A stretch of 64,000 nt of DNA, from assembly GCA_028283765.1 (NCBI GenBank), contig JAPWJY010000008.1:496001-560000 (forward strand), written 5' to 3'. A program made the translations under genes and the position numbers. Positions 1-64,000 of the stretch are shown here, piece by piece. Below the pieces are notes generated by a model, which worked only from the letters and a program-made list of their open reading frames with translations, had not been told where the DNA came from and did no database searches. Numbering within the stretch: the stretch's first letter is position 1; each line of letters opens with the position of its first letter. Source of the stretch: Parvibaculaceae bacterium (GTDB lineage Bacteria; Pseudomonadota; Alphaproteobacteria; Parvibaculales; Parvibaculaceae).

Positions 1-1
1 G

Positions 2-829
2 TCCGGCTTCGGGCGCGTCATGGGCAGCAAGAGCGTGGTCCGCTCGCTTGCCAGCCTGTCCTATCAGGGCCGGCGGATGGCCTATGGCCAGAGCCAGCTC
101 ATCGCGGCGCTCGAAATTCTCCAGCATGGCGATGTGACGCGCGACGGGCTGGTCGGTTCATGGGCGGGGGCCATGGGCCAGACCCAGTTCATCCCCGTCA
201 CCTATAACCGTTACGCCGTCGATTTCGATGGCGACGGCCGCCGGGACGTCTGGCAGAGCACCGCCGACGCGCTGGCCTCGACCGCCAACTATCTCAAGAT
301 GTCGGGATGGGAAGCGGGCGCGCGCTGGGGCTATGAGGTCAGCCTGCCCAAGGGCTTCGATTATGCGCAGGCGGATCCTGCGTCGCGCCGGAGCGTGCGG
401 GAATGGGCGGCCATGGGTGTCCGCCGGGTCAATGGCGACGGCTTCGGCCCGGCGGAGCAGGATGCCCCCGCCGCGATCCTGCTCCCGGCGGGCTATCGGG
501 GGCCCGCCTTCATGGTCATGAACAATTACCGCATGATCCTCACCTACAACAATTCGACATCCTACGGTCTGGCGGTCTCCCTGCTCGCGGATGCGATGAG
601 GGGGCGGCCGGGCGTCATGGCGTCATGGCCCCGGGACGACCGGCCCCTGTCGCTGTCCGAGCGCATAAGCCTCCAGACCCTGCTGGCCTCGAAGGGATAC
701 AACCCCGGGCAGCCGGATGGCATCCTCGGGGCGAACACGCGCAAGGCCGTGCGCGCCTACCAGCAGTCCATCGGATTGCCCGCCGACGGTTATGCCGACA
801 GCGACCTGCTGACCCGTATCCGGCAATAG
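2..829 (+). CDS. Lytic murein transglycosylase (MltB family), 3' part
   Basis: C-terminal part of a periplasmic lytic transglycosylase that cleaves peptidoglycan glycan strands to 1,6-anhydro ends. The reading frame is open to the window edge, so the start lies outside. The first visible residues, S-G-F-G-R-V-M-G, match the segment right after the catalytic Glu of the MltB family, so that Glu codon probably ends at base 1. The typical GSWAGAMGQTQF motif and a Ca-loop-like DFDGDGRRD segment follow. From about 650 to 829 there is a peptidoglycan-binding type 1 domain (DGILGANTRKAVRAYQ). It is not evidently in an operon with the next gene, which starts over 400 bp downstream. Confidence 0.9.
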   Translation, partial: SGFGRVMGSKSVVRSLASLSYQGRRMAYGQSQLIAALEILQHGDVTRDGLVGSWAGAMGQTQFIPVTYNRYAVDFDGDGRRDVWQSTADALASTANYLKMSGWEAGARWGYEVSLPKGFDYAQADPASRRSVREWAAMGVRRVNGDGFGPAEQDAPAAILLPAGYRGPAFMVMNNYRMILTYNNSTSYGLAVSLLADAMRGRPGVMASWPRDDRPLSLSERISLQTLLASKGYNPGQPDGILGANTRKAVRAYQQSIGLPADGYADSDLLTRIRQ

Positions 830-1262
830 GAACCGGAGGGCCCGATGGGGGTCTGAAAGGAGGGTGCCAATAAACTGGGCACTGTCTGTTGGGGGAACCG
901 GGAGAGCCTGATTAAAAAATGGGCGTTTGAACGGCCATTGAACAGATGGAGCGAGCCGGGACCGCCGGGCGCGGCAATCCTCTCCCGGCAGACAATCCCC
1001 CTTCGGCCCCGTTCTCTGGCGGCCTCTGGCGGCGCGCTTCCGGGCTCCACCCATCCGGCGAGTGCCGGGGCAGGGGCTGGTTTTGATTTCGCCGGGCTGG
1101 ATCGCGTGATTGATATTCCCTCCCGCAATTAAACTCCTATGCTAGCAAGGCGTTGCTAAAGTTCGATTCAATGTTGGCGGGTCCCCTTGTCCGGATGGCA
1201 CCGGATTTGCTCTGGAGGGGAACGAGATTAGAAGCGCCTTGTGCGCCGCAATGGGAGTAGCG
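830..1262. other. Intergenic region with a short dyad
   Basis: No credible gene is seen. A short inverted repeat, TAGCAA-GGCG-TTGCTA, lies at 1143-1158, about 105 bp before the ATP-grasp start, and could be an operator for the cassette. No convincing -35/-10 pair with normal spacing was found. Confidence 0.35.
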
Positions 1263-2696
1263 ATGGCCTCAGACATCCTCACGGCCATCTTCGACGAAAT
1301 GGGTTCCGGTCAGGGCAGCATTCGGCCCGCCTACCGCAAACTCAGCGAATGGCTCGCAGAGACCCCGCCAAACATGCTCGCGCTCCGGCGGGATGAGGCG
1401 GAAACCTTCTTTCGCAGAACCGGCATTACTTTCGCCGTCTACGGAGAAGGCGGCGATCCGGAACGGATCATCCCTTTTGACATCATTCCCCGCATCATCG
1501 AGGCGCAGGAATGGAAGCGGATTTCAGCGGGGCTGGTCCAGCGTGTCCGGGCCCTCAACGCTTTCATCGCCGACGTCTACGGCAAGCAGGAAATCCTGAA
1601 GGCGGGGCTTATCCCCGAAAATCAGGTGCTGATGAATGCGACCTACCGCCATGAGATGCAGGGCGTCTCGGTGCCGCGCGACATCTACACCCATATAGCG
1701 GGCATCGACATGGTCCGCGTCGGTCCCGACGAGTTCTATGTGCTGGAGGATAATTGCCGCACGCCATCGGGGGTCTCCTACATGCTGGAGAACCGCGAAA
1801 TCACCATGCGGCTCTTTCCCGATCTCTTCTCCCGCTACAACGTGGCCCCGGTCGATCATTATTGCGACGATCTGCTCTATACGCTGTCCTCGGTCGCGCC
1901 GCGCAACTGCGAGAGCGAGCCCACGGTCGCGCTGCTGACGCCCGGCATCTACAACAGTGCCTATTACGAGCATTCCTTCCTCGCCGACCAGATGGGCATT
2001 GAACTGGTCGAGGGACCGGATCTCTATGTAAAGGACGACATCGTCTACATGCGCACGACCGAAGGTCCCCGGCGCGTTGACGTTCTCTACCGGCGTCTGG
2101 ACGATGAGTTTATCGATCCGCTGGTCTTCAATCCTGAATCCGTGCTCGGCGTGCCGGGGCTGATGAGCGCCTATCGGGCGGGGAATATAAATCTCGCCAA
2201 TGCGGTGGGTTCGGGCATCGCCGACGACAAGGCGACCTATGTCTATGTGCCGGAAATGATCCAGTTCTATCTGGGGGAAAAGCCGATTCTGCGCAATGTC
2301 CCGACCTTCCAGTGCAACAGGCCCGATGAATATAAATATGTCATGGAAAACTTGCACGAACTGGTGGTCAAGGAAGTCCATGGCTCGGGCGGATATGGCA
2401 TGTTGATCGGGCCGAAATCGACCAGGGCCGAGCGCGATGAATATGCGCTGCGCGTCAAGGCGCAGCCGGACCAGTTCATCGCCCAGCCGACGCTGGCGCT
2501 CTCCACCTGTCCCACCTTCGTCGATGACGGCGTGGCGCCGCGCCATGTCGATCTGCGGCCGTTCGTGCTGGCGGGCTCGGAAATCCGGGTGGTGCCGGGC
2601 GGGCTTACCCGCGTGGCGCTCCGCGAAGGTTCGCTTGTGGTCAATTCCAGCCAGGGCGGCGGGACCAAGGACACCTGGGTGCTGAATGAAAAATGA
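1263..2696 (+). CDS. Circularly permuted ATP-grasp protein
   Basis: A 477-residue protein of the circularly permuted ATP-grasp type (the family once called DUF404/DUF407). Such proteins are predicted to form peptide or amide bonds on an unknown substrate, using ATP. Recognisable segments are the N-terminal ITFAVYGEGG, the central EDNCRTPSGVSYMLENR, and the C-terminal VVKEVHGSGGYGML nucleotide-binding region followed by DLRPFVL. The ATG at 1263 is preferred because GGGAG lies 5 nt upstream; an ATG at 1251 and a TTG at 1239 are alternatives. It is the first gene of a cassette with alpha-E, transglutaminase-like and Anbu genes, the usual company of this family. The exact reaction is unknown. Confidence 0.88.
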   Translation: MASDILTAIFDEMGSGQGSIRPAYRKLSEWLAETPPNMLALRRDEAETFFRRTGITFAVYGEGGDPERIIPFDIIPRIIEAQEWKRISAGLVQRVRALNAFIADVYGKQEILKAGLIPENQVLMNATYRHEMQGVSVPRDIYTHIAGIDMVRVGPDEFYVLEDNCRTPSGVSYMLENREITMRLFPDLFSRYNVAPVDHYCDDLLYTLSSVAPRNCESEPTVALLTPGIYNSAYYEHSFLADQMGIELVEGPDLYVKDDIVYMRTTEGPRRVDVLYRRLDDEFIDPLVFNPESVLGVPGLMSAYRAGNINLANAVGSGIADDKATYVYVPEMIQFYLGEKPILRNVPTFQCNRPDEYKYVMENLHELVVKEVHGSGGYGMLIGPKSTRAERDEYALRVKAQPDQFIAQPTLALSTCPTFVDDGVAPRHVDLRPFVLAGSEIRVVPGGLTRVALREGSLVVNSSQGGGTKDTWVLNEK

Positions 2697-2762
2697 TCAC
2701 GCCGGCGATCAGGCGTGGGCTTCCAGAAAAGATTTCCCCGTGTTTCCCGAAAGGGCCCCGAC

Positions 2763-3716
2763 ATGTTGAGTCGTACCGCCGATAATCTCTACTGGGTCGC
2801 CCGCAATATGGAGCGGATCGAAAATCTGGCTCGCATCATCCGGGTGGCGGACCGTCTGTCGCTGATGCCGGTGGTGCCGGCGGGCGATGACAGTCTGGGC
2901 GACGAATGGCAGTCCGCCATCATCGTTTCGGGCTCCTCGGAAGGCTTCTACGCCAAATATGAGGAAGCGACGCCGGAGGCGGTGATTTCCTATATCGCTT
3001 TCGACCCGGAAAATCCGTCGAGCATCCGTTCCTGCATCGAGACGGCGCGGCGCAATGCAAGGGCCATCCGCACGGCGTTGACCACGGAGATGTGGGATTG
3101 CCTCAACACCACATGGCTTGAACTGCCCAAATGGAACGAGTCCCGGGTGCGCGGCAGCGGGCTTCACCGCTTCCTCGACTGGGTCAAGGACCGGGCCTTG
3201 CTGTTCTTCGGCAGCACGCAGGCGACCATGCTGCGCCGGGACAGCCTCTATTTCGCCCAGCTCGGCACCTTCATCGAACGGGGCGACAACACGGCGCGCA
3301 TTCTGGACGTGAAATATCACATTCTGCTGCCCGAACATGCGCCGGTTGGCAGCGCGGTCGATTATTACCAGTGGTCGTCGATCCTGCGGGCCGTCTCGGG
3401 TTTCCGGAGCTATTACGTTTTATACAAGGATGGCATCAAGCCATGGCGGGTTGCCGAGTTCCTGACCATTGAGGAACAAATGCCCCGGTCGCTCGTTAAC
3501 TGCATGTCGCGCATCAACGAAAATCTTTTGCTGCTGGGCGATCAGTATGGCCAGCGGCATGAATGTCATCGCACCGCCGGCCGGCTGCAATCGCGGCTCC
3601 GCTTCAGCCGCATCGACGACATTTTCAGGCAGGGCCTGCACGAATTCCTGACCGAATATATCGAACAGAACAATCAGCTCGGTCAGGAAATCAGCAAAAG
3701 CTATCTGCTTGGATAG
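2763..3716 (+). CDS. Alpha-E domain protein
   Basis: A 317-residue, mostly helical protein of the alpha-E family (formerly DUF403). It begins with the family hallmark MLSRTADNLYWVARNMERIENLAR and has the conserved FIERGDNTARILDVKYH in the middle. No enzymatic activity is established; it always occurs next to the circularly permuted ATP-grasp, sometimes fused to it, so it is probably a partner subunit. The ATG at 2763 matches the family N-terminus and has GAAAGG upstream; a GTG at 2715 would add residues not typical of the family. It lies 66 bp after the ATP-grasp gene, same strand. Confidence 0.88.
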   Translation: MLSRTADNLYWVARNMERIENLARIIRVADRLSLMPVVPAGDDSLGDEWQSAIIVSGSSEGFYAKYEEATPEAVISYIAFDPENPSSIRSCIETARRNARAIRTALTTEMWDCLNTTWLELPKWNESRVRGSGLHRFLDWVKDRALLFFGSTQATMLRRDSLYFAQLGTFIERGDNTARILDVKYHILLPEHAPVGSAVDYYQWSSILRAVSGFRSYYVLYKDGIKPWRVAEFLTIEEQMPRSLVNCMSRINENLLLLGDQYGQRHECHRTAGRLQSRLRFSRIDDIFRQGLHEFLTEYIEQNNQLGQEISKSYLLG

Positions 3717-3738
3717 GGTCTGCTAATGAGGGCTGGAT

Positions 3739-4557
3739 ATGCGCATCGTGATTGACCACCAGACGACCTATCGATATGCAAATCCGGCGCGCTATGCGCT
3801 TTATGCCCTCCATGCCTCTCCCCGCGACATGGGATCGCAACTGGTCATGGAATGGAGCGTGGCCGCTCCGCACGGTTCGACGCTGCGGCGCTCCGACGAT
3901 TCCTATGGCAATATCGTCGATATGCTCTGCATCGATCATCTGCATAGTGAACTTTCATTCCATATTCACGGGGAAGTCGAGACTCGCGACACCAATGGCG
4001 TGGTCAGCGGGCTTGCCGAGCATTTCATGCCCCGCTTCTATCTGCGCGAGACGGCGCTGACCGCATCGACGCCCGGCATCGCCGCTCTTGCCGGGCAGGC
4101 GCGGGCAAGGGCGAACGGCCGGCCGATGGACCTTGTTCATGAGCTGGTCACGTCGGTGCGCTCGGCGGTGGAATTTATTCCCGGCGGCAATGCGCCTGCC
4201 GGACCGGCGGGCGCGGTGCTCTCTTCCGGCGCGGGGGGCGTGCCCGATCTCACCCATCTTTTCATCGCGGGCGCGCGGATGCTGGGCCTCCCGGCGCGCT
4301 ATGTCGCAGGCTACCATTATGAAGGCGGGGATTCCGGGTCGGGCCGCTGCCATGCCTGGGCCGAGGTTCATGTCGGGCATATGGGCTGGCTCGGCATCGA
4401 TCTCGTTTCGGGAACAGGTCCGGGCGAGAGCCACGTCCGTATCGCCTCCGGGCTTGACTATGGGGAGGTTGCCCCGGCAAAAGGGGCGCGTCAGGGCGGT
4501 GCTGAAGCCACTCTCGATGTGCGTCTGAAGATTGAAGCGGGACAAACGCAGCAATAA
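3739..4557 (+). CDS. Transglutaminase-like protein, catalytic Cys apparently absent
   Basis: A 272-residue protein with the bacterial transglutaminase-like N-terminal domain (MRIVIDHQTTYRYANPARYALYALHASPR) and a C-terminal transglutaminase/cysteine-protease-like core. The usual core motif is G-V-C-x-D-[FL]-[AT]-H; here the corresponding residues, about 164-171, read GGVPDLTH, with Val/Pro instead of Cys. The later HAWAEV (His) and GWLGID (Asp) segments remain. The length of the segment is unchanged, so a simple indel does not explain the loss. It may be a pseudo-enzyme that binds a peptide, or a Cys just before the conserved His (RCHAW) may substitute. It starts 22 bp after the alpha-E gene. 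Assignment to the family is sure; activity is doubtful. Confidence 0.85.
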   Translation: MRIVIDHQTTYRYANPARYALYALHASPRDMGSQLVMEWSVAAPHGSTLRRSDDSYGNIVDMLCIDHLHSELSFHIHGEVETRDTNGVVSGLAEHFMPRFYLRETALTASTPGIAALAGQARARANGRPMDLVHELVTSVRSAVEFIPGGNAPAGPAGAVLSSGAGGVPDLTHLFIAGARMLGLPARYVAGYHYEGGDSGSGRCHAWAEVHVGHMGWLGIDLVSGTGPGESHVRIASGLDYGEVAPAKGARQGGAEATLDVRLKIEAGQTQQ

Positions 4558-4614
4558 TCTCAGGCGTGCCCGGCGATCCGATTTCGGGTGGCCTGCTTGC
4601 GGGGATATGCGCTC

Positions 4615-5358
4615 ATGACCTATTGCGTTGCCATGCGTTTGAAGACCGGCCTCGTCATGCTGGCCGATACCCGCACCAATGCAGGCGTCGACAATATCGC
4701 CACCTTCCGCAAGCTCACCGTGGTCGAAACCCCCGGCGAGCGGGTCATCGGTGTCATGACGGCGGGCAATCTGGCGGTCTCGCAGGCTGTGCTCAGCCTG
4801 CTGCTGGAGCAGGGCGTGTCGGTCCGGGATGGCGAGCCGCCGCAGACGCTCTATACGGTCCCCACCATGGTCCGCGCTGCCCAGCTTGTGGGGCAGGCGA
4901 TCCGCGAGGTCTATCAGGTGGATGGGCCGTCGCTGGAGGCTCAGGCCAGCGATTTCAACGTTTCGATCCTGCTCGGCGGCCAGATCGGTTCGGGGAAGAT
5001 GAGGCTGTTCCAGCTTTATGCGGCGGGCAATTTCATCGAGGCGACGGAGGACACCTGCTTCCTCCAGATCGGCGAGCATAAATATGGCAAGCCGATCCTC
5101 GACCGGGCGGCGAGCTATGACACCGGGGTGGGCGATGCGCTGAAGCTCGCGCTCATTTCCATGGATTCGACCATCCGCTCCAATCTCTCCGTCGGCCTGC
5201 CGGTAGATCTTATGGTCTACAGGCGCGATGCGCTCAAGGTTGCGCTTCAGAAGCGGGTCCGGGAGGATGATCCCTATTTCAAGGGGTTGCGTCAGGCATG
5301 GTCCGATGCGTTGACCCGGGCCTATCTGGCCATCGAGGGGCCGGACTGGGATTTTTAG
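4615..5358 (+). CDS. Anbu proteasome-type protease
   Basis: A 247-residue Ntn-hydrolase of the Anbu (BPH) family, bacterial relatives of proteasome beta subunits and HslV. The start at 4615 gives MTYCVAMRLKTGLVMLADTR; after Met removal Thr1 would be the nucleophile, with Asp17 in ADTRTN and the Lys in TFRKL completing the usual site. An upstream GTG at 4588 would bury Thr1 and is rejected. Anbu forms helical or ring-like assemblies in other bacteria. It is the fourth gene of the ATP-grasp/alpha-E/transglutaminase cassette, a widely conserved arrangement thought to make or remove a peptide tag, although the substrate is unknown. Confidence 0.93.
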   Translation: MTYCVAMRLKTGLVMLADTRTNAGVDNIATFRKLTVVETPGERVIGVMTAGNLAVSQAVLSLLLEQGVSVRDGEPPQTLYTVPTMVRAAQLVGQAIREVYQVDGPSLEAQASDFNVSILLGGQIGSGKMRLFQLYAAGNFIEATEDTCFLQIGEHKYGKPILDRAASYDTGVGDALKLALISMDSTIRSNLSVGLPVDLMVYRRDALKVALQKRVREDDPYFKGLRQAWSDALTRAYLAIEGPDWDF

Positions 5359-5361
5359 CCG

Positions 5362-6485
5362 ATGAACCAAAACCTGCTGCTCCCTGCCTCCGGCCGCGCC
5401 GGAGCGTGGCTGCGCGACCAGGCATTGCCGTTCTGGCTTGACCGGGGGCTCGATCCTCTTGGCATGGCCTGGGAGGAAATGTCGTTCGATGGCGTCCCGC
5501 GCGAGACCGGCTATCGCCGCACGCTCGTCCAGTTCCGGCAGGTCTATGTATTCGCCCATGCCGCCCAGGCCGGCTGGTGCCCGCCCGGGAGAGCGGCCAG
5601 CCTGTTCTTCGCCACCTGCGCGCGGGCGCGGCATCGGGATGGCGGCTTCGTGCACAGGCTCTCGCCCGCCGGGGATAGTCTCGATGACACCCGCGACGCC
5701 TATGATCAGGCTTTCGCGCTTCTGGCGGCGGGCTGGATTTTCAGGCTGACCGGGGACAGCCGCGCGCTCGATATTGCCCATGAGACCCTCGATTTCATGC
5801 AGCGCGAGATGGCGCATCCCGAGGGTGGTTTCGTCGAGGCGCTGCCGCCCCGGACCCCGCGCCGGCAGAACCCGCACATGCATCTTTTCGAGGCGCTTCT
5901 GGTCCTGTTCGAGGCGAGCCGGGACGTTGCTTTTATCGACGCCGCACGTCGGATTCTCTCCCTTTTTGCAGAGGCAAATTCGTCACCCCCGGCGGGGCCC
6001 TGCTTGAGTATTTCGGCGATGACTGGGCCCCGCTCGAAGCGCGCGTCGAGCCCGGCCATCATTTCGAATGGGTCTGGCTGCTCCATGAATTCGAGCGCCT
6101 GACCGGCGAGGATCAGGGACAAGTCATTGCTTCGCTTATGGATTTCGGCCTGAAGGGCGTGGATGCCGAAGGGCTGGCGATCGACGAAATGGATGCCGGA
6201 GGCCATTGGCTCGTGCGCTCGCGCAAGCTCTGGGCCCAGACCGAGATGCTGAAGGCCCTTATCGTGCTTGCGGAGCGCGGCGCCAAGGCTTCGGAATGGC
6301 GGATTCCTGCGCTTGTGGACGCCATTTTCGAGCGCTTCATGGTGCCCGGCGAGGCGCCGTTATGGTTCGAGGCCATCGCCGAAGACGGACAGCCCCTGCG
6401 GACCCGGATGCCGGCCACGACGCTTTATCATCTGATGCTCGGTTTCATGGAATTGCGCCGCTTTGCCGCCGCCTCTCGGCAATGA
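5362..6485 (+). pseudogene. AGE-family sugar epimerase/isomerase, frameshifted
   Basis: An N-acylglucosamine 2-epimerase (AGE) family enzyme, normally an (alpha/alpha)6 barrel that interconverts sugars such as mannose/glucose or N-acetylhexosamines. The frame from 5362 carries FVHRLSPAG, DTRDAYDQAFALLA and RRQNPHMHLFEALL. Near 5968-5980 similarity jumps to another frame, which continues as FVTPGGALLEYFGDDWAP and HHFEWVWLLHEFERL to 6485. A one-base deletion around 5974-5978 (or a two-base insertion) explains it. Repaired length is about 373 residues, normal for the family. It begins 3 bp after the Anbu stop, so it is co-transcribed. The change may be a real mutation or a sequence error. Confidence 0.82.
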
Positions 6486-6535
6486 GCGCTCGATAGGCTA
6501 TTGAGAGGCGGATGACGGTTTCATGGAGCGTTGAA

Positions 6536-7501
6536 ATGAAGAAAACCCTGGTTTTGGGCGCTGGCGGCTTTATCGGCAGCCACCTCGTCAAGCGCCTCAA
6601 GTCAGAAGGGAACTGGGTTCGCGGCGTGGACCTGAAGTTTCCCCGTTTCGCGGAAACCCATGCCGACGATTTCGCCATCGGCGACCTGCGCGACCCGGCC
6701 TTCGTGCGCGAGATCATCGACCAGCGTTTTGACGAGGTTTACCAGCTTGCCGCCGACATGGGGGGCGCCGGCTATATCTTCACGGGCGAGAACGACGCCA
6801 ACGTCATGCACAATTCGGCGACGATCAATCTCAACGTGCTCGACATCGCCTACAAGCGCAACGTGAAGCGGATTTTCTATTCCTCGTCGGCCTGCATCTA
6901 TCCCGAATATAACCAGCTCGATCCCGACAATCCCAAATGCTCGGAAGACAGCGCCTATCCCGCCGCGCCCGACAGCGAATATGGCTGGGAAAAACTGTTC
7001 AGCGAGCGCCTTTATCTCGCCTATGGCCGCAACCATGGCATCGAGCCCCGGATCGCGCGCTATCACAATATTTTCGGGCCGGAAGGCTCGTGGAACGACG
7101 GCAAGGAGAAGGCGCCCGCCGCGATCTGCCGCAAGGTCGCCATGGCCCGCAGCGGTGACGACATCGAGATCTGGGGCGACGGCAAGCAGACCCGCTCGTT
7201 CCTCTATGTCGATGAATGCCTGAACGGCACGACAAGGCTTCTGCGCTCCGGCGAGACGGGGCCTTTCAATATCGGCTCCGAGGAAATGGTCACGATCAAC
7301 CAGCTTGTCGACATCGTCGCCGACATCGCGGGCAAGCAGATCGGCAAGCACCATATTTCCGGCCCGACCGGCGTGCGCGGGCGCAATTCGGACAACCGGC
7401 TGATCGAGGAAAAACTCGGCTGGTCCCCGTCCGACAGCCTGCGCGCCGGGCTCGAAAAAACCTATGGCTGGGTCGAACAGCAGGTCCGCGCCAACCATTG
7501 A
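6536..7501 (+). CDS. GDP-mannose 3,5-epimerase-like NDP-sugar epimerase
   Basis: A 321-residue short-chain dehydrogenase-type sugar epimerase. The N-terminus has the Rossmann motif GAGGFIGSHL. It then closely follows plant GDP-mannose 3,5-epimerase: LAADMGGAGYIF, YSSSACIYPEYNQL, the catalytic YGWEK (Y-x-x-x-K), RYHNIFGPEGSW, KEKAPAAICRK, GDGKQTRSFLYVDEC and GPTGVRGRNSDN. The expected reaction converts GDP-D-mannose to GDP-L-galactose or GDP-L-gulose, here probably for a surface polysaccharide. The ATG at 6536 has GGAG 7 nt upstream. It sits 50 bp after the AGE epimerase, so both may act on the same sugar pool. Confidence 0.88.
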   Translation: MKKTLVLGAGGFIGSHLVKRLKSEGNWVRGVDLKFPRFAETHADDFAIGDLRDPAFVREIIDQRFDEVYQLAADMGGAGYIFTGENDANVMHNSATINLNVLDIAYKRNVKRIFYSSSACIYPEYNQLDPDNPKCSEDSAYPAAPDSEYGWEKLFSERLYLAYGRNHGIEPRIARYHNIFGPEGSWNDGKEKAPAAICRKVAMARSGDDIEIWGDGKQTRSFLYVDECLNGTTRLLRSGETGPFNIGSEEMVTINQLVDIVADIAGKQIGKHHISGPTGVRGRNSDNRLIEEKLGWSPSDSLRAGLEKTYGWVEQQVRANH

Positions 7502-7608
7502 AGCCGGCTTATCCCCGCCTTTCGGGGGTGGGGTATTCTCTCCCTTTCAATGAAGGGGAGAGAAGTCATGAACCATCCTGCTGCGACTCTGGCGATATGG
7601 GCCTTCAT

Positions 7609-7628
7609 TTGCTATACATGTATAGCAA
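7609..7628. promoter_or_regulatory. Palindromic operator of the toxin-antitoxin pair
   Basis: A perfect 20-bp palindrome, TTGCTATACATGTATAGCAA, ends 15 bp before the antitoxin start and just before the ribosome-binding site GGGAGG (7633-7638). Ribbon-helix-helix antitoxins usually bind such dyads as dimers, alone or with their toxin, to repress their own promoter, so this is the likely autoregulatory site. Confidence 0.75.
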
Positions 7629-7643
7629 TTTTGGGAGGTTCAT

Positions 7644-7868
7644 ATGCTCGCCATTCGACTACCCGCGGATATCGAGGCCCGGCTCGACGCCCTTGCCGCC
7701 GCAACGGGGCGGACCAAGAGTTTTTATGTCCGGGAAGCCATTCTGGAGCATCTCGCCGATCTGGAGGATCTTTATCTCGCCGAACAGCGGCTGGGCGACC
7801 TCCGGGCGGGCCGCACGAAACCGATCCCTCTCGGAGACGTGACGGCAAAGCATGGCCTGGAGGATTGA
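7644..7868 (+). CDS. Ribbon-helix-helix antitoxin (RelB/DinJ-like)
   Basis: A 74-residue protein. The N-terminal MLAIRLPADIEARLDALAAATG is a classic ribbon-helix-helix DNA-binding segment, followed by RTKSFYVREAILEHLADLEDLYLAEQRL and a charged tail that would wrap the toxin. It overlaps the start of the downstream RelE-like toxin by 17 bp, which fits translational coupling. GGGAGG lies 5 nt before the ATG. A perfect palindrome directly upstream suggests autorepression. It neutralises the toxin by direct binding and is probably degraded by Lon or Clp proteases, as in the family. Confidence 0.9.
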   Translation: MLAIRLPADIEARLDALAAATGRTKSFYVREAILEHLADLEDLYLAEQRLGDLRAGRTKPIPLGDVTAKHGLED

Positions 7869-8124
7869 GTTCGATCCTTCAGCCGAAAGGGAACTGGGCA
7901 AACTTGACCGGGAGGCCTCTCGCCGCATCCTGAAATTCCTGTCCGAAAGGCTCTCCGGTCTGGACGATCCCCGCAGCCTTGGCGAAGCGCTTAAAGGCTC
8001 AAAGCTTGGCGAGTTCTGGAAATACCGCGTCGGGGATTATCGCATCATTGCCGAAATCCGTGACGAGGTGCTGTGCATCCTCGTCATCAGGATCGGCAAC
8101 CGCCGCGACATCTACAGGCGTTAG
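7852..8124 (+). CDS. RelE/ParE-family toxin
   Basis: A 90-residue basic protein of the RelE/ParE fold: MAWRIEFDPSAERELGKLD at the N-terminus, then LGEALKGSKLGEFWKYRVGDYRIIAEI and the C-terminal VIRIGNRRDIYRR. The positively charged WKYRVGDYRI and RIGNRRDIYR segments match those with which RelE toxins contact ribosomal mRNA. It could cleave mRNA at the ribosomal A site; the related ParE group instead poisons gyrase, and sequence alone does not settle this, though the FWKYRVGDYRI pattern favours RelE. It overlaps the antitoxin gene. The pair sits between nucleotide-sugar genes and a GST gene, with no sign of a plasmid or prophage around it. Confidence 0.9.
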   Translation: MAWRIEFDPSAERELGKLDREASRRILKFLSERLSGLDDPRSLGEALKGSKLGEFWKYRVGDYRIIAEIRDEVLCILVIRIGNRRDIYRR

Positions 8125-8129
8125 TTCCG

Positions 8130-8831
8130 TTACGCTGCCAGCGCATTGCCGGGATTGCGGCGGGCAAGGCCGTCGAAAAGGTCGAGGCCGCGCTCCACAT
8201 AGGCGTAGATCGGATCGTCCTTTTCGAACAGCGGCAGCGTCGCGACGGCGCGGACCCAGAGGAAGCCGCCGAGCGCGATGAAATCCGCGTAATTGGGCGT
8301 CTCGCCGCCGACGAACGGCTGGTTGGCGAGCGTGGCGCGCAGCGGGCGAAGGGCGTGGCGGACTTCGGGCAGTTTCGAGGTCCGCTCTGCGGTGAAGCTT
8401 TCGAGCGTCTGCCCGCCGAGACGCTTCTCGCGGCTCGCGCGGAAATAGGCCTTGTCCTCCTCGCGGGCGGCGTCATGGATGTCGCGGACATAGATCATGA
8501 ACAGGCGGTTCATGATTTCGAGCCCATACCAGGCATCGAAGAAACGTATCGTGGCGCGTTCCGCCGCCGAACTGAAAATCGCCGGACGATCCGTGTAGGT
8601 CCGGTCGAGATATTCCGCGATAGCCCAGGATTCGTTCATGACGATATCCCCGGTTTCCAGAATGGGCACGGTCTTGAATTCGCCGTCATGAAGTTTGGGA
8701 ATATCCGTGAAGCCGACCGGCACCGCATCGAAGTCGAGCCCCTTGTGGGCAAGAGCGAACTTGATGCGCCAGCAGAACGGGCTCATGCGGCGATCGCCCG
8801 GCAAGGTGAGGTCATAAAGCCGAATGGTCAT
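8130..8831 (-). CDS. Glutathione S-transferase, LigE/beta-etherase-like
   Basis: A 233-residue cytosolic GST. The N-terminal thioredoxin-like domain reads MTIRLYDLTLPGDRRMSPFCWRIKFALAHKGLDFDAVPVGF, and the KTVPIL cis-Pro and NESWAIAEYL segments complete the glutathione site. The pattern S-P-[FY]-x-W-R-x-K-[FY]-A-L-x-H-K-G resembles bacterial LigE/LigP beta-etherases, which split beta-aryl ether bonds of lignin dimers; that substrate is only an inference. The start at 8831 is chosen because the family begins there; the frame continues upstream to 8876. It diverges from a quinone oxidoreductase gene, sharing the 8832-8978 promoter region. Confidence 0.85.
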   Translation of the reverse strand: MTIRLYDLTLPGDRRMSPFCWRIKFALAHKGLDFDAVPVGFTDIPKLHDGEFKTVPILETGDIVMNESWAIAEYLDRTYTDRPAIFSSAAERATIRFFDAWYGLEIMNRLFMIYVRDIHDAAREEDKAYFRASREKRLGGQTLESFTAERTSKLPEVRHALRPLRATLANQPFVGGETPNYADFIALGGFLWVRAVATLPLFEKDDPIYAYVERGLDLFDGLARRNPGNALAA

Positions 8832-8978
8832 GGTGCGTTTCCCGTTGTTGATCCGTTTGTTCTCATGCTCCACCAATCCGACGTTGCGTCAAGGGGCAAG
8901 GCGGTGCGCGCGGGCGTGACAGGCTGCTGGAAAGCGGGTAATCGGGAGACAGATTTATCGCAAGCGGGAGCCTGTCTC

Positions 8979-9974
8979 ATGTCCGACGCCACCATGAAAG
9001 CCATCGTCTGCGACGCGTTCGAAGAGCCCGACATGCTGGCCGTGCGCTCCGGCGTAGCGGTGCCGCAGGCAGCGCCGGGACACCTGCTCATCCGCGTGCA
9101 TGTGGCGGGCGTGAGCTTCGTTGACATGCTGATCGCGAGCGGCCGCTACCAGTTCAAGCCGCAACTGCCGTTCACGCCGGGCTCCGAGTTTGCCGGCGTT
9201 GTCGAACAGGTGGGCGAAGGCGTCGAAGGGTTCGCGCCGGGCGACCGGGTGGTGGCGTCGGCCTTCACCGGCGGCTTCTCGCAATATGCGCTGGCGGCGG
9301 CGCAGAGCGTGACCCGGCTGCCCGACGCCATCGACTTCGAGACGGCAACCGTCTTCCGTGTGAATTACACCACGGCCTTGTTCGCGCTGAAGCAACGGGG
9401 TCTGCTCAAGCCCGGTGAAACGCTTCTGGTGCTGGGGGCGGGCGGCGGCATCGGCATTGCGGCCATCGAGATCGGCAAGCTGATGGGCGCGACCGTGATT
9501 GCGGCGGCCTCGACCGAAGAAAAGCGCGTCTATGCCCTGTCGCGCGGCGCGGACCATGCGCTCGATCCGCAAGCGGATAATTTTCGCGATGAGCTGAAGC
9601 GGCTGACCGGGGGCAAGGGCGTCGATGTGATCGTCGATCCGGTCGGCGGCGATCTCTCGGAGCTTGCATTCCGCTCCATCGCCTGGGAGGGGCGGCATCT
9701 GGTCATCGGCTATGCGGCGGGCTCGATCCCGAAGCTGCCGCTCAACCTGACCCTGCTCAAGGGCGCGGAGGTGCGCGGCGTCGACATCGCCCAGGTGCCG
9801 CGCCGCGCCCCCGCGACGGGTCAGGAAAACCTCGCCCAGCTTTTCGGCTGGATCGTCGAGGGCAAGCTGAAGCCTGAACCGGGCGTGGTCTATCCATTCG
9901 AGAAAGCGGGCGAGGCGATGGCGGCCCTGATGGAGCGCCGGGCATTAGGTAAGCTTCTGCTGCGGATCGACTGA
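8979..9974 (+). CDS. NADPH:quinone oxidoreductase (zinc-free MDR family)
   Basis: A 331-residue medium-chain dehydrogenase/reductase without the structural zinc Cys cluster. Features are GRYQFKPQLPFTPGSEFAGVVEQVG near the N-terminus, the nucleotide-binding VLGAGGGIGIAAIEIGKLMGA, and DVIVDPVGGD. Such enzymes reduce quinones or enones with NADPH in the cytosol. The ATG at 8979 has GGGAG 8 nt upstream; the much longer upstream open frame has no support. A paralog lies at 39159-40145. Its neighbours are GST genes, fitting detoxification of electrophiles. Confidence 0.9.
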   Translation: MSDATMKAIVCDAFEEPDMLAVRSGVAVPQAAPGHLLIRVHVAGVSFVDMLIASGRYQFKPQLPFTPGSEFAGVVEQVGEGVEGFAPGDRVVASAFTGGFSQYALAAAQSVTRLPDAIDFETATVFRVNYTTALFALKQRGLLKPGETLLVLGAGGGIGIAAIEIGKLMGATVIAAASTEEKRVYALSRGADHALDPQADNFRDELKRLTGGKGVDVIVDPVGGDLSELAFRSIAWEGRHLVIGYAAGSIPKLPLNLTLLKGAEVRGVDIAQVPRRAPATGQENLAQLFGWIVEGKLKPEPGVVYPFEKAGEAMAALMERRALGKLLLRID

Positions 9975-10057
9975 CGGGCGGCGCGGCCTTCTTGCCATTC
10001 CGGACAAAGCCCGACATTCTCCCTCCGCCCCAACAGCAAGAACGTTCCGGAGGACGC

Positions 10058-10735
10058 ATGTCGCTTACGCTTTATGGCTCGCCGCTTTCCCCTTTCGTGC
10101 GCAAGACCCGTGTGGTCCTTGCCGAGAAAGGTCTCGATTATACGCTGGACCCGGTGAACGTGTTTGCGCCGCCGCCCGAATTTCTGGCCATCTCGCCGCT
10201 GAAGCGCATCCCGGTGCTGCGCGATACCTCGGTGGGCCCGGATGCCACCTTGCCGGATTCCTCGGCCATCTGCGCCTATCTGGAAAAAAAGCAGCCCGAG
10301 CCTGCGCTCTATCCCGCTGTTCCGTTCGATTACGCCCGGGTGCTCTGGTTCGAGGAATATGCCGACTCGGAGCTGGCGAGCCTGTGCGGCATGGGCGTGT
10401 TCCGCCCCATCGTGGTCAACAGCCTGATGGGCAATGGGCCGGATCGCGAAGCGGCCGACAAGACCATGACTGAAAAGATGCCGCGCCTGTTCGATTATCT
10501 CAACCGGGAGATCGGCGATAATGCGTTCCTCGTCGGTGGCCGTTTCTCGGTGGCCGACATTGCGGTCGCGACCCATTTCGTCAATCTGGCCCATGCGGGC
10601 TATGCGCCGGATGAGGCGAGCTATCCCGCTCTGCGGCGCTTTCTGACTGCGATCCATGCCCGGCCGAGCTTTGCCTCCCTTATCGCGGATGAGCGCAAGA
10701 TGCTGGCGTCGCTGGGAATTTCCTACGCGCTCTGA
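10058..10735 (+). CDS. Glutathione S-transferase
   Basis: A 225-residue GST. The N-terminal MSLTLYGSPLSPFVRKTRVVLAEKGLDYTLD has the catalytic-region Ser of the beta/theta/zeta-like classes, then PLKRIPVLRD (cis-Pro) and PDSSAICAYLEKK. The C-terminal all-helical domain includes GGRFSVADIAVATHFVN. CGGAGGA lies just upstream of the ATG at 10058. It would conjugate glutathione to electrophiles in the cytosol; the substrate is unknown. It follows the quinone oxidoreductase gene by 83 bp on the same strand and may be co-transcribed. Confidence 0.9.
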   Translation: MSLTLYGSPLSPFVRKTRVVLAEKGLDYTLDPVNVFAPPPEFLAISPLKRIPVLRDTSVGPDATLPDSSAICAYLEKKQPEPALYPAVPFDYARVLWFEEYADSELASLCGMGVFRPIVVNSLMGNGPDREAADKTMTEKMPRLFDYLNREIGDNAFLVGGRFSVADIAVATHFVNLAHAGYAPDEASYPALRRFLTAIHARPSFASLIADERKMLASLGISYAL

Positions 10736-10814
10736 CGGCTGGATACGAAGCTGGATGGCTTGAAAATTGCTTGGTTCCGCGCATGAAGTACGGCGCGGAA
10801 CCAGGGGAAGCGAT

Positions 10815-11891
10815 ATGCCAGACCAGACGGACCACAAGGGCACAGCCTTCGATCGCATCCCGCTCGTCGACATATCGGCGCTTTACGGGACGGATGAGGC
10901 CGCCAAGCTTGCGACAGCGCGGGAGATGGCGAAAGCCGCCAGCGAGGTCGGTTTTCTCTATGTGACGGGCCACAAGCTTGCGCCTGAACTGATCGAGCAG
11001 CTTGAGGCGCAGGCCAGACTCTTTTATGCGCTGCCGCTCGAAACCAGGCTCAAATATTATATCGGCCAGTCGCGCGCCCATCGCGGCTATGTGCCGACCG
11101 GCGAGGAGGGCGGTTATGACGATCCCTCGGCCAAACCGGACCTGAAGGAGGCGTTCGATATCTCCATCGAGCTGCCTGAGGACGATCCGGATCATCTGAT
11201 CGGCTACCGCATTCTGGGCCCCAACCAGTGGCCTGCCGAAGCGCCGGACTTCAGGCGGCATGTCTATGGCTATTACGAGCAGGCCATCGCGCTGGGACAC
11301 ACGATCTTTCGCGGCTTCGCGCTGGCGCTGGGCGTGGAGGAGGATTATTTCGAGCGCTTCCTGCTGAAGCCGCCCTCGCAGCTCCGGCTGGTGCATTATG
11401 AGGCGAACGCGCACATCATTGAGGAAGGACAGTGGGGCATCAGTCCGCATACGGATTTCGAGTGTTTCACGATCCTCCATGCGACGACGCCGGGCTTGCA
11501 GGTGCTGAACGCGGCGGGTGAGTGGATCGAGGCCCCGCCGGTGCCGGGCGCTTTCGTCATCAATATCGGCGACATGCTGGAAGCGATGACCAACGGGCGC
11601 TTCATCGCCACCCCGCACCGGGTGCGCCCGACCAGCGAGGAGCGCTTCTCGTTCCCGCTGTTCTGCTCCGTCGATTACGACACGCTGGTCGAGCCGCTGC
11701 CGGAATTCGTGGGCGAGGGCGAGACGCCCGCCTATCCGCCCTATGTGGCGGGCGACCATCTGGCCCACCAGACGATGCTTTATTTCCGCTATCTCGGAAA
11801 ACTGGTCGAGGAAGGGAAGCTCTCCTATCCCAAAAGCATGGAGGGCAAGAGCGCGAGCTTCGGCCGCAAGGAAAAGGTGGCGGCGGAGTGA
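10815..11891 (+). CDS. 2-oxoglutarate/Fe(II)-dependent oxygenase (IPNS-like)
   Basis: A 358-residue oxygenase of the isopenicillin-N-synthase/DIOX superfamily. The N-terminal DIOX_N part reads FDRIPLVDISALYG. The C-terminal jelly roll carries the iron ligands: H and D in ISPHTDFECFT and the distal His in ATPHRVRPT, with the 2-oxoglutarate-binding Arg in ERFSFPLF. In IPNS relatives such enzymes hydroxylate or desaturate small molecules. The ATG at 10815 is preceded by AGGGGAAG. It ends at a strong hairpin shared with the convergent beta-oxidation gene. The substrate is unknown. Confidence 0.9.
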   Translation: MPDQTDHKGTAFDRIPLVDISALYGTDEAAKLATAREMAKAASEVGFLYVTGHKLAPELIEQLEAQARLFYALPLETRLKYYIGQSRAHRGYVPTGEEGGYDDPSAKPDLKEAFDISIELPEDDPDHLIGYRILGPNQWPAEAPDFRRHVYGYYEQAIALGHTIFRGFALALGVEEDYFERFLLKPPSQLRLVHYEANAHIIEEGQWGISPHTDFECFTILHATTPGLQVLNAAGEWIEAPPVPGAFVINIGDMLEAMTNGRFIATPHRVRPTSEERFSFPLFCSVDYDTLVEPLPEFVGEGETPAYPPYVAGDHLAHQTMLYFRYLGKLVEEGKLSYPKSMEGKSASFGRKEKVAAE

Positions 11892-11896
11892 AACAA

Positions 11897-11921
11897 AAAG
11901 GGCAGCCGGTGGCTGCCCTTT
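11897..11921. terminator. Bidirectional terminator hairpin
   Basis: Perfect 11-bp arms AAAGGGCAGCC/GGCTGCCCTTT around a GGT loop, with A- and T-rich flanks, sit between the convergent oxygenase and FadB/FadJ-type genes. It can act on both strands. Confidence 0.85.
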
Positions 11922-11946
11922 GATTTTGCGGAAAGAGGGAAAAGGA

Positions 11947-14025
<2,079 letters not shown>

Positions 14026-14203
14026 GGGGCATTCCCTGTCGTTTCATTAGTGTTGGCGGGGAGTTTAGCGGCCCCGGCGGCAATTGCCAGCATGGCAAGC
14101 GCGATGCGCCAATCTCGACAGGACCGGCCCATGTGCTAGCTTGTGGCAAACGAAACGCATAACACCAAGGGAAGGGCGCACCGTTCGCGCCGGAGACAGG
14201 GAT

Positions 14204-15178
14204 TTGACAGGTACACAGACCGGCGCCCCCAAGGCGGGCGCTGCGGCAGACATTGCTGCGATCGAGGCCGACTTTGCGTCACTCGGCTATATCTGCAACG
14301 CCGATATTGCGACCTCGATCTTTTTGAGCCAGCGGCTGGAAAAGCCCGTTCTGGTCGAAGGGCCGCCCGGCGTCGGCAAGACCGAACTGGCCAAGGCGAC
14401 CGCCCAGATGCTGGGCAAGCCCCTCATCCGCCTGCAATGCTATGCGGGGCTCGACGAATCGAAGGCGCTCTATGAGTGGAAATACGGCAAGCAGCTTCTC
14501 TACACGCAGGTGCTGAAGGAGAAGCTGGGCGACCTGATGGAGGGGGCGAAGGGGCTGAAGGAATCCATGACCCGGCTCCATGAGTTCGACGACACCTTCT
14601 TCAGCGAGGAGTTCCTCGAACCCCGCCCGCTGCTCAAGGCCTTGTGGTCGCAGGAAGGGGCCGTATTGCTGATCGACGAGATCGACAAGTCGGACGACGA
14701 GTTCGAGGCCTTCCTGCTGGAGCTTCTGTCCGACTACCAGATTTCCGTGCCCGAGCTTGGCACCATCAGGGCGAAGCACACGCCCATCGTGTTTCTGACC
14801 TCGAACAACACCCGCGAGATCGGCGACGCGCTGAAGCGCCGCTGCCTGCACCTCTATATTCCGTTCCCGGATTCCGACCTTGAGCAGCGTATCATCGCCA
14901 CGCGCGTGCCCGAGGTGGAGGCGAACCTGCGTGCGGAACTGGTCGCCTTCGTGCAGGGGCTGCGCAAGCTCGAACTGAAGAAGCAGCCCGCGGTCAGCGA
15001 AACCATCGACTGGGCGCGGACGCTGGTGCTGCTTCATGCCCGGGAACTCGATGCCGAACTGGTGCGTCGTACGCTCAACGTGCTGCTCAAGTTTCAGGAC
15101 GACATCGACAATGTGGACTCCGATGTGAACGCGCTGGTCGCCCAGTCGCGCGAGGCCTCGGCGCGTCTGGCGGGCTAG
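14204..15178 (+). CDS. MoxR-type AAA+ ATPase
   Basis: A 324-residue AAA+ ATPase of the MoxR/CoxD-like group. Walker A GPPGVGKTE is near residue 53, Walker B VLLIDEIDK near 155, and sensor 1 is FLTSNNTREI. A TTG at 14204 is the likeliest start: GGAG lies 8 nt before it, and the family domain begins soon after; longer ATG starts lack a site. Such ATPases act as chaperones that load metal cofactors or remodel complexes together with a VWA partner. That partner follows 3 bp after the stop. Confidence 0.88.
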   Translation: MTGTQTGAPKAGAAADIAAIEADFASLGYICNADIATSIFLSQRLEKPVLVEGPPGVGKTELAKATAQMLGKPLIRLQCYAGLDESKALYEWKYGKQLLYTQVLKEKLGDLMEGAKGLKESMTRLHEFDDTFFSEEFLEPRPLLKALWSQEGAVLLIDEIDKSDDEFEAFLLELLSDYQISVPELGTIRAKHTPIVFLTSNNTREIGDALKRRCLHLYIPFPDSDLEQRIIATRVPEVEANLRAELVAFVQGLRKLELKKQPAVSETIDWARTLVLLHARELDAELVRRTLNVLLKFQDDIDNVDSDVNALVAQSREASARLAG

Positions 15179-15181
15179 GCG

Positions 15182-16591
15182 ATGAGTGAGGTTCTTGCCG
15201 ATTTCATCCGGGCGTTGAGATCCGCCGACGTGCGGATTTCCACGTCTGAATCGATCGATGCGGGCCGGGCGCTGGCGCTGGTCGGCTATGACGACCGCAC
15301 GACGCTGCGCGCCGCCCTCTCCCAGGCGCTGGCGAAATCGCAGGACGACAAGGAGGCCTTCGGGGAGACCTTCGAGCGTTTCTTCGCCTTCGACCAGTTC
15401 ACCAGAAACCCGCCCTCGCAGGACTCGTCCGAGGATGAGAATGATTCCGGGGATGAGGAAAAGAAGGGGGAATCGGGCGGCATGCCCGGCCCCGGTTCCG
15501 GTGGGCTGAGCGGTGAGCGGGAGGGCGACGGCGCGCCTCAGGATGATCTGGCGGGCCTTCTCGCCAGCGGCGATCAGGCGGCGCTTCAGATGGCGCTGGC
15601 GGAGGCGGCGCGGCAGGTGAATCTCAACCGCATTCGCCTCTTCACCCAGCGCGGCATGTATACGCGGCGCATGATGGAGGTGATGGGGCTCGATGCGCTC
15701 AATGATCGCATCGAGGGGGCGGAGCGCGACGGCGAAACCGTGAAGGCGGAGCGGATGCGCGAAGCCCGCGACGGATTGCGCGAGCAGGTGCGCGACTATG
15801 TGGAAAAGCAGCTTGAGCTTTTCACCAAGAACACCGGACGCCAGTTGCGCGAGGAAGTGCTGTCGCAGGTGCGGCTTTCCAACGTGGACCGCTCGGACAT
15901 GCGCTTCCTGCGCATCGTCGTGCGCAAGATGGCGAAAAGGCTCGTCGCGCTGCATTCCCGGCGCAAGACCGTGACCCGGCGCGGCATGCTCGACGTGCGG
16001 CGCACGATCCGCGCGAACACGGGCTTCGACGGGCTGCTGTTCCATACCATCTGGAAGAAGTCGAAAGTCGACCGGCCCAGGGTGATCGCCGTCTGCGACG
16101 TCTCGGGGTCGGTGGCGCAGGTCTCCCAGTTCCTGCTGATGTTTCTCTATTCCGTGCAGGAAGTGTTGCCGGAGGTGCGCTCCTTCGCCTTTTCAGGCCG
16201 GCTGGGCGAGGTGACGGATATTTTCAAAAAGAGCGATCTGGAAAAGGCGATGGTGGAAACGCTGCGCGAGTTCGGCGGCGGCTCGACGGATTACGGGCAG
16301 GCCTTCAGGGATCTGGAGGCGCTGGCGATCAGCGGCATCGACCACAGCACTACCGTGCTCATTCTGGGCGATGCGCGCTCCAACAATGGCAACCCGCGCG
16401 CGGATATTCTGAAGAAGATCCATGCCCGCGCCAAGCAGGTGATCTGGCTCAACCCGGAGGGAAAGTCGCTGTGGAACACCGGCGACAGCGAAATGCGCGC
16501 CCTGTCGCCCTATTGCGACCGCACGGTCAGCTGCTCGACAATCAGGGGGCTGGAGCGGGTTGTCTCGGATCTCTTGCGTTCTGCAAGCTGA
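15182..16591 (+). CDS. VWA-domain protein (CoxE-like)
   Basis: A 469-residue partner of the preceding MoxR ATPase. The N-terminal half begins MSEVLADFIRALRSADVRISTSESIDA, then has a low-complexity acidic and glycine-rich stretch at about 78-120. The C-terminal von Willebrand A domain starts near residue 300 with the MIDAS motif DVSGSVAQ (D-x-S-x-S), followed by GGGSTDYGQAF and LILGDARSNN. In CO-dehydrogenase clusters CoxE and CoxD help insert metals; no such enzyme is nearby, so the client here is unknown. The gene is in a two-gene operon. Confidence 0.88.
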   Translation: MSEVLADFIRALRSADVRISTSESIDAGRALALVGYDDRTTLRAALSQALAKSQDDKEAFGETFERFFAFDQFTRNPPSQDSSEDENDSGDEEKKGESGGMPGPGSGGLSGEREGDGAPQDDLAGLLASGDQAALQMALAEAARQVNLNRIRLFTQRGMYTRRMMEVMGLDALNDRIEGAERDGETVKAERMREARDGLREQVRDYVEKQLELFTKNTGRQLREEVLSQVRLSNVDRSDMRFLRIVVRKMAKRLVALHSRRKTVTRRGMLDVRRTIRANTGFDGLLFHTIWKKSKVDRPRVIAVCDVSGSVAQVSQFLLMFLYSVQEVLPEVRSFAFSGRLGEVTDIFKKSDLEKAMVETLREFGGGSTDYGQAFRDLEALAISGIDHSTTVLILGDARSNNGNPRADILKKIHARAKQVIWLNPEGKSLWNTGDSEMRALSPYCDRTVSCSTIRGLERVVSDLLRSAS

Positions 16592-16918
16592 TCAATCGGG
16601 AATGATAATGATCCCGTTTGAACCATAGCCGGTACGGCTCGAAGCGCGCCGGAAGCGGAATGTCTGCCGGACCGTGGACGCCGGATCGACGACAAGGCGC
16701 GCGCTGCCATAACGGATGAGCCGCCAGAAATGGCCCGTGTCATCCAGATCGTAGATAAGATCCTTGCACGCGCATATGAGCTGCCCGCCGCCGCTTACAT
16801 TCACCGTGGCCTGACGCTTGTCGATATTGGCGACAACGCCCCAAACCTTGCCCCGCCAGATGCCGTGCCCGGCAACCCAGGGTGAGATCAGAACCATATC
16901 ACCAATCGTGGTCGGCAT
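16592..16918 (-). CDS. Small protein of unknown function
   Basis: I do not recognise this 108-residue protein. It begins MPTTIGDMVLISPWVAGHGIWRG and has alternating hydrophobic and polar strands (GKVWGVVANIDKRQATVNV; HFWRLIRYGSARLVV), suggesting a small beta barrel of SH3/KOW type, then a basic Ser/Arg-rich tail ending in GIIIIPD. No signal peptide or membrane helix is seen. Its stop abuts the stop of the convergent VWA gene. GAGG lies a few bases upstream of the ATG. It could be a genuine small gene, but the evidence is coding appearance only. Confidence 0.55.
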   Translation of the reverse strand: MPTTIGDMVLISPWVAGHGIWRGKVWGVVANIDKRQATVNVSGGGQLICACKDLIYDLDDTGHFWRLIRYGSARLVVDPASTVRQTFRFRRASSRTGYGSNGIIIIPD

Positions 16919-17088
16919 TTAAGGGGCCTCATTCTTATTCGGCATCTGTCAAGCAAATCGCATGCCGGATAGGTACCCCTATAATGATTAATAATTAATT
17001 ATGTTCCACCGGAAATTATATCCAGGCGGGTCTGTCCCGCGATTTTTTGTGGCTGAGCTGGCCGGAAAAACCAATGTTCCGCATGCCC

Positions 17089-18084
17089 TCAGGCGGCTGA
17101 GGCGAACTGCTCGATCAGGTCTGCGGGGTAAAGGCTCTCGAACGGCAGGATGTTATGGCGTGCCCGGATCGTCGCGATGGAATCCCGCCACTCGCTTTCC
17201 CAGTCGATATTCATGAACGAGGGCGTCCGGCGGCCATGAAGCCAGGCTTCCGCCATCACCTGAATGAAGACCGGGAAGCCTTCCGGCGACGCATGTGCAA
17301 TAGAGCTTGCTGCAACCGCGAGCAGCATGGCTGAATAATTGTGCCCGAACTGGGCGAGCTGGAAGGCGGAAATACCGACCTCATGCAGCACAGTGGTGCG
17401 ATAGCCGCCGACCAGATGCCAGATGTCGTGGGTTTGCAGGATGCGCGTGTTCAGATAACGGAGCGCCGGAGTCATCTGCGCCAGCCCGATGGCCTCGCGG
17501 TCGAGCACTTCCAGATCGAAATCATTGCTGACGATGAGGGTGTGGATGTCGTGGCCGAGCGAGCCTTGCGGCTGGCGGGCAAGCTCATCCAGCGTCAACC
17601 GGCGCGGCGCCGGGCGGCTGGCCGCGCCGGCGCAACCGGGATGGCGGGCCGCCACCGCTTCGGCCTTGCGCGTGAAGGCTTCGTCCATATGAGCGCCGAG
17701 ACCGGCCACCTGTGCCGTAAGGCCTTCGGCATCGGGCGTCCCTGCGCCTTGTACGATAGACCAGAAGTCCGCCCACAAGGCGGGAGAGAGACGCGATAGC
17801 CCGGTGAGATGGGCAAGGGCTGCCTGTGATTCCATGGTGCTGCGCAGGGCCGGATCGTCGCTGGCAAGCCAGGCGCGGGTGAAGGCATCGTAAACGGCGG
17901 ATGCCGCCTCGGGCGTTATGAACGCGACTCGCGCAAAGAGCGCGCACAGCTCCGCGATGGCCCCGGCATCTCCCTGCCGGGCCGCCCGGGTCACGGCCTC
18001 GATGGCGGCAGTCCCGGCCATGAAATCGCCACCCTCGACCTTTGCCTGAAAATCCTGCTGGTCCTGATCGAAGGCGATGCCCAT
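17089..18084 (-). CDS. Coq4-family ubiquinone biosynthesis protein
   Basis: A 331-residue protein whose C-terminal half matches Coq4. The metal-site motif H-D-x-x-H with a downstream Glu is seen as THDIWHLVGGYRTTVLHEVGISAFQLAQFGHN. Coq4 in eukaryotes is required for C1 decarboxylation and hydroxylation in ubiquinone synthesis, and bacterial homologs can replace missing Ubi enzymes. The N-terminal half (about residues 1-150) is helical and less conserved. GGGAG precedes the ATG. No other coenzyme Q genes are adjacent, so regulation is independent. Confidence 0.82.
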   Translation of the reverse strand: MGIAFDQDQQDFQAKVEGGDFMAGTAAIEAVTRAARQGDAGAIAELCALFARVAFITPEAASAVYDAFTRAWLASDDPALRSTMESQAALAHLTGLSRLSPALWADFWSIVQGAGTPDAEGLTAQVAGLGAHMDEAFTRKAEAVAARHPGCAGAASRPAPRRLTLDELARQPQGSLGHDIHTLIVSNDFDLEVLDREAIGLAQMTPALRYLNTRILQTHDIWHLVGGYRTTVLHEVGISAFQLAQFGHNYSAMLLAVAASSIAHASPEGFPVFIQVMAEAWLHGRRTPSFMNIDWESEWRDSIATIRARHNILPFESLYPADLIEQFASAA

Positions 18085-18152
18085 GTGTTTTCTCCCGTTA
18101 TTACACCGGAGAATTAAATCATACCGCAGTATGAATTGGCAATGCGCGGGTT

Positions 18153-18953
18153 TCAGTCCTTGCCGAGAGAGCTGTAAAGCTCCGGCCGGCGATCGCGCAG
18201 ATAAGGGAAGGTCGGCGCGGCCTTTTTGCGCGCGGCAAGATCAATGTCGGCGATGAGGAGAGCCTCGCCCTCGCCCGCCGCTACAATCGTCCGTCCGTCA
18301 GGTCCGGCGAGTTTCGACCCGCCGAGAAAGAGCAGCCCGTTTTCCTCGCCGCAATGGTTGCAATAGGCGATGAAGAGCGTGTTCTCGACCGCGCGGGCGG
18401 GCACGAACCAGTCGGGCACATTGGTGAATTCCGGCGAAAGCGCAGTCGGCACCAGAATGAGGTCGGTACCGGCCAGCGCATGGGTGCGGACATTCTCCGG
18501 GAACTCCACATCGTAGCAGATGAGAAGCGCGATCTTCCATTCGCCCAGACTGAACGGCGGTTCGAAGACGTCTCCCGGCGTGTAGAGCGATTTCTCCATG
18601 CTCTCGAACAGATGCGTCTTGCGGTAATGGGCCAGCGGCGCGCCCGCCGTGCCCACGACCTGGACCGAATTATAGACAGGCTGCTCAGGAGACGGGCGCT
18701 CGGCATAGCCATAGGCGATCACGATATTGTTGCGCCGGGCGATGTCGGCGATCCGGCTGAAGGAGGGGCCATCGGCGGGCTCGGCGAGCGCGGGGATCAG
18801 GTCCGGCAGATTGTAGCCCGAAAGCCAAAGCTCCGGCAGCAGCAGCAATTCCGCTCCGGCGGCCGCGGCCGACTGCGCGATGGGTTCGAGCGACGCCAGA
18901 TTCCCCCCTATATCGCCGGGAAAGCCCCGGGTCTGCCAAAGTGCCAGTTTCAT
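18153..18953 (-). CDS. Carbon-nitrogen hydrolase (nitrilase family)
   Basis: A 266-residue nitrilase-superfamily enzyme. The Glu-Lys-Cys triad is visible in LLLPELWLSGY, HYRKTHLF and LLICYDVEFPEN. Such enzymes hydrolyse nitriles, amides or N-carbamoyl groups; the short single-domain form fits an amidase of the aliphatic or omega-amidase kind. The ATG at 18953 (MKLALWQTRGFPGD) is preferred over a TTG at 18968, which would add five residues. It stands alone downstream of a divergent or co-directional glycosyltransferase. A second nitrilase-family gene lies at 33984. Confidence 0.9.
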   Translation of the reverse strand: MKLALWQTRGFPGDIGGNLASLEPIAQSAAAAGAELLLLPELWLSGYNLPDLIPALAEPADGPSFSRIADIARRNNIVIAYGYAERPSPEQPVYNSVQVVGTAGAPLAHYRKTHLFESMEKSLYTPGDVFEPPFSLGEWKIALLICYDVEFPENVRTHALAGTDLILVPTALSPEFTNVPDWFVPARAVENTLFIAYCNHCGEENGLLFLGGSKLAGPDGRTIVAAGEGEALLIADIDLAARKKAAPTFPYLRDRRPELYSSLGKD

Positions 18954-19040
18954 CGGAGTTACTTTCAATCGTGGAGTTTTGCGCGCCCATTAGGCGAGAA
19001 CATTGCCTGCTGGATGCAGGGAACGGACCAGTTATGCCGT

Positions 19041-20057
19041 TCAGGATTTCCCTGCCGTCTCTGCGGATACGGATTTGAAGGAGGGTTCGTCAATGAAACC
19101 GACCGGCTGATGCCAGCTCAGCTTGCCGATGCCATGGGCCATCAGCAGCCGCCCCCGGATGCGGTTTTTTGACAGATGTTCCAGCGTGCCGAACGCGATG
19201 AGCGCGCCCGCCGTGAGCTGGATCAGGCCTTTCGCCATCAATTGCAGCCAGACCAGACGCGGCATGTGGGTGTAATGGAGATAGATCGTGACGTAGATTT
19301 GCGTTTCTCTTTTGGTGCGGATGAGGCGATAGGCGATCTCGGTGCGGTGCTCGGGCACGATCTCGGTGACCCGTGCGCCAGCAGCCCAGACGAGCGTGCG
19401 TCCTTCGCGGAACAGGCGGATGAAAAGTTCGGAATCCTCGCCGCCCGCATCGCCGAACGCGAGGCTGAAGGGCTCCGCCGCCTGAGAGGCGCGAAAACAG
19501 TTATCGACCCTGAAGACCGAGTTGCCGGTGCCGAGCCCGATCAGGGGTTTGCCATCGGAACGGACAAGCTTGATGACGCTGTCGGGCGGCAGATGAAAAT
19601 CGCGGGCGAAATATTGGCCTTTCGGGTCATAGGCCGGAGGCTTTCCGGCGGCGAAGATGGCAAACCGCGGGCCGACGGCGATGTCCGCGCCCGTTCGGCG
19701 GAGCGTGCCGACAAGCTCGTCCAGCCAGTCCGGATCGGCGAACTCGTCATCGTCGATGATGGCGAGAAGTTCGCCGCGCGCGCCATGGATGCCCGCATTG
19801 CGCAGCACGGACATGTTGCGGGCAAGCTCGCGCTGATAGCGGATGGGAATATCGGTTTCGGGCGCGATCTTCTCGACGGCCTCAAGGCCGTTGCCGCTTG
19901 GATGATTGTCGGTGATCAGGATTTCATAGCTGAGACCGAGCTTGTTCTCCTGGGCGAGGCAGGAGCGGATGCAGCGTTCAAGCAGCAGGGGCCGGTCATA
20001 GGTGGCAATCGAAATCGTGAGATCTGGTCTCGATGTCGCCGGTGCATCGCCACTCAT
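19041..20057 (-). CDS. Family 2 glycosyltransferase
   Basis: A 338-residue GT2 enzyme. The N-terminus has SIATYDRPLLLERCIRSCLAQ and ILITDNHPSGNG, with the metal-binding acidic motif AIIDDDEFADPDWL (DDD/DxD). A second acidic motif, GGEDSELFIRL, matches the catalytic ED of GT-A folds. A hydrophobic stretch near the C-terminus (WLQLMAKGLIQLTAGALIAFG) may associate with the membrane. It would transfer a sugar to a surface polysaccharide or lipid. AAGGAG lies upstream of the ATG. It diverges from the Hsp70-like gene. Confidence 0.88.
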   Translation of the reverse strand: MSGDAPATSRPDLTISIATYDRPLLLERCIRSCLAQENKLGLSYEILITDNHPSGNGLEAVEKIAPETDIPIRYQRELARNMSVLRNAGIHGARGELLAIIDDDEFADPDWLDELVGTLRRTGADIAVGPRFAIFAAGKPPAYDPKGQYFARDFHLPPDSVIKLVRSDGKPLIGLGTGNSVFRVDNCFRASQAAEPFSLAFGDAGGEDSELFIRLFREGRTLVWAAGARVTEIVPEHRTEIAYRLIRTKRETQIYVTIYLHYTHMPRLVWLQLMAKGLIQLTAGALIAFGTLEHLSKNRIRGRLLMAHGIGKLSWHQPVGFIDEPSFKSVSAETAGKS

Positions 20058-20245
20058 GACTCCTTGTGTCCCTTCCAGAGATCTTTCTCTATCGAATAGT
20101 CATCGGTTGCTGTCGTGGCTATCCCTCACGCCCCGGCCCTGCGGAGACTAGCCTGCTTTGAGATGAGCGGAAAGCCGGGCTTGCCGGGCGCGCGTCTTGC
20201 CCGTAAATCAGGCCGCTCCACGCATGATCCGGTATTGGAGACAGA

Positions 20246-21544
20246 GTGAGCCAGGGCAGCATCGGAATCGATTTCGGGACGACGAACACGGTGCTTGCCT
20301 TCGCGGCGCCGGGCGAGCCTGCGCGCCTGATGCATTTTCCGGCGCCGGGCGGCGAGGTGACGGCATGCCGCTCCGCACTCAGCTTCCATACTCATGCGGA
20401 CCGGCCGCAGGACCGCACGATTGAAGCCGGGCCGTGGGCGATTGACGCTTATCTCGACGACCCCGCGGACACGCGCTTCATCCAGTCGTTCAAGCGCTTC
20501 GCCGCCAGCGAATCGTTTACCGAAACCCGGATTGCCGGACGGGGCTATGGTTTCGAGGACCTGCTCTCGACCTATCTGCTGCGCCTGCGCGACTATGGCG
20601 GTCTCACGGGCGCGGAGATGCCAAGGCGCGTGATCGTCGGGCGGCCCGTCACCTTCGCCGGTTCATCGCCCAACACGGCGCTGGCGCTGAAGCGCTACGA
20701 CACCGCCTTCCGGCGGCTGGGTTTCGAGGAGATCGTCTACGTCTATGAGCCGGTGGGCGCGGCGTTCTTCTTCGCGCGCGAGCTGGAGCAGGATGCGACC
20801 GTGCTGGTCGGCGATTTCGGCGGCGGCACCAGCGATTTTTCCATCATCCGCTTCTCGCGCGCCGACGGGCACCTGCGCGCGACGCCGCTCGGGCGCTCCG
20901 GCGTCGGGGTTGCGGGCGATGCGTTCGATTATCGCATCATCGACAATCTCGTGTCCCCGGCGCTGGGCAAGGGCACGAGCTACAGGACTTTCGGCAAGGT
21001 GCTGCCGGTGCCTAACCGCTACTATGCCGCCTTCGCGCGCTGGGACCAGCTTGCGCTGATGCGCGCTTCACGCGACATGCGTGAAATCCGTGCACTGGCG
21101 CGCGAGGCGCTGGAGCCGGAGAAGCTTGAACGGCTCATCGATGTGCTGGATGAAAACTACAGCTATCTGCTTTACCAGTCGGTTTCACGCCTGAAAGAAG
21201 AGCTTTCCGCGGACGGGGAGGCGGAATTCCTGTTCGACGCGCCGAAGCTCTCGTTGAAGGGGACGGTATCGCGCGCGCGGTTCGAGAGCTGGATCGCGCC
21301 GGAACTGGGGCTGATCGAGGCGGCCATCGACCGGGCGCTGGCAAGCGCGGGCCTGAAAGCGGAGGCGATCGACCGGGTGTTTCTCACCGGCGGCTCGTCG
21401 CTGGTGCCCGCCGTGCGCCGTCTGTTCACGGACCGATTCGATCCGGCCCGGATAGGCTCCGGGGCGGAACTTCACTCCATCGCTTCGGGGCTGGCGCTGG
21501 TGGGTCATGAGCCCGATCTGGGGCCATGGCGGGCTGACGACTGA
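20246..21544 (+). CDS. Hsp70-family (YegD-like) chaperone protein
   Basis: A 432-residue protein with the Hsp70/actin ATPase fold but without the usual DnaK substrate-binding C-terminus. The phosphate-1 motif is GIDFGTTNTVLAF, phosphate-2 is VGDFGGGTSDFSII near residue 190, and the adenosine motif is VFLTGGSSLVPAVRRLF near 375. It matches the YegD-like group of short Hsp70 relatives, whose clients are unknown. It uses a GTG start at 20246 with GGAG 5 nt upstream. It ends at a strong bidirectional terminator before convergent gltD. Confidence 0.9.
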   Translation: MSQGSIGIDFGTTNTVLAFAAPGEPARLMHFPAPGGEVTACRSALSFHTHADRPQDRTIEAGPWAIDAYLDDPADTRFIQSFKRFAASESFTETRIAGRGYGFEDLLSTYLLRLRDYGGLTGAEMPRRVIVGRPVTFAGSSPNTALALKRYDTAFRRLGFEEIVYVYEPVGAAFFFARELEQDATVLVGDFGGGTSDFSIIRFSRADGHLRATPLGRSGVGVAGDAFDYRIIDNLVSPALGKGTSYRTFGKVLPVPNRYYAAFARWDQLALMRASRDMREIRALAREALEPEKLERLIDVLDENYSYLLYQSVSRLKEELSADGEAEFLFDAPKLSLKGTVSRARFESWIAPELGLIEAAIDRALASAGLKAEAIDRVFLTGGSSLVPAVRRLFTDRFDPARIGSGAELHSIASGLALVGHEPDLGPWRADD

Positions 21545-21555
21545 TCGCGAAAGCG

Positions 21556-21590
21556 CATCCTCCCGGACGGGGTCCGGGAGGATGGCTGTT
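21556..21590. terminator. Bidirectional terminator hairpin
   Basis: Perfect 13-bp arms (21556-21568 and 21572-21584, CATCCTCCCGGAC/GTCCGGGAGGATG) with a GGG loop, followed on the plus strand by GCTGTTTTA. It lies between the Hsp70-like gene and gltD. Confidence 0.88.
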
Positions 21591-23013
<1,423 letters not shown>

Positions 23014-23017
23014 TCGC

Positions 23018-27748
<4,731 letters not shown>

Positions 27749-28405
27749 TGACTTCGCATCCCTGTTCTATGGCCGTTGCCTTGCGGCAGCGTCCCCGCCT
27801 CACCGTCACCTTCGACCCGTCCATCGATCCCGACGGAGTCCGGCATCCCGGCTTTTCGCAAAACTGGTGAACCGCCCCCCGGCATATTGCCCCATTCATG
27901 ACGAACGCTGACATGCACCGGCGTGCAAGCTCCATGCCCAAACCGCTCGTGGCGGTTGATGGACACGTTGAATTCCACAGTGCCGTCTCAGGGACGGCCG
28001 TTCCTGCTGGGTGCCCTGATCGACCCGGGCCGGGGGTATCCCGCCTGCCGGCGTTAACCGGCAATATTCTGAATTTTCAGGGAGATATGATCCCTCTGGC
28101 AAGGGGATACTGCCAAGAATGAGGGTTCGGATCAAGTAAATAAGACAGGAATGCTGACCTAAAAATTATATCATATAATTCAAACACTTATTATGTGCGA
28201 TCCATTCTCAATAGCCTTTTTTACGATTTATGGGCGCATCTGCGCGATGTTGGGGGGCTCTCTGCGGAGTGACCGCGCCCGGGCGGCTGCCGGAAGGGCC
28301 GCAGGGACCATTCCGGAAATCTCCGGTAGAGTGGATCAGACTGTTCTGTTGATGCCGGGCGAAGGCGTGTGAGGGCCGGAAGTCCGAAAAATCTGGAATG
28401 CGGTA
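27749..28405. other. Long gltB upstream region with foldable segments
   Basis: No credible gene is found in this 657-bp stretch between divergent gltB and threonine aldolase. On both strands, paired arms GTATCCC/GGGATAC (28036-28042, 28104-28110) enclose hairpins at 28046-28063 (TGCCGG/CCGGCA) and 28079-28095 (AGGGA/TCCCT). A 17-nt AT-rich palindrome lies at 28164-28180, and its minus-strand half includes TATAAT (28165-28170), a possible -10 for gltB. If transcribed from there, the structured part would lie in the gltB leader. Confidence 0.45.
28036..28115 (-). promoter_or_regulatory. Possible structured leader of gltB
   Basis: The arms GTATCCC and GGGATAC could close a three-way junction. 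An alternative stem, TGGCA/TGCCA (28097-28101, 28111-28115), would place GGGATAC in its loop and compete with the closing helix. Mutually exclusive pairing is typical of regulatory leaders, but no known riboswitch consensus is recognised. Confidence 0.3.
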
Positions 28406-29446
28406 ATGATTTTTACGAGTGATAACGCACACATCGTCTCTCCTGAAATCCTGAAGGCGCTGGCTGCTGCCAACGAGGGCACGGTATCCTCCTATGGGGC
28501 CGACCCGTTGACGCAGCGTCTCGGGGAGGTTCTGGGCGATCTTTTCGGGCGGGAGGTAGCGGCCTTCCCGGTGATGACCGGCACGGCGGCCAACGCCCTG
28601 GCGCTGGCGACGGTGACCCCTTCCTACGGGGCGATCTTCTGCCATGCGGAAGCCCATGTGCAGTCCAGCGAGTGCGGCGCGCCCGAATTCTTCAGCGGGG
28701 CGAAGCTCGTCACGATCGAAGGCGCGGATGGCCGGATGACGGGGCAGGGGCTCCGCGACATGCTTGAGCTTTTCCCGGCCGATGACGTTCATTATGTGAA
28801 GCCCTCAACCGTCACCATCACCCAGTCCGCCGAAATGGGCACGCTCTATCGCCCGGCTGAGATCTCGCAGATCAGGGCGGCGGCGGACACCCGCTCGCTC
28901 GCGTTCCATATGGATGGCGCGCGCTTCGCCAATGCGGTGGCGGCGCTCGACTGTTCTCCTGCCGCCATCACCTGCGATGCCGGTGTCGATGTGCTCTCGT
29001 TCGGGGCGACCAAGAACGGCGCGATGGCGGCGGAGGTGGTGGTGTTCTTCGATCCGCGCCACGCGGAGGAATTTGCCTACCGGCGCAAGCGGGGCGGCCA
29101 TCTGGTTTCCAAGATGCGTTTCGTCTCGGCCCAGCTTCTGGCCTATCTGGCGGACGATCTGTGGCTGCGCAACGCGCGCCACGCCAACGCCATGGCGACA
29201 AGGCTGGCAGAGGGGCTGGCCAATCTTTCCGGCGTCACGCTGCTCTATGCGGTGGAGGCCAACGAGATATTCATCCGGCTGCCCCGGCGCATCAGTGCGG
29301 CTCTGGAGGCGGCGGGCGCGCATTTCTACGAGTGGCCGATGGCGGGCGACGGACCTGAGGCGGGGACGGTAAGGCTTGTCACCTCGTTTGCCACGCAGGC
29401 GCGCGAGGTGGACCAGTTTCTGAAATGCGCGGCGCATATCAGTTAG
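28406..29446 (+). CDS. Threonine aldolase (PLP-dependent)
   Basis: A 346-residue fold-type I PLP enzyme of the beta-eliminating lyase/threonine aldolase group, cleaving L-threonine or related 3-hydroxy amino acids to glycine and an aldehyde. It begins MIFTSDNAHIVSPEILKAL; FPVMTGTAANALAL binds the phosphate, FHMDGARFANA carries the PLP-ring Asp, and the Schiff-base Lys is in SFGATKNGAMAAE. The stereospecificity is not readable. It diverges from gltB across a long intergenic region and precedes the acyl-CoA synthetase gene by about 70 bp. Confidence 0.92.
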   Translation: MIFTSDNAHIVSPEILKALAAANEGTVSSYGADPLTQRLGEVLGDLFGREVAAFPVMTGTAANALALATVTPSYGAIFCHAEAHVQSSECGAPEFFSGAKLVTIEGADGRMTGQGLRDMLELFPADDVHYVKPSTVTITQSAEMGTLYRPAEISQIRAAADTRSLAFHMDGARFANAVAALDCSPAAITCDAGVDVLSFGATKNGAMAAEVVVFFDPRHAEEFAYRRKRGGHLVSKMRFVSAQLLAYLADDLWLRNARHANAMATRLAEGLANLSGVTLLYAVEANEIFIRLPRRISAALEAAGAHFYEWPMAGDGPEAGTVRLVTSFATQAREVDQFLKCAAHIS

Positions 29447-29518
29447 CGGCATCCGGCTTCCTCCGCGACGAGGTTGCCCTTTATTCTCGCTAAAACAGAA
29501 GAGAAGGGGAGGGCTTCC

Positions 29519-32202
29519 ATGAGTATCCGTAATCTCGACGCCATGTTCGCGCCAAAGTCGGTGGCGTTGATCGGGGGCAGCGCGCGGGAACATTCGGTGG
29601 GGAATGTGCTGTTCCTCAATCTGGCGAGCGCAGGCTTCAGGGGACCGGTCTGGGTGGTCAATCCCAGAGGCGGGCGGCTCGGCGCTTCCGATTCCTATCC
29701 CGATATCGCCAGCCTTCCCGATGCGCCGGACCTTGCCGTCATCGCCACCCCGGCGCAGACGATTCCCGGCATCATCGACGAACTGGGCAGGCGCGGCACC
29801 AAAGCCGCCATTATCATCACGGCGGGTTTCCGCGAGATGGGAGCGGAAGGGCGGGCGCTTCAGACCCGGCTGCTGGAAGCGGCGAAGCCTTATCTCATGC
29901 GCATCGTCGGCCCCAATTGTCTGGGCATCATGGTGCCGGGCGTCGGCCTCAACGCGGCCTTCACCCACATTGCGCCGCTGGCGGGCGACATCGCCTTCGT
30001 CTCCCAGTCCGGCGCCATCGTCACCGCCATCATCGACTGGGCGACGAGCCGCCAGATCGGCTTTTCCCATGTCGTCTCGCTCGGCACCATGGCAGACGTC
30101 GATTTTGGCGACATGCTGGACTATCTGGCGCAGGACACCAATACGCGCGGCATCCTGCTCTATATCGAGTCGATTCCCGATGCGCGCAAATTCATGTCGG
30201 CGGGACGGCAGGCCGCGCGCCTCAAGCCGGTGATCGTCATCAAGGCCGGGCGTCACCGGGAGGGGGCAAGAGCCGCCGCCTCCCACACCGGCGCCCTTGC
30301 CGGGTCCGATGCGGTCTTCCACGCGGCTTTCCGCCGCGCGGGCATGCTGCGCGTGTTCGGCATGGAGGAATTGTTCGACGCGACGGAAACCCTTTCCACG
30401 CGGCCGGAGCGCAAGCCCCTTGCGGGCGATCGTCTCGGCATCCTCACCAATGGCGGCGGCGTCGGCGTGCTCACCACCGATTTCCTGATCGACGCGGGCG
30501 CGCATCTGGCCGAACTGGCGGCGGAAACGGTCGCAAGGCTCGATGCTGTGCTGCCGCGCACATGGTCCCGCGATAATCCGGTCGACATCAGGGGGGACGC
30601 CACGGCGGAGCGCTATGCCCGCGCCATGGAGATATTGCTTCAGGATCCCAACACGGACGCCATCCTCGCCATGAATTGCCCGACGGCGGTGATCGATAAT
30701 GTCGAAGCGGCACAGGCCGTCATCGTCGCGGCGAAGAAATCCTCAAAACCGGTTTTCACCGCCTGGCTCGGCGATCAGGGCGCACACGCGGCCCGCCGGA
30801 TATTCCAGAACGAAAAAATTCCGACCTATGACGGGGGGTTGCAGGCCGTCCATGGCTTCATGCACCGCGTTCATTTCATGCGCAACCAGAAGCTGCTGAT
30901 GGAAATACCGCCGGCGGCCCCGGCCTGGCCCGAGAGCGACCGCGCGGTCGCGCGCGCCCTTGCTGAGCGTGCGCGCTGGCTGAAAATCGCGAGTGGCTGG
31001 ACGAGCCCGAAGCCAAGGCGGTGCTCAAGGCCTATGGCGTGCCGGTGGTCGAAACCCTGACGGCGCCGGACGTCGAGGCTGCCGTGGCGGCGGCGCGCCG
31101 GACCGGCTTTCCCGTCGTCCTCAAGATTCTCTCGGCGCAGATCGCCCACAAGACCGACGTGGGCGGCGTGGCGCTGGGGCTGGAGGACGAGGCGGCGGTG
31201 CGCGTGGCGGCGCAGGCCATGCTGAAAAAAGTGGCCGGGTTGCGCCCGGATGCGATTATCAGTGGTTTCACGGTGCAGCCGCTGGTCAACAGGCCCGGCG
31301 CGTTCGAGCTTATTCTTGGCCTTGTCGATGATCCGACCTTCGGGCCGGTCATCCTGTTCGGGCAGGGGGGATCGGCGGTGGAGATCATCGACGACAAGGC
31401 AATGGCGCTGCCGCCGCTCAACCGCAATCTGGCGGAGGATCTTATCCGGCAAACGCGGGTGTCGAGATTGCTGGAAGGCTATCGCGGACGGCCCGGCGCC
31501 AATTTCGATGCGATTGCCGGTGCGCTGCTGGCACTGGGCGATCTTGCCGCCGATCTGCCGGAGCTTGTCGAGCTTGAGATCAACCCGCTGCTGGCGGACC
31601 GAAAGGGCATCATCGCGCTCGATGCGCGCATCCGGGTCAGGCCTGCGAAGCTCACCAGCACGCGCCGCTTCGCCATCCGCCCCTATCCCCAGCGGCTTGA
31701 GGGCGAACTGAGCGACCGGAACGCGAAGACCTATCCCATGCGCCCGATCCGTCCCGAAGACGCTCCCCTGATCGACGACCTGCTGGCCAATACGGACCCG
31801 GAGGATCTGCGCATGCGCTTTCTGTCGCCCCTGCGCCGTCTGCCGCGCCAGCTCGCCGCCCGCCTGACGCAGATCGACTATGACCGGGAAATGGCCTTCG
31901 TGCTGTTTGCCGACGAGAGCCACAGCCATGCCGCCGCGGTCGGCCGCCTGTCGGAAGACCCGGATCGTATCCGGGCCGAATATGCCATTCTGGTGCGCTC
32001 GGACCATCAGGGCATCGGCCTTGGCTATGCGATGATGCAGCGCCTGATCGACTATGCCCGCGAGCGCGGCCTGAAGGAGATTTTCGGCCATGTGCTGCGC
32101 GAAAACCGGCACATGCTCGATCTTTGCGAAGCGCTGGGATTCGAGCGGCATGGCCTTGAAGGCGAGATGAGTGTGCTGGAAATGCGCCTCACGCTCGCGT
32201 GA
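29519..32202 (+). pseudogene. ADP-forming acyl-CoA synthetase fused to GNAT domain, frameshifted
   Basis: A fusion of an NDP-forming acetate/acyl-CoA ligase and a Gcn5-like acetyltransferase, the architecture of PatZ/Pka lysine acetyltransferases. The CoA-binding domain begins SVALIGGSAREHSVGNVLF; the phosphohistidine is near residue 257 in ASHTGALAGSDAVF. After EIPPAAPAWPESDR the frame breaks near 30976-30982; the next frame continues as ENREWLDEPEAKAVLKAYGVP, the ATP-grasp part (VVLKILSAQIAHKTDVGGV), and from about residue 738 the GNAT domain (RPIRPEDAPLIDDLL, SDHQGIGLGYAMMQRL). One missing base explains it. The repaired length is about 894 residues. The ATG at 29519 has GGGGAGGG upstream. 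It could acetylate metabolic enzymes or other proteins. Confidence 0.88.
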
Positions 32203-32209
32203 GGCGCAT
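32182..32209. terminator. Terminator-like hairpin
   Basis: Perfect 13-bp arms (32182-32194 and 32197-32209, centred on ACGC-TC-GCGT), overlapping the end of the acyl-CoA synthetase gene and facing the convergent hsp20 gene. No long T run follows. Confidence 0.6.
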
Positions 32210-32222
32210 CTCGCAGGATTGA

Positions 32223-32684
32223 TCAGGCGGCGGCTGTCGCGTTTTCAATCTGGCGGGGCGTTGCCGCGCCGGTGTTGATCTCGATCTGGCGCGGCTTCAG
32301 CGCCTCGGGGATTTCCCGCACGAGATCGACATGGAGCAGACCATGTTCGATGGTCGCGTTCGTCACCCGCACATGATCGGCGAGCTTGAAGCGGCGCTCG
32401 AAGCTGCGGTTGGCGATGCCCTGATGGAGATATTTGCGTCCGGCCGGGGCTTCATGCTTGCCCGAGACGGTCAATTCGTTGGCTTTCGCCTCGATATTGA
32501 GTTCTTCGGGTTTGAAACCGGCGATCGCCATGCTGATGCGATAATCGTTCTCGCTGACCCGCTCGATATTATAGGGCGGATAGGCGGGCTGGGCCGAATC
32601 CTGCTTCACGCTGTCGAGCAGGCCGACAAGCTCGTCAAAGCCGATGGTGGAGCGGAAAAGCGGGGAAAAGTCGAAACTGGCCAT
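32223..32684 (-). CDS. Hsp20-family small heat shock protein
   Basis: A 153-residue IbpA/HspA-like small heat shock protein, an ATP-independent holdase that keeps unfolded proteins soluble. The N-terminus MASFDFSPLFRSTIGFDELVGLLDS matches the class A rhizobial type. The alpha-crystallin domain includes YRISMAIAGFKPEELNIEAKANELTVSGKH and RSFERRFKLADHVRVTNATIEHGLLHVDL, followed by the C-terminal R-Q-I-E-I motif (I-x-I/V-like). The start at 32684 has GGAGGA 7 nt upstream, which is locked in a ROSE-like hairpin. Expression is therefore likely heat-induced at translation. Confidence 0.94.
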   Translation of the reverse strand: MASFDFSPLFRSTIGFDELVGLLDSVKQDSAQPAYPPYNIERVSENDYRISMAIAGFKPEELNIEAKANELTVSGKHEAPAGRKYLHQGIANRSFERRFKLADHVRVTNATIEHGLLHVDLVREIPEALKPRQIEINTGAATPRQIENATAAA

Positions 32685-32688
32685 GGAA

Positions 32689-32758
32689 ACATCCTCCGTG
32701 AGCGATGTGGGTTGATCGGCGTCGAAGCTGCTGCCGGTCTCCCGTCGGGACTGACCGG
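32689..32758 (-). ncRNA. ROSE-like RNA thermometer in the hsp20 leader
   Basis: The minus-strand leader can form a start-proximal hairpin: ACAUC-G-CUC-ACG-GAG-GAUGU (32689-32708), with eight pairs and one bulged G, that hides the Shine-Dalgarno GGAGGA (32692-32697). The bulged G next to CUC opposite GAG is the core of ROSE thermometers (the U-x-G-C-U element). A second stem, CCGGTC/GACCGG with inner TCCC/GGGA (32734-32758), lies upstream, as in multi-hairpin ROSE leaders. Melting on heating would release the ribosome-binding site. Confidence 0.7.
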
Positions 32759-32963
32759 GATTTGCCGCTTCCACGCACTCGCGGACCCCTCATGGGCATC
32801 CGCATGAAGGAAATTTAGGATGGGTTCGCTTGCGTTCAAGAGCCGGGCGGGGGAGCGGGATTATTTCATGGCGTCGCACTCTGGCCCTCGCCGGGGCAAA
32901 GCCCTATCATGCTGGAAATCTCACGCGCCCACCGGTTTCCTGCCTTTTCTGTGAAAGCTTTCC

Positions 32964-33374
32964 ATGTCGCAAGATCGGACCATCGCGCTTATCCGCGCCT
33001 ATTACGATGCCTTCAATGCCCAGAATACGGAGGGTTTCTTCGCACTTCTGACCGAAGATGTGATCCACGACATCAATCAGGGCGGGCGCGAAACCGGCAA
33101 GGCTGCTTTCCGTACCTTTCTCGACCGGATGAATAGAAATTACGAAGAGCAGATCGTCGATATCGCCATCATGGTGAATGCGGATGGCGCGCGCGCGGCG
33201 GCGGAATTCACCGTGCTTGGCACCTACAAGGCGACCGACGAGGGCCTTCCGCCCGCCACGGGACAAAAATACCGCCTCCCGGCCGGGGCCTTTTTCGAGG
33301 TGCGCGACGGCAAGGTCGCCCGCATCTCCAACACCTACAACCTCAACGACTGGCTCGCCCAGGTCGGAGCCTGA
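32964..33374 (+). CDS. SnoaL/NTF2-like protein
   Basis: A 136-residue cone-fold protein of the NTF2/SnoaL superfamily. It begins MSQDRTIALIRAYYDAFNAQNTEGFFALLTEDVIHDINQGG, the typical helix-strand entry, and ends VARISNTYNLNDWLAQVG. Such proteins can be isomerases, cyclases or small-ligand binders; function cannot be fixed from sequence. It lies directly before a GNAT gene (its stop is 2 bp before the GTG) and a nitrilase-family gene, so the three form a probable operon. Confidence 0.85.
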   Translation: MSQDRTIALIRAYYDAFNAQNTEGFFALLTEDVIHDINQGGRETGKAAFRTFLDRMNRNYEEQIVDIAIMVNADGARAAAEFTVLGTYKATDEGLPPATGQKYRLPAGAFFEVRDGKVARISNTYNLNDWLAQVGA

Positions 33375-33376
33375 GC

Positions 33377-33970
33377 GTGACGGAGATCGTCCGGCTGGGG
33401 GGCCGGAACATCGATCGCGAACTGGGCGCACTGGCCCGGTTGCGCATCGAGGTGTTTCATGACTGGCCCTATCTCTATGAAGGCTCGCTTGACTATGAGC
33501 AGGCCTATCTCGCGCGCTATGCGCGGGCGGCGACCGGCACCATCATCGTCGCGCGCGACGGGAGCGAGACCGTCGGGGCATCGAGCGCGCTGGCGCTTGA
33601 GGAAGAGGAGGACGCCGTCAGGCGGCCCTTCGTCGAGGCCGGGTTGCCGCTTCACGATATTTTCTATTTCGGCGAATCCGTGCTGCGCTCGTCATATCGG
33701 GGGCAGGGCATTGGCGTCCGCTTCTTCGAGGAGCGCGAGGCGGCGGCCCGCTCGTTCGGCAAGCGCTGGACCTGCTTTTGCGCCGTGGTTCGGCCCGACA
33801 CGCATCCTTTACGGCCGTCGGACTATGTGCCGCTCGATGAATTCTGGCGGCATCGCGGTTATGTCCGCCGGCCCGATCTCGTCAGTTCCTTCAACTGGCG
33901 CGATATTGGCGATGCCGGGGAGACCGTGAAATCCATGGTCTACTGGATGAAGGATCTTTGTACGGATTGA
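33377..33970 (+). CDS. GNAT acetyltransferase
   Basis: A 197-residue Gcn5-related N-acetyltransferase. The acetyl-CoA-binding motif A is seen in YFGESVLRSSYRGQGIGVRFFEEREAAAR (R-G-Q-G-I-G). The substrate is not recognisable. A GTG start at 33377 follows the previous stop by 2 bp, so translation is probably coupled. The next gene encodes a nitrilase-superfamily hydrolase 13 bp downstream; in many bacteria these two activities are adjacent or fused in one protein, so they may act on the same small nitrogen compound. Confidence 0.87.
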   Translation: MTEIVRLGGRNIDRELGALARLRIEVFHDWPYLYEGSLDYEQAYLARYARAATGTIIVARDGSETVGASSALALEEEEDAVRRPFVEAGLPLHDIFYFGESVLRSSYRGQGIGVRFFEEREAAARSFGKRWTCFCAVVRPDTHPLRPSDYVPLDEFWRHRGYVRRPDLVSSFNWRDIGDAGETVKSMVYWMKDLCTD

Positions 33971-33983
33971 GGAAAACGGCATC

Positions 33984-34889
33984 ATGTCGAACCTGAAGCT
34001 CGCCTGCGCGCAATATCCCATCGGACATTTCACCAGCACGGATGAATGGGCCGCCAACGCGGCCCGCTGGGTGGCTGAAGCCGTGGGCAAGGGCGCGCAA
34101 CTGCTCGTCTTTCCTGAATATGGCTCGATGGAGCTGACCTCCCTCATGGCCCCTGCCGTGCAGCAGGATCTGCTTGGGCAGATCGAGGCCATGCAGGCGA
34201 TGCTCCCCCTGTTTCTGGCCACCTACGAGGCCCTGGCAAGGAAGCATGGGGTCATCATCGTCGCGCCCTCGCTGCCGGTGAAGGAAGAGGGCCGCTTCCT
34301 CAACCGCGCCCATGTGTTTTCGCCCCATGGCCTGATGGGCTATCAGGACAAGCGGCAGATGACCCGCTTCGAGCGCGAGCAATGGTTCATCGAAGGGGGC
34401 ACGGCGCTTCATTTGTTCGATCTGGCGAGCGTCGGCGTCGATGCCCGCTTCGGCATCACCATCTGCTACGACGTCGAATTTCCGCTGATCGCCCATGCGC
34501 TGAGCGAGGCGGGCGCCGATCTCGTGCTGGCGCCTTCCTGCACCGACCGCATGGCGGGCGCGCATCGCGTCCAGACGGGCGCGCGGGCGCGGGCGCTGGA
34601 GAACCAGATTTATGTCGCGGTCTCCCCCACCGTGGGCGAGGCGCCCTGGTCGCCTGCGGTCGACGTGAACAATGGCTGGGCAAGCGTGCTGGCGACGCCC
34701 GACAGGGGCTTTCCCGAGGATGGAGTGATCGCGGCGGGTGTGTGCAGCGAGCCCTGCTGGGTCTATGCCGATCTCGATTTCGATCTGGTGCGTTCGGCCC
34801 GCGCGGATGCGCAGGTTTTCACGCGCAGCGACTGGGTCTTGCAGGACCGGCCGTCCCTCCATGTCACGCCGCCCGTATTGCCCGGCTGA
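33984..34889 (+). CDS. Carbon-nitrogen hydrolase (nitrilase family)
   Basis: A 301-residue nitrilase-superfamily enzyme. The catalytic Glu is in LLVFPEYGSMELTSL, the Lys in YQDKRQMTRFE, and the Cys in GITICYDVEFPLIAHAL. It would cleave amide or nitrile C-N bonds in the cytosol. It pairs with the upstream GNAT gene (13 bp apart), a recurrent association, so amide release and acetylation may be coupled. It is distinct in sequence from the nitrilase-like protein at 18153-18953. Confidence 0.9.
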   Translation: MSNLKLACAQYPIGHFTSTDEWAANAARWVAEAVGKGAQLLVFPEYGSMELTSLMAPAVQQDLLGQIEAMQAMLPLFLATYEALARKHGVIIVAPSLPVKEEGRFLNRAHVFSPHGLMGYQDKRQMTRFEREQWFIEGGTALHLFDLASVGVDARFGITICYDVEFPLIAHALSEAGADLVLAPSCTDRMAGAHRVQTGARARALENQIYVAVSPTVGEAPWSPAVDVNNGWASVLATPDRGFPEDGVIAAGVCSEPCWVYADLDFDLVRSARADAQVFTRSDWVLQDRPSLHVTPPVLPG

Positions 34890-34959
34890 GGCTTGGCCGG
34901 ATTGTCATGTCTCTTGGATATTGAGTAGCCACCATTTCAACGAACCGGATCGGTGAACC

Positions 34960-35922
34960 GTGAGCAATTCCGAATATGTCGTTAATACCCGTGAAAATCC
35001 GATGCCGGGAGGAGGGCGTGTCCGTTTCATAAACGCGGATGACGGCGCACGGCTGCGCGTCATCGAATGGCGTCCGGCCGATGTGAGGCTCAATCCCTGC
35101 CGGGGCACGGTGTTCCTGTTCGGCGGGCGCACCGAATTCGCCGAGAAATATTTCGAGACGGTCCATGAACTGCTGATGCGCGGCTTTGCCGTCGCCACGA
35201 TGGACTGGCGCGGACAGGGCCTTTCCGCCCGGGAAAAACCCGATCCCCGGCGCGGCCATATCGACGATTTCGTGACCTTCGATCATGATCTGGCGGCATT
35301 CATGCACGCCGTCGCTCCCGCTTTTCCGAAGCCATGGGTTGCGATGGCTCATTCCATGGGCGGAAACATTCTCCTGCGCGCCGTCCATGATAATCCGTCA
35401 TGGTTTTCCGCGCTGGTGGCGACGGCCCCCATGCTCGGGATCAACATTGGCCTGGCGACGCGCCTGTTTGCCTATCCTCTGGCCTATATCGCGTTCGCCA
35501 TCGGCCTCGACCGGCACTATATTCCCGGCGGCGGGCCCGCTGCCGCCGACGAGGAGCCGTTCGACGGCAATCCGCTGACGGGAGATCCGGCCCGCTATGC
35601 CCTGCACCAGATGCTGGTGCGGACCGATCCGAGGCTCGGTCTCGGCTCGCCGACCTTCGGCTGGCTCAAGGCGGCGATGCAATCCATCGCGGTGCTCGCG
35701 AAGCCTTCCTATCTTTCCTCGGTCTCCCTGCCGGTTCTGCTGGCCATGGCCCAGCGCGAGGCAATCGTCGACAACGCCGCGATCCGGCACGCCGCCAAAA
35801 TACTGCCCAATGCCCAACTGGTGGCGATTGAGGAAGCGCATCATGAAATCCTGATGGAGCAGGATTACTGCCGCCAGCAGTTCTGGGGCTATTTCGATGC
35901 GTTCATGGCGCAGGCGATCTGA
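34960..35922 (+). CDS. Alpha/beta hydrolase (lysophospholipase-like)
   Basis: A 320-residue serine hydrolase of the PldB/monoacylglycerol lipase type. The nucleophile Ser lies in MAHSMGGNILLRA (G-x-S-x-G-like H-S-M-G-G), an oxyanion segment is FLFGGRTEFAEKY with MDWRGQGLSAR, and the catalytic His is in IEEAHHEILME. It probably hydrolyses lysophospholipids or monoacylglycerols. It starts with GTG at 34960, and no strong Shine-Dalgarno is seen. A GAAA-capped hairpin (35939-35954) follows before the convergent phosphatase gene. Confidence 0.87.
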   Translation: MSNSEYVVNTRENPMPGGGRVRFINADDGARLRVIEWRPADVRLNPCRGTVFLFGGRTEFAEKYFETVHELLMRGFAVATMDWRGQGLSAREKPDPRRGHIDDFVTFDHDLAAFMHAVAPAFPKPWVAMAHSMGGNILLRAVHDNPSWFSALVATAPMLGINIGLATRLFAYPLAYIAFAIGLDRHYIPGGGPAAADEEPFDGNPLTGDPARYALHQMLVRTDPRLGLGSPTFGWLKAAMQSIAVLAKPSYLSSVSLPVLLAMAQREAIVDNAAIRHAAKILPNAQLVAIEEAHHEILMEQDYCRQQFWGYFDAFMAQAI

Positions 35923-35938
35923 AGTCGCTGTGGAGGGA

Positions 35939-35954
35939 AGCCGGGAAACCGGCT
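35939..35954. terminator. GNRA-capped hairpin between convergent genes
   Basis: AGCCGG-GAAA-CCGGCT, a compact stem with a tetraloop, overlapping the end of the phosphatase gene. There is no T run, so terminator function is uncertain. Confidence 0.4.
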
Positions 35955-36771
35955 AGCTGGCGGCGGCGTCCTTGAGGATGTCCAGCGCGGCGGCATGGAG
36001 TTCCGGCGTGGCGGCGGCCACGATCTGGCCGCCGTTCTGGCAATCGCCGCCGCTCCAGCTGGTGACGATGCCGCCCGCGCCCTCGATGATGGGGATCAAC
36101 GCCTGGATGTCATAGGGTTCGAGCTTGCATTCGACCACGAGATCGATGCCGCCCGCCGCCAGCATGGAATAGAAATAGCAATCGCCGCCCAACCGCCGCA
36201 GCCGGGTGCGGCTGGTCAATGTGTTGAAGGCCGCGCGTTCACCCTCGCTGGTGAACATGGCCGTATCGGTGCAGGCGAGGATGGCGTTGCCCAGTTGCGT
36301 CACCTTGCTGCTGGTGAGCCTGCGGCGCTCGCCTGCGCGCACCAGTTCGGCCCGGCCCGGACGGCCCACGAACAATTCGCCCAGATAGGGCTGGGCCATC
36401 ACGCCCACGGTGGGGCGCACGCCGTCATTGAGGCCGATCAGCGTACCCCAGAGCGGGATGCCGGCGATGAACGAGCGGGTGCCGTCGATGGGGTCGAGCA
36501 CCCAGGTGAGCGGGCTTGAGCCCTGCTTGCGCCCATGCTCCTCGCCCAGCACCCCATGGTCGGGATAGCGCTCGCCAATGATCTGGCGCATCAGCGCTTC
36601 CGAGCCCCGGTCCGCTTCCGTCACCGGATCGAACGAGGTGAAGTGACCCGTCTTTTCCTCGACCGCGATCCCCGTCCGGAAATGGGGCAGGGTCACGGTC
36701 GCGGCCGCAGCGGCGAGTTCCTCGGCGAACGCGGCAAGTTCGTCGATGTCACGCTCGCTGAGCCGGGTCAT
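35953..36771 (-). CDS. Inositol monophosphatase family (HisN-like)
   Basis: A 272-residue Mg-dependent phosphatase of the inositol monophosphatase fold. Metal ligands are in DPVTEADRGSEALMR, GVLGEEHG (Glu), WVLDPIDGTRSF (D-P-I-D-G-T) and VECKLEPYDIQALIPIIEGAGG. The pattern RLSERDIDELAAFAEELA and the length fit histidinol-phosphatase (HisN) of alphaproteobacteria, which makes histidinol in histidine synthesis, but inositol-phosphatase activity cannot be excluded. It follows typA on the same strand by about 20 bp. Confidence 0.9.
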   Translation of the reverse strand: MTRLSERDIDELAAFAEELAAAAATVTLPHFRTGIAVEEKTGHFTSFDPVTEADRGSEALMRQIIGERYPDHGVLGEEHGRKQGSSPLTWVLDPIDGTRSFIAGIPLWGTLIGLNDGVRPTVGVMAQPYLGELFVGRPGRAELVRAGERRRLTSSKVTQLGNAILACTDTAMFTSEGERAAFNTLTSRTRLRRLGGDCYFYSMLAAGGIDLVVECKLEPYDIQALIPIIEGAGGIVTSWSGGDCQNGGQIVAAATPELHAAALDILKDAAAS

Positions 36772-36791
36772 GGTTTTTTACTTTCGCAGTG

Positions 36792-38645
<1,854 letters not shown>

Positions 38646-39158
38646 AAGAATTCCTGCCGGAAAAAGGGCGCTGGGCTCACTCAGCCCGGCCGGACAAACC
38701 GGCGGCGAGCGGCGAAAATGGGGCTTGCGGGCTTATACATCGCAGACGGAGTGTGAGCAAGGTGGCCAAGGTTCAGGTGACAGATGGGAACCGGAGCCTG
38801 CCGGTTCAATGAATTGAACTGATGGATCGGCGATATTTCCGGTTCGCGGCCATTATTTCTGTCATCTGCAAGTAGCTGGACGATGTTTTATGCCCGGTTA
38901 CCTGAATTATTAATGTTTTCTCCCGATCCGGGCGCTCTTGTTCGCTCGTTTGTTTCGGGCATCGGCATTTTTATAGGGACGGAACCCATCTATTAAATGA
39001 ATTCCCGCCACTTGCCGGAGCGGGGCCGGGCCGCGAGCGGCGGGTTTGCCGTCTCCCCGGCTTTCCGGCGGCGGCTCCCATGCTCTACCCTGAGGGCCGA
39101 CTTCGGATTCATTGTTGCGTCAGGCTGGACCGGCGCCATCAGCACGGGAGCAGACGCC
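38646..39158. other. Intergenic region between divergent typA and quinone oxidoreductase
   Basis: About 510 bp with no supported gene. It must hold the typA promoter on the minus strand and that of the quinone oxidoreductase on the plus strand. A short stem GGGCT-CACTC-AGCCC lies near 38670-38695. No recognised regulator site was found. Confidence 0.4.
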
Positions 39159-40145
39159 ATGTGGGCCATGATCGCACGGGAACAGGGCGGCCCGGAGGTG
39201 CTGAGGCTGGAAGAGGTTCCGGCGCCGGTCCCCGGTCCCGGCCAGATTATGGTGGCGGTGTGCGCCTGCGGCGTCAATTTCGCCGACAGCCTGATCCTCA
39301 GGGGCAGCTATCAGGTCAAACCGCCCCTGCCTTTTTCACCGGGGGCGGAAATCTGCGGTGTGGTCGAGGCGCTGGGCCCCGGGGTGGAGACACTCCGCAT
39401 CGGCGACCGGGTCGCGGGCACCTGCGGTTATGGCGGCTATGCGCAGAAGGCCCTGATGCCCGCCCATGCCGTTATTCCCCTGCCCGGGGGAATGGATGAT
39501 CTTGTCGCGGCCGCCTTTCCCATCGTCTATGGCACCAGCCATATCGCGCTCCGCCACCGGGCGAGGTTGAAACCGGGTGAAACGCTGGCCGTCCACGGGG
39601 CGGCGGGGGGCGTCGGCCTCACCGCCGTCGAGATCGGCAAGGCGTTGGGCGCAAGGGTCATCGCCACGGCATCGTCCCCGGAAAAGCTTGCCGTCGCCCG
39701 CGAACATGGGGCGGATGAACTGATCGATTCCTCGTGCGAGGACGTTCGCGAGCGGATCAAGGCGCTGACCGGCGGACAGGGTGCGGACGTGATCTATGAT
39801 CCGGTCGGCGGAGACATGTTCGATGCCTCCCTTCGCGCCATCGCCTTCGAGGGCCGCATTCTGGTCATCGGCTTTGCGGGCGGGCGCATTCCCCAGATTC
39901 CGGCCAACATTCTGATGGTGAAGAATGTCGATGTGATCGGCGTGAACTGGGGCGCCTACCTTGAAAAATCGCCGGACGTGACGCGAGACAGTTTCAGCGA
40001 ACTGGCCGGATGGTATGTCGAAGGCGGCATCCGCCCCTATGTCTCCGATGTCTTCCCTCTGGAGAAAACACCCGATGCCATCCGCCATGTCATGGAGCGC
40101 AGGGCGCGCGGCAAGGTTGTGGTCACGATGACGGACCGGGCTTGA
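39159..40145 (+). CDS. NADPH:quinone oxidoreductase family protein
   Basis: A 328-residue zinc-free MDR protein, starting at MWAMIAREQGG after GGGAG. GSYQVKPPLPFSPGAEICGVVEALG is the substrate-side segment, VHGAAGGVGLTAVEIGKALGA the Rossmann motif, and DVIYDPVGGDMF follows. It is paralogous to the enzyme at 8979-9974. Members of this family act on quinones, crotonyl-CoA-like enones or acryloyl compounds. The long upstream open stretch from 38997 lacks support. It ends at a hairpin with perfect 9-bp arms. Confidence 0.9.
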   Translation: MWAMIAREQGGPEVLRLEEVPAPVPGPGQIMVAVCACGVNFADSLILRGSYQVKPPLPFSPGAEICGVVEALGPGVETLRIGDRVAGTCGYGGYAQKALMPAHAVIPLPGGMDDLVAAAFPIVYGTSHIALRHRARLKPGETLAVHGAAGGVGLTAVEIGKALGARVIATASSPEKLAVAREHGADELIDSSCEDVRERIKALTGGQGADVIYDPVGGDMFDASLRAIAFEGRILVIGFAGGRIPQIPANILMVKNVDVIGVNWGAYLEKSPDVTRDSFSELAGWYVEGGIRPYVSDVFPLEKTPDAIRHVMERRARGKVVVTMTDRA

Positions 40146-40172
40146 AACCGGTCCTCGCTTTCGGGACCGGTT
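40146..40172. terminator. Hairpin between convergent genes
   Basis: Perfect 9-bp arms AACCGGTCC/GGACCGGTT at 40146-40154 and 40164-40172, between the convergent oxidoreductase and yceI-like genes. T runs are short. Confidence 0.55.
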
Positions 40173-40193
40173 CTGCCGTCTGGCCGGGCGCGC

Positions 40194-40772
40194 CTACTTT
40201 GCGGGCGCGTTCGCTTCCGTCGAGATGACCAGCTTCACCTCGTCGCCGATGGCGGGCACATAGGTCGTTATGCCGAAGTCCGAGCGCTTGATGGTGCCGG
40301 TGGCGTTGAACCCCGCCACGAGAATCTCGGGCTTCAACGGGTTCGGACCGGCCTTGTTGAAGGTCACATGCAGCGTCACGGGTTTGGTCACGCCATGCAG
40401 CGTCAGATCGCCGGTCAGGGTGCCGGTGTGCTTGCCGGTCACGGTCACCTTGGTCGATTTGAAAGTCATCTCGGGATATTTCTTGACGTCGAGGAAATCC
40501 GGGCTTTCGACATGTTCGTCGCGCTTTTCGAACCCGGTCTCGAGGCTGCCGGTTTCAACCGTCACATCCACCTTGCTGGCTGCAGGCTTGGCTTCATCGA
40601 AACTGAGGGTGCCCGTGACGTCTTCAAAGCGGCCGAAGGTTGTGGAGAAGCCGAGATGCGAAATCTCGAAGCCGACATAGGTGTGGCTCTTGTCCAGCGT
40701 ATATTCGGTAGCTGACGCAAATGTAGGTACGGTCAATGCCGCGATGACAACCAGAGCGCGATGCAGTTTCAT
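40194..40772 (-). CDS. YceI-family periplasmic lipid-binding protein
   Basis: A 192-residue exported beta-barrel of the YceI family, which binds long-chain isoprenoid or fatty chains. The N-terminus MKLHRALVVIAALTVPTFASA is a signal peptide, likely cut before TEYTLDKSHTYVGFEISHLGF; GDLTLHGVTKPVTLHVTF follows the family pattern. The start at 40772 is preferred; the frame is open 72 nt further upstream but the signal peptide begins here. It may buffer lipid precursors in the periplasm. Confidence 0.93.
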   Translation of the reverse strand: MKLHRALVVIAALTVPTFASATEYTLDKSHTYVGFEISHLGFSTTFGRFEDVTGTLSFDEAKPAASKVDVTVETGSLETGFEKRDEHVESPDFLDVKKYPEMTFKSTKVTVTGKHTGTLTGDLTLHGVTKPVTLHVTFNKAGPNPLKPEILVAGFNATGTIKRSDFGITTYVPAIGDEVKLVISTEANAPAK

Positions 40773-40904
40773 CCGAGATATTCCCCCGTTTGGCCCCCGG
40801 CAAAGCGGGTGCGTTCGATATGACGACAAGACGTAACGCAGCACTATGACGGGAGAAACTGGCTCACCGGCGTCCTGACAAAATTGGGGTTTCCAGGCTG
40901 ATTT

Positions 40905-42014
40905 TCAAGGGCTGGATTCCAGGCCGGACTCTTCAATCTGGTTTTCAAGGGCAAGGTTGGAGAGAAACTGCCGGGCGCAGCTTTCCCACGAAAAGGTGAG
41001 CGCATGGGCGCGCGCGGTTTCCGCCGGAATGTCGAGCGCGCGCAGGCAGGCGCGTCCGAGATCGTCGTCGAGCGCGCCCGCGGGGGATGAGCCGATCACA
41101 TCGAGTGGTCCCTGCACCGGATGGGCGGCCACCGGCACGCCGCTGGCAAGCGCTTCCAGCAGCACCAGACCGAACGTGTCCGTCTTGCTGGGGAAGACGA
41201 AGCAATCGGCCGCCGCATAGGCCCGGGCCAGATCCTCGCCGAACAGGGCGCCGGTGAAATGGACGTCCGGGTAACGGCTTTTCAATCCCTCAAGGCTTGG
41301 TCCTTCGCCGACCACCATCCGGGTGCCGGGGAGGTCGAGGTTGAGAAAATGCTCGATGTTCTTTTCCACCGCGACCCGGCCGACATTGAGCCAGACGGGA
41401 CGGGCAAGGCCCAGATAATGCGTTCCGCGCAATTCGGGGCAGGGCCGGAATTGTTCTGTATCCACCCCGCGCGACCAGATTTGCGGCTCTCCGAAACCGC
41501 GCGCCTTCAGTTCAGCCTGAAGCGAGCCCGTGGCGACCATGACGACCGAGGCGGCCCGGTGGAACCGGCGCAGAAAGACGTAGCCCCATGAAAGGGGAAT
41601 GCCGGTCCGGGCGTTCAGATATTCGGCGAAGCGGGTGTGGAACGAGGTCGAGAATGGAAACCGGCGTTTCAGGCAGTAGCGCCGCGCGGCGAGGCCCAGC
41701 GGCCCTTCCGTCGCGATATGGACAGCATGGGGATTGGCCTCGCCGATCAGGCGGGCGAGCTTGCGGCCAGGAAAGAGCGCCAGCCGGATTTCGCCATAGC
41801 CGGGCATGGCGACGGTGGGGAACTGGTCCGGGGTGATGAAGGTGACGGCATGGCCTTCGGCGGTCAGGCTGCGGATCAGTTGCTGGAGCGTGCGCACGAC
41901 GCCATTGACCTGAGGCGGGGCGGCATCGCTGACGACGACGATGCGCAGCGGCCCCGGCCCGATGCTGGCGAGGTCTCCGGGCCGTGAGCGGCTTTTGCGG
42001 AACAGGGAGGGCAT
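40905..42014 (-). CDS. GT4-type glycosyltransferase
   Basis: A 369-residue glycosyltransferase of the GT4 (glycogen-synthase-like) fold. It begins with basic MPSLFRKSRSRPG, then the domain starts with RIVVVSDAAPPQVNGVVRTLQQL. HIATEGPLGLAARRY and STSFHTRFAEYLNARTG resemble alpha-mannosyl or diacylglycerol-glucuronosyl transferases. The donor-site segment includes VFPSKTDTFGLVLLEALASGVPVAAHPVQGP. It lies 12 bp after the LpxH-like phosphoesterase gene. The pair, often found together, is likely involved in glycolipid or envelope lipid synthesis at the inner membrane. Confidence 0.88.
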   Translation of the reverse strand: MPSLFRKSRSRPGDLASIGPGPLRIVVVSDAAPPQVNGVVRTLQQLIRSLTAEGHAVTFITPDQFPTVAMPGYGEIRLALFPGRKLARLIGEANPHAVHIATEGPLGLAARRYCLKRRFPFSTSFHTRFAEYLNARTGIPLSWGYVFLRRFHRAASVVMVATGSLQAELKARGFGEPQIWSRGVDTEQFRPCPELRGTHYLGLARPVWLNVGRVAVEKNIEHFLNLDLPGTRMVVGEGPSLEGLKSRYPDVHFTGALFGEDLARAYAAADCFVFPSKTDTFGLVLLEALASGVPVAAHPVQGPLDVIGSSPAGALDDDLGRACLRALDIPAETARAHALTFSWESCARQFLSNLALENQIEESGLESSP

Positions 42015-42026
42015 AGGCCTATCCGT

Positions 42027-42971
42027 TCAGGCGGCGTCGGCCACCGTCCGGGGCGCAAGGCCATCGCCGGCTTCTTTCCGTTCCCAGGAAAAATGGTGCC
42101 ATGTCAGGATTCTGAAAGCGCCGGTCGCGTCCTCGGCGATGGCGGTGCAGCTTTCCACCCAGTCGCCGTCATTGCAGTAGAGCACGCCATCCATCTCGCA
42201 GATTTCGGCATGGTGGATATGTCCGCAGATGATGCCGTCCACATCGCGTTCCCGCGCCTCGCGGGCCACGGCCTGCTCATAGCTTGAAATATATTCGACC
42301 GCGTTCTTCACCCGGTTTTTCAGATAGGCCGACAGCGACCAGTAGGGCAGGCCCATGAAGCGGCGGATTTCATGCAGCCAGTTATTGGCGAGGAGCGCCA
42401 TGTCATAGGCGCGGTCGCCCAGATGCGCGAGCCAGCGGGCATATTTCACCACGCTGTCGAACTGGTCGCCATGGATGATCAGAAAACGGCGTCCGTCCGC
42501 GGTTTCATGAATGGTTTCGCCGACCACGTCCACGCCGCCGAAATTGAGTCCGGTATAATCGCGCAGGGCCTCGTCATGATTGCCCGGCACATAGACGACA
42601 TTGGTGCCCTTGCGCGCCTTGCGCAGGATTTCCTGAACCACGGCGTTGTGGCTTGCGCTCCAGTACCATGAACGCTTGATGCGCCAGCCGTCGATGATGT
42701 CGCCGACGAGGTAAAGGGTTTCGGCCTCGTTATGGCGCAGGAAGTCGAGCAGAAGCTCGGCCTTGCAGCCGGGCGTGCCCAGGTGGGTGTCGGAAATGAA
42801 CAGGGTGCGGTGTTTGTGCGGGTTTTTGGGGCGCGGTCCGATCAATCGTTCATCAAGTCCTGCCCGCCATTTGCGGTATTTGGCCTTTTTCTTCCCCGAA
42901 GGAGGCGGGCCATCCGCGGTCGGCTGCACAGGCAGAGGAGCGATATTTCCGGGTTCGTCGGAATCGAACAT
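42027..42971 (-). CDS. LpxH-like metallophosphoesterase (UDP-2,3-diacylglucosamine hydrolase type)
   Basis: A 314-residue calcineurin-like phosphoesterase. Metal-site motifs occur in order: ISDTHLGTPGCKAEL, LVGDIIDGWRI, VPGNHDEALRD, LIIHGDQFDSVVK and GHIHHAEICE. LpxH removes UMP from UDP-2,3-diacylglucosamine in lipid A synthesis; this longer homolog is often paired with a GT4 glycosyltransferase and may instead act on a related nucleotide lipid. The start at 42971 has AGGTGA upstream and is preferred over the longer frame. The GT4 gene follows 12 bp downstream. Confidence 0.88.
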   Translation of the reverse strand: MFDSDEPGNIAPLPVQPTADGPPPSGKKKAKYRKWRAGLDERLIGPRPKNPHKHRTLFISDTHLGTPGCKAELLLDFLRHNEAETLYLVGDIIDGWRIKRSWYWSASHNAVVQEILRKARKGTNVVYVPGNHDEALRDYTGLNFGGVDVVGETIHETADGRRFLIIHGDQFDSVVKYARWLAHLGDRAYDMALLANNWLHEIRRFMGLPYWSLSAYLKNRVKNAVEYISSYEQAVAREARERDVDGIICGHIHHAEICEMDGVLYCNDGDWVESCTAIAEDATGAFRILTWHHFSWERKEAGDGLAPRTVADAA

Positions 42972-43158
42972 GGCGGCGTCACCTGAACAATAATTAATCC
43001 GGTATCTGACCATATCGGTCGCATTCCGAATCACGAACCGCTATAAGGCGGCTGCCTTTCCGGTTCGCCGCGACTGTCAGGTGTCACCGCCACCCTTTGA
43101 TGACGTTATTATGATGTTTCCATGACATCGTGGGCCGCTCGGGGACCATGCCGAATGA

Positions 43159-43195
43159 AAACCCCTCCGCTTTTCGGGCGGAGGGGTTTGGCATT
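43159..43195. terminator. Terminator hairpin after aqpZ
   Basis: Perfect 12-bp arms AAACCCCTCCGC (43159-43170) and GCGGAGGGGTTT (43178-43189), followed by TTTTT on the plus strand and TTTTCATT on the minus strand. It is well placed downstream of the minus-strand aqpZ. Confidence 0.75.
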
Positions 43196-43226
43196 TTTGC
43201 GGAGCGTTTGTGGAGCGGGCCGCAGC

Positions 43227-43934
43227 CTAGTCGGAGGAGTTGTTGACGGTCCGGTAGATGATCGCGCCGATGATCGCTCCGAGAATGGGAGCTACCCAGA
43301 ACATCCAGAGCTGATCGATCGCCCAGCCCTGAACGAACAGGGCGGGGCCGGTGCTGCGCGCCGGATTGACCGAGGTGTTCGTCACCGGAATGCTGATCAG
43401 GTGGATAAGGGTCAGCGTCAGGCCGATGGGGATGCCGGCGAAACCGGCCGGGGCCAGCTTGTCCGTGGCCCCCAGAATAACGAAGACGAAGAACATCGTC
43501 ATGACCACTTCGCACAGGAACGAGGCGCCCAGCGAATAGCCGCCCGGCGAATGCTCGCCATAGCCGTTCGCGGCAAGGCCATTGACGGCCAGATTATAGT
43601 CGGCCTTGCCTGTCGCGATGAAATAGATCACAGCGGAGGCGGCGATGCCGCCCAGTACCTGCGCGATGATGTAGGGAGCCAGATCCTTTGCCGGAAATCG
43701 TCCGCCGACGGCCAGGCCGACCGAGACGGCCGGATTGAGATGGCAGCCTGAAATGTGGCCGATGGCGAAGGCCATGGTCAGCACGGTCAGGCCGAACGCA
43801 AGCGCAACGCCGAGAAAGCCGATGCCCAGACCCGGAAAAGCGGCGGCGAATACCGCGCTGCCGCAACCGCCCAGTACCAGCCAGAAAGTGCCGACGAATT
43901 CAGCCCCTGCTCTTTTCGCGATGGGAGTTCCCAT
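43227..43934 (-). CDS. aqpZ: Aquaporin Z
   Basis: A 235-residue MIP-family channel with six membrane helices. Both pore half-helices carry the Asn-Pro-Ala motifs: [14 protein letters not shown] and [14 protein letters not shown]. The residues around them (narrow-filter His in [17 protein letters not shown] and Arg after NPA) fit a water-selective AqpZ. It would equilibrate water across the inner membrane. AAGGGGA precedes the ATG. A promoter-like element with a dyad lies about 62 bp upstream. A strong hairpin follows the gene. Confidence 0.96.
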
Positions 43935-43995
43935 TTTTGTCCCCTTGGTAAGCCCAGTTATGTCCGGATTCGCTGCCGTTGCCCCCGGTCAGATC

Positions 43996-44025
43996 AGCAT
44001 ATTTACGTATCCGTAATCCGTGCAA
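43996..44025 (-). promoter_or_regulatory. Candidate aqpZ promoter with dyad in the spacer
   Basis: On the minus strand TTGCAC (44020-44025) and TATGCT (43996-44001) are separated by 18 bp. The spacer contains the perfect dyad TTACG-GATA-CGTAA (44003-44016), so a repressor or spacer-twisting activator could sit between the -35 and -10. A TSS would fall about 55 nt before the start. Confidence 0.45.
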
Positions 44026-44046
44026 CGTAGTGTGTCCGTCTACGGA

Positions 44047-44526
44047 ATATGCCATGATTTGGGCCGGCCTGTCCCGCATTTTATGAGAGCTGTTCTCGTG
44101 GCGGACATGATTGCCGGGCAGGAGCAGCCGTATTTTCAGTGCTGTTTCAGCTATTTGCGCCCTCGCGGGGGCAAATAAATATGGTGACCTCCCCCGTGTG
44201 TTTTGCCTGTGAACAAAGGATTGGCGGGTTCTTTCTTTGTTCCGTTTTGTTCGCGTGGCGGTTTATGATGGTCCCCGAGGTCGGCGGGAGATTTGGCGGG
44301 CCTCGATGCCGTGATTCCCGGGCCTGAGACTTACATTTGGTCTGGTCCGGGGTAAAGAGCGTCCCGACTTCAGGTGATTGTGCGGTGCGGCGTAATGTTT
44401 GCCGCGATAAAAATGGCTATTTTCCTTGATATTTGAGCCTGGGTGCGACCAGTTATCGCAACATTGTTGCTCTAATGATACGAAAAGGGCTTGCCTTGTG
44501 TGCGCTGCAATGTCATATATTGCAAC
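44047..44526. other. Gene-poor, AT-richer intergenic stretch
   Basis: No supported protein gene is found. A short open frame of 62 codons (44139-44327) has no recognisable similarity or ribosome site. The right part holds the promoter of the candidate small RNA, with TTGCCT (44491-44496) and CATATA (44514-44519). Confidence 0.4.
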
Positions 44527-44627
44527 GCGGCATCAGTTGAGACTTTCTCCTGACGCCGCAGCCCTTCCTGGGCGTTTCCTCCCTAAACTTGGGCCATGCC
44601 GGTAACACGGCATGGCCTCTTTCTTTT
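44527..44627 (+). ncRNA. Candidate trans-acting small RNA (suhB/MmgR-like)
   Basis: TTGCCT (44491-44496), a 17-bp spacer and CATATA (44514-44519) would start a transcript near 44527. About 55 nt in, a single-stranded-looking pyrimidine segment TTTCCTCCCTAAACTTG (44575-44591) precedes a perfect 10-bp hairpin GGCCATGCCG/CGGCATGGCC (44592-44617) and TCTTTCTTTT. A CCTCCC seed before a terminator stem is a feature of several alphaproteobacterial sRNAs that pair with Shine-Dalgarno sequences. I recall similarity to the suhB/MmgR family but cannot confirm it. Confidence 0.5.
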
Positions 44628-44628
44628 G
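44592..44628 (+). terminator. Intrinsic terminator of the sRNA candidate
   Basis: Perfect arms 44592-44601 and 44608-44617 with a GTAACA loop, then a T-rich tail (TCTTTCTTTT). It is not positioned after any protein-coding gene on this strand, which supports a separate RNA gene. Confidence 0.8.
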
Positions 44629-44659
44629 ATCAACGTTACCCGAGGCCGTTTGCGGCGCG

Positions 44660-45616
44660 TCAGCGCCCCGCGTCTTCTTTCGGGGCGAGCGTCGACACCC
44701 AGTCGATGGCGGCCAGTTCCGCGCAGAAGCTCATCATGTCCTGCTTGAGCTTCTCCATGCCCTGATTGCGCTCCTGGCGGGCCTCGTTCATGTAGAAAGC
44801 GCGGTTGATCTCGATCTGGAGCGCATGCAGGTGGCGCTGGGGGCGGCCGTAATGCTCGGTGTTGAAGCCGCCCGCATAGGGCAGGTTGCGGGCCACGGCA
44901 TAGCCCATGCGCCGCAATATGCCTTCTGCCGCATCGGTGATGCTGCGGCTGCAGGAGGTGCCGTAACGGTCGCCCAGCACGATTCCCGGCCGTTCGGTGC
45001 CCCTGTCGTCATCGGCCGGGCCGCCGATGGACGGCATGGAATGGCAATCGATCAGGATGGCGCAGCCGAAGCGGTGCAAGGTCTGCTCCAGCAGGTCGCG
45101 GAGCGCCGCGTGGAAGGGCATGTAAAGCTGGCGGATGCGCCGTTCGGCTTCAGCGTAGGGCAGGGGATTGCGGTAGATTTCCAGCGATTCGGCGACCACC
45201 CGGGCGATGGTGCCAAGTCCCCCCGCCACCCGGGAGGACCGGGTGTTGACGTGTGGCGGCAGCGGATCGGCGAACATGGCCGGGTCCAGCTCATAGGGCT
45301 CGCGATTCGCGTCGATATAGGAGCGTGGGAAATGGGCGTGGATGAGGGGTGCGCCCAGTTTCGTCACCCCGGCGAAAATCTCTTCCACGAAACTGTCCTC
45401 CGAGCGGCGCAGGGTCAGCGGATCGAGATTGGCGGCGCTCAGGAAGGATTCAGGGTAGGACCGGCCGCTGTGGGGCGAGCAGAAGACGAACGGCACCTTC
45501 TGGCGCCGGGGCTGCTCGATCGTGAACGGCGTCTCGAAAAGGCGATTCTCGGCAGGTCCGCTGTCGCTTGAGCAGGCCGGCGCGGGCTCGATGTCTGGAG
45601 GGTTCGTGAGGTCCAT
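44660..45616 (-). CDS. N-formylglutamate amidohydrolase family protein
   Basis: A 318-residue Zn-dependent hydrolase of the HutG/N-formylglutamate deformylase family, last step of one histidine-degradation route. Key segments are VPFVFCSPHSGRSYPESFL, EIFAGVTKLGAPLIHAHFPRSYIDANREPYELDP, AILIDCHSMPSIGG (metal His) and RNLPYAGGFNTEHYGRP, ALQIEINRAFYM. No other hut genes are nearby, so a different N-acyl amino acid may be the substrate. The start is uncertain: ATG at 45616 is taken, though a GTG at 45676 is also possible. Confidence 0.88.
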   Translation of the reverse strand: MDLTNPPDIEPAPACSSDSGPAENRLFETPFTIEQPRRQKVPFVFCSPHSGRSYPESFLSAANLDPLTLRRSEDSFVEEIFAGVTKLGAPLIHAHFPRSYIDANREPYELDPAMFADPLPPHVNTRSSRVAGGLGTIARVVAESLEIYRNPLPYAEAERRIRQLYMPFHAALRDLLEQTLHRFGCAILIDCHSMPSIGGPADDDRGTERPGIVLGDRYGTSCSRSITDAAEGILRRMGYAVARNLPYAGGFNTEHYGRPQRHLHALQIEINRAFYMNEARQERNQGMEKLKQDMMSFCAELAAIDWVSTLAPKEDAGR

Positions 45617-45812
45617 GGGTGCTGTGAGCTGTGCCGGTCTGGAGGCTGGTTGGCGATCTTCCCTTAAGCCTATCACGACCTGCGCAGCGGCGGAACGTCA
45701 GGTGCTTCCGCTTGTGCGGGATCGTGAAGAAGCACCCTTGTCATCCCTGTTCGATGCCGATATACCCTCCCGCACAGACGAACCGGGCCCCAGCGGCCTG
45801 TTTCAGGCTCTG

Positions 45813-45887
<75 letters not shown>

Positions 45888-45929
45888 TCTACCTCTAAAA
45901 CCTCCGCACGATTCCTGTATTGCAGCAGA

Positions 45930-47216
45930 TCATGCTGATTGCAGCAGGGCCACCGTGCCGACGCCGCCGTCGGCGCAGATGCTGACGATGGCGAGGGTGC
46001 CGGAAGGCCGGGCCGCCAGTTCCTTCACCGTCTGGCTCAGGATGCGCGCGCCGGTCGCCCCGAACGGGTGGCCGATGGCGAGGCTGCCGCCGTTGGGATT
46101 GAGGCGGTCGCGCGGGAAAAGGCCGAAATCCTGATCGACGCCCGCCTTGTCCCTGAGGAAACTCCGGTCCTCCAGCGCCTTGATGTGGCAGAGCACCTGG
46201 CCTGCGAAAGCCTCGTGAATTTCCCAAAGGCCGATGTCGTCATAGCGCAGGCCGCGGCGCGCCAGCATTTTGGGGATGCTGTAGGCGGGGGCCATCAGGA
46301 GCCCTTCCGTCTGGATGTCGACTGCGCCCAGTTCCCAGTCGATCAGCTTCACTCTCGGCAGCGTATCGCCCAGCCGCTCGAGACCCTTCGTGGTCGCAAC
46401 CCACAATCCACCCGCGCCATCCGTCAGCGGCGTCGAATTGCCCGCTGTGAGCGTGCCTTTTCCGCTGGTCCGGTCGAACGCGGGCGAAAGCTTTGCAAGT
46501 TTTTCCAGCGTCGTGTCCGCCCGGGCGATCGAATCCTTCGCCAGTTCCGGCAGAGGCAGCACCAGATCGTCGAAAAAGCCCTCGTTCCAGGCTTTCACGC
46601 AGTTCTGATGGCTGGCGAGCGCCAGTTCGTCCTGCTCGGCGCGGCCGATGGACCAGGTCTTGACCATTTCCTCGGTATGCTCGCCCATGCTCTTGCCGGT
46701 GGTCCGGTTGGCGACGCTGGGGATATGGAGCCGCACGTCGCGGAGCTGAAGCTCCATGACCTTGCTGATCTTCTGGCCGAGCGAGCGCTGAAGCTGGAAC
46801 TGGCGCAACCAGTCCGACAGTTTGTTGTCGAGGCCGATCTGGACATGGCTCATGCTCTCGACGCCGCCGGCAAGGGCGAGGTCGCGGCCCCGCCCATCGA
46901 GCATCTGCGCGGCTTCAAGCGCCGCCGCCATGCTGGTCGAACAGGCCATGATGGTGGTGAAGGCGGGGATAGTCGGATCAATGCCTGAATCGAGCAGCAC
47001 CTCCCGGGCAATGTTGCTCCAGCCCAGATTGGGCGCGACGGCGCCCCAGATCAGGAAATCGGGCCTTGCCTTGGTGCGCTCGACCATGGCGCGGACGACC
47101 GGCACGGAAAGCTCAATGGCGTTTTTCGGGTTGAGAGCGCCATCCACCTTGGCGAAAGGGGTGCGGAGCCCCGAAACGAGCCAGCGTTCATTTTGGTCAT
47201 CGAGTGCGGCGTTCAT
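45930..47216 (-). CDS. Acetyl-CoA C-acyltransferase (thiolase)
   Basis: A 428-residue FadA/FadI-type thiolase, the last step of beta-oxidation. The active-site Cys is in TTIMACSTSMAAALEAAQML, then NGGSLAIGHPFGATGARILSQ (His) and the second Cys in SICADGGVGTVALL. The start at 47216 has GGAGA 6 nt upstream; a GTG at 47237 is an alternative. It is next to a DUF1499 membrane protein and an acyl-CoA ligase and complements the FadB/FadJ-type enzyme at 11947-14025. Its length of about 430 suggests the FadI-like subgroup. Confidence 0.94.
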   Translation of the reverse strand: MNAALDDQNERWLVSGLRTPFAKVDGALNPKNAIELSVPVVRAMVERTKARPDFLIWGAVAPNLGWSNIAREVLLDSGIDPTIPAFTTIMACSTSMAAALEAAQMLDGRGRDLALAGGVESMSHVQIGLDNKLSDWLRQFQLQRSLGQKISKVMELQLRDVRLHIPSVANRTTGKSMGEHTEEMVKTWSIGRAEQDELALASHQNCVKAWNEGFFDDLVLPLPELAKDSIARADTTLEKLAKLSPAFDRTSGKGTLTAGNSTPLTDGAGGLWVATTKGLERLGDTLPRVKLIDWELGAVDIQTEGLLMAPAYSIPKMLARRGLRYDDIGLWEIHEAFAGQVLCHIKALEDRSFLRDKAGVDQDFGLFPRDRLNPNGGSLAIGHPFGATGARILSQTVKELAARPSGTLAIVSICADGGVGTVALLQSA

Positions 47217-47308
47217 ATCGTCTCTCCAAGGGTTCACTTCCGGAACTGACTATGATCTGGGGACGGCGGGACGGGCATTCAACGGTGTTCAGACGGGCAA
47301 CAGCAGGC

Positions 47309-48088
47309 TCAGGCCGGATTCACTTCCGTGACCAGCGGCCCCAGCTCCAGCCGCAATCCATGGAAAAAATCGCGGATATGGTTCGCGTTGGCGCCAAGGT
47401 CGGTCTGGCCCACACGCGAGACGGAACGCATGTCGATGGAGATGAGCCCGCTCGGGTCCTCGGCCAGGCGGATCACGATGTCGTCCCTGAACGCCATGAT
47501 GCGGCTTGTCGCCGTCGCCTCGATGATGCCCGTTTCGGGATGCACGGCGTTGATCTCCCAGCCCTGTGCCTTTGCCACCTCAAGCGCCCTGGCGAAGATT
47601 TCCTGCCCGTCTCCCCGGGCGTACATCGTTTTCAGATCGGGGTAGGCGCGCATCTGAAGCTCGGCGAGGTCCGGCGGGTCGAGGCGGTCGAGCGGGTTGG
47701 CGACACTGCCGCGCAAGGGCAGGGCGGCCTCGAACGTGGGCGGATTGCGCAGGTCGGTGCTGATGTCATGAATGCGCGGCACCTTGGCCCCTATGGCGAT
47801 GGCCTGGGCGATGGGCGCGGAAATGGCCAACCCGAGCAGGAGGCCAAGGATGGCCTTGCCCATGCCACGCTTAGAGCCGAGCAGATTGAGCAGGATCGCG
47901 ATCAGGGAGACGATCAGCCCGAGCACCCCGATGGCGCCGCCGAGTGCAAGGGCCGAGATCGACAGGCGGAACTCGACGAGTTCGAGCCGGCTGGAGAGGA
48001 TGGCGGCCGCGACGACAAGGAAGCCGATAATGCTGATGGTGAAGCCGAGCGTCGCAACGAAAGAATTTGCCCTGCCTTTACGCGCCAT
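47309..48088 (-). CDS. DUF1499 membrane protein
   Basis: A 259-residue protein with three likely membrane helices at the N-terminus (FVATLGFTISIIGFLVVAAAIL; ALALGGAIGVLGLIVSLIAILLNLL; ILGLLLGLAISAPIAQAIAIG) and a C-terminal DUF1499 domain (PRIHDISTDLRNPPTF, GIIEATATSRIMAFRDDIVIRL, SRVGQTDLGANANHIRDF). The function of the domain is unknown. The charged Arg and Asp residues are conserved in the family. AAGGAAA precedes the ATG. It lies between a thiolase and an acyl-CoA ligase on the same strand, though gaps of 92 and 33 bp leave operon membership uncertain. Confidence 0.85.
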   Translation of the reverse strand: MARKGRANSFVATLGFTISIIGFLVVAAAILSSRLELVEFRLSISALALGGAIGVLGLIVSLIAILLNLLGSKRGMGKAILGLLLGLAISAPIAQAIAIGAKVPRIHDISTDLRNPPTFEAALPLRGSVANPLDRLDPPDLAELQMRAYPDLKTMYARGDGQEIFARALEVAKAQGWEINAVHPETGIIEATATSRIMAFRDDIVIRLAEDPSGLISIDMRSVSRVGQTDLGANANHIRDFFHGLRLELGPLVTEVNPA

Positions 48089-48121
48089 ACCGGTTTCCTT
48101 GTCCTGTCGTGTCGATTTGAA

Positions 48122-49762
<1,641 letters not shown>

Positions 49763-49982
49763 GGGATATTTCTCCTGTAACGTTTGTTCCCTTCGGGGCA
49801 TGTCTCGGCAAGCGGGGATATGCCTCTTCTTTGCGGCCAGTCTAGTGGCTCCGCCGCTGCGTCACAACGGGCGTTTGCCGGGCTGGCCGGAGCGTGATCC
49901 TTCTTGCCGGATCGCTCTCCTCCCCTTCTAATCGCAAAACCATCTTCCAAACATAAAAACGAACGGTCCGGGGGTTAAGGAT

Positions 49983-51443
49983 ATGGGTACGGAACTGCAT
50001 TTTTTGTCGGCGGCGGCGCTGGCCCGCGCGATTTTGCGCCGCGAGACAAGCTCTGTTGAGTTGCTGGAGCATTTCGAGGCCCGGGTCGGGACGTACAACC
50101 CCGGGATCAACGCCATCGTGGCGACGGATTTCGACGCCGCGCGGGATCTGGCCCGGGCGGCCGACGAGGCGCTGGCGCGCGGGGAAATCTGGGGGCCGCT
50201 GCACGGCGTGCCCATGACCATCAAGGACGCCTTCGAGGTGCAGGGCCTGCCTTCGACCGGCGGCATCCCGGCCCTGAAGGATCATGTGCCGGAGGAAAGC
50301 GCCGTCGCGGTGGACCGGCTGGACCGGGCGGGTGCGGTCATTTTCGGCAAGACCAACGTGCCTTTCGCCTCGGGCGATCTCCAGACCTACAACGACATCT
50401 ACGGCACCACGAACAATCCCTGGGATGTGACGCGCGGGCCCGGCGGCTCCTCGGGTGGGGCGGCGGCGGCGCTGGCGGCCGGGCTGACAGGGTTCGAACT
50501 CGGCAGCGACATCGGCGGTTCGATCCGGACCCCCTCGCATCTTTGTGGCGTCTTCGGCCACAAACCCACCTTCGGCATCGTGCCGAAGCTTGGCCACCTC
50601 CCGCCATTGCCGGGCGCACTGGCTGAAAGCGATCTCTCGGTCGCGGGGCCGCTCGGCCGCAGCGCGGAGGATCTGGCGCTCGGGCTTTCCATCGTCGCCG
50701 GTCCCCATGGCGCGGAGGCCAATGGCTGGTCGCTCGCGCTGCCGGAGCCGCGCGCGGTGATCCCCGCCGAACTGCGGGTCGCCGTCTGGATCGAGGATCC
50801 CTATTGCGACATCGACCGGGAAAGCGCGGGCCTGCTGATCGAGGCGGCCCGGGCGCTGGAAAAGGCGGGCGCGCGCGTCGACTGGAAGGCGCGGCCGGAT
50901 TTCACCCTGGCCGAGTCCGACGATATTTACCTGCAACTGCTCCATGCGGGCATCACCACCGGCTTTCCCCCGCATTTGCGGCAGAGGCTGACCGCCCAGG
51001 CCGCGACGCTGGACGCGGACGACCGGAGCCATGAGGCCCAGCAGGCGCGCGGGGCGGCCATGAACTTCATGGACTGGCGCGTGCTGATCGAGCGCCGGGC
51101 GCAGCTCAAGGCGAAATGGAGCGACTTCTTCCGCGGTTATGACGTGGTGCTGGCGCCGGTGCTGATGCAGCCCGCCTTCAAACATGACCAGAACCCGACC
51201 TGGTCGAAGCGAAAGCTTTTTGTTAACGGCATCGAGCGAAACTATATGGACGTGCTCACCTGGGCCGGGCCGGCCGTCGTCGCCCATCTGCCCGCCAGCG
51301 TCGCCCCGGTCGGGCTCACGGGCGAGGGGCTGCCGGTCGGTATCCAGATCATCGGTCCGCTCTATGGCGATTTCACCACCATTGCGGTCGCCGCCATGTT
51401 CGAGGAAATTCTGGGCGGCTTCCGGGCGCCGCCCGGCTATTGA
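49983..51443 (+). CDS. Amidase (amidase-signature family)
   Basis: A 486-residue amidase-signature hydrolase. The Ser-cisSer-Lys triad: Lys in VPMTIKDAFEVQGLPST, Ser in the Gly-rich GPGGSSGGAAAALAAG, and the second Ser in ELGSDIGGSIRTPSHLCGVFG. Such enzymes hydrolyse aryl or aliphatic amides; the substrate is unknown. It resembles general amidases rather than GatA, and no gatB or gatC is adjacent. It precedes a class III aminotransferase by about 130 bp. Confidence 0.92.
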   Translation: MGTELHFLSAAALARAILRRETSSVELLEHFEARVGTYNPGINAIVATDFDAARDLARAADEALARGEIWGPLHGVPMTIKDAFEVQGLPSTGGIPALKDHVPEESAVAVDRLDRAGAVIFGKTNVPFASGDLQTYNDIYGTTNNPWDVTRGPGGSSGGAAAALAAGLTGFELGSDIGGSIRTPSHLCGVFGHKPTFGIVPKLGHLPPLPGALAESDLSVAGPLGRSAEDLALGLSIVAGPHGAEANGWSLALPEPRAVIPAELRVAVWIEDPYCDIDRESAGLLIEAARALEKAGARVDWKARPDFTLAESDDIYLQLLHAGITTGFPPHLRQRLTAQAATLDADDRSHEAQQARGAAMNFMDWRVLIERRAQLKAKWSDFFRGYDVVLAPVLMQPAFKHDQNPTWSKRKLFVNGIERNYMDVLTWAGPAVVAHLPASVAPVGLTGEGLPVGIQIIGPLYGDFTTIAVAAMFEEILGGFRAPPGY

Positions 51444-51573
51444 GAGGACTGTTTAATTTATCGAACAGGCTGCGATCATCGAGGCCGCCGGCGCTTTGAC
51501 AGGCCCCGGCGGCGACGCGCATAGTGTTCGCGATCCTCATCAATTAGCGTCAGCTTGACGAAGGAGTGCTCAG

Positions 51574-52959
51574 ATGAGCCTGTCCAATGCCGCCGTCCGC
51601 GATATCGAAACGGTCCTGCATCCCTATACCAATCTCGATAGTTTCCGAACATCGGGACCGACGATCATCGAGCGTGGCGAAGGCATCTACGTCTGGGACT
51701 CCGAGGGCAACAAGTACATCGAGGGCATGGCGGGCCTGTGGTGCACCTCGCTCGGCTACAGCGAGAAAGAGCTGATCGAGGCGGCGCACCAGCAGTTCCA
51801 GCAGCTGCCGTTCTCGCATGTCTTCGGCGGCAAGAGCCATGAGCAGGCCTCCTCGGTCGCCGAGAAGCTGAAGGCGATTTCGCCCCATCCGACCTCGAAG
51901 GTCCTGTTCTGCGGCTCGGGTTCCGAGGCGAACGACCAGCAGGTCAAGCTTGTCTGGTACTACAACAACGCCCGCGGCCTGCCGAAAAAGAAGAAGTTCA
52001 TCTCCCGCCTGCGCGGCTATCACGGCGTCACCGTCGCCTCTGCAAGCCTGACGGGCCTGCCCGCCAACCATACCGATTTCGACCTGCCGATCGCGGGCGT
52101 CCGCCACACCGATTGCCCGCACTATTACCGCTATGCCCATGAGGGCGAGACGGAAGACGAGTTCACGACGCGGCTCGCCGGCAATCTGGAAAAGATGATC
52201 ATCGAGGAGGATCCCGATACGGTCGCGGCCTTCATCGCCGAGCCGATCATGGGCGCTGGCGGCGTGATCATTCCGCCGGAGGGCTATTTCCAGAAAATTC
52301 AGGCGGTCCTGAAGAAGTACGACATCTACTTCATCGCCGATGAGGTGATCTGCGGTTTCGGCCGGACCGGCAACATGTTCGGATCCGAGACGTTCGGCAT
52401 CAAGCCGGACTCGATCTCGGTCGCGAAGGCGCTGTCCTCGGCTTATATGCCGATCGGCGCTGTCACCATTGGCGAGGACATGTATCAGGCGATGCTGGAC
52501 GAAAGCCGCAAGATCGGCACGTTCGGTCACGGCTTCACCTATACGGCCCATCCTGTCGCCGCCGCCGTGGCGGCTAAGACGCTGGAAATCTACGAAAAGC
52601 GCAACATCATCGGCCATGTCCGCTCCATCGCGCCGAAATTCGAGAGCCGGGTCGCCCGCCTCGCCGATCATCCCCTCGTCGGGCACGCCCGCGCCAAGGG
52701 CCTCATCGGCGCTGTCGAGCTGATCGCAGACAAGGGCTCGAAGCGCGCCTTCGATCCCAAGGCGGCCGTCGGCCCCAACACGCAGAAGATTGGCGAAAAG
52801 AACGGCGTGATCCTGCGCGCGGCGGGCGGCGACATCATCGCCTTCTGTCCCCCGCTGATCATCACGGCCGAGCAGATCGACGACATGTTCGACCGGGTCG
52901 AGCGCACGCTCGATCAGGCGGAAGCCTGGGTCACGAAGGAAGGCCTGCGCCAGGGCTAG
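51574..52959 (+). CDS. Class III (omega) aminotransferase
   Basis: A 461-residue PLP-dependent omega-transaminase. The pattern WCTSLGYSEKELIEAAHQQF and FCGSGSEANDQQVKL, then YHGVTVASASLTGLP, matches aminotransferases that use amines such as putrescine, beta-alanine or 2-aminoethylphosphonate analogs with pyruvate. The PLP-binding Asp is in IADEVICGFGRTGNMFG and the Schiff-base Lys near residue 285 in DSISVAKALSSAYMPIGA. It ends before a strong terminator. The substrate range is not fixed by sequence. Confidence 0.93.
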   Translation: MSLSNAAVRDIETVLHPYTNLDSFRTSGPTIIERGEGIYVWDSEGNKYIEGMAGLWCTSLGYSEKELIEAAHQQFQQLPFSHVFGGKSHEQASSVAEKLKAISPHPTSKVLFCGSGSEANDQQVKLVWYYNNARGLPKKKKFISRLRGYHGVTVASASLTGLPANHTDFDLPIAGVRHTDCPHYYRYAHEGETEDEFTTRLAGNLEKMIIEEDPDTVAAFIAEPIMGAGGVIIPPEGYFQKIQAVLKKYDIYFIADEVICGFGRTGNMFGSETFGIKPDSISVAKALSSAYMPIGAVTIGEDMYQAMLDESRKIGTFGHGFTYTAHPVAAAVAAKTLEIYEKRNIIGHVRSIAPKFESRVARLADHPLVGHARAKGLIGAVELIADKGSKRAFDPKAAVGPNTQKIGEKNGVILRAAGGDIIAFCPPLIITAEQIDDMFDRVERTLDQAEAWVTKEGLRQG

Positions 52960-52986
52960 AAATTCTGTTGCCTGAATATTGACGGG

Positions 52987-53018
52987 AAAGCGGCGGGCAT
53001 AATCCCGCCGCTTTTTTT
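52987..53018 (+). terminator. Intrinsic terminator after aminotransferase
   Basis: AAAGCGGCGGG-CATAAT-CCCGCCGCTTTTTTT: 8-bp GC stem extended by A-T pairs, then T7. A textbook rho-independent terminator. Confidence 0.92.
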
Positions 53019-53052
53019 CGCCAGTGTGGCGATGGTCCGGCAAGAGGGTTCC

Positions 53053-53472
53053 ATGCGCGAAATTCGTTATCAGCTCCTGTTTGAAGGCCGCGTCACGCCC
53101 GACGATGAGATGGGCATGAGCATGAGCCTTGAGGCGCGGGCGCGGTTTACGTCGGCGGCCGAGGCGGTTTTCGCGGAAGGGGCCCCGCAGGCCGTCTACA
53201 GGGCGCAGGTGGAAAATGCGCCGGATGGATCATTCTCCATAAACGGGACGTTGCTCTTTGGTGGCGGCACCCTCACCGTCGAAGCGGAGGAGCCGCGCCT
53301 GTTGATCGAGGTACCGGGCGAGGCCATCCATCTGGCGACGGTTTCCCTCCGGATCACGGCGGGAACCGGGGCTTTTGCCGGTGCGAAGGGGCGTATCGCC
53401 TCGGTTTTCACCGTAGGCGAGGACGGCAGCTTGCGTGACAGCCAGTCCGGCGTCGTTTTCCTCGCCTCCTGA
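53053..53472 (+). CDS. Small beta-rich protein, AOC-barrel-like
   Basis: A 139-residue protein not firmly recognised. The start MREIRYQLLFEGRVTPDD follows AGAGG; an earlier ATG at 53026 would overlap the terminator tail. Alternating strands and the segment LRITAGTGAFAGAKGRIASVFTV recall the G-T-G-x-F-x-G-A-x-G signature of allene oxide cyclase or dirigent-like barrels and DUF3224-type proteins. Such barrels bind hydrophobic ligands. It has no signal peptide. The next gene is an acyl-CoA synthetase. Confidence 0.6.
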   Translation: MREIRYQLLFEGRVTPDDEMGMSMSLEARARFTSAAEAVFAEGAPQAVYRAQVENAPDGSFSINGTLLFGGGTLTVEAEEPRLLIEVPGEAIHLATVSLRITAGTGAFAGAKGRIASVFTVGEDGSLRDSQSGVVFLAS

Positions 53473-53555
53473 GCGCTTCAAGTCCGTGCTCGCTCTTTCC
53501 GCCATCCGGTTCTAGGCTTTCTCCAACAATAACAATCACATTCTGGGAGGAAGTG

Positions 53556-55106
53556 ATGGTTGGAGGCTGGGTGCGCTCGGGCGAGCGCGTCGTGGAGGGA
53601 TCTGTTCTTCATGAAAATGCGGCGCGGGCCGCGTCAGGGTTCGAGTCGCTGGGGATCGGAGCGGGCGACGTCGTCGCGGTCTATCTGCGCAACGATTTCG
53701 CCTTTCTGGAGGCGAGCGTGGCGGCCGGGCTGGTCGGGGCCTACTCGACTCCGGTCAACTGGCATTACACGCCGCAGGAGGCGGACTATATCTTCACCAA
53801 TTCGGGCGCGAGCGCCATTGTCATCCATGCCGATCTCTATCGCGGCATCAAGAGCGCCATCCCCGGGAACGTGCCGGTCTTCATCGTCGAGGTGCCGCCT
53901 GAAATCTGCTCCGCCTACGGCATAGACCCGGCGCTCGGCGCGGTGCCCGAAGGCGCCACCAACTGGAGCGAATGGCTGTCGGGGTTCGAGCCTAAACGGA
54001 ACGTGGCGGCGGATGCGCCGGGCTCGATGATCTACACCTCGGGCACCACGGGCCACCCCAAGGGCGTGCGCCGGATGGCGCCGACGCCGGAACAGGCGGC
54101 GGCGTCCGCCCGCGTCGTCTCGACCGTGATGGGCTATAGCGGCTGGTCCGACCATCCCGCCGATATCGTCACGGTGGCGACGGGCCCCATGTATCATTCT
54201 GCGCCCAATGCCCATGGCCTTCTCGCCTTCAGGCTCGGGGCCAGCATCGTTCTGCAACCGCGCTTCGATGCGGAGGAACTGCTCGCCCTGATCGAGAAAT
54301 ACCGCGTCACGCACCTGCACATGGTGCCGACCATGTTCGTGCGGCTGCTGAAGCTGCCTGACGAGGTGAAGCGCAAATATGACCTGTCGTCGCTGCGCTT
54401 CGTGGTGCATGCCGCCGCACCCTGCCCGGTGCACGTGAAGCAGGCGATGATCGAATGGTGGGGGCCGGTGATTTATGAATATTACGGCGGTACGGAAACG
54501 GCCGCGGTCGTGTTCTGCACGTCGCAGGAATGGCTGGCGCATCCCGGAACAGTTGGCCGCCCGCTCGAAAAGGCGCAGGTGCGCGTCATCGACGTCAACG
54601 GGGACGAACTTGAACGCGGCGCGACCGGAGAGGTGGTCTGCCGGATCTCCGACCTCGCGGATTTCACCTATCATCGCGACGACGAGAAGCGCCGCAATTC
54701 GGAAAAAGGCGGTCTGATCGCGCTTGGCGACATCGGCTATCTCGACCAGGACGGCTTTCTCTATCTGTGCGACCGGGCCAAGGACATGGTGATTTCGGGC
54801 GGGGTCAATATCTATCCCGCTGAAATCGAGGCTGAACTGCTCAAGATGCCGGGCGTCGCCGACTGTGCGGTGTTCGGCATTCCCGACGAGGAATTCGGCG
54901 AGGCGCTCTGCGCCGTGGTGCAGAGCCAGCCAGGCGCGGAACTCACCGAAGCCGGGGTGAAGCAGTTCCTGCGCGGCCATGTAGCCGGCTACAAGGTGCC
55001 CAAACTGGTGGATTTCCGTCAGGAACTGCCGCGGGAGGATTCCGGGAAGATTTTCAAGCGCAAACTGCGGGAGCCCTACTGGCAGGATGCCGGGCGTTCG
55101 ATCTGA
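53556..55106 (+). CDS. AMP-binding acyl-CoA synthetase
   Basis: A 516-residue ANL enzyme. The nucleotide-binding A3 motif is MIYTSGTTGHPKGVRRMAPT, A5 is YEYYGGTETAAVVF, A7 is IALGDIGYLDQDGFLYLCDRAKDMVISGGVNIYPAEIEAELL, and the C-terminal Lys is in PREDSGKIFKRKLREPYW. It activates an aliphatic or cyclic acid with ATP to a CoA ester. A GGGAGG at 53545-53550 sits 5 nt before the ATG at 53556. It lies before the MarR gene and may belong to the same adaptive response, although it has its own start signals. Confidence 0.93.
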   Translation: MVGGWVRSGERVVEGSVLHENAARAASGFESLGIGAGDVVAVYLRNDFAFLEASVAAGLVGAYSTPVNWHYTPQEADYIFTNSGASAIVIHADLYRGIKSAIPGNVPVFIVEVPPEICSAYGIDPALGAVPEGATNWSEWLSGFEPKRNVAADAPGSMIYTSGTTGHPKGVRRMAPTPEQAAASARVVSTVMGYSGWSDHPADIVTVATGPMYHSAPNAHGLLAFRLGASIVLQPRFDAEELLALIEKYRVTHLHMVPTMFVRLLKLPDEVKRKYDLSSLRFVVHAAAPCPVHVKQAMIEWWGPVIYEYYGGTETAAVVFCTSQEWLAHPGTVGRPLEKAQVRVIDVNGDELERGATGEVVCRISDLADFTYHRDDEKRRNSEKGGLIALGDIGYLDQDGFLYLCDRAKDMVISGGVNIYPAEIEAELLKMPGVADCAVFGIPDEEFGEALCAVVQSQPGAELTEAGVKQFLRGHVAGYKVPKLVDFRQELPREDSGKIFKRKLREPYWQDAGRSI

Positions 55107-55147
55107 CGGGCGCGCGCCGGGACAGAAAGAACTTGCATGGCTTATAA

Positions 55148-55160
55148 TAAGTTATACTTA
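55148..55160. promoter_or_regulatory. Candidate MarR operator
   Basis: Perfect dyad TAAGT-TAT-ACTTA about 38 bp before the MarR start, overlapping or just after a TATAAT (55143-55148). MarR dimers bind short AT-rich dyads near the -10 and autorepress, so this is the likely target. Confidence 0.5.
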
Positions 55161-55198
55161 GTTGTTCCGAATGGTCGGTAATTCTGGAATCTGGATTC

Positions 55199-55684
55199 AT
55201 GGCTGACGACCCCCCGGAGCGCCGGTTCGGATATGTGCTGAGTGAATCCTCGCGGTTGTTGCGCAGGGTTTTCAACGGGCGCGCGCAGGCGACCGGGCTC
55301 ACGCTGGCGCAATGGCGGGCGCTGTCGCGCATCGCGCACCATGAAGGCCTCAATCAGGTCTCGCTGGCGGAGCTGCTGGAAATCCAGCCCATCACCGTCG
55401 CCCGGCTGGTGGACAGGCTGGAGCAGTCCGGCTGGGTCGAGCGCAGGCCCGATCCGGCGGACCGGCGGGCGCAGCGCCTGTTCCTCACGGCCGAGGCCGC
55501 GCCGCTGATGGAGCAGCTCTGGGGTTTTTCCGACGAGGTGGCCCGGATCGCGCTTGACGGGCTCACCCCGGGCGAGCGCAAACAATTTATCGAAATGCTG
55601 GCAAAGGTCAGCGCCAATCTGGGCGCCGCCGCCGGGTCGGAGGGCACGCTGGTGTCGCCACGGCCCCTTGCCGTAGAAACCTGA
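55199..55684 (+). CDS. MarR-family transcriptional regulator
   Basis: A 161-residue winged helix-turn-helix protein. The recognition helix region is VSLAELLEIQPITVARLVDRLEQSGWVERRPDPADRRAQRLFLT, with the wing at DPADRRAQ. Dimerising helices flank it. MarR proteins repress efflux genes and lose DNA binding when they bind phenolic drugs or lipids. It is directly upstream of emrA-emrB-like genes, with 30 bp between, so it almost certainly controls them. A TAAGT-TAT-ACTTA dyad lies before it. Confidence 0.94.
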   Translation: MADDPPERRFGYVLSESSRLLRRVFNGRAQATGLTLAQWRALSRIAHHEGLNQVSLAELLEIQPITVARLVDRLEQSGWVERRPDPADRRAQRLFLTAEAAPLMEQLWGFSDEVARIALDGLTPGERKQFIEMLAKVSANLGAAAGSEGTLVSPRPLAVET

Positions 55685-55714
55685 AAACAAGACACCAGGA
55701 ACAGAGACGTAACA

Positions 55715-56788
55715 ATGTCCACTACAAGTCTGCGTGCCGGTGAAGCCTCCGCGCCCTCCGTGCAAAAACCAAAATATGACATGCGCAGGGTCCGCCTCAT
55801 TCTGCTGATCGTCGTGCCGGTGATCGCGATTGTCGTCGGCCTTTATTTCTATCTGACCGGCGGGCGCTATGAGTCGACGGAAAATGCCTATGCCAAGGCG
55901 GACATGGTGACGATCAGCCCTGATGTACCAGGCCGTATCGTCAAGGTGATGGTGGCGCAGAACCAGATGGTCAAAGCTGGCGAGCCCTTGTTCGTGATCG
56001 ATCCCGATCCCTACCGCATTGCCGTCGAGCGCGATCAGGCCGTGCTCGACAAGACGCGCAGCGGCGTCGAGGCGATGAAGGCGCAATACCGTTCCGCCGT
56101 GGCGCAGCTTGATCTGGCGCAGAATAACGTCGATTTCTACCAGCACGAATATGAGCGGCAGGCTTCGCTTGTGAAACGCGAGTTTGCCTCCGCCCAGGCC
56201 GTCGACGCTGCCCGGCACAATCTCGACGTTTCGGGGAAGCTGGTGGACGTGCTGAAGGAAAGCATGGCCCAGATCGTCGCCAATCTGGGTGGCGACCCCG
56301 ATGCGCCCGTGGAAAAGGACACGTCCTATCTGTCGGCGCTGGCCGCGCTCGACAATGCAAAGCTCAATCTGGAGCGCACCATCGTGCGTGCGCCCTTCGA
56401 CGGCATCGTCGGCGACAAGCCCCAGCCGGGCGACTATGTCGCGCCGGGCACGCCGGTCGTCTCCATCATTTCGACGAAGAACGTCTGGATCGAGGCGAAC
56501 TTCAAGGAAACGCAGCTTACGCACGTGGTACCCGGACAGGATGTCGATGTCGTCGTCGATACCTATCCCGATCATAAATGGCGCGGGCATGTGGGCAGCA
56601 TCGCGCAAGGCACGGGGGCTGAATTTTCCCTGCTGCCGCCCCAGAACGCCACCGGCAACTGGGTCAAGGTGGTGCAGCGCATTCCGGTGCGCATCGAGGT
56701 CGACGTCAAGGATGGCGATCCGGCCATCAGGGCGGGCATGAGCGCCTATGTCGAGATCGATACCCGTTCGGGCAAGTCCGGCAACTGA
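55715..56788 (+). CDS. emrA: HlyD/EmrA-type membrane fusion protein
   Basis: A 357-residue membrane fusion protein of a tripartite efflux pump. One membrane helix is at about 25-47 (VRLILLIVVPVIAIVVGLYFYLTGG). The biotinyl-lipoyl-like parts are YAKADMVTISPDVPGRIVKVMVAQNQMVKAGEPLFVIDP and RTIVRAPFDGIVGDKPQPGDYVAPGTP, joined by a coiled coil. The C-terminal beta barrel includes VWIEANFKETQLTHVVPGQDV. It links an inner-membrane MFS pump (the next gene) to an outer-membrane channel. It follows the MarR gene in one operon. Confidence 0.92.
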   Translation: MSTTSLRAGEASAPSVQKPKYDMRRVRLILLIVVPVIAIVVGLYFYLTGGRYESTENAYAKADMVTISPDVPGRIVKVMVAQNQMVKAGEPLFVIDPDPYRIAVERDQAVLDKTRSGVEAMKAQYRSAVAQLDLAQNNVDFYQHEYERQASLVKREFASAQAVDAARHNLDVSGKLVDVLKESMAQIVANLGGDPDAPVEKDTSYLSALAALDNAKLNLERTIVRAPFDGIVGDKPQPGDYVAPGTPVVSIISTKNVWIEANFKETQLTHVVPGQDVDVVVDTYPDHKWRGHVGSIAQGTGAEFSLLPPQNATGNWVKVVQRIPVRIEVDVKDGDPAIRAGMSAYVEIDTRSGKSGN

Positions 56789-56815
56789 CGGGCCGGACGG
56801 CGAAAGGCTATCGGT

Positions 56816-58351
56816 ATGCTGAAGATGGATTTCCAGAAGCTCATGATCATCGGCTCGGTGATGCTGGCGACGATCATGCAGGCGCTCGACTCGACCATCG
56901 CCAACGTTGCATTGCCGCACATGCAGGGCACCATGTCGGCGACGCAGGACCAGATCGCCTGGGTGCTCACCTCCTACATCGTCGCGGCCGCCATCTTCAC
57001 GCCCACCACGGGTTTCCTTGCCGACAGGCTGGGGCGCAGACGCCTGCTCGCCATTGCCGTGATCGGCTTTACGATAACGTCCATGCTTTGTGGCGCAGCC
57101 ATGACGATCGAGGAGATCGTTCTGTTCCGGATGTTGCAGGGCATGTTCGGCGCGGCGCTGGTGCCCCTGTCGCAATCCATCGTGCTCGACACCTTTCCGC
57201 CCACGCAGATCGGTTCGGCCATGGCGATCTGGGGCATGGGCGTGATGGTGGGGCCCATTCTCGGCCCGGCGCTGGGCGGCTGGCTTACGGAAAACTATTC
57301 GTGGCGCTGGGTTTTCTACATCAACCTGCCGTTCGGCATCCTGGCCCTGCTGGGGATTCTGGCCGCGGTGCCCCATGGCAAGCTCAACCCGGAACGCCGT
57401 TTCGACTGGTCCGGTTTCGCCTGGCTCAGCATCGGCATCGGAGGGCTTCAGCTCATGCTCGACCGGGGCGAATTGCAGGACTGGTTTTCATCGAGGGAAA
57501 TCATCATCGAGGCGACGCTCGCCGCGCTCGGCTTCTATCTGTTCATCGCCCATTCCTACACGGTGCCAAAACCTTTCCTTGACATGCGAATCTTCCGCGA
57601 CCGCAATCTGGTGACGGGCATATTGCTGATCTTCATGGTCGGCGTCATTCTCTACGCCACCATGGCGCTGATGCCGCCGTTCCTTGAAACGCTGAAAGGC
57701 TATCCGGTGATCACGACCGGCCTGGTCCTCGCCCCGCGCGGATTCGGCACCATGATCGCCATGATGATTGTGGGCCGGCTGATCGGGAAGGTGGACATTC
57801 GCGGGATCATGGCCTTCGGCTTCGTGCTGGCCGCCGCTTCCCTGTGGGAAATGTGCCAGTGGTCGCTCGATGTGGATGAAACCGTGATCGTCGTCACGGG
57901 CATCGTGCAGGGCTTCGGGCTCGGCTTCATTTTCGTGCCTCTGTCCACCGCCACTTTCGGCACACTGGCGCAGACCCTGCGCACCGAGGGCGCCAGCGTC
58001 TATGCGCTGATGCGCAATCTGGGGTCCAGCATCGGCATTTCCTTCACCCAGATCATCGCGACCCAATATACCCAGATCAATCACGCGATCCTGTCGGAGC
58101 ATGTGTCTCTGCTCAATCCGCTGCTGCGACCCCAGGCACTCGGCAGCGCCTTCGACATCCATTCCGGCCGGGGGCTGCTGCAACTCAACGAGATGGTGAC
58201 GCAGCAGGCGGGCGCCATCGCCTATCTCAACGATTTCAAATTCATGATGTGGATGACGATCGTTGCGCTTCCCATGGTCTTTCTGATGCGGGTGCCCAGG
58301 CACCAGCCGCCCATGGATCCGGCGCATGCCGCGGCCGCGATGGCCGATTGA
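56816..58351 (+). CDS. emrB: DHA2-family MFS drug efflux pump (EmrB-like)
   Basis: A 511-residue transporter with 14 predicted membrane helices. The N-terminal SVMLATIMQALDSTIANVALPHMQG is the DHA2 motif with the conserved L-D-x-T-I-V-N-V-A-L-P core; FLADRLGRRRLL is the A motif, and WGMGVMVGPILGPALGGWL the C motif of drug antiporters. It exports hydrophobic toxins using the proton gradient, with the preceding EmrA. GAAAGG lies 8 nt before the ATG. It ends 65 bp before the MBL hydrolase gene. Confidence 0.95.
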   Translation: MLKMDFQKLMIIGSVMLATIMQALDSTIANVALPHMQGTMSATQDQIAWVLTSYIVAAAIFTPTTGFLADRLGRRRLLAIAVIGFTITSMLCGAAMTIEEIVLFRMLQGMFGAALVPLSQSIVLDTFPPTQIGSAMAIWGMGVMVGPILGPALGGWLTENYSWRWVFYINLPFGILALLGILAAVPHGKLNPERRFDWSGFAWLSIGIGGLQLMLDRGELQDWFSSREIIIEATLAALGFYLFIAHSYTVPKPFLDMRIFRDRNLVTGILLIFMVGVILYATMALMPPFLETLKGYPVITTGLVLAPRGFGTMIAMMIVGRLIGKVDIRGIMAFGFVLAAASLWEMCQWSLDVDETVIVVTGIVQGFGLGFIFVPLSTATFGTLAQTLRTEGASVYALMRNLGSSIGISFTQIIATQYTQINHAILSEHVSLLNPLLRPQALGSAFDIHSGRGLLQLNEMVTQQAGAIAYLNDFKFMMWMTIVALPMVFLMRVPRHQPPMDPAHAAAAMAD

Positions 58352-58416
58352 CGGGCGCGCTTGCGGCGCTTGCCCGCGCGCGCCATTCTGTCGCCAGCTT
58401 TGGAGGAGGCGTACCG

Positions 58417-59322
58417 ATGGCTGTTGCCGTTCCCTATGTTCGCGAGATCGAGTTTGAATATGGCCGGGCCGACCGGCTGACGCCGCTCATCCGGCGGGTG
58501 ATCGCCAACAATCCGGGCGGGTTCACCTACACCGGCACGGGCACCTATATCGTGGGCAATGGAAATGTCGCCGTCATCGATCCGGGGCCGATGCTGGACG
58601 CGCATCTCGACGCCATTCTCAAGGCCGTGGAGGGCGAGACCGTCAGCCATATCCTCATCACCCACACCCATGCGGATCATTCGCCGCTGGCGGCCCCCCT
58701 CAAGGCGCTTACCGGCGCGAAAACCTATGGCTTCGGCCCGCATGGCTCCGGCCATCCGGGCGAGGCGGTCGAGGAGGATGGCGATATGGAGTTCGCGCCG
58801 GACGTCACGCTCCGCCATGGCGACATCGTCGCGGGCGACGGCTGGACAATGGAAGCGGTCCATACGCCGGGCCACACTTCCAACCATCTCTGCTTTGCCC
58901 TGCTGGAAGAGCAGGCGCTCTTCTCCGGCGATCATGTCATGGGCTGGTCGACCAGCGTGGTCAGCCCGCCCGATGGCGACATGAAAGCCTATATGGCCTC
59001 GCTCCGCCTGCTGCTGGACAGGGACGACGCCATCTACTGGCCGACCCACGGGCCCGCCATCACCGCGCCGCGCCCGCATGTCGAGGCTTTCATCGCCCAC
59101 CGGCAGGATCGCGAGCGCCAGATTCTCGAACAACTCGCCGCCGGGCGCAGCCATATCGCCGAGATGGTGCCCGTCATGTATGCCGCCGTGGACAAGCGGC
59201 TTTACCCCGCCGCCGCCCGCTCGGTGCTGGCGCACATGCAGCACATGGTCGGCAAGGGCGAGATTGAAACCGATGGCCCGCCCGGCATGGCCAGCGCCTA
59301 CAGGATCAAGGAACGCACCTGA
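58417..59322 (+). CDS. MBL-fold metallo-hydrolase
   Basis: A 301-residue metallo-beta-lactamase-fold hydrolase. The zinc motif is ILITHTHADHSPLA (H-x-H-x-D-H), with AVHTPGHTSNHLC and ALFSGDHVMGWST completing the site. A C-terminal winged-helix-like tail (LEQLAAGRSHIAEMVPVMY) resembles LACTB2-like enzymes. It may hydrolyse lactones, thioesters or RNA. GGAGGAGG precedes the ATG at 58417. Its stop overlaps the ATG of the VOC gene, so the two are translationally coupled. Confidence 0.92.
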   Translation: MAVAVPYVREIEFEYGRADRLTPLIRRVIANNPGGFTYTGTGTYIVGNGNVAVIDPGPMLDAHLDAILKAVEGETVSHILITHTHADHSPLAAPLKALTGAKTYGFGPHGSGHPGEAVEEDGDMEFAPDVTLRHGDIVAGDGWTMEAVHTPGHTSNHLCFALLEEQALFSGDHVMGWSTSVVSPPDGDMKAYMASLRLLLDRDDAIYWPTHGPAITAPRPHVEAFIAHRQDRERQILEQLAAGRSHIAEMVPVMYAAVDKRLYPAAARSVLAHMQHMVGKGEIETDGPPGMASAYRIKERT

Positions 59323-59999
59323 TGGATCTCGCCAAACCCCGTATCGACATCGGGCTTCACACCAACCGGCTGGAGGCCATGCTGGCCTTCTGGCAGCAGG
59401 AGATCGGCCTGCCCTTCGATCACATGTTGCCGCTGGGCGGCGGCTTGCGCCAGTTCCGCCATGATCTCCTTGGCAGTGTGCTCAAGATCAACAATGGCCG
59501 GGACGCGCAGGCTGATACCGGCGCGAGCGGCTACCGTGAATTGCTGATCGCGAAGGAGGGCCTCGCGGCGCCTCGCGCGCTCGCCGATCCTGACGGCAAC
59601 CGCGTGACGCTGGTGCCCGCCGGTTATCGCGGCATCACCCGCATCGGCCTTTCGCTTGGCGTGCGCGATGCGGCGGCGCACCGCCGTTTCTACGAGGATG
59701 CGCTGGGACTGCCTGCGGGCGAACCGGGAACGGTTCTCTGCGGCGACAGCGTGATCCTGTTCGAGGAAGCGCCGGATGCGCCTTCGGACGCCTTGTTCGA
59801 GGGGCTGGGTTACCGCTATTTCACCATTCAGGTGCGCCATGTGAACGAGGAACATGCGCGCGCCGTGGCGGGCGGGGGCCGGGAAGGCCGCGCGCCGCTC
59901 ACGCTCGGCGACATCGCCCGCATTTCGTTCGTGCGCGACCCGGACGGCAACTGGATCGAATTGTCCCAGCGCGCCTCGCTGACGGGCTCGCTCGACTAA
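59322..59999 (+). CDS. VOC-family (glyoxalase-like) protein
   Basis: A 225-residue vicinal-oxygen-chelate superfamily protein with two repeated halves. Segments IDIGLHTNRLEAMLAFWQQEIGLPFDHMLPLGGGLRQFRHDLLGSVLKI and RIGLSLGVRDAAAHRRFYEDALGLPAGE show the beta-alpha-beta-beta-beta modules. The C-terminal FVRDPDGNWIELSQ carries a metal-binding Glu. Members include glyoxalase, dioxygenases and isomerases; the function is not readable. The start overlaps the MBL stop, suggesting a joint detoxification role. Confidence 0.87.
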   Translation: MDLAKPRIDIGLHTNRLEAMLAFWQQEIGLPFDHMLPLGGGLRQFRHDLLGSVLKINNGRDAQADTGASGYRELLIAKEGLAAPRALADPDGNRVTLVPAGYRGITRIGLSLGVRDAAAHRRFYEDALGLPAGEPGTVLCGDSVILFEEAPDAPSDALFEGLGYRYFTIQVRHVNEEHARAVAGGGREGRAPLTLGDIARISFVRDPDGNWIELSQRASLTGSLD

Positions 60000-60068
60000 A
60001 TATCCTCTGATAGGCTGGGCGCCGTCAAAAAATCAAAACGACCCTGCGAAGGGGCTATGGGAGAGGCC

Positions 60069-60680
60069 ATGCTGAAAGTCTATCACGCGAAGAACACACG
60101 CTCGACCCGGGTTGTCTGGCTGCTGGAGGAACTGGGCCTGCCCTATGAGACTGAAGTGCTCGAATTCAGCCCGGAGGCCCTGCAAAGCGAAACCTATCTG
60201 GCCATCAATCCGCTGGCGAAGGTGCCCTCGCTGACAGATGGGGATCTCATCCTCAATGAATCCGCGGCCATCACCCTTTATCTGCTGGCGAAATATGGCA
60301 AGGGCCGTCTGGAGCCTGCGCAGGGTACGCGCGCGCACGGGGAATATCTGCAATGGCTGATTTTTGCGGAAGCCTCCTTCATGCCTCCGCTGAGCGCGAT
60401 CGCCCAGCACAGCTTCATCCGGCCCGAGGAGAAGCGGGTGCCGCTGATCGTGGCCGAAGGGCAGGCGGATGCCCGGAAAATCATCGGTCTCATCGACCGG
60501 GCGCTTGCGGGAAAAGCCTATATCGCCGGGGCTGAATTCACCGCCGCCGATACGATGCTCGGTTATAATTTCCTGCTGGCCAGCCTGTTCGGCCTGTGGA
60601 ATGCGGAGACTTCTCCCAATGTGGCCGCGTGGTACGGCCGGATATCGGCCCGTCCCGGCTTCCAGAAGGCCACCGCCTGA
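60069..60680 (+). CDS. Glutathione S-transferase
   Basis: A 203-residue GST, starting MLKVYHAKNTRSTRVVWLLEELGLPYETEVL, with NPLAKVPSLTDGDLILNESAAITLYLL as the glutathione site and the C-terminal FTAADTMLGYNFLLA. The start at 60069 has GGGAG 5 nt upstream; an ATG at 60057 is also possible and adds four residues. It is the third GST in the window. It precedes the TauD-type dioxygenase by 18 bp. Confidence 0.9.
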   Translation: MLKVYHAKNTRSTRVVWLLEELGLPYETEVLEFSPEALQSETYLAINPLAKVPSLTDGDLILNESAAITLYLLAKYGKGRLEPAQGTRAHGEYLQWLIFAEASFMPPLSAIAQHSFIRPEEKRVPLIVAEGQADARKIIGLIDRALAGKAYIAGAEFTAADTMLGYNFLLASLFGLWNAETSPNVAAWYGRISARPGFQKATA

Positions 60681-60698
60681 TCGTGAAAGGAGGGCCTC

Positions 60699-61544
60699 AT
60701 GGCCGCTCGCAGAATTGAAGTGAAGCCGATTTCTGGCGCGCTTGGCGCGGAAATAGAGAATGTCGATCTGTCCCGCGATCTCGATAACGAGACTTTCAGC
60801 GATATTCATCAGGCCTTTCTCGATCATCAGGTGATCTTCTTCCGCGACCAGACGATGACGCCCGACCAGCACAAGGCGTTCGCGCGCCGGTTCGGCTCGC
60901 TCAATGTCCATCCCTATGTGCAGGGGCTGGAGGGACATCCGGAAATCATCGAGATCGTCAAGGAGCCCGGCGACAAGGTGAATTTCGGCGGCGGCTGGCA
61001 TTCCGACATGTCGTTTCTGGAGGTGCCGGCGCTCGGCTCGGTGCTCTATGCCATCGAGGTGCCGCCTTATGGCGGGGATACGCTCTTTGCCAGCCAGTAC
61101 CGCGCCTATGAGGCGCTGTCGGATGGCATGAAGGCGCTGCTGGACGGACTCATGGCGGTGCATAGCGCGAAGAACGAATATTCCAGCAGCGGCCATTCAG
61201 CCCAGAAGCGGGAATCCATGAAGGTTGCGGTCGCGGACGGCTATGTCGGCGAATACCTGCATCCCGTCGTGCGGACCCATCCCGAGACGGGCCGCAAGGC
61301 GCTCTATGTCAATCCGGCGTTCACGGATCGCTTTGCCGGGATGCGCCGTTCCGAGAGCAAGCCGCTGCTGGATTTCCTGTTCCGCCACTGCACGCAGGAA
61401 GCCTTCACCTGCCGCTTCCGCTGGACCGAAGGTTCGGTCGCCTTCTGGGACAATCGCGCCGTGCAGCACTATGCGCTCAACGATTATCACGGCCACCGCC
61501 GCCAGATGCAGCGCGTCACCATCAATGGCGACAAGCCTTTCTGA
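60699..61544 (+). CDS. TauD/TfdA-type 2OG-Fe(II) dioxygenase
   Basis: A 281-residue alpha-ketoglutarate-dependent dioxygenase. Iron ligands are in [17 protein letters not shown] (H, D) and [17 protein letters not shown] (H); the 2OG carboxylate is bound by Arg in RRQMQRVTI. Family members desulfonate taurine, cleave 2,4-D or hydroxylate small molecules; the substrate is unknown. GGAGGG precedes the ATG. It ends just before a terminator hairpin and is convergent with nitronate monooxygenase. Confidence 0.93.
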
Positions 61545-61567
61545 TCCACCGCTGGCTTTATCGCGGA

Positions 61568-61599
61568 CAGCCTCTCCCCGGCATGGGGAGAGGCTGTTT
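61568..61599. terminator. Bidirectional terminator hairpin
   Basis: Perfect 12-bp arms CAGCCTCTCCCC (61568-61579) and GGGGAGAGGCTG (61585-61596), loop GGCAT, then TTT. It lies between the convergent dioxygenase and nitronate monooxygenase genes. Confidence 0.88.
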
Positions 61600-61606
61600 G
61601 CATTCG

Positions 61607-62581
61607 TCAGGCCGGCATCCGTTCGGCGAATTCGCGGCAGGCGGTCTGATATTCGCTCTTGAGGCGCTCGACCAGTTCGGCGACCGGAGGCGCGTCCTTG
61701 ATCTGGCCGATGCCCTGGCCCGAACCCCAGATGTCCTTCCAGGCCTTCTGCTTCATGTTGCCACCCGAGCCGAAGTTCATCTTCGACTTGTCCGCTTCCG
61801 GCAGATTGTCCGGATCGAGACCGGCAGCCTCGACCGAGGGCTTGAGATAGTTGCCGTGCACGCCGGTGAAGAGATTGCTGTAGACGATGTCGTCGCCCGC
61901 ATAATCGATCAGCATCTGCTTGTATTCGGCTTCGGCGTTGCCTTCCTGCGTGGCGACGAAGCGCGTGCCCATATAGGCAAGGTCGGCGCCCAGCGCCAGC
62001 GCCGAGGCGATGCCGTAGCCGTCCGACAGGGCGCCCGAGAGCAGCACCGTTCCCTTGAACCATTCCTTGACCTCGCGCACCAGCGCGAAGGGCGAGAGCG
62101 TGCCTGCATGGCCGCCCGCGCCTGCGCAGACGAGGATGAGCCCGTCCACGCCCTGTTCGGCGGCCTTGCGCGCGTGCTTCACGTTGATCACGTCATGGAA
62201 CACGACGCCGCCATAGGAATGCGCGCCTTCCACCACTTCCGAGGGCGGACGCAGCGAGGTGATGATGACCGGCACCTCATGCTTGACGCAGAGATCCATG
62301 TCATGGGCCAGACGGTCGTTGGAGGCATGGCAGATCTGGTTGACGGCGAAGGGAGCGACCTTCTTTTCGGGATGTTTGGCCTGATATTCGCCAAGCTCGC
62401 CCTTGATGCGGATCAGCCATTCCTCGACCACATGGTTCGGGCGCGCATTGAGCGCCGGGAACGATCCGACGATGCCCGCCTTGCACTGGGCAATGACGAG
62501 TTCGGGGCCCGAGACGATGAAGAGCGGTGAGCCGACCACCGGCAGTTCGAGCCTGTTTTTCAGAATGTCCGGCAATGCCAT
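61607..62581 (-). CDS. Nitronate monooxygenase
   Basis: A 324-residue FMN enzyme of the nitronate monooxygenase (2-nitropropane dioxygenase) family that oxidises alkyl nitronates. It begins MALPDILKNRLELPVVGSPLFIVSGPELVIAQCKAGIVGS; the FMN phosphate is bound by GLILVCAGAGGHAGTLSPFAL and LSGALSDGYGIASALALGADLAYMGTRF. A catalytic His is expected near the NQICHASNDR segment. It is a stand-alone, detoxifying or flavin-dependent role. GGAGAA precedes the ATG. Confidence 0.92.
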   Translation of the reverse strand: MALPDILKNRLELPVVGSPLFIVSGPELVIAQCKAGIVGSFPALNARPNHVVEEWLIRIKGELGEYQAKHPEKKVAPFAVNQICHASNDRLAHDMDLCVKHEVPVIITSLRPPSEVVEGAHSYGGVVFHDVINVKHARKAAEQGVDGLILVCAGAGGHAGTLSPFALVREVKEWFKGTVLLSGALSDGYGIASALALGADLAYMGTRFVATQEGNAEAEYKQMLIDYAGDDIVYSNLFTGVHGNYLKPSVEAAGLDPDNLPEADKSKMNFGSGGNMKQKAWKDIWGSGQGIGQIKDAPPVAELVERLKSEYQTACREFAERMPA

Positions 62582-62820
62582 CTGGCGTTCTCCTTCAAGA
62601 TTTTGCTGTTGGCGACACTATGGCCCTGTCCGCACCGGTTTGCATGTCCATGAATGGGAATATAGCTGACCAGATATGAACAGGCGGCTCCTCCACAAAG
62701 GGATGAAAAAGGGTTCGGCCGGATTGTTTTCCGGTCATATATTTTCCATATAGTTCGGTTCATATGCCTGTCTGGCGGATGCCGCTGCGTCCACCTTGAA
62801 TTCAAGCTGAAGGATCCTGC

Positions 62821-63333
62821 ATGAAAGCGATCGAGTTGATGGTCGAGCGGATACTGCTCGCGAGCCGCTGGATACTGGTTGTTTTCTATCTGGGGCTGGC
62901 GGCCGCGCTCGGGCTCTATGCAGTCTCCTTCCTGTTCAAGTTCTGGAAGGTCGCCGGGGAACTGCTGGTGCTGGACGAGGCGGACATGATTCTCGCCATG
63001 CTCGGTCTGATCGACGCGGCGCTGGTCGCCAGCCTGATCGTGATGGTCATGATCTCGTCTTATGAAAATTTCATCGGCCAGTTTGACGAGGGAGCCGACG
63101 CCGAGCTGTCATGGCTCGGCAAGCTCGATGCGGGCGGGCTCAAGATCAAGGTCGCCTCATCCATCGTGGCGATTTCCTCGATCCACCTGCTCCAGATCTT
63201 CCTCAATGTGAACCAGTACGAGAACAGCAAGATCATGTGGATGACGATCATGCATATGGCCTTCGTGTTCTCGGCGGTGTTTCTGGCCGTGCTCGACCGG
63301 ATCATGGCGGGCGGAAAGCTGAAGGAAAAATAG
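62821..63333 (+). CDS. UPF0114 (YqhA-like) membrane protein
   Basis: A 170-residue inner-membrane protein with four helices: SRWILVVFYLGLAAALGLYAVSFLF, MILAMLGLIDAALVASLIVMVMI, IKVASSIVAISSIHLLQIFL and MTIMHMAFVFSAVFLAVLDRI. The motif SYENFIGQFD and the WLGKLDAGGLKIK region are the UPF0114/TIGR00645 hallmarks. The function is unknown; YqhA is linked to nothing specific. AAGGAT precedes the ATG. It is convergent with the Sua5 gene and their stops are nearly adjacent. Confidence 0.93.
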   Translation: MKAIELMVERILLASRWILVVFYLGLAAALGLYAVSFLFKFWKVAGELLVLDEADMILAMLGLIDAALVASLIVMVMISSYENFIGQFDEGADAELSWLGKLDAGGLKIKVASSIVAISSIHLLQIFLNVNQYENSKIMWMTIMHMAFVFSAVFLAVLDRIMAGGKLKEK

Positions 63334-63334
63334 A

Positions 63335-64000
63335 CTAGTCCCTTGGTGCAGCCGCGCGCCTCAGCCGGTCGTTGATGGCGGCGCCAAGCCCATATTCCGG
63401 GATCGGCATCACGGCGATGGTGCGGCCTTCGGCATGGGCGTTCAGCGTCCGCAGCATGGCGAACAGATGGGCCGCCGCCTCGCGCAGGTCGCCGGTGGGC
63501 GAGAGATTCAGCGCCGCATGGGCGTCTTCAGGGATATGCGGGCCGAAGGCCAGCAGCACCTCGCCGGAATGGACCGTGATGGCGTTGAGCCTGACGGGCA
63601 CGTCCGGCGCATAATGGCTGGCGAGTTGCCCGGGCGAGGAACGCCCCGCCTCGCCGCTCGCAGGCTCCGCCTCGCCCAGCTTTTTCCCCAGCACGGCCTC
63701 GATGTCCTCGCGCGCAACGGCGCCGGGACGCAGCAGGACCGGCGCGCCCTCGGCCGGGAAGCCGACCACGGTCGATTCAAGCCCGATCCGGCAAGACCCG
63801 CCGTCAAGCACCATGGCGAGAAGGTCCGAGCCGCCGAGGCTTTCGATTACATGGGCGGCCTGCGTCGGGCTCATCTTGCCCGAGGCGTTGGCGGAAGGGG
63901 CTGCCACCGGCCTCCCGGCCGCCCTGAGCAGGGCAAGGGCGATCTTGTGGTCCGGCACCCGGATGGCGATGGTGTCGAGTCCGGCGCTGACCAGCAGCGA
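63335..64000 (-). CDS. Sua5/YrdC L-threonylcarbamoyladenylate synthase, 3' part
   Basis: The C-terminal part of a Sua5/YwlC-type enzyme making threonylcarbamoyl-AMP for the t6A37 tRNA modification. The visible YrdC domain includes PVAAPSANASGKMSPTQAAHVIESL and GLESTVVGF; the Sua5-specific C-terminal part begins near SSPGQLASHYAPDVP and runs to GAAINDRLRRAAAPRD. The frame is open to the window edge (SLLVSAGLDTIAIR precedes the first internal ATG), so the true start lies beyond 64000. The gene is essential or near-essential in many bacteria. Confidence 0.93.
   Translation of the reverse strand, partial: SLLVSAGLDTIAIRVPDHKIALALLRAAGRPVAAPSANASGKMSPTQAAHVIESLGGSDLLAMVLDGGSCRIGLESTVVGFPAEGAPVLLRPGAVAREDIEAVLGKKLGEAEPASGEAGRSSPGQLASHYAPDVPVRLNAITVHSGEVLLAFGPHIPEDAHAALNLSPTGDLREAAAHLFAMLRTLNAHAEGRTIAVMPIPEYGLGAAINDRLRRAAAPRD

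Follow-up and report, generated by a model that had tools for sequence, protein, structure and literature searches.

The available texts of two studies of the proteasome-like protein Anbu describe its operon, one giving the gene order CP-ATP-grasp, Alpha-E, transglutaminase and Anbu (PMC6376114) and the other the identical gene set (PMC5666114), and both report in those texts no activity of Anbu on standard proteasome substrates or peptides. The Anbu operon has so far withstood functional assignment. Its transglutaminase-like proteins belong to COG1305. Inactive relatives of such proteins have been described elsewhere. In the accessible part of the source, RloB of Pseudomonas aeruginosa is an inactive transglutaminase fused to seven transmembrane helices, whose operon also encodes an ATP-grasp protein and a peptidase, and genetic evidence for its function is given (PMC12239564); non-catalytic roles are ascribed, in the portion of the text available, to EPB42 (erythrocyte protein 4.2), FBXO21 and other inactive papain/transglutaminase-fold proteins (PMC10318531). 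Our literature search, in which Iyer et al. 2009 was covered through the papers citing it, returned no paper describing transglutaminases of Anbu operons that lack the Cys, or the Gln tail reported below; a paper on S. meliloti nodulation mentions only a COG2308 regulatory region.

The window, by which we mean the whole 64,000-nucleotide stretch that was analysed (contig JAPWJY010000008.1 of a Parvibaculaceae bacterium, positions 496,001 to 560,000), carries an Anbu operon with its four genes on the same strand and in the expected order, the start codons of genes 1 and 2 having been picked in this analysis:

1263 to 2696, + strand: CP-ATP-grasp ligase, circularly permuted, operon gene 1 (Pfam CP_ATPgrasp_2, E 7.4e-167)
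2760 to 3716, + strand: Alpha-E protein, operon gene 2 (Pfam Alpha-E, E 4.1e-98)
3739 to 4557, + strand: Cys-less transglutaminase-like protein, 272 aa, operon gene 3 (Pfam Bact_transglu_N, 1.3e-15; Transglut_core, 6.3e-13)
4615 to 5358, + strand: Anbu, a proteasome-beta-like Ntn hydrolase, operon gene 4 (Pfam Proteasome, E 6.6e-6; Thr1, Asp17 and Lys32 present)

None of the four proteins matched a model in NCBIfam. The 272-aa translation of 3739-4557 (+) contains ...PAGAVLSSGAGGVPDLTHLFIAGARMLGL...; Pfam places Bact_transglu_N at residues 5-81 and Transglut_core at residues 129-221, and both domains score above the gathering cutoffs, at 58.3 bits (PF08379) and 49.4 bits (PF01841) against 27 and 23. 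A search of genome contigs for related loci retrieved a congener alone, one separate MAG (G001, Hyphomicrobiales bacterium isolate bin_243; n=1 compared), whose protein is 87% identical overall to that of the window. On the 3' side of Anbu, a frameshift divides the window copy of an N-acylglucosamine 2-epimerase-like gene into two frames (5362-6102, 6138-6485); the congener (L192 from 1840) has this gene as a single open frame.

The first-pass annotation had noticed that GGVPDLTH replaces the Cys motif of the third protein, with the His and Asp motifs kept, and a 50-sequence alignment confirmed this:

4240 to 4242, + strand: GTG as codon 168, putting Val where the catalytic Cys would be, as placed by the alignment, the codons and a helix start in the structural model
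4351 to 4353, + strand: His205, formerly of the triad, kept in an invariant alignment column
4399 to 4401, + strand: Asp221, formerly of the triad, kept in an invariant alignment column

The motif region, 4216-4275, corresponds exactly to residues 160-179. Val168 occupies the catalytic Cys column, where the alignment placed no other Cys, and the invariant His205 and Asp221 lie in HAWAEV and WLGID. All 47 Cys-bearing rows (100%) have Val167, Cys168 and Gln169, and aligned to this V-C-Q the window reads G-V-P and the congener G-V-S. The window triad is V-H-D in place of the Cys-His-Asp of an enzyme of the bacterial transglutaminase-like family; the readable sister-genus proteins have C-H-D. The codons at the site are GGG GGC GTG CCC GAT in the window and GGG GGG GTG TCC GAT in the congener, and relatives typically have GTY TGY CAG GAY. 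The earlier reading that the spacing is unchanged, without a plain indel, was borne out by an alignment free of gaps on both sides of the Cys column. Since 'GV' is displaced by one codon, loss of the Cys codon together with gain of a Gly codon is possible instead of point substitutions, and the length is identical under either history. Near-invariant residues altered in both congeners include H171L, A203R, F220I and N224S.

An AlphaFold2 model built from the alignment (mean pLDDT 93.6, pTM 0.91; C-terminal end of low confidence, with a mean pLDDT of 47 in the last block) answers the question of which residue takes the nucleophile's place: it is Val168, at the start of helix 168-181, and the available text of PMC10318531 puts the nucleophile of the papain-like fold at such a helix start. 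The best solved Foldseek match was 3isr (E 1.2e-17, TM-score ~0.7, whole length), followed by TgpA and transglutaminases. The fold is thus predicted to be kept, with the nucleophile and its surroundings altered. We also considered a membrane pseudo-transglutaminase of the RloB type and rejected it, as no such Pfam match was found at E 1e-3 and the model is a compact 272-aa alpha/beta structure in which no helix exceeds 15 residues.

Anbu was sought in 40 genomes of the family (27 positive), 387 of the class (124), 397 of the phylum (159) and three more families (13/18, 7/10 and 2/5 positive), each survey having its own E-value limit; the genus-level set comprised 2 genomes and the order-level set 40, and upstream genes were examined at the places retrieved, which for the phylum are a part of the total. 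A transglutaminase lies within 400 bases upstream of 132 of the 252 distinct Anbu sequences. One of the 132 proteins is truncated before the motif; the 131 readable ones comprise 124 with C-H-D and 7 that are Cys-less. What the first-pass annotation missed is that Cys loss is recurrent, that loss of the gene is commoner, and that both accompany a second, complete transglutaminase cluster. All seven Cys-less proteins belong to the window's class, carry V, V, Y, Y, P, P and G at the Cys position, keep His and Asp, and have an open frame. In 23 further operons Alpha-E adjoins Anbu and the transglutaminase gene is absent, which shows that many lineages can do without even a non-catalytic role. On the Anbu tree the Cys-less state needs 6 changes, of which well-supported branches require at least 5, and the gene-less state 10 (at least 6); these counts leave out L100 and L102 (transglutaminase further upstream), L030 (the truncated protein), 92 Anbu rows without a close upstream transglutaminase or Alpha-E (6 of them with a transglutaminase 600-1120 bases away) and 3 Anbu places with too little sequence. 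Cys-less, gene-less and Cys-bearing operons coexist in families f1 (window genus Cys-less, G021 gene-less), f31 (G069 Cys-less; G177, G385, G435 and G436 gene-less) and f78 (G116 Cys-less; six g156 operons gene-less). Anbu Thr1, Asp17 and Lys32 are kept in 7/7 Cys-less operons, and the remaining system therefore looks active.

Several other loci seen in passing may be recorded here. Operons of ATP-grasp, Alpha-E and Anbu without a transglutaminase gene were frequent (L073, L109, L115, L193 and similar). Sinorhizobium medicae pSMED01 has an ATP-grasp gene, Alpha-E and a transglutaminase with GVCQDHAH, with no Anbu match in 9.8 kb, and in Methylobacterium bullatum the operon is complete and the transglutaminase motif is GVCQDLAH. 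The Anbu homologue of L200 (G394:C18) is fragmented over several frames; the listed completeness of its genome is 99%.

Selective constraint on the window gene has moved, the N-terminal domain being tight and the core relaxed:

3739 to 4038, + strand: N-terminal beta domain, residues 1-100, tightest constraint (dN/dS 0.047 vs the congener)
4039 to 4554, + strand: residues 101-272, papain-like core plus tail, under relaxed constraint and accelerated (dN/dS 0.28; 38-47 unique changes vs 7-17 in four sister-genus comparisons)

In the one species pair that could be analysed, the other Cys-less lineages having no Cys-less close relative for pairing, the whole gene showed a dN/dS of 0.183 (bootstrap 0.12-0.272) at a dS of ~0.4, which excludes neutral decay; the bootstrap ranges were 0.009-0.114 for residues 1-100 and 0.173-0.439 for residues 101-272, and Anbu gave 0.071. 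Amino-acid differences between window and congener number 4/100 in the N-domain and 32/172 in the rest (Fisher p 4e-4). The ratio of core to N-domain dN was 5.14 in the window pair (n=1), compared with a median of 0.45 (range 0.14-2.62) in 228 mutually non-independent Cys-bearing sister-genus pairs, in which the core is usually the better conserved half. In relative-rate trios with four sister-genus proteins, the window branch accounted for the 38-47 unique core changes (p 2e-3 to 2e-7), and the same four trios showed no excess change on that branch in the N-domain or in Anbu. Core acceleration in the trios was clear in the window lineage only and weak or absent in others; it reached p 0.04 in one of two trios for L242 and fell short of p 0.05 for L092, L225, L099 and L111. 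The view that the protein is a pseudo-enzyme thus gains support from the nucleophile lost in both congeners, the predicted intact fold and the purifying selection; we hold it to be very probable that this is a selected pseudoenzyme at all, and its sequence suggests that it is inactive.

The protein ends in a Gln-rich tail, which proved to be common among its Anbu-linked relatives:

4543 to 4554, + strand: residues 269-272, QTQQ, the C-terminal Gln tail (126/132 Anbu-linked relatives have Gln among their last three residues)

Gln is the last residue in 99/132 Anbu-linked transglutaminases (readable ends) and makes up 378/1056 of their last-eight residues (36%), compared with 4.3% overall; in other classes at least one Gln is found in the last eight residues of 18/20. 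Tail Gln was absent from non-Anbu transglutaminases (0/7), these being what was left of 11 unlinked rows after removal of L009 and L080, which are actually Anbu-linked, and of L116/L139, which share an identical tail with one Gln and lie over 2 kb upstream of an Anbu. Six of the seven Cys-less proteins keep the tail (QTQQ in the window and congener, TQQQ in L099, QVQS in L092, QAQAQSQS in L225 and FQGQ in L242), and it is absent from L111/L206. Its persistence after Cys loss argues against a mere self-substrate, which would be expected to fade with the Cys. We considered whether the tail might be a mere nucleotide effect near the Anbu start, and the evidence was against this: mean tail Gln was 2.6-3.6 over four bins of distance from Anbu with no fall, tail Gln codons were CAG/CAA 236/142, and such a tail is missing from ATP-grasp (on average 0.08 Gln among the last 8 residues) and from Anbu (0.25), although at long distances from Anbu fewer of the proteins end in Gln. 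For the ligase and for Anbu alike, the tail is a candidate substrate or docking site. Pup uses a C-terminal Gln/Glu in an isopeptide bond, and the C-terminal Gln of 99/132 Anbu-linked proteins bears only a resemblance to this. As a separate observation, Alpha-E adjoining Anbu in gene-less operons shows a slight excess of tail Gln (mean 1.0 vs 0.54), with Gln-containing tails such as QSQSQSVA and GMSQTQSG in some of them.

The window genome also has a second cluster, without an Anbu match (L190; G000:C7:83133-90175), that encodes an 870-aa fusion of ATP-grasp and Alpha-E, one transglutaminase of 337 aa and another of 1152 aa joined to DUF2126 (amidoligase), both transglutaminases having the full C-H-D. 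By score, the close homologues of the 337-aa protein stand well apart from the rest (E <=9.5e-52 vs >=2.4e-34). Among 127 class genomes with a classified operon, a close paralog was present in 6/7 Cys-less, 19/20 gene-less and 21/100 Cys-bearing genomes, or in 25/27 loss genomes vs 21/100 (Fisher 7.7e-12), a count that left out 24 genomes of other classes and the class genomes G173, G253 and G725 and that, the query being the window genome's own protein, distant paralogs may escape. The two loss genomes lacking a close paralog are G296 (Cys-less) and G114 (gene-less). Collapsed to genera the proportions were 13/15 vs 16/55 (p 8e-5), collapsed to families 10/12 vs 12/35 (p 0.006), and inside the window's family, some genomes of which are incomplete, 3/3 vs 0/24. 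Independent pairs on well-supported branches gave means of 4.2 that agree, 0.3 that disagree and 3.5 equal; at a median p of 0.125 in this underpowered test the paralog link is unproven, though its direction agrees. The association suggests a common function or substrate for the two clusters.

Several explanations for the missing nucleophile have to be weighed. We found nothing in favour of a sequencing or annotation artefact, or of a different Cys aligned to the site, and give this negligible credence: the independently assembled congener also has Val at position 168, which ruled out a sequencing error, and loss in two independent assemblies at more than one base from a Cys codon excludes a read error. 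A displaced catalytic Cys was ruled out by the gap-free alignment and by the variability of Cys204, which adjoins His205 and is the sole nearby thiol in the sequence; it is Ser in the congener, so a conserved replacement thiol is absent there. Retention of His205, Asp221, Asp170 and His173 in both congeners is what one would expect if the protein were still an enzyme that combines His/Asp with another nucleophile or water in an altered reaction; we consider this very unlikely, given that the residues replacing Cys in the seven proteins mostly offer no nucleophile, that the neighbouring thiol is not shared by the congener and that the near-invariant Phe220 and Asn224 around Asp221 are altered too. 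The main rival is that the gene is on its way out, the second cluster having made catalysis needless and the Cys-less protein being a jobless transient before deletion. Gene-less operons do outnumber Cys-less ones (23 vs 7 rows) and occur beside them in the same three families, the paralog link is common to both outcomes, and the core of the window protein is relaxed. However, the low dN/dS, overall and above all in the N-domain, at appreciable dS argues against such an exit for the window genus, as do the frames open in 7/7 and the tails kept in 6/7 Cys-less proteins, and we regard it as an unlikely but serious contender.

The reading that we favour, and think fairly probable as a whole statement, is that of a pseudo-transglutaminase with a non-catalytic job whose chemistry became dispensable through the second, Anbu-less cluster. 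The protein would be a member of the Anbu-operon transglutaminase family that folds correctly but lacks the thiol nucleophile, retained in the ATP-grasp/Alpha-E/Anbu system as an adapter, carrier or scaffold. Its job would be carried by the N-terminal beta domain and the flexible Gln-rich C-terminal tail, which may bind ATP-grasp, Alpha-E or Anbu, and the presence in the genome of the fusion protein and two C-H-D transglutaminases could make its own chemistry dispensable, with the latter taking over in trans. The first-pass annotation had likewise proposed binding or scaffolding instead of catalysis; the constraint on the N-domain and the kept Gln tail are consistent with that proposal, although the retained His and Asp may be fold constraints only. 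Counting against a binding role, no specific interaction emerged when operon proteins of Y. bercovieri were used in pull-downs, according to the available text of PMC6376114. The 'peptide-tag cassette' in which the protein had been placed survives as a published hypothesis on the operon and not as a proven function, as far as the same text goes. A further reading, that in Anbu operons the transglutaminase-like protein is first of all a carrier or substrate instead of the enzyme, its Gln tail being extended or modified by ATP-grasp and trimmed by Anbu, with the N-domain for docking, strikes us as improbable; if true, it would explain why the N-domain and tail outlive the Cys, and Anbu's missing substrate would become testable.

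Inactive transglutaminase domains are already known, and it is the recurrent Anbu-operon form that we have not found described. EPB42 and FBXO21 resemble the window protein in having lost catalytic residues, but they are eukaryotic and, in the part of the source available, their context is unrelated; protein 4.2 (7tvz) was a weak structural match only (Foldseek E 2e-2). The putative cysteine protease 3isr of Cytophaga hutchinsonii shares the whole-length fold and a sequence match at E 1.9e-5, but has Cys in the aligned motif, AGVCRDFAH. RloB, as far as its source is available, shares with the window an inactive transglutaminase domain retained in an operon with ATP-grasp and a peptidase; it differs in being a membrane protein, in its RimK-related ATP-grasp and in having an aspartic peptidase in place of Anbu. 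With the transglutaminases of other Anbu operons the window protein has in common the gene order, domains, fold, His and Asp, and C-terminal Gln tail, whereas the Cys and both its neighbours are replaced, the core is relaxed and the N-domain is tight; natural Cys-less versions of this kind show which parts of the transglutaminase the system needs and which it can spare.

Follow-up and report, generated by a model that had tools for sequence, protein, structure and literature searches.

The hsp20 locus and the architecture of its leader

The window, the whole 64,000-nucleotide stretch of DNA analysed here, carries on its minus strand a gene for an IbpA-like small heat-shock protein preceded by a long structured leader (Table 1). 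The predicted product matches the profile PF00011 with 71.6 bits and NCBIfam IbpA with 163 bits, the latter value lying under the equivalog cut-off of 212. The chosen ATG is backed by orthologues, which begin with M..FDF, and a longer frame starting from a GTG at 32774 was dropped because the orthologues begin at the ATG.

Table 1. Coordinates of the hsp20 gene and of the elements assigned to its upstream region
Feature	Position	Strand	Sequence or basis
RpoH-like promoter (predicted)	32840..32813	minus	CTTG-N17-CCTAAAT; sequence and relatives
Stem I, 5' stem-loop	32803..32781	minus	GCGGAU(G)CC...GGGUCCGC; RF00435 alignment and compensatory changes in relatives
Stem II, long GC-rich middle stem	32776..32719	minus	minimum-energy fold; CCGGUC..GACCGG at top
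ROSE 3' hairpin	32708..32689	minus	ACAUC-G-CUC-ACG-GAG-GAUGU; ACAUCGCUCACGGAGGAUGU; pairs the Shine-Dalgarno region
Shine-Dalgarno GGAGGA	32697..32692	minus	sequence; 7 nt 5' of the ATG
hsp20 / IbpA-like small heat-shock protein gene	32684..32223	minus	153 aa, ATG start at 32684

Transcription is expected to start near 32806 (minus), as predicted from the RpoH-like promoter. A CTTGA(A/C) element occurs at the corresponding distance in most relatives of the family, and a sigma-70 scan found no promoter. With this putative start the leader comprises about 122 nt and three predicted stems.

ROSE elements are a well-known class of bacterial RNA thermometers, reportedly first described before Bradyrhizobium hspA, and their known thermosensing element is an anti-Shine-Dalgarno motif containing a bulged G. 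In the final hairpin of the hsp20 leader, ACATCGCTCACGGAGGATGT, ACAUC pairs with GAUGU and CUC with GAG around an ACG loop, leaving G 32703 as the single bulged base. The UCGCU motif at 32705..32701 faces GGAGGA, and the unpaired base is the motif's own G. The initial annotation had placed a ROSE-like thermometer at 32689-32758, with GGAGGA hidden in a start-proximal hairpin by a CUC:GAG pairing and a bulged G; the sequence confirms each of these elements. The GC-rich stem that it noted upstream is also present and corresponds to stem II, while stem I falls outside the proposed interval and had been missed. According to PMC4166951 and PMC10474464, a ROSE element has between two and four stem-loops and its 5' UTR measures 60 to >100 nt, a range that accommodates the predicted leader.

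Conservation, covariation and predicted folding

We aligned 22 leaders, comprising this one and those of 21 hsp20 orthologues from the same family. CAUYGCU with its unpaired G and the AGG are invariant or nearly so, and the anti-Shine-Dalgarno motif with the bulged G falls exactly on the Shine-Dalgarno in all 22. The third loop-side pair of the hairpin occurs as U-G, U-A or C-G, and overall the hairpin is too invariant for much covariation. One pair of stem I has changed in a compensatory manner between A-U, G-U and G-C, and compensatory changes are likewise found in the relatives' counterpart of stem II, which is longer in this genus than elsewhere. Over the whole alignment four pairs have changed on both sides. 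An unguided RNAalifold run recovered the ROSE hairpin as well as stem I and a middle stem; of its 20 pairs, 8 had changed on both sides. For the ROSE hairpin 97.7% of cells are paired across the 22 leaders. The count for the aligned structure is 97.5%, compared with 33-53% for slid structures; this percentage is biased upward, since the structure used for counting was taken from the row of the window itself, and the compensatory changes carry more weight as evidence.

Two relatives show a split ROSE core. In L009 (the last ~65 bases 5' of the hsp20 start at 1501, plus strand) and in L019 (1957-2024, minus strand), a stem-loop of ~30-35 nt is inserted between CAUUGCUU and AAGGAUG, enlarging the apical loop of the thermometer hairpin. 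In both, the predicted minimum-energy fold still contains the ROSE pairing, though shuffled versions of the L019 stretch fold just as well.

Folding predictions were made for a 129-nt leader, which is more stable than 200 of 200 shuffles (z -3.1). The isolated ROSE hairpin has a predicted energy of -5.9 kcal/mol at 37°C, and omitting the bulged G lowers it to -9.7. For transcripts starting from 32808 to 32803 and ending at the start codon, the predicted probability of the hairpin is 0.93-0.96 between 25 and 37°C. Extending the 5' end to 32810 or earlier lets an alternative predicted fold win, and adding ~25 nt of coding sequence reduces the hairpin probability to ~0.2-0.4. The predicted pairing of the Shine-Dalgarno falls slowly with temperature, from 0.81 at 30°C to 0.78 at 42°C, and the energy model alone therefore does not show a switch. 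It is conservation, and not the energy model, that settles the fold.

Relation to the ROSE family and distribution of the leader

At the gathering threshold Rfam reports nothing at the hsp20 leader. With permissive settings, the ROSE model RF00435 aligns all of its 94 positions at 32803..32678 on the right strand with 20.1 bits, compared with a gathering cut-off of 45 bits, and nothing else in the genome is matched by it at E<=10. Across 40 genomes of the order, no RF00435 match reaches the cut-off. Several of the best sub-cut-off matches are leaders of hsp20 orthologues (27.2 bits in the congener G001 and ~25-27 bits in G029, G011, G022 and G005), and hence this leader family is diverged from the Rfam model rather than absent. 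Since none of the 40 genomes passes even though the aligned relatives have the same leader, we read the failure to reach the cut-off as a limit of the library and not as the lack of a defining ROSE feature.

We searched further with covariance models built from the leaders themselves, whose E-values are rough while the gaps in bits are not. Model R2, constructed from 20 relatives with this genus left out, was run over the 3.24-Mb genome, and the hsp20 leader was the only significant match (30.2 bits, E 0.0018), followed by one of 19.2 bits. Within the window the next match reaches 14.4 bits, in agreement with the initial claim that no comparable leader occurs there. The bare core string recurs once in the window, at 62831 (minus), with no start codon shortly 3' of it. 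Among the matches to the core string in other parts of the genome, which were weighed as candidate thermometers, the one examined closely (L145) sits in a MarR-like frame on the opposite strand and is probably a chance occurrence. At the start of the genome's second hsp20 gene (L003, G000:C6:241393-241659), inspection by eye revealed no clear ROSE core.

Model R1, built from all 22 leaders, gave matches in 43 of 289 genomes of the class. Of the 26 top-scoring matches in other genomes, 25 are located at an hsp20 gene, in most cases with T(C/T)GCT...AGG directly 5' of the start codon. Three of the 26 belong to the same family, including G004, which was in the training set; the rest belong to other families. 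The model thus finds this leader upstream of hsp20 in many further families of Alphaproteobacteria.

Compared with the ROSE elements of RF00435, the leader shares the class of the downstream gene, the multi-stem organization, the 5' stem-loop, the full-length model alignment and the 3' hairpin in which U(U/C)GCU with a bulged G is set against the Shine-Dalgarno. It differs in its low score, in the sequence UCGCUC, which places a C-G pair before the bulge, in a loop of just 3 nt and in the longer middle stem of this genus. The ROSE-like thermometers of Pseudomonas ibpA (PMC3669281) likewise precede an IbpA-type gene, with a sigma-32 promoter upstream and the core motif (PMC11342760); those elements are called short (PMC3669281), in contrast to the three stems and about 122 nt predicted here. 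The ROSE-like thermometers that PMC11342760 describes upstream of ABC transporter genes have the same U(U/C)GCU and bulged G pairing the Shine-Dalgarno, but a different class of gene. The leader adds a member to the known ROSE family, missed by Rfam at threshold, and is not a new kind of element. It extends a textbook RNA thermometer, with no change of concept, to a lineage in which Rfam makes no call at its threshold, and the alignment and covariance model offer a basis for a better ROSE model. No relevant paper on ROSE thermometers of Parvibaculum turned up in the literature searched.

Proposed mechanism and alternative readings

From the observed anatomy, conservation, covariation and position before hsp20, we consider the leader to be a ROSE-family RNA thermometer in which heat would open the Shine-Dalgarno, with a probability of about 0.92. 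The original proposal of a ROSE-like thermometer at this gene is supported by the IbpA-like, PF00011-matching product, the U(U/C)GCU motif and bulged G against the Shine-Dalgarno, the several stems of the leader, a promoter resembling the RpoH class, and a leader that is strongly conserved upstream of the orthologues. In the proposed sequence of events, RpoH would transcribe an mRNA carrying the three-stem leader, and at growth temperature the 3' hairpin would pair GGAGGA with UCGCU(C), blocking ribosomes from starting. The bulged G would keep this hairpin marginal, such that it melts on heating; the Shine-Dalgarno would then open and Hsp20 would be synthesized, and upon cooling the hairpin would refold and synthesis would cease. 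The opening of the hairpin for ribosome entry is suggested by homology to ROSE elements, and we infer melting in the heat-shock range and translational control of hsp20, together with the transcript start. In a tested ROSE-like element, deletion of the corresponding bulged G lowers heat induction (PMC11342760).

The leader may, in addition to acting as a ROSE thermometer, be a site at which Hsp20 represses its own translation when unfolded protein is scarce, as E. coli IbpA does. Such a dual sensor, combining heat melting with binding of its own Hsp20 via arginine 93, is conceivable because this residue, essential for self-repression in E. coli IbpA, is conserved at position 93 of the present protein (GIANRSFER). 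Passages of PMC10474464 suggest that the activity reaches alphaproteobacterial IbpAs, but describe no alphaproteobacterial test. Arginine 93 is, however, widely conserved and may have other roles, and we found no report of IbpA-type autoregulation in alphaproteobacteria. We regard this extension, both as a whole and in its reliance on arginine 93, as tentative and rather doubtful.

Much less probable is a reading in which the conserved structure of this 5' UTR serves mRNA stability or constant low translation, with heat induction coming from RpoH only. The presence of the RpoH-like promoter and the shallow predicted melting would be in line with this explanation, but the known thermosensing element of ROSE, the conserved motif with its bulged G, lies exactly on the Shine-Dalgarno in every aligned leader. 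A chance hairpin, of the kind that GC-rich genomes readily form over Shine-Dalgarno sites and that the weak Rfam score might suggest, conflicts with the conservation seen between genera and between families, with the leave-genus-out model, with the alignment and with the covariation, and can practically be dismissed.

Two other features of the window were recorded on its plus strand. The frames at 29474-31060 and 31021-32202 overlap and apparently encode parts of a single acyl-CoA synthetase / ATP-grasp / GNAT acetyltransferase protein; this split points to a frameshift, or to an error in the sequence, around 30970-30990. At 44554-44632 there is a strong match (64.3 bits) to the suhB/mmgR small RNA family (RF00519).
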